12,802 nucleotides of DNA. Origin: a bacterium (GTDB taxonomy: Bacteria > Coprothermobacterota > Coprothermobacteria > Coprothermobacterales > JAADFF01). This document shows positions 1-12,802 of this stretch, in pieces (within the stretch, counting starts at the first letter, position 1; each line of letters opens with the position of its first letter). A program made the position numbers and the translations under genes. The stretch spans positions 1 to 12,802 of the forward strand of contig JAMORD010000015.1 of NCBI GenBank assembly GCA_027063755.1. The letters are read 5' to 3'. The notes under the pieces were generated by a model, which worked only from the letters and a program-made list of their open reading frames with translations, searched no databases and had not been told where the DNA came from.

Positions 1-52
1 GATTGAACTAATAGCGTATATTAAAGTTTAGTCTGCATATGAAACATCTACA

Positions 53-83
53 GCGGTGCGCGGGCACCGCCTTTTTGTTTTTT
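53..83 (+). terminator. Intrinsic terminator upstream of the hydrogenase operon
   Basis: A perfect 7-bp stem is visible: GCGGTGC at 53-59 pairs with GCACCGC at 64-70 around a 4-base loop. It is followed by a T-rich tract (CTTTTTGTTTTTT). The T-run is on the + strand, so this ends a transcript entering from the left, whose gene lies outside the window. It separates that unit from the hydrogenase operon. Confidence 0.85.
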
Positions 84-109
84 GCCGTCAGAAATTAGCA
101 ATAAGTTGT

Positions 110-138
110 TTGTTTGCGTTTGTATCCAACATTACACT
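110..138 (+). promoter_or_regulatory. Possible sigma-70-type promoter for the hydrogenase operon
   Basis: The 84-176 gap holds no gene and must contain the operon promoter if transcription starts here. The best pair I can see is TTGTTT at 110-115 and TACACT at 133-138, with a 17-base spacer. Other A/T-rich hexamers lie close by (for example TAAAAT at 146-151), so the assignment is weak. I see no clear operator palindrome or riboswitch fold in the leader. Confidence 0.3.
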
Positions 139-173
139 TTTAGTTTAAAATATCAGTAGAAATAAAACATTGT

Positions 174-180
174 GGGGTGA
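174..180 (+). promoter_or_regulatory. Ribosome binding site deciding the start of the first gene
   Basis: GGGGTGA lies just ahead of an in-frame GTG at 186 and overlaps the GTG at 177. This favours 186 over the longer reading as the start of the NuoC-like gene. Confidence 0.5.
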
Positions 181-185
181 TAGAT

Positions 186-596
186 GTGGGCTTTCCAAGG
201 GAGTTTTTAGATGCCTATAAAGAAAAGATGGTGCCCCGAAAGGGGAGTGAGAAGGACTTTATTGTAGAGGTAGAGAGTATCTCCGAATTGTTTGCCATTA
301 TTGACAGCTTTATAGTCAACAAAGTCAGACTTATCACTATTACATGTTATCCAGAGCCTAAGGGAGACAGATTGTTTTTAGAGTATCACTTTACCGATGG
401 GCCCGGTGTCATTTCACTGAAGATCCAGGTGCCAGACGATAAGAAAATGCCCTCTCTTACGCCTAAACTTCCCGCTGCTGGTTGGGCTGAAAGAGAGATT
501 ATGGATCTGTTTGCCGTTGAGTTTGAAGGTCATCCCAACCCGGCAAGGCTGCTTATTCCGGAACATGTACAGCGCGGTGTCTATTTAAGGTCATAA
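186..596 (+). CDS. mbhK: Hydrogenase subunit K, NuoC/30-kDa-like
   Basis: This is the 136-residue peripheral subunit homologous to complex I NuoC (30 kDa) and to the N-terminal part of HycE. In group 4 hydrogenases it docks on the large subunit and helps hold the catalytic module to the membrane; it binds no cofactor. The family signature is visible near residues 100-117: G-W-x-E-R-E, then D-L-F and G-H-P, followed by A-R-L-L-I-P. The protein lacks the C-terminal NiFe domain, so K and L are separate genes, unlike HycE or HyfG. A longer reading from GTG 177 is possible, but the ribosome site at 174-180 fits GTG 186 better. It is the first gene of the operon, with 15 bases to the next. Confidence 0.88.
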   Translation: MGFPREFLDAYKEKMVPRKGSEKDFIVEVESISELFAIIDSFIVNKVRLITITCYPEPKGDRLFLEYHFTDGPGVISLKIQVPDDKKMPSLTPKLPAAGWAEREIMDLFAVEFEGHPNPARLLIPEHVQRGVYLRS

Positions 597-611
597 AAGG
601 GGGGAAGGCTG

Positions 612-1688
612 ATGTCTTATAAATTTCCACTTGGACCGTTTCACCCTTCGCTTGAAGAGGGAGAGTACTTTGAGCTGGAGATAGAGGGTGAGGTTATCAA
701 AGAGGTTAAGATCCGTATTGGTGTATCCCATCGTGGTATAGAAAAGCTTGCCACAAAGAAAAACTATATGCAGAATTTGGGACTTGTTGAGCGTGTGTGT
801 GGCATATGCTCTATGCACCACACATGGGCATATGTGCAGTCTGTAGAGAAGGCTCTAGGGCTGCAAGTGCCTGAGAGGGCCGAGTACATCAGGGTTATTG
901 TAGGCGAGCTTGAAAGGTTGCATTCTCACATTTTATGGTTTGGACTTGGAGCCCATGCTATTGGCTTTGATTCTCTTTTTATGTTTCTCTTTGGTATAAG
1001 AGAGGCTGTTATGGATGTACTTGAGGCCATATCGGGCAACCGTGTCAACTATGCCATCAATACTATTGGTGGAACAAGAAGAGATATCACAGATTCTGAC
1101 ATGATACTGAAAATGCTTGACGAGCTTGAGAAGAATGTTGCCAAGGCAGTTGATGTTGTTCTCAATGATAAGACTTTCCGTATGAGAACCGAAGGAGTAG
1201 GTAAGATGACGCCCCAGCAGGCATATGAGTGGGGTGTGCTTGGTCCTACGCTGAGGGGAACAGGAATCAAGTCTGATATCAGAATAGATGCTCCGTATAG
1301 TGTGTATCCCGAGCTGGAGTTTGAGGTGCCTGTAGTAGATGATGGTGATGTCTTTGCCCGTGCTGTTGTCAGAGCCCTTGAGGTACTGGAGTCAATCAAG
1401 ATTATTAGGCAGGCACTAAAGAAAATGCCATCTGGACCATACAGAATACCAAGGGTACCACCTGTTGTTGCCCCAGCCGAGACCATAGCAAGGGTTGAAG
1501 CCCCTCGTGGTGAGTTGATTTATCACCTTATCTCTAATGGAACAAACAAACCACACAGGTTGAAGATAAGAACACCTACCATTATGAATTTGCCAGCCCT
1601 TGCTGAGATGATGAAAGGTGCTTCTATTGCCGATGCACCACTGCTTGTGCTTCATATTGACCCATGTATGTCTTGCATGGATAGATAA
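612..1688 (+). CDS. mbhL: [NiFe]-hydrogenase large (catalytic) subunit, group 4 Mbh type
   Basis: The 358-residue large subunit, homologous to NuoD, carries the active site for proton reduction to H2. Both nickel-binding motifs are intact: R-V-C-G-I-C with Cys63 and Cys66, and D-P-C-M-S-C with Cys352 and Cys355. The H-R-G-I-E-K motif near residues 40-45 is also typical of the family. Four cysteines argue for a real hydrogenase, not an MBX/MBS-like sulfane reductase or a complex I subunit, which lack the full set. The protein stops three residues after Cys355, so there is no C-terminal maturation peptide to cleave; CooH and EchE are known to share this. The ATG is set by a strong AAGGGGGG site just upstream. 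The gene sits between the NuoC-like gene and the Mrp block. Confidence 0.95.
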   Translation: MSYKFPLGPFHPSLEEGEYFELEIEGEVIKEVKIRIGVSHRGIEKLATKKNYMQNLGLVERVCGICSMHHTWAYVQSVEKALGLQVPERAEYIRVIVGELERLHSHILWFGLGAHAIGFDSLFMFLFGIREAVMDVLEAISGNRVNYAINTIGGTRRDITDSDMILKMLDELEKNVAKAVDVVLNDKTFRMRTEGVGKMTPQQAYEWGVLGPTLRGTGIKSDIRIDAPYSVYPELEFEVPVVDDGDVFARAVVRALEVLESIKIIRQALKKMPSGPYRIPRVPPVVAPAETIARVEAPRGELIYHLISNGTNKPHRLKIRTPTIMNLPALAEMMKGASIADAPLLVLHIDPCMSCMDR

Positions 1689-1694
1689 GGGGGG
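1687..1694 (+). promoter_or_regulatory. Ribosome binding site deciding the MnhE start
   Basis: AAGGGGGG directly abuts ATG 1695 but lies six bases before GTG 1701. The same AAGGGGGG block with similar spacing precedes the large-subunit gene, which supports GTG 1701 as the start. Confidence 0.5.
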
Positions 1695-1700
1695 ATGGCT

Positions 1701-2204
1701 GTGAAAGGGAAGGCATTTATAGGAATCTTTATCTGGGCATTTATCCTGTGGCTTCTACTGACTATGTCTTTGAATGTGTGGGAAGTTGTAACGGGATTGC
1801 TTATTGCCCTATTTGCCGCTTTTGCCGGTTCTTCTATGCTTGCCGAGACAAGATGGGTAGAGGTGTTGGTAAATCCTGTTAAATGGCTTGGATTCATTGC
1901 CTACCTTGTTGTGCTGTGGGTGGAGATTGTAAAGGCTTCTGTAGATGTGTGGATGAGGGCTATGGGACTGAAGAAACCCGATGTGGATGCCGGGGTGGTT
2001 GCCATACAGGTACCCAATGAGTCTGTAGAGTCTATGGTGATGCTGGCAAATTCTATAACACTGACACCGGGTACCATCACGGCAAAGATAGAGCCAGAGA
2101 AGAAAACGCTATATATTCACTGGATTGCCGTTGGCGATAAAGAGAAATGGTATGAGGATATTGCCGCTGCTCTCAATCGCGGTGTAAGGAGGGTTTTGCC
2201 ATGA
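1701..2204 (+). CDS. mbhA: Mrp antiporter subunit MnhE-like (MbhA)
   Basis: A 167-residue membrane protein of the MnhE/MrpE family. Two or three hydrophobic segments occupy the first ~80 residues (I-F-I-W-A-F-I-L, then G-L-L-I-A-L-F-A-A-F-A), followed by a soluble C-terminal domain. The signature N-S-I-T-L-T-P-G-T, typical of MrpE, is present. In Mrp antiporters and Mbh this subunit is part of the cation-translocating membrane module. The ribosome site abuts ATG 1695, so I prefer GTG 1701; ATG 1695 adds two residues. The stop overlaps the next start as ATGA, which suggests translational coupling. It is unusual only in following K and L directly instead of starting the operon. Confidence 0.9.
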   Translation: MKGKAFIGIFIWAFILWLLLTMSLNVWEVVTGLLIALFAAFAGSSMLAETRWVEVLVNPVKWLGFIAYLVVLWVEIVKASVDVWMRAMGLKKPDVDAGVVAIQVPNESVESMVMLANSITLTPGTITAKIEPEKKTLYIHWIAVGDKEKWYEDIAAALNRGVRRVLP

Positions 2205-2458
2205 GTGTATGGGGTTACATGTTTATTGGACTGATAGTGCTCTCTATTCCCATGCTGTATATTGTGTTTACCGGCAAGACCATACTGGAAAAACTTGCTG
2301 CCCTTGATACCATAGGTGCTATGGGCATTGCCGCTCTTATGATGTTTGCCGCATATTCAGGTAGGAATATATATATGGATATAGCTCTGACATTGGCTAT
2401 GCTTGATTTCCTTGGTAATCTTGCCTTTGCCCGCTTTATTGCAGGGAGGTGGAACTAA
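2201..2458 (+). CDS. mbhB: Mrp antiporter subunit MnhF-like (MbhB)
   Basis: An 85-residue hydrophobic protein of about three transmembrane helices, matching the size and character of MnhF/MrpF. The middle segment L-A-A-L-D-T-I-G-A-M-G-I-A-A-L aligns in style with the conserved MrpF helix carrying an acidic residue (Asp37 here). It belongs to the Na+/H+ antiporter module of the hydrogenase. AAGGAGG lies about eight bases before the ATG, and the start overlaps the preceding stop as ATGA. Its stop shares one base with the next ATG (TAATG). Assignment rests on motif style plus the fixed E-F-G-D-E-B-C Mrp order around it. Confidence 0.88.
   Translation: MSVWGYMFIGLIVLSIPMLYIVFTGKTILEKLAALDTIGAMGIAALMMFAAYSGRNIYMDIALTLAMLDFLGNLAFARFIAGRWN
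2445..2451 (+). promoter_or_regulatory. Ribosome binding site deciding the MnhG start
   Basis: GGAGGTG lies six bases before ATG 2458, and the upstream in-frame GTG 2449 is inside this site, so ATG 2458 is the start. Confidence 0.7.
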
Positions 2459-2781
2459 TGGATATATATGCCTATATCTCGTTTGGCTTTGCCTTCTTGT
2501 TTCTTATAGGGGCTGTTGTTGGGGTGTTTCGCTTTAAAGACGGTTATCAGAAGATGCAGGCTGTTACTATTGCAACAAGTATGTCAATGTTCTGGTTTGC
2601 TCTTGGTGTTGCCCTCTACAGCATGGATATAACTACGGCTGTGAAGGCACTGCTTGTATATCTCTTTATGCTAATCACATCTGCTGTGTCTTCCAACATG
2701 GTTGTTAGGGCATCGCTTGAGGCTGGCATTAAAGTGGAGGGAAAAATCAACCTCTTTACAGAGGGTGGTGATGAGCAATGA
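2458..2781 (+). CDS. mbhC: Mrp antiporter subunit MnhG-like (MbhC)
   Basis: A 107-residue protein with three hydrophobic helices, in the MnhG/MrpG family. The order F-A-F-L-F-L-I-G-A-V-V-G-V-F-R-F, then D-G-Y-Q-K-M-Q-A-V-T and a third helix K-A-L-L-V-Y-L-F-M-L-I-T-S-A-V-S is typical: MrpG has R-x-x-D-x-Y-x-R-x-H-A between helices 1 and 2. Here the arginine and histidine of that loop are replaced by Lys and Gln. It forms part of the cation-transport side of the complex. The start shares one base with the MnhF stop, and its own end overlaps the next gene as ATGA. Confidence 0.88.
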   Translation: MDIYAYISFGFAFLFLIGAVVGVFRFKDGYQKMQAVTIATSMSMFWFALGVALYSMDITTAVKALLVYLFMLITSAVSSNMVVRASLEAGIKVEGKINLFTEGGDEQ

Positions 2782-3020
2782 TTTATGTACATATAGGTGT
2801 TGTAGCCCTAATGGCACTTGCCGCCATATATATACTGTTTAGCAACAACAATCTTTACAATGTTGTTGCCCTTGAGGTTATTGGTGTGCTTGCCGTTTTG
2901 GAATTTTTGCTTCTTCATGCTCCCGATGTGGCCATTGCCGAGGCCGCTGTTGGAGCTGTTCTTACCCCATTTGTGTTTCTTGTTGCCATACGCCTCACAA
3001 AGAGAGGTGAAGAGAGATGA
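2778..3020 (+). CDS. mbhD: MbhD-like subunit (MrpA C-terminal domain, first part)
   Basis: An 80-residue membrane protein matching the part of MrpA that Mbh complexes encode separately as MbhD. The signature A-P-D-V-A-I-A-E-A-A-V-G-A (about residues 48-60) is the conserved helix in the D domain. Roughly three helices are present: an N-terminal one, a second around residues 28-46, and a third around 55-73. It sits next to MbhE, as in archaeal mbh operons, and both overlaps are ATGA type. In Mrp and Mbh structures this region lies near the proposed ion path, but no transport role can be read from the sequence alone. Confidence 0.87.
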   Translation: MIYVHIGVVALMALAAIYILFSNNNLYNVVALEVIGVLAVLEFLLLHAPDVAIAEAAVGAVLTPFVFLVAIRLTKRGEER

Positions 3021-3313
3021 TGAGAAAAATTGTTGTTACCGTGGTATTAATAGTCATTTTCTTCTATCTCGGGCTTAGCCTGTATAGCGTGAGAACATTT
3101 GGTGACCCAATGGGGGCCACATATGTCGGTATGCATATTCTTAAAGATGCTATAGGGAGAACGCATGCCTCTAATGTGGTGACTTCTATTGTGTTTGGAT
3201 ACAGAGGATATGACACATTGGGTGAGGCAACGATATTCTTTGTTGCCGTTCTTGGTTTCTACTGGACTATCTCCCGTATGAAAGGGGGGAAGAAAAGTGA
3301 CCATAGTAGCTGA
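3017..3313 (+). CDS. mbhE: MbhE-like subunit (MrpA C-terminal domain, second part)
   Basis: A 98-residue membrane protein matching the E part of MrpA. One helix lies near residues 4-24 (V-V-T-V-V-L-I-V-I-F-F-Y-L-G-L-S-L), then a polar stretch with T-H-A-S-N-V-V-T-S-I-V-F-G-Y-R-G-Y-D-T-L-G-E-A-T, and a C-terminal helix. The N-V-V-T-x-I-x-x-x-Y-R-x-x-D-T-x-G-E pattern is the conserved core of this domain in Mrp and Mbh. It starts inside the MbhD stop (ATGA) and its 3' end runs 17 bases into the MnhB-like gene, the longest overlap in the operon. Confidence 0.88.
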   Translation: MMRKIVVTVVLIVIFFYLGLSLYSVRTFGDPMGATYVGMHILKDAIGRTHASNVVTSIVFGYRGYDTLGEATIFFVAVLGFYWTISRMKGGKKSDHSS

Positions 3314-3731
3314 TAAGACAGCAAGACTGCTGTATCCTTTCATACTTGTATTTGGTGCTTATGTCATCATACACGGGCATCTGACACCAGGTGGAGGTTT
3401 TCAAGGTGGTGTAGCCATTATAGGTGCCCTTGCCCTTGTATACCTTGCTATGGGAATGAAAGCAGTTCACAAGTATGTATCGCTCCGAAGTCTGACAGTT
3501 GCAGATAGTCTTGGTGCTCTTCTGTTCTTGCTATGGGCATTTTTGGGGCTTGTATACACTGGCTATTTCTTTGGAGACTTTGTGGGTAAGCTCTGGGGTG
3601 ATGGAACATTTAGAAGCTTGCTCAGTAGTGGTGTTATAGCTTTGATGAATATATCCGTTGGTATAAAGGTGCTTGGTGGTGCTGGAGAAATTGTTGTTGG
3701 ACTGGTAAAGGGGGTGAGTGCCGATGCTTAG
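3297..3731 (+). CDS. mbhF: Mrp antiporter subunit MnhB-like (MbhF)
   Basis: A 144-residue membrane protein of the MnhB/MrpB family with about four helices. The family motif H-G-H-L-T-P-G-G-G-F-Q-G-G is at residues 26-38 and is essentially invariant in MrpB. A second helix block G-A-L-L-F-L-L-W-A-F-L-G-L follows, then a C-terminal segment I-S-V-G-I-K-V-L-G-G-A-G-E that is also typical. It begins with GTG, seven bases after an AAAGGGGGG ribosome site that lies within the end of the MbhE gene. It belongs to the ion-translocating module. Confidence 0.93.
   Translation: MTIVADKTARLLYPFILVFGAYVIIHGHLTPGGGFQGGVAIIGALALVYLAMGMKAVHKYVSLRSLTVADSLGALLFLLWAFLGLVYTGYFFGDFVGKLWGDGTFRSLLSSGVIALMNISVGIKVLGGAGEIVVGLVKGVSADA
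3708..3717 (+). promoter_or_regulatory. Ribosome binding site deciding the MnhC start
   Basis: AAGGGGGTGA ends six bases before ATG 3724. The upstream in-frame GTG 3718 directly follows the site and leaves no spacer, so ATG 3724 is preferred. Confidence 0.6.
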
Positions 3732-4071
3732 TGTTATCTTTTACGGTATCCTCATGGTGATGTTTCTCTTGGGACTAGCCGTTTTACTGCTGTCAAAGAA
3801 TGCCATTAAGGCTGTTATGGGACTTGGTGTAATGACAACGGCACTCAATGTGTTTCTTGTATCGCTTGGCTATGTCAAAGATGGTACTGCTCCAATATTC
3901 TTTGATATTGACTTTACAACAAAAGCTGCCGATCCTATTCCGCAGGCCCTTACACTGACATCTATTGTTATTGACATTGCACTGACGGCTTTGGCACTTG
4001 GGTTTGTTGTGTATCTGTTTAAGAAGACAGGATCTGTAGATCTTCGTGATATGAGGAGGTTGAGGGGATGA
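3724..4071 (+). CDS. mbhG: Mrp antiporter subunit MnhC-like (MbhG), NuoK homologue
   Basis: A 115-residue protein of three helices, homologous to MrpC and complex I NuoK. The diagnostic motif D-P-I-P-Q-A-L-T-L-T-S-I-V-I-D is at about residues 70-84 and is a hallmark of MrpC. NuoK-like subunits sit between the antiporter modules and carry helix-embedded charged residues in the hydrophilic axis. I chose ATG 3724 on the ribosome site; GTG 3718 would add two residues. It overlaps MbhF by eight bases and the next gene by four (ATGA). Confidence 0.92.
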   Translation: MLSVIFYGILMVMFLLGLAVLLLSKNAIKAVMGLGVMTTALNVFLVSLGYVKDGTAPIFFDIDFTTKAADPIPQALTLTSIVIDIALTALALGFVVYLFKKTGSVDLRDMRRLRG

Positions 4072-7000
4072 TGGGCTTCTTAGGACTTGGTGATCAGTGG
4101 GTATCACTGCTTATAGTGTTTCCATTACTTGGTGCCTTTCTCATACCGTTTGTATATGCTTTTGTGAAGAATAAAAAGATATCTGCATGGATAGCCATAC
4201 TTACCACAGGTGCTGGCCTTGTGGTGGCGATAGACACGCTTATGAAAGTGGTTAGTGGACACACTATAGAGGTTATCATGGGTGGTTATATGCCTCCTAT
4301 GGGTATCAACTGGAAAGTAGATATCTGGGGAGCTCTACTTACAACACTTATATACTTCATAGGCTTTCTTGCCACCATATACTCCATGGGATATGTTAAA
4401 AAAGATAAGTGGGTTCAGTATTTTGCCACTATGCAAGTTATGATTGCCGGTGCAGTAGGTGTGGCTATGACAGGTGACCTATTTAACATGTTTGTATTCT
4501 TAGAGGTTGCATCTATCTCGGCATACATACTTGTGTCTACAGAACCTGAGGCATCTACACTTGAGGCTTCATTTAAATACCTTGTGCTTGGTAGCATGGC
4601 CACCTCTTTCATACTGCTTGGTATTGGTCTACTATATGGTGCATACCATACACTAAACATATATGATATTGCCTCTAAGATAGGGGCACATCCTATGCTT
4701 GATATTACCGCTATTGCACTGCTTCTTGTTGGTCTTGGTGTTGAAGGTGCAATGTTCCCGCTAAATAGCTGGCTTCCCGATGCACATCCATCTGCTCCAT
4801 CTCCCATCTCCGCTATGCTTTCAGGTACTCTTATTAAGATTGGACTTGTTGGAATTGTCAGGGTTTTGATTATGGTGAAGAATACACCTTACTTTGACAG
4901 GATTCTTTTTATTCTTCTTGTGTGGGGTATAACGACATCCTTGTGGGGAGAACTTTCTGCCCTCAGACAGAAAGATATTAAGAGGATGCTTGCTCATTCT
5001 TCTTCTGCCCAGATGGGTTATATCGTTGCTGCACTGTCTACATTTACTCCTGTTGGTATTGCCGCAGCACTGATGCATATGCTTGTGCATGCTTTATCTA
5101 AGGCACTTCTGTTTATGTCTGCCGGTAGCATGATAGAGGGTAGACATACAAGGGATATTGAAGGTCTTAGAGGCAGTGGAAGGAATCTTTCTGGTACTAT
5201 GTTTGGTGTTGGTGTACTTTCTCTTGTGGGGCTTCCACCACTGCCTGGTTTCTTCTCTAAGTTTCTTATCCTTGTATCTGTGTATCAGAAATGGGGACTG
5301 ACACCTGTCATATTTATATTGTTGATTACAATTGCCGAAGTCTTTTATTATCTTAGAACAACAGCTGTTATCTTTGATGTAGGTGAAAAGATAAAAGAAA
5401 ACGGTTATATACTTTTTTCAACCATTTTACTTGGTATTACCGTGATAGTGCTTGGCTTTATGCCCCATGTGCTGGAGCATATTGCCACTGTAGGAAAAGA
5501 TACATTGGCAGCATCGGTACTTCCTTATACCTCTCTTATGCCATCGGGTAATTTATTTATAGCAATAAGCTGGCTACTTGGTGCTGCAGTGATATGCCTT
5601 ATTCCCGGCCTTAGAATTGTGGGGATATTGCTTGGTATTGGTGCCGGTGGCTATGGCGTATATACCATGCTCGGTGCTACGGTACCAGCTGTGGTGTCTG
5701 TGCTTGCCTACCTTGCCGTGTTTGGGATTGTGTTTGCACATATGCAGGGTGATGGTAAGGCAGATGGTGTTAAAGATGCCCTTCTGTTTGTGGCATTTGC
5801 CTCACTGATGGCTGTGCTAAATACAAATAGCATGTTTGTTGTTCTGTATTTCTGGGAGCTTATGAGCGTGATGGCGTTCTTCATGTTCCTTACAGAACCT
5901 CGCAGGGCTATGAGTGGTGTTAATTATTCCACCATGATGACAGCTTTTTCTTATATCTTCATGCTGGGTATCGTTGTTCTGTATGTTAATACAGGTAGCT
6001 ATGAGACGGCAAAACTTTCATATGTATTTGCTGCAATCCTTATAGGTGTGGCCATGTCACTTAAACTGGGTGTGTTCCCATTCCATGTATGGGCAGAGTA
6101 TGGATATAAAGAGGCGCATCCCGTAGTTGCCGGCTACCTGTCTGGTGCTGTTTCCAAGGTAGCATTCTTCCTACTGTTTATAGCAGCTGCTTATGCCACA
6201 TTGCCTGCCAAGTTAAACTATATTCTTATACTCCTTGCTGGCATTTCCATTGTGTGGGCTGGTTATAGGGCCATTGTTGCCGATGATCTTATGGGAATAT
6301 TGGCATATTCTTCTATCAGTCAGATGTCTTATGTCCTTGCCGGTGTGCTTATCGGCGGTGCTGCTATGAGTGGTGCATGGCTTCATGCACTGGGTCATGC
6401 CGTATTTGAAACGGGATTGTTTATTGTTGCCTATGTGATACTTCTCATATATGGCACCACAAAGATAGATGAGCTCAAGGGTAAAGGTGGGGTGCACCCT
6501 GCCATATTCTACCTTTCCATAGTCTTGTTTATGTCACTTGCCGGTGTGCCACCACTATCTGGATTCGTATCTAAATGGCTTATGTATCAGGGAGCACTTG
6601 ATGGTGGATTTGGACTTGTTGCAGTGCTCATGATGATTGGTTCTGCCATGTCCATGATGTATGGTCTGAGGTTTATCATTGCCCTATCTGGCAAGCCCCA
6701 GAAAGGTGGAGAGCTTTCTATTGTGCCACTTACTATATATGCTCTTATCACCTTGGGACTGGGTATCTATCCATGGCCTTTCTTTGAAAAGCTGTCTGTT
6801 GCCCTTGCACCATTTAAAGTAAATGTTCCACTGACATGGAAAGAGCTTGTGCTTGGTACATCTGGCGGTGGAAAGTATACAGCTCTAATGATTATTACCC
6901 TATTTGTGCTGTCGTTTATCTTATTCCTGATATTCTACGCTCTATCTGCACCAGCAAAGAGAAAAGGCAAGGTATTCAGAGGTGGTACTTTCTACGAACC

Positions 7001-7217
7001 TACCGATGAAAATCTACCAGCTCTTGGTGATATGTTGTGGCCTATGGGACATGTTGGTCAGTATATTTCATACTTTGATACATGGCACGAAGGGGTTGCC
7101 GTTTTTACGCAGACAGCTGCCGATGTACTTAGAGGGGTATACACAGGATATCTACCCGACTATGCACTATATGTCTCTATCACCCTGGCAGTAGTGCTAA
7201 AACTTGCACACATATGA
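4068..7217 (+). CDS. Fused double antiporter subunit: MnhD/NuoL-like H + second H' module + MbhI-like tail
   Basis: One 1049-residue membrane protein with two proton-antiporter (Proton_antipo_M type) modules in tandem. Module 1 spans about residues 10-475. It has Glu146 in the F-L-E-V-A-S helix, W-L-P-D-A-H at 235-240, Lys257, the L-R-Q-K-D-I-K-R-M-L-A-H-S-S motif at 299-312 and Lys345 in H-A-L-S-K-A-L-L-F. Module 2 spans about 495-908, with Glu597 in F-W-E-L-M, Lys666 in S-L-K-L-G-V-F-P-F-H-V-W, Lys697, A-Y-S-S-I-S-Q-M-S-Y at 746-755 and Glu781. A C-terminal region (about 935-1049) has a helix, then G-G-T-F-Y-E-P, an amphipathic stretch and a last helix, resembling MbhI and the NuoL tail. 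Mbh usually has separate H and I; MBX has two separate antiporters. No stop or frameshift separates the modules. Starts at ATG 4068 or 4071. Confidence 0.9.
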   Translation: MMGFLGLGDQWVSLLIVFPLLGAFLIPFVYAFVKNKKISAWIAILTTGAGLVVAIDTLMKVVSGHTIEVIMGGYMPPMGINWKVDIWGALLTTLIYFIGFLATIYSMGYVKKDKWVQYFATMQVMIAGAVGVAMTGDLFNMFVFLEVASISAYILVSTEPEASTLEASFKYLVLGSMATSFILLGIGLLYGAYHTLNIYDIASKIGAHPMLDITAIALLLVGLGVEGAMFPLNSWLPDAHPSAPSPISAMLSGTLIKIGLVGIVRVLIMVKNTPYFDRILFILLVWGITTSLWGELSALRQKDIKRMLAHSSSAQMGYIVAALSTFTPVGIAAALMHMLVHALSKALLFMSAGSMIEGRHTRDIEGLRGSGRNLSGTMFGVGVLSLVGLPPLPGFFSKFLILVSVYQKWGLTPVIFILLITIAEVFYYLRTTAVIFDVGEKIKENGYILFSTILLGITVIVLGFMPHVLEHIATVGKDTLAASVLPYTSLMPSGNLFIAISWLLGAAVICLIPGLRIVGILLGIGAGGYGVYTMLGATVPAVVSVLAYLAVFGIVFAHMQGDGKADGVKDALLFVAFASLMAVLNTNSMFVVLYFWELMSVMAFFMFLTEPRRAMSGVNYSTMMTAFSYIFMLGIVVLYVNTGSYETAKLSYVFAAILIGVAMSLKLGVFPFHVWAEYGYKEAHPVVAGYLSGAVSKVAFFLLFIAAAYATLPAKLNYILILLAGISIVWAGYRAIVADDLMGILAYSSISQMSYVLAGVLIGGAAMSGAWLHALGHAVFETGLFIVAYVILLIYGTTKIDELKGKGGVHPAIFYLSIVLFMSLAGVPPLSGFVSKWLMYQGALDGGFGLVAVLMMIGSAMSMMYGLRFIIALSGKPQKGGELSIVPLTIYALITLGLGIYPWPFFEKLSVALAPFKVNVPLTWKELVLGTSGGGKYTALMIITLFVLSFILFLIFYALSAPAKRKGKVFRGGTFYEPTDENLPALGDMLWPMGHVGQYISYFDTWHEGVAVFTQTAADVLRGVYTGYLPDYALYVSITLAVVLKLAHI

Positions 7218-7222
7218 TTGGA

Positions 7223-7230
7223 AAGGGGTG
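7223..7230 (+). promoter_or_regulatory. Ribosome binding site deciding the NuoH-like start
   Basis: AAGGGGTG lies a few bases before ATG 7234 and GTG 7237. The longer in-frame reading from TTG 7204 has no site of its own and would overlap the previous gene, so it is rejected. Confidence 0.6.
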
Positions 7231-7233
7231 GTG

Positions 7234-8139
7234 ATGGTGAACATATATATCACATATATCCTATTGGGCGTATTGCTTCCGCTGATTGCCCTTTTGTATG
7301 ATGGTATAGAAAGGAAGATGACAGCTCGTATTCAAGGTAGGGTTGGACCGCCTATTACCCAGTCTTGGCTTGACTTTATCAAACTTCTTACTAAGAAGGT
7401 GAAATTGCCTGAAGATACAAATATGCTTATGCTTTTTACCGGACTTGTGCTAATGTTTGCAGGGGCCTTTATACCACTAATTATGGTCTTCATGAGAAAA
7501 GGTGATTTGATACTGCTTATGTATCTAATGGTAGGTGGTACTCTGGGGATACTCCTTACCGGTCTTGCGTTTCGTAGTCCATATAGCCGTGTTGGTGTAT
7601 CCCGTGAGATGCAAATGGCATTTGCCTATGAGATATCTTTTATATTTGCCATTGTCATTACCATTATGGTGACGGGCTGTCGTACACTTGAATCTTGCAA
7701 TGTTTCTTCTATACCACTTGTAAAATGGCCGCTGCTTCTCATTCCGTTTATTCTGTTCTTGTTTGTGGCGCCTGCCAAAGTGGGTGTTGTTCCTGTGGAT
7801 ATTGGTGAGGCAGAGAGTGAAATAGCAGAAGGTCCCTTTGTGGAGATTGGAGGAAGATATCTTGCCATAGCCAAGCTCTCAAAGAGCATGAAAATGCTTG
7901 CCCTGATGCAGCTGATAACACTCTTGTATCTGCTTCCTGCTGATGTTACCGGTATATGGTACTGGATTTATTCTTTCGTTATAGATGGTGTGCTTGTGTT
8001 CTTCACCATATCTGTGGTGAGAAATGCTGCCAGTAGAATAAAGATAGACCAGGCTGTAAAGTTTTATGCTACGGTGCCACTTACCATAGGTATCATAGGA
8101 CTTGTTATTGTATACCTCATGAGGGGGTGGGGAATGTGA
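7234..8139 (+). CDS. mbhM: Membrane subunit M, NuoH (complex I subunit 1)-like
   Basis: A 301-residue integral membrane protein of about eight helices, homologous to NuoH and HycD. It anchors the peripheral hydrogenase arm to the membrane and carries the chain of charged residues thought to link the redox site to the ion pumps. The N-terminal E-R-K-M-T-A-R-I-Q-G-R-V-G-P-P block (residues 26-40) is diagnostic. The acidic loop at 187-204 keeps Asp189, Glu192, Glu194, Glu196, Glu199 and Glu204, as in group 4 hydrogenases. It begins 16 bases after the fused antiporter gene, the widest gap in the second half of the operon. Its stop overlaps the next start as GTGA. GTG 7237 is an alternative start. 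Confidence 0.93.
   Translation: MVNIYITYILLGVLLPLIALLYDGIERKMTARIQGRVGPPITQSWLDFIKLLTKKVKLPEDTNMLMLFTGLVLMFAGAFIPLIMVFMRKGDLILLMYLMVGGTLGILLTGLAFRSPYSRVGVSREMQMAFAYEISFIFAIVITIMVTGCRTLESCNVSSIPLVKWPLLLIPFILFLFVAPAKVGVVPVDIGEAESEIAEGPFVEIGGRYLAIAKLSKSMKMLALMQLITLLYLLPADVTGIWYWIYSFVIDGVLVFFTISVVRNAASRIKIDQAVKFYATVPLTIGIIGLVIVYLMRGWGM
8121..8129 (+). promoter_or_regulatory. Ribosome binding site deciding the small-subunit start
   Basis: GAGGGGGTG lies six bases before GTG 8136, which overlaps the preceding stop as GTGA. The in-frame GTG 8127 falls inside the site and is therefore unlikely to be used. Confidence 0.6.
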
Positions 8140-8627
8140 GTTTGTGGAGTTTGCTGTTTGACCCAGACAATTCTATTTGGGTATACCGTATTAATGCCGG
8201 TTCATGTAATGGTTGTGAAATAGAGACAACACCACTATTTACCCCACGATATGATGCCGAGAGATTTGGTATCAAATGGGTGGGCACACCAAGACATGCC
8301 GATGTTGTACTTGTTACTGGACCTGTTACCGCTGTAGCCAAAGAGAGTGTTATGGAAGTGCTTTCCCAGGTGCCAGATCCCCATGTTGTTATAGCTATAG
8401 GTTCCTGTGCTGTATCAGGTGGTGTGTTTAGGGGGAGCTATGCCCTTGAAGGACCCCTTGATAATTTATATCCTGTTGATCTCTATGTGCTGGGGTGTCC
8501 ACCAAAGCCTGAAGGGATACTTACAGCTCTTCTTGAGGCTAAGAAAATACTAAAGGCAAAGAGAAAAGGTCAACATCAGGAGAAACCACTTGTGGTTGAT
8601 CCTGCAGGGATGGTGATGGGGCGATGA
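8136..8627 (+). CDS. mbhJ: [NiFe]-hydrogenase small subunit J, NuoB-like
   Basis: The 163-residue small subunit, homologous to NuoB, holds the proximal [4Fe-4S] cluster that hands electrons to the NiFe site. All four ligands are visible: Cys24 and Cys27 in G-S-C-N-G-C-E-I-E, Cys91 in A-I-G-S-C-A-V-S-G-G, and Cys121 in L-G-C-P-P-K-P. There is no twin-arginine signal and no extra C-terminal cluster domain, so it acts on the cytoplasmic side, as in other group 4 enzymes. The start is GTG 8136 by ribosome-site position. It is separated from its partner L by nine genes, but lies beside N. The last codons overlap the next gene as ATGA. Confidence 0.95.
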   Translation: MSLWSLLFDPDNSIWVYRINAGSCNGCEIETTPLFTPRYDAERFGIKWVGTPRHADVVLVTGPVTAVAKESVMEVLSQVPDPHVVIAIGSCAVSGGVFRGSYALEGPLDNLYPVDLYVLGCPPKPEGILTALLEAKKILKAKRKGQHQEKPLVVDPAGMVMGR

Positions 8628-9202
8628 AGGTTGGAGTAATACTGAAACACATATGGGAAAATCTATTTACAGAACCTATGACGAAGAAGTTTCCGAAGGA
8701 ACCTGTACAGTTGCCAGAAGGTTTTAGAGGTAGGGTTGGCTATATACCTGAAAACTGCATCATGTGTAATATGTGTGTGCTGAACTGTCCCGCAAATGCC
8801 ATAGAAATCAAGCCTGAAGAAGATGGTAAGCGTTGGACACTCCACTATGATAGATGTTTAAACTGCATGATATGTGTAGAGGTGTGTCCTGTAGAGGCAC
8901 TTTACAATGATGACAAAGAACCGTTTAGGGTGGTAACTGACAGGATCAATGCCATAGAGACAGGTAAAGTGCCCATGGTGTCTTGCCCTATATGTGGTAA
9001 AAAGGTGCCAAGACCCTCTAATACAATGGTAAAGCGTATGATGAAAGAAGTTACACCAAGGAATCTTTTAAAGGCAGCGGTATGTCCTCAGTGCAAAAAA
9101 GATCATAAACCTGAAGAGATAGATGCCATCATAGATAAGATTCTTGAAGAAGGTTCCTATCCCGATATGGATAAACTTCTGGGTAAAGAGGGGTTAGAAT
9201 AG
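8624..9202 (+). CDS. mbhN: Ferredoxin-like electron-input subunit N, NuoI/HycF-like, with extra CxxC pair
   Basis: A 192-residue polyferredoxin subunit. Two classical [4Fe-4S] motifs are visible: Cys45, 48, 51, 55 (C-I-M-C-N-M-C then C-P) and Cys78, 81, 84, 88 (C-L-N-C-M-I-C then C-P). These would pass electrons from soluble ferredoxin to subunit J. A C-terminal region adds C-P-I-C (121, 124) and C-P-Q-C (154, 157), a spacing like a zinc ribbon or rubredoxin-type metal site; related cysteine tails occur in HycF-like proteins. No NAD- or flavin-binding domain is present here or nearby, consistent with ferredoxin as donor. It is the last gene of the operon, about 25 bases before a terminator. 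Confidence 0.93.
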   Translation: MKVGVILKHIWENLFTEPMTKKFPKEPVQLPEGFRGRVGYIPENCIMCNMCVLNCPANAIEIKPEEDGKRWTLHYDRCLNCMICVEVCPVEALYNDDKEPFRVVTDRINAIETGKVPMVSCPICGKKVPRPSNTMVKRMMKEVTPRNLLKAAVCPQCKKDHKPEEIDAIIDKILEEGSYPDMDKLLGKEGLE

Positions 9203-9226
9203 TATTGTCTTATAGTTGATATATGT

Positions 9227-9250
9227 GGGGAGCTTAGGCTCCCCCTTTTT
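9227..9250 (+). terminator. Intrinsic terminator of the hydrogenase operon
   Basis: GGGGAGC at 9227-9233 pairs perfectly with GCTCCCC at 9238-9244 around the loop TTAG, followed by a T-run at 9246-9250. It lies about 25 bases after the stop of the ferredoxin-like gene, so it ends the operon and separates it from the accessory genes. Confidence 0.92.
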
Positions 9251-9264
9251 GTCCTTTTTATGTA

Positions 9265-9270
9265 TATAAT
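9265..9270 (+). promoter_or_regulatory. Possible -10 element for the accessory gene pair
   Basis: A perfect TATAAT lies between the operon terminator and the next gene, about 36 bases before its start. No good -35 hexamer is found at 16-18 bases upstream; the T-run of the terminator occupies that area. The position fits a separate promoter for the two accessory genes. Confidence 0.4.
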
Positions 9271-9292
9271 AAGAAAAATATCAATGATAGTT

Positions 9293-9297
9293 GGAGG
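9293..9297 (+). promoter_or_regulatory. Ribosome binding site deciding a TTG start
   Basis: GGAGG lies eight bases before TTG 9306. The in-frame TTG at 9291 overlaps the site, so 9306 is the likelier start of the following gene. Confidence 0.65.
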
Positions 9298-9305
9298 CGG
9301 GTTTA

Positions 9306-9965
9306 TTGCCATTCTTAAGTGAGATATTGGGTAATGGTAAAATAGTAAGAGAAACCGTTGGTGAATGGATTGCATATGTAGATGTGTGGTTATCTTTTAC
9401 TGAGGAATCGAGTGGGAAATCGGATTGGATAAATTGGGAGTTGTTTTGGTATGATTATGTAGGATTTTTAAGAATGGAAGATTCACGAGCTGTTTTTAGA
9501 AATTTGCTAGATATTTGTTTTAATAAAAGACATGATGTTGTTAGAGATATATGCGAGTTGTCGTATTTGGGAAAAATATATCAGTTTTCTATTTTTTCTG
9601 TTGTTGTTTCACAAAGTGAGTATAAGTATGGTAAAAGCTTGCTTATGGAACGAGAAGGATTTTTTAAAAACTTGTATTTACAAGGTAAGCCTGAAGAAAA
9701 TAAAAAAGAAAAAGGTGTTGGGAAAAAAGGGGAATTTATTGAAGAGATAGAAGAGTATCTACGAATTTGGGCAAAATTGCTTGCTTGTAGTAGTAATAGC
9801 AACCAAGTGTTTGCTGATTTGGGGATATCTCTATATCAGAGAGTTGGTTTAATATTAGATAATGTTCCGTGTATGAAGCCTTTTATTTACCATGGAGGCT
9901 CAGATGAAACAAATATTTTTGGTAGAGGTGTGAAAATTTATCCTCTGCTGAGGAGAGGGCTATAA
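9306..9965 (+). CDS. Unrecognised 219-residue protein, first gene of an accessory pair
   Basis: I do not recognise this protein. It starts at TTG 9306, set by GGAGG at 9293-9297. The N-terminal half (about 1-125) is rich in Trp, Phe and Tyr (for example W-I-N-W-E-L-F-W-Y-D-Y at 41-51) and looks mainly helical. A Lys/Glu/Gly linker at about 128-143 follows, then a second helical part (E-E-I-E-E-Y-L-R-I-W-A-K-L-L-A). There is no signal peptide, clear membrane helix, Walker motif, nuclease motif or cysteine cluster. The stop shares one base with the next ATG (TAATG), so the two genes are very likely co-translated and may form a complex. Codon use is A+T-rich, unlike the operon to the left. Confidence 0.75.
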   Translation: MPFLSEILGNGKIVRETVGEWIAYVDVWLSFTEESSGKSDWINWELFWYDYVGFLRMEDSRAVFRNLLDICFNKRHDVVRDICELSYLGKIYQFSIFSVVVSQSEYKYGKSLLMEREGFFKNLYLQGKPEENKKEKGVGKKGEFIEEIEEYLRIWAKLLACSSNSNQVFADLGISLYQRVGLILDNVPCMKPFIYHGGSDETNIFGRGVKIYPLLRRGL

Positions 9966-11263
9966 TGATTCGTCGATGTATTAATGATATAGAGAAATTT
10001 ATAAAAAGTAAAGAAGAGTTATGGCATTCTGTTATAAAGGATGAAGAATTCGAAAGAAAATTTTCCAAAGGAGTAGTAGCTTTGCTTGTTGAAAATGGTA
10101 ATCCTGAAAATGGGCTGATGGACCGTATTGGTAGTTCTGAATTTGGGAAGGAGGAAGTGATTAGCCTTTATAAGATGTGGTTAACTGGGGATCTATGGAA
10201 GATTCTTTTAGCAGAACCAGATAGGCTATGGGAGTTAGTAGAGGAAGATCAGAAAGTAGAGGAAGATCAGAAAGTAGAGGAAGATCAGAAAGTAGAGGAA
10301 GATCAGAAAGTAGAGGAAGATCAGAAAGTAGAGGAAATTCAAGACCATTTATATAGCTTGATTGAAAATGCCTCTGCTAGTTTAGAAGAATATTGTGCTT
10401 TTATGAGTCTTATCGTTTTGTATAGTTTGTTATATAACAATAACTTTGATAACACTAAATTGTCTGGTAATTTAGTGAAGAAGGTTGAAGTTCTTTATAC
10501 TAAATTTTGTTCTAAGCTTTGCATAGAGCATAGGGTAGCAGAGGAAAATAACATTGTGTATTTATTACATTTATGGTGGCTGAGTATCAAGTTATTCTAT
10601 AAAGAGCGTTCTGAAAATAACGTTCCTAATAGTTGTAAAGGAGAAAAAAAGGAAAAATGTACATTTTGGTTTTATCTTTTTGTGTTGGATGATAAAGAAG
10701 AAGAAAATTTTTCTCAGTGTTGGCTATGTCTTGATATCGATGATATTTTATCTTATTTTTCAATTGACTCAGAATGGAAAAATAAGATACAGAAAAAGAA
10801 ATTAAAGATAGAAGAGATATGGAAGAGGAACTCTCCAGGGGAAAAAAGAAATATTCTAACTTTGGGTGTGTTGAGTTTGTTAAGTTCTATGCATAAATAT
10901 CTGGAAATAGCAAAAGATACTGGTTCTCAACGTTCTTTCAATTCCAACTATGAGCTTTGGGGAAAAAATTATGGATATACTGACAAGTGGATTAGGATTG
11001 TTGGTGGTAGATTAGCAATAGAGCTATTTTTCTTTTTATCTTTCTTTCAGTATTCGCGGGACACAAAACAAAAGAAATATATAGATACTTTATTTAAAAT
11101 ATCTTATTCTGAACTTGTTAGTTTTATTTTGTATCTTATAGCTACTAGTGAAGAAATACAATTTATAGAAAAACGATCAACAGGTGTTGAAAGTTATGAA
11201 AGAGTATGGCGTAATTTGCTAGGTTATATAAATAAAGTGTTTTGCAGCTTCTTAACTTGCTAA
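9965..11263 (+). CDS. Unrecognised 432-residue protein with five VEEDQK repeats
   Basis: I do not recognise this protein. It is Lys/Glu-rich and appears mostly helical. Residues 1-91 form an N-terminal part; residues 92-121 are five perfect copies of the hexapeptide V-E-E-D-Q-K, with a degenerate sixth (V-E-E-I-Q-D); residues 128-432 form a larger domain with short hydrophobic runs (about 350-361 and 384-395) that look buried, not clearly membrane-spanning. No enzyme motif is visible. ATG 9965 is preceded by AGGAGAGGG and overlaps the stop of the preceding gene by one base. The stop overlaps by four bases with the stop of the opposite-strand NTPase gene. The gene is intact within the window. 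Confidence 0.78.
   Translation: MIRRCINDIEKFIKSKEELWHSVIKDEEFERKFSKGVVALLVENGNPENGLMDRIGSSEFGKEEVISLYKMWLTGDLWKILLAEPDRLWELVEEDQKVEEDQKVEEDQKVEEDQKVEEDQKVEEIQDHLYSLIENASASLEEYCAFMSLIVLYSLLYNNNFDNTKLSGNLVKKVEVLYTKFCSKLCIEHRVAEENNIVYLLHLWWLSIKLFYKERSENNVPNSCKGEKKEKCTFWFYLFVLDDKEEENFSQCWLCLDIDDILSYFSIDSEWKNKIQKKKLKIEEIWKRNSPGEKRNILTLGVLSLLSSMHKYLEIAKDTGSQRSFNSNYELWGKNYGYTDKWIRIVGGRLAIELFFFLSFFQYSRDTKQKKYIDTLFKISYSELVSFILYLIATSEEIQFIEKRSTGVESYERVWRNLLGYINKVFCSFLTC
10238..10345 (+). repeat. 18-bp in-frame tandem repeat, five perfect copies plus a partial one
   Basis: The unit GTAGAGGAAGATCAGAAA occurs five times without a mismatch at 10238-10327, followed by a degenerate copy to 10345. The unit is a multiple of three, so gain or loss of copies keeps the reading frame and changes the protein by six residues (VEEDQK) per step. 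The lack of any substitution among copies suggests recent expansion. Confidence 0.95.
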
Positions 11264-12802
11264 TTTCTGATAATTGTTTCTATAATTTTCTTAGTATTTT
11301 TAATTAGGGGGGATGGGGCTTGATTGAGAATATAAGATGGAACGTCTAAATTAGTAATCTTGATGTTGCTGCTCTCATTTGTACATTCTTCTAGTATCTC
11401 AATTATTAGGTTAGTATATTTGGTAAAATTATTTACTGTAAGTAAATAATCCAATAAAAAAATATGTTTAATGGACAGATTTATTGAATTGTTGGTACTT
11501 TCGCATAAAAGATGCTTGATGAGCAATTTTTGCTCAATGTCTGGTATGGAGGAAACCCATAACCAAAGTTTGTTGTTCTTCTGTATGTTTTTATAGTCTT
11601 TGTCACTATAATAAGGGTAGAGGTTAATAGTTTTCTCTAATTCCTTAGTAAATGGGTTTGATGCTATGAAATCTTTTAACTTCCAGTCTTGGTTTTTTGC
11701 ATATTCTGGGGAGAGAAAGGTGTATATTGATGTTAACCAAAAAATTATAGAGTTAATTGATTTATTTGTAAATTGTTCAATAGATTTTAGTTCGTCTAGG
11801 ATAAGAACAAGATCATTGATGGAGGTTACGTTTCTAATAGCTAGTATAGTTGACAATATTATGTAGGCTGTATCCAATTTTCTCGTTATTTTATCTTGTT
11901 GTTGGCTTAGATTTTCTTCTTGTCGTAATATTTGTTGCAATATCTTTTCTTTTATGATTTTTATTTGTGGCTTTAGCTGGAGAGACTTATTTATGATTTT
12001 CTTTATATCCCTATATGTTAGGAAATGAAAACTAGAATGCGTTATGGTTTGAAATGTCTTTTCAACAATATTAGATATTTCGTTGTCTCCTAGTGAAATA
12101 TTTAAATATTTCTTAATTAATTTGTCTTCTTGGTTAATAATTTTTTTTATGGCTTCTGCGGTGCTAAAAGCACCTATTGTAGGGATTATATATGTTATAT
12201 CAAATAACTTTTCTAAAGTGTTATTTACTATTTCTGCTGATAAGTTGTGAGGGGGGTGTTGTTTAATTACTTTTAAAATATTCCCTATTGGTACAATAAA
12301 AGTTACAGTGTTTAAAATGTCTGGCGTAGGTGCTATACTTTCAAAAGATGAAAAAACTCTTATGATTCTGATAGCGTCAAGGAGCTTATCTGGAGGTATT
12401 CTGTCCATGTCTTCGATTACAATAACAATATTGCTAAAGTTTCTTTTTCTTACTTCTTTTATTATTTCTATGAATGCCAGCTTGAATTCATATGTGTTGT
12501 CTTCGATGTTATTCGTGTTTTCTTCATACGAAACCTCCTTTGTGTATTTAAATAGTACTTCTATGATTTCGTTTTTGTGTGTAATTACTAGATAGCTTGT
12601 TAAAAATAAAGACATTGAAAAAAGTATAATGTAAGGTTTTTGGATCAAAAGAAATATTGTCTGTAAAAAAGAGAATGTTGGCAAGATCATTCCTAGCGTT
12701 ATCCCTATAGGCAAAGTAGCGAGAAGTGTGAATAATAAGAAGCGTTTTTCTTTTGATGATTGTTTTAATGATTCTGATGTTATTGTAATTGTGATTGTAA
12801 CA
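11260..12802 (-). CDS. KAP/YobI-like membrane P-loop NTPase, C-terminal part (5' end beyond the window)
   Basis: The frame is open from the window edge at 12802 to the TAG at 11260-11262, giving 513 visible residues; the true start lies further right. Two hydrophobic segments come first (about visible residues 21-50 and 57-74), then a Walker B-like strand I-V-I-V-I-E-D-M-D-R ending in Glu130, Asp131, Met132, Asp133 and Arg134, followed by I-P-P-D-K-L-L-D-A-I-R-I-I and a sensor-like strand V-T-F-I-V-P-I-G. This order, membrane helices ahead of a D/E-D-x-D-R Walker B, is typical of KAP-family NTPases, in which the helices are inserted between Walker A and Walker B; Walker A would lie outside the window. 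The remaining ~350 residues are helical and Lys/Ile/Asn-rich, without a recognised domain. KAP members include PifA of plasmid F, which excludes phage T7, so defence is possible but unproven. Confidence 0.72.
   Translation of the reverse strand, partial: VTITITITSESLKQSSKEKRFLLFTLLATLPIGITLGMILPTFSFLQTIFLLIQKPYIILFSMSLFLTSYLVITHKNEIIEVLFKYTKEVSYEENTNNIEDNTYEFKLAFIEIIKEVRKRNFSNIVIVIEDMDRIPPDKLLDAIRIIRVFSSFESIAPTPDILNTVTFIVPIGNILKVIKQHPPHNLSAEIVNNTLEKLFDITYIIPTIGAFSTAEAIKKIINQEDKLIKKYLNISLGDNEISNIVEKTFQTITHSSFHFLTYRDIKKIINKSLQLKPQIKIIKEKILQQILRQEENLSQQQDKITRKLDTAYIILSTILAIRNVTSINDLVLILDELKSIEQFTNKSINSIIFWLTSIYTFLSPEYAKNQDWKLKDFIASNPFTKELEKTINLYPYYSDKDYKNIQKNNKLWLWVSSIPDIEQKLLIKHLLCESTNNSINLSIKHIFLLDYLLTVNNFTKYTNLIIEILEECTNESSNIKITNLDVPSYILNQAPSPLIKNTKKIIETIIRN

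What the first reader, a model, noticed from the sequence alone, without database searches (positions are those of the whole stretch)
9251..12802. A+T-rich locus of two orphan genes facing a KAP-type NTPase: candidate defence or conflict system
Composition changes abruptly after the operon terminator. Two translationally coupled genes of unknown family meet a membrane-linked P-loop NTPase tail to tail. KAP NTPases occur in phage-exclusion contexts (PifA), and small orphan genes beside large NTPases are a usual layout of uncharacterised defence loci. I recognise no effector domain in the pair, so this is a hypothesis.
Basis: inference. Interest (0 to 1): 0.6.

Follow-up and report, generated by a model that had tools for sequence, protein, structure and literature searches.

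The report
AT-rich island: KAP NTPase, orphan pair
Beside a hydrogenase operon in a fragmentary bacterial genome lies an A+T-rich stretch that its sister species lacks, carrying half of a membrane NTPase of a type known from phage defence and a coupled pair of genes with no detectable relatives, so it is probably an accessory island, though nothing ties the three genes into one system.

Summary
After the terminator of a [NiFe]-hydrogenase/Mrp-type operon (window 9227-9244), G+C falls from 44% to 31%. Two coupled ORFs follow (ORF1 9306-9965, ORF2 9965-11263, overlapping TAATG) and run into a convergent gene at 11260. That gene is a genuine KAP-family NTPase, cut by the contig end: transmembrane pair, Walker B and C-terminal motif are present, but Walker A lies off the contig and was not found in the bin.

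The site is variable: the sister genome is 87% identical up to 9252, then has an unrelated gene. ORF1 and ORF2 are ORFans: no credible match in Pfam, NCBIfam, PHROGs, PADLOC, PDB, plasmids, phages, viral contigs or 386 genomes. AlphaFold models were unusable (pLDDT about 37).

The interpretation (one defence system) is only partly supported. KAP NTPases do act in defence, and two distant relatives sit inside type I restriction operons. But co-occurrence of the pair with the KAP gene is untestable without relatives. Most likely this is an accessory conflict-type island whose KAP protein works like PifA/Tmn/QatA; whether the pair is its partner is open. A RADAR-like locus was noticed elsewhere in the genome.

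The parts
9227..9244 (+). intrinsic terminator of the hydrogenase operon; last feature shared with the sister genome (identity ends at 9252)
9293..9297 (+). Shine-Dalgarno-like GGAGG before ORF1
   Evidence: sequence
9306..9965 (+). ORF1, 219 aa, TTG start, no transmembrane segment predicted; ORFan
9965..11263 (+). ORF2, 432 aa, coupled to ORF1 (TAATG), acidic (net charge -14); ORFan
10237..10336 (+). perfect 18-bp tandem repeat, 5.6 copies, coding for VEEDQK units inside ORF2
11260..12801 (-). KAP-family P-loop NTPase, C-terminal 513 residues; 5' end with Walker A lies beyond the contig end
12601..12738 (-). two hydrophobic, probably transmembrane segments (residues 22-40 and 49-67 of the fragment) inserted in the NTPase domain ahead of Walker B
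12397..12429 (-). Walker B region IVIVIEDMDRI

Best explanation
The stretch after window position 9252 is part of an accessory, probably horizontally acquired island at a variable chromosomal site. It carries (1) a membrane-anchored KAP NTPase, most likely acting in conflict with mobile elements as PifA, Tmn and QatA do (NTP-driven assembly at the membrane that inactivates or excludes an invader), and (2) an independent, translationally coupled two-gene operon of ORFan proteins that probably form a complex. Shown: the island boundary, the KAP family, the TAATG overlap and the ORFan status. Inferred: horizontal origin, the defence role, complex formation, and that the pair is a separate unit rather than the KAP partner.
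For: Sharp composition and codon-usage change. The sister genome is 87% identical up to 9252 and then has a NAGPA-family gene that is absent from this bin; more distant relatives have tilS-like genes after the same operon. The KAP match is supported by PADLOC QatA and by alignment to full-length KAPs, which themselves match PifA and QatA models. Two distant relatives sit inside type I restriction operons with RhuM and HsdS. KAP proteins have shown anti-phage roles: Tmn, with two TM domains (PMC11846954), and QatA within qatABCD (PMC13279940). The same genome carries another A+T-rich island with a RADAR-like locus.
Against: KAP NTPases are widespread and not all are defensive. The relatives are remote (about 19-26% identity). 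No tRNA, integrase or element end is seen at the junction. The bin holds neither a recognised missing KAP half nor the far flank. In qatABCD, QatA is not required against some phages (PMC13279940).
Confidence: 0.5

Rival explanations
1. ORF1, ORF2 and the KAP NTPase are one three-gene conflict system: the pair senses or is the effector, and the KAP protein is the membrane-bound motor.
For: Adjacent, with stop codons overlapping by two bases, all in the same A+T-rich island. Multi-gene systems with a KAP ATPase and a helical protein of unknown family exist (QatA-QatB; PMC13279940).
Against: Convergent rather than co-directional. No relative of ORF1 or ORF2 was found beside the dozen KAP loci examined. 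No relatives of the pair were found in any collection searched, so conservation of the association is untestable.
Confidence: 0.2
2. Remnant of a mobile element (plasmid, provirus or integrative element) whose cargo includes a KAP NTPase without a defence role; the pair are element genes.
For: A+T-rich, ORFan-rich, absent from the sister genome at this site.
Against: No credible match in PHROGs, phage, plasmid or viral collections; no integrase, replication or structural gene in the 3.5 kb visible.
Confidence: 0.22
3. Assembly or binning artefact: sequence of another organism joined after the operon.
For: The genome is a 251-contig assembly, 88% complete; the junction coincides with the end of identity to the sister genome and there is no second copy to check it.
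Against: The operon terminator is intact and ORF1 starts about 60 bp after it with its own ribosome-binding site; the junction falls in an intergenic gap, where a true insertion would be tolerated; a second island of similar composition (about 34% G+C) lies between stretches of higher G+C on contig C61.
Confidence: 0.07

Closest known systems
PifA (F plasmid, exclusion of phage T7) and the KAP P-loop NTPase family (Pfam PF07693)
   Same: KAP NTPase core with transmembrane segments inserted ahead of Walker B, Walker B followed by DR, C-terminal R..N motif
   Different: About 19-26% identity to relatives; Walker A half missing; C-terminal region not matched to any family; below Pfam's own cut-off on its own
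Tmn (single-gene defence, KAP NTPase with two transmembrane domains)
   Same: Same domain plan: KAP NTPase with two TM segments; transcribed on its own as far as visible
   Different: No close sequence relationship shown; Tmn itself was not compared residue by residue
qatABCD (QatA = KAP NTPase)
   Same: QatA is the best PADLOC match of the fragment; QatA is likewise accompanied by a helical protein of unknown family (QatB)
   Different: No QueC-like (QatC) or TatD-like (QatD) gene is visible; the neighbours do not match QatB

Membership tests
KAP P-loop NTPase family | Walker B of the form hhhDDhDR followed by the KAP C-terminal motif (R..N) | tested here: met
   IVIVIEDMDR and RDIKKIIN, key columns invariant with three full-length KAPs; PADLOC QatA E 4.5e-6
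KAP P-loop NTPase family | transmembrane segments inserted between Walker A and Walker B | tested here: met
   two hydrophobic segments at residues 22-40 and 49-67, aligned to the insert of other KAPs
KAP P-loop NTPase family | Walker A (GxxxxGKS/T) | not testable with these tools
   contig ends before it; four of the six other KAP-profile matches in the bin were read and are a uridine-kinase-like, an ArgK-like, a DnaA and a RADAR-like ATPase gene; two weak ones were not read
qatABCD defence system | QatB, QatC (QueC-like) and QatD (TatD-like) beside QatA | tested here: not met
   visible neighbours ORF1 and ORF2 match none of these; genes beyond the contig end are unknown
Tmn / PifA single-gene exclusion | protection against phage by the KAP gene alone | not testable with these tools
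   needs expression of a complete gene
   no relatives of ORF1 or ORF2 found; none beside other KAP loci

The most novel reading that the evidence does not exclude
ORF1 and ORF2 are the sensor and effector of an undescribed KAP-dependent defence system confined to a poorly sampled bacterial lineage, with a length-variable VEEDQK linker in ORF2.
Probability: 0.12. Interest if true: 0.65.

Novelty: new member of a known kind. Interest (0 to 1): 0.3.

Why it matters
If the defence reading holds, it would add a KAP-type membrane NTPase and two new protein families to the conflict repertoire of a small, poorly sampled bacterial lineage, next to a RADAR-like locus in the same genome. As it stands it is a lead: a clear island boundary, one recognisable family and two ORFans whose function cannot be read from sequence.

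Tried and rejected
Structure prediction of ORF1 and ORF2 from single sequences gave unusable models (mean pLDDT 36.7 and 37.7), so no fold search was run. Weak hits were checked and dropped: ORF1 against G370 (E 0.0055) falls in a CysC-like kinase gene; ORF2 against G340 (E 0.007) falls in a metallo-beta-lactamase-like gene; Pfam hits such as Cas2, TraX and DUF6591 are below cut-off, and several hits of ORF2 around residues 92-148 lie on the VEEDQK repeat. I searched the bin for the missing Walker A half of the KAP gene and read four of the six other matches; none is it. I tested ORF1/ORF2 against the 538-aa neighbour of a related KAP gene in L055 and against the RADAR-like genes of contig C61: no relation. 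A phylum search centred on a named locus was not possible because the tool needs a genome handle. The original paper on the KAP family was not held, so statements on PifA rest on general knowledge and on the PADLOC models.

Full report
What is in the window. Positions 177-9202 are an operon for a membrane-bound [NiFe]-hydrogenase with Mrp-antiporter-like subunits: Complex1_30kDa, Complex1_49kDa with both cysteine pairs (ERVCGIC, DPCMSC), MnhE and MnhB, antiporter subunits, NADHdh, Oxidored_q6 and a ferredoxin-like subunit. It ends in a clear intrinsic terminator at 9227-9244. The window is a whole contig, C15, of a 1.5-Mb, 251-contig genome that is about 88% complete. Kin are few: one other genome of the genus, five of the order and two of the phylum among those searched. 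The genome sizes suggest Coprothermobacterota, but that is inference.

The boundary. After the terminator G+C falls from 43.6% to 30.8%, codon preferences change in most families and the + strand becomes strongly G-rich. The sister genome G001 is 87% identical over the compared part of the operon and its terminator, up to window 9252, and then continues with a NAGPA-family gene that was not found in this bin (the bin is incomplete). In three more distant relatives the operon is followed, after a short ORF at most, by a gene that looks like tilS. So the site is variable and the A+T-rich stretch is an insertion or replacement, although no integrase or tRNA marks its end.

The pair. ORF1 (9306-9965, TTG start behind GGAGG) and ORF2 (9965-11263) overlap as TAATG. 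Both are much longer than open frames in simulated sequence of the same composition. Neither protein has a credible match in Pfam, PADLOC, NCBIfam or PHROGs, the PDB, plasmids, phages, viral contigs or 386 whole genomes, nor has ORF2 in one degenerate scan of GTDB species contigs. That scan needs a near-exact eight-residue stretch, so distant relatives could be missed. AlphaFold gave no usable model. ORF2 is acidic and contains a perfect 18-bp repeat, 5.6 copies, which codes for VEEDQK units; the identity of the copies suggests recent expansion.

The NTPase. The convergent gene (11260-12801, minus strand) is open to the contig end. It matches PADLOC's QatA (E 4.5e-6) and, weakly, Pfam KAP. Searching 386 genomes and the GTDB contigs with it brought a dozen distinct KAP loci. 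Aligned with three full-length members it shows the transmembrane pair, Walker B (IVIVIEDMDR) and the C-terminal RDIKKIIN motif, with about 135 N-terminal residues, including Walker A, missing. The missing half is not among the other KAP-profile matches of the bin that were read. The related proteins also match PifA and QatA models. In two unrelated genomes (L057 and L068) the KAP gene lies inside a type I restriction operon with RhuM and HsdS genes, which supports a defence context for the family, but at low sequence identity.

What it does. KAP NTPases with defence roles include Tmn, with two transmembrane domains and unknown mechanism (PMC11846954), and QatA, which binds DNA, forms heptamers or octamers and affects the phage range of qatABCD without being strictly needed (PMC13279940). 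By that analogy the KAP protein here is most likely a membrane-anchored, NTP-driven exclusion or regulatory factor. Nothing found links it to ORF1 and ORF2 beyond adjacency: they face each other, no other KAP locus examined has relatives of them, and with no relatives at all their co-occurrence is untestable. I therefore treat the pair as a separate two-gene unit in the same island, at moderate confidence.

Elsewhere in the genome. One of the KAP-profile matches led to contig C61, where a second A+T-rich stretch carries an RdrB-like adenosine deaminase (PADLOC RdrB E 4.4e-6; PDB 8fnv/8fnw E 0.0023), a P-loop ATPase and a 549-aa orphan: a divergent RADAR-like locus. It shares no detectable sequence similarity with the genes here, but it suggests that this lineage keeps conflict genes in A+T-rich islands.

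Verdict.

Noticed in passing
G000 contig C61 (locus L072) 1496-6688: Divergent RADAR-like locus in an A+T-rich stretch: RdrB-like adenosine deaminase, a separate P-loop ATPase (Walker A GQRGSGKST) and a 549-aa orphan; looks like RADAR with a split or unusual RdrA.
   Followed up: partly
L057 5127-14159 and L068 5933-13529: KAP NTPases embedded in type I restriction operons, with RhuM, HsdS and HsdM or HsdR genes, in two unrelated genomes; the KAP and HsdS genes overlap by a few bases in both.
   Followed up: partly
window 4068-7217: A single 1049-aa gene holds two antiporter-like (Proton_antipo_M) domains, apparently a fusion of two hydrogenase/Mrp antiporter subunits.
   Followed up: no
window 9251-12802: The + strand is G-rich throughout (skew 0.13-0.58) whatever the gene orientation, so the coding strand of the KAP gene is C-rich.
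   Followed up: no
L055 6112-9616: A 628-aa KAP NTPase is followed immediately by a 538-aa orphan gene on the same strand, another KAP plus orphan pair.
   Followed up: partly
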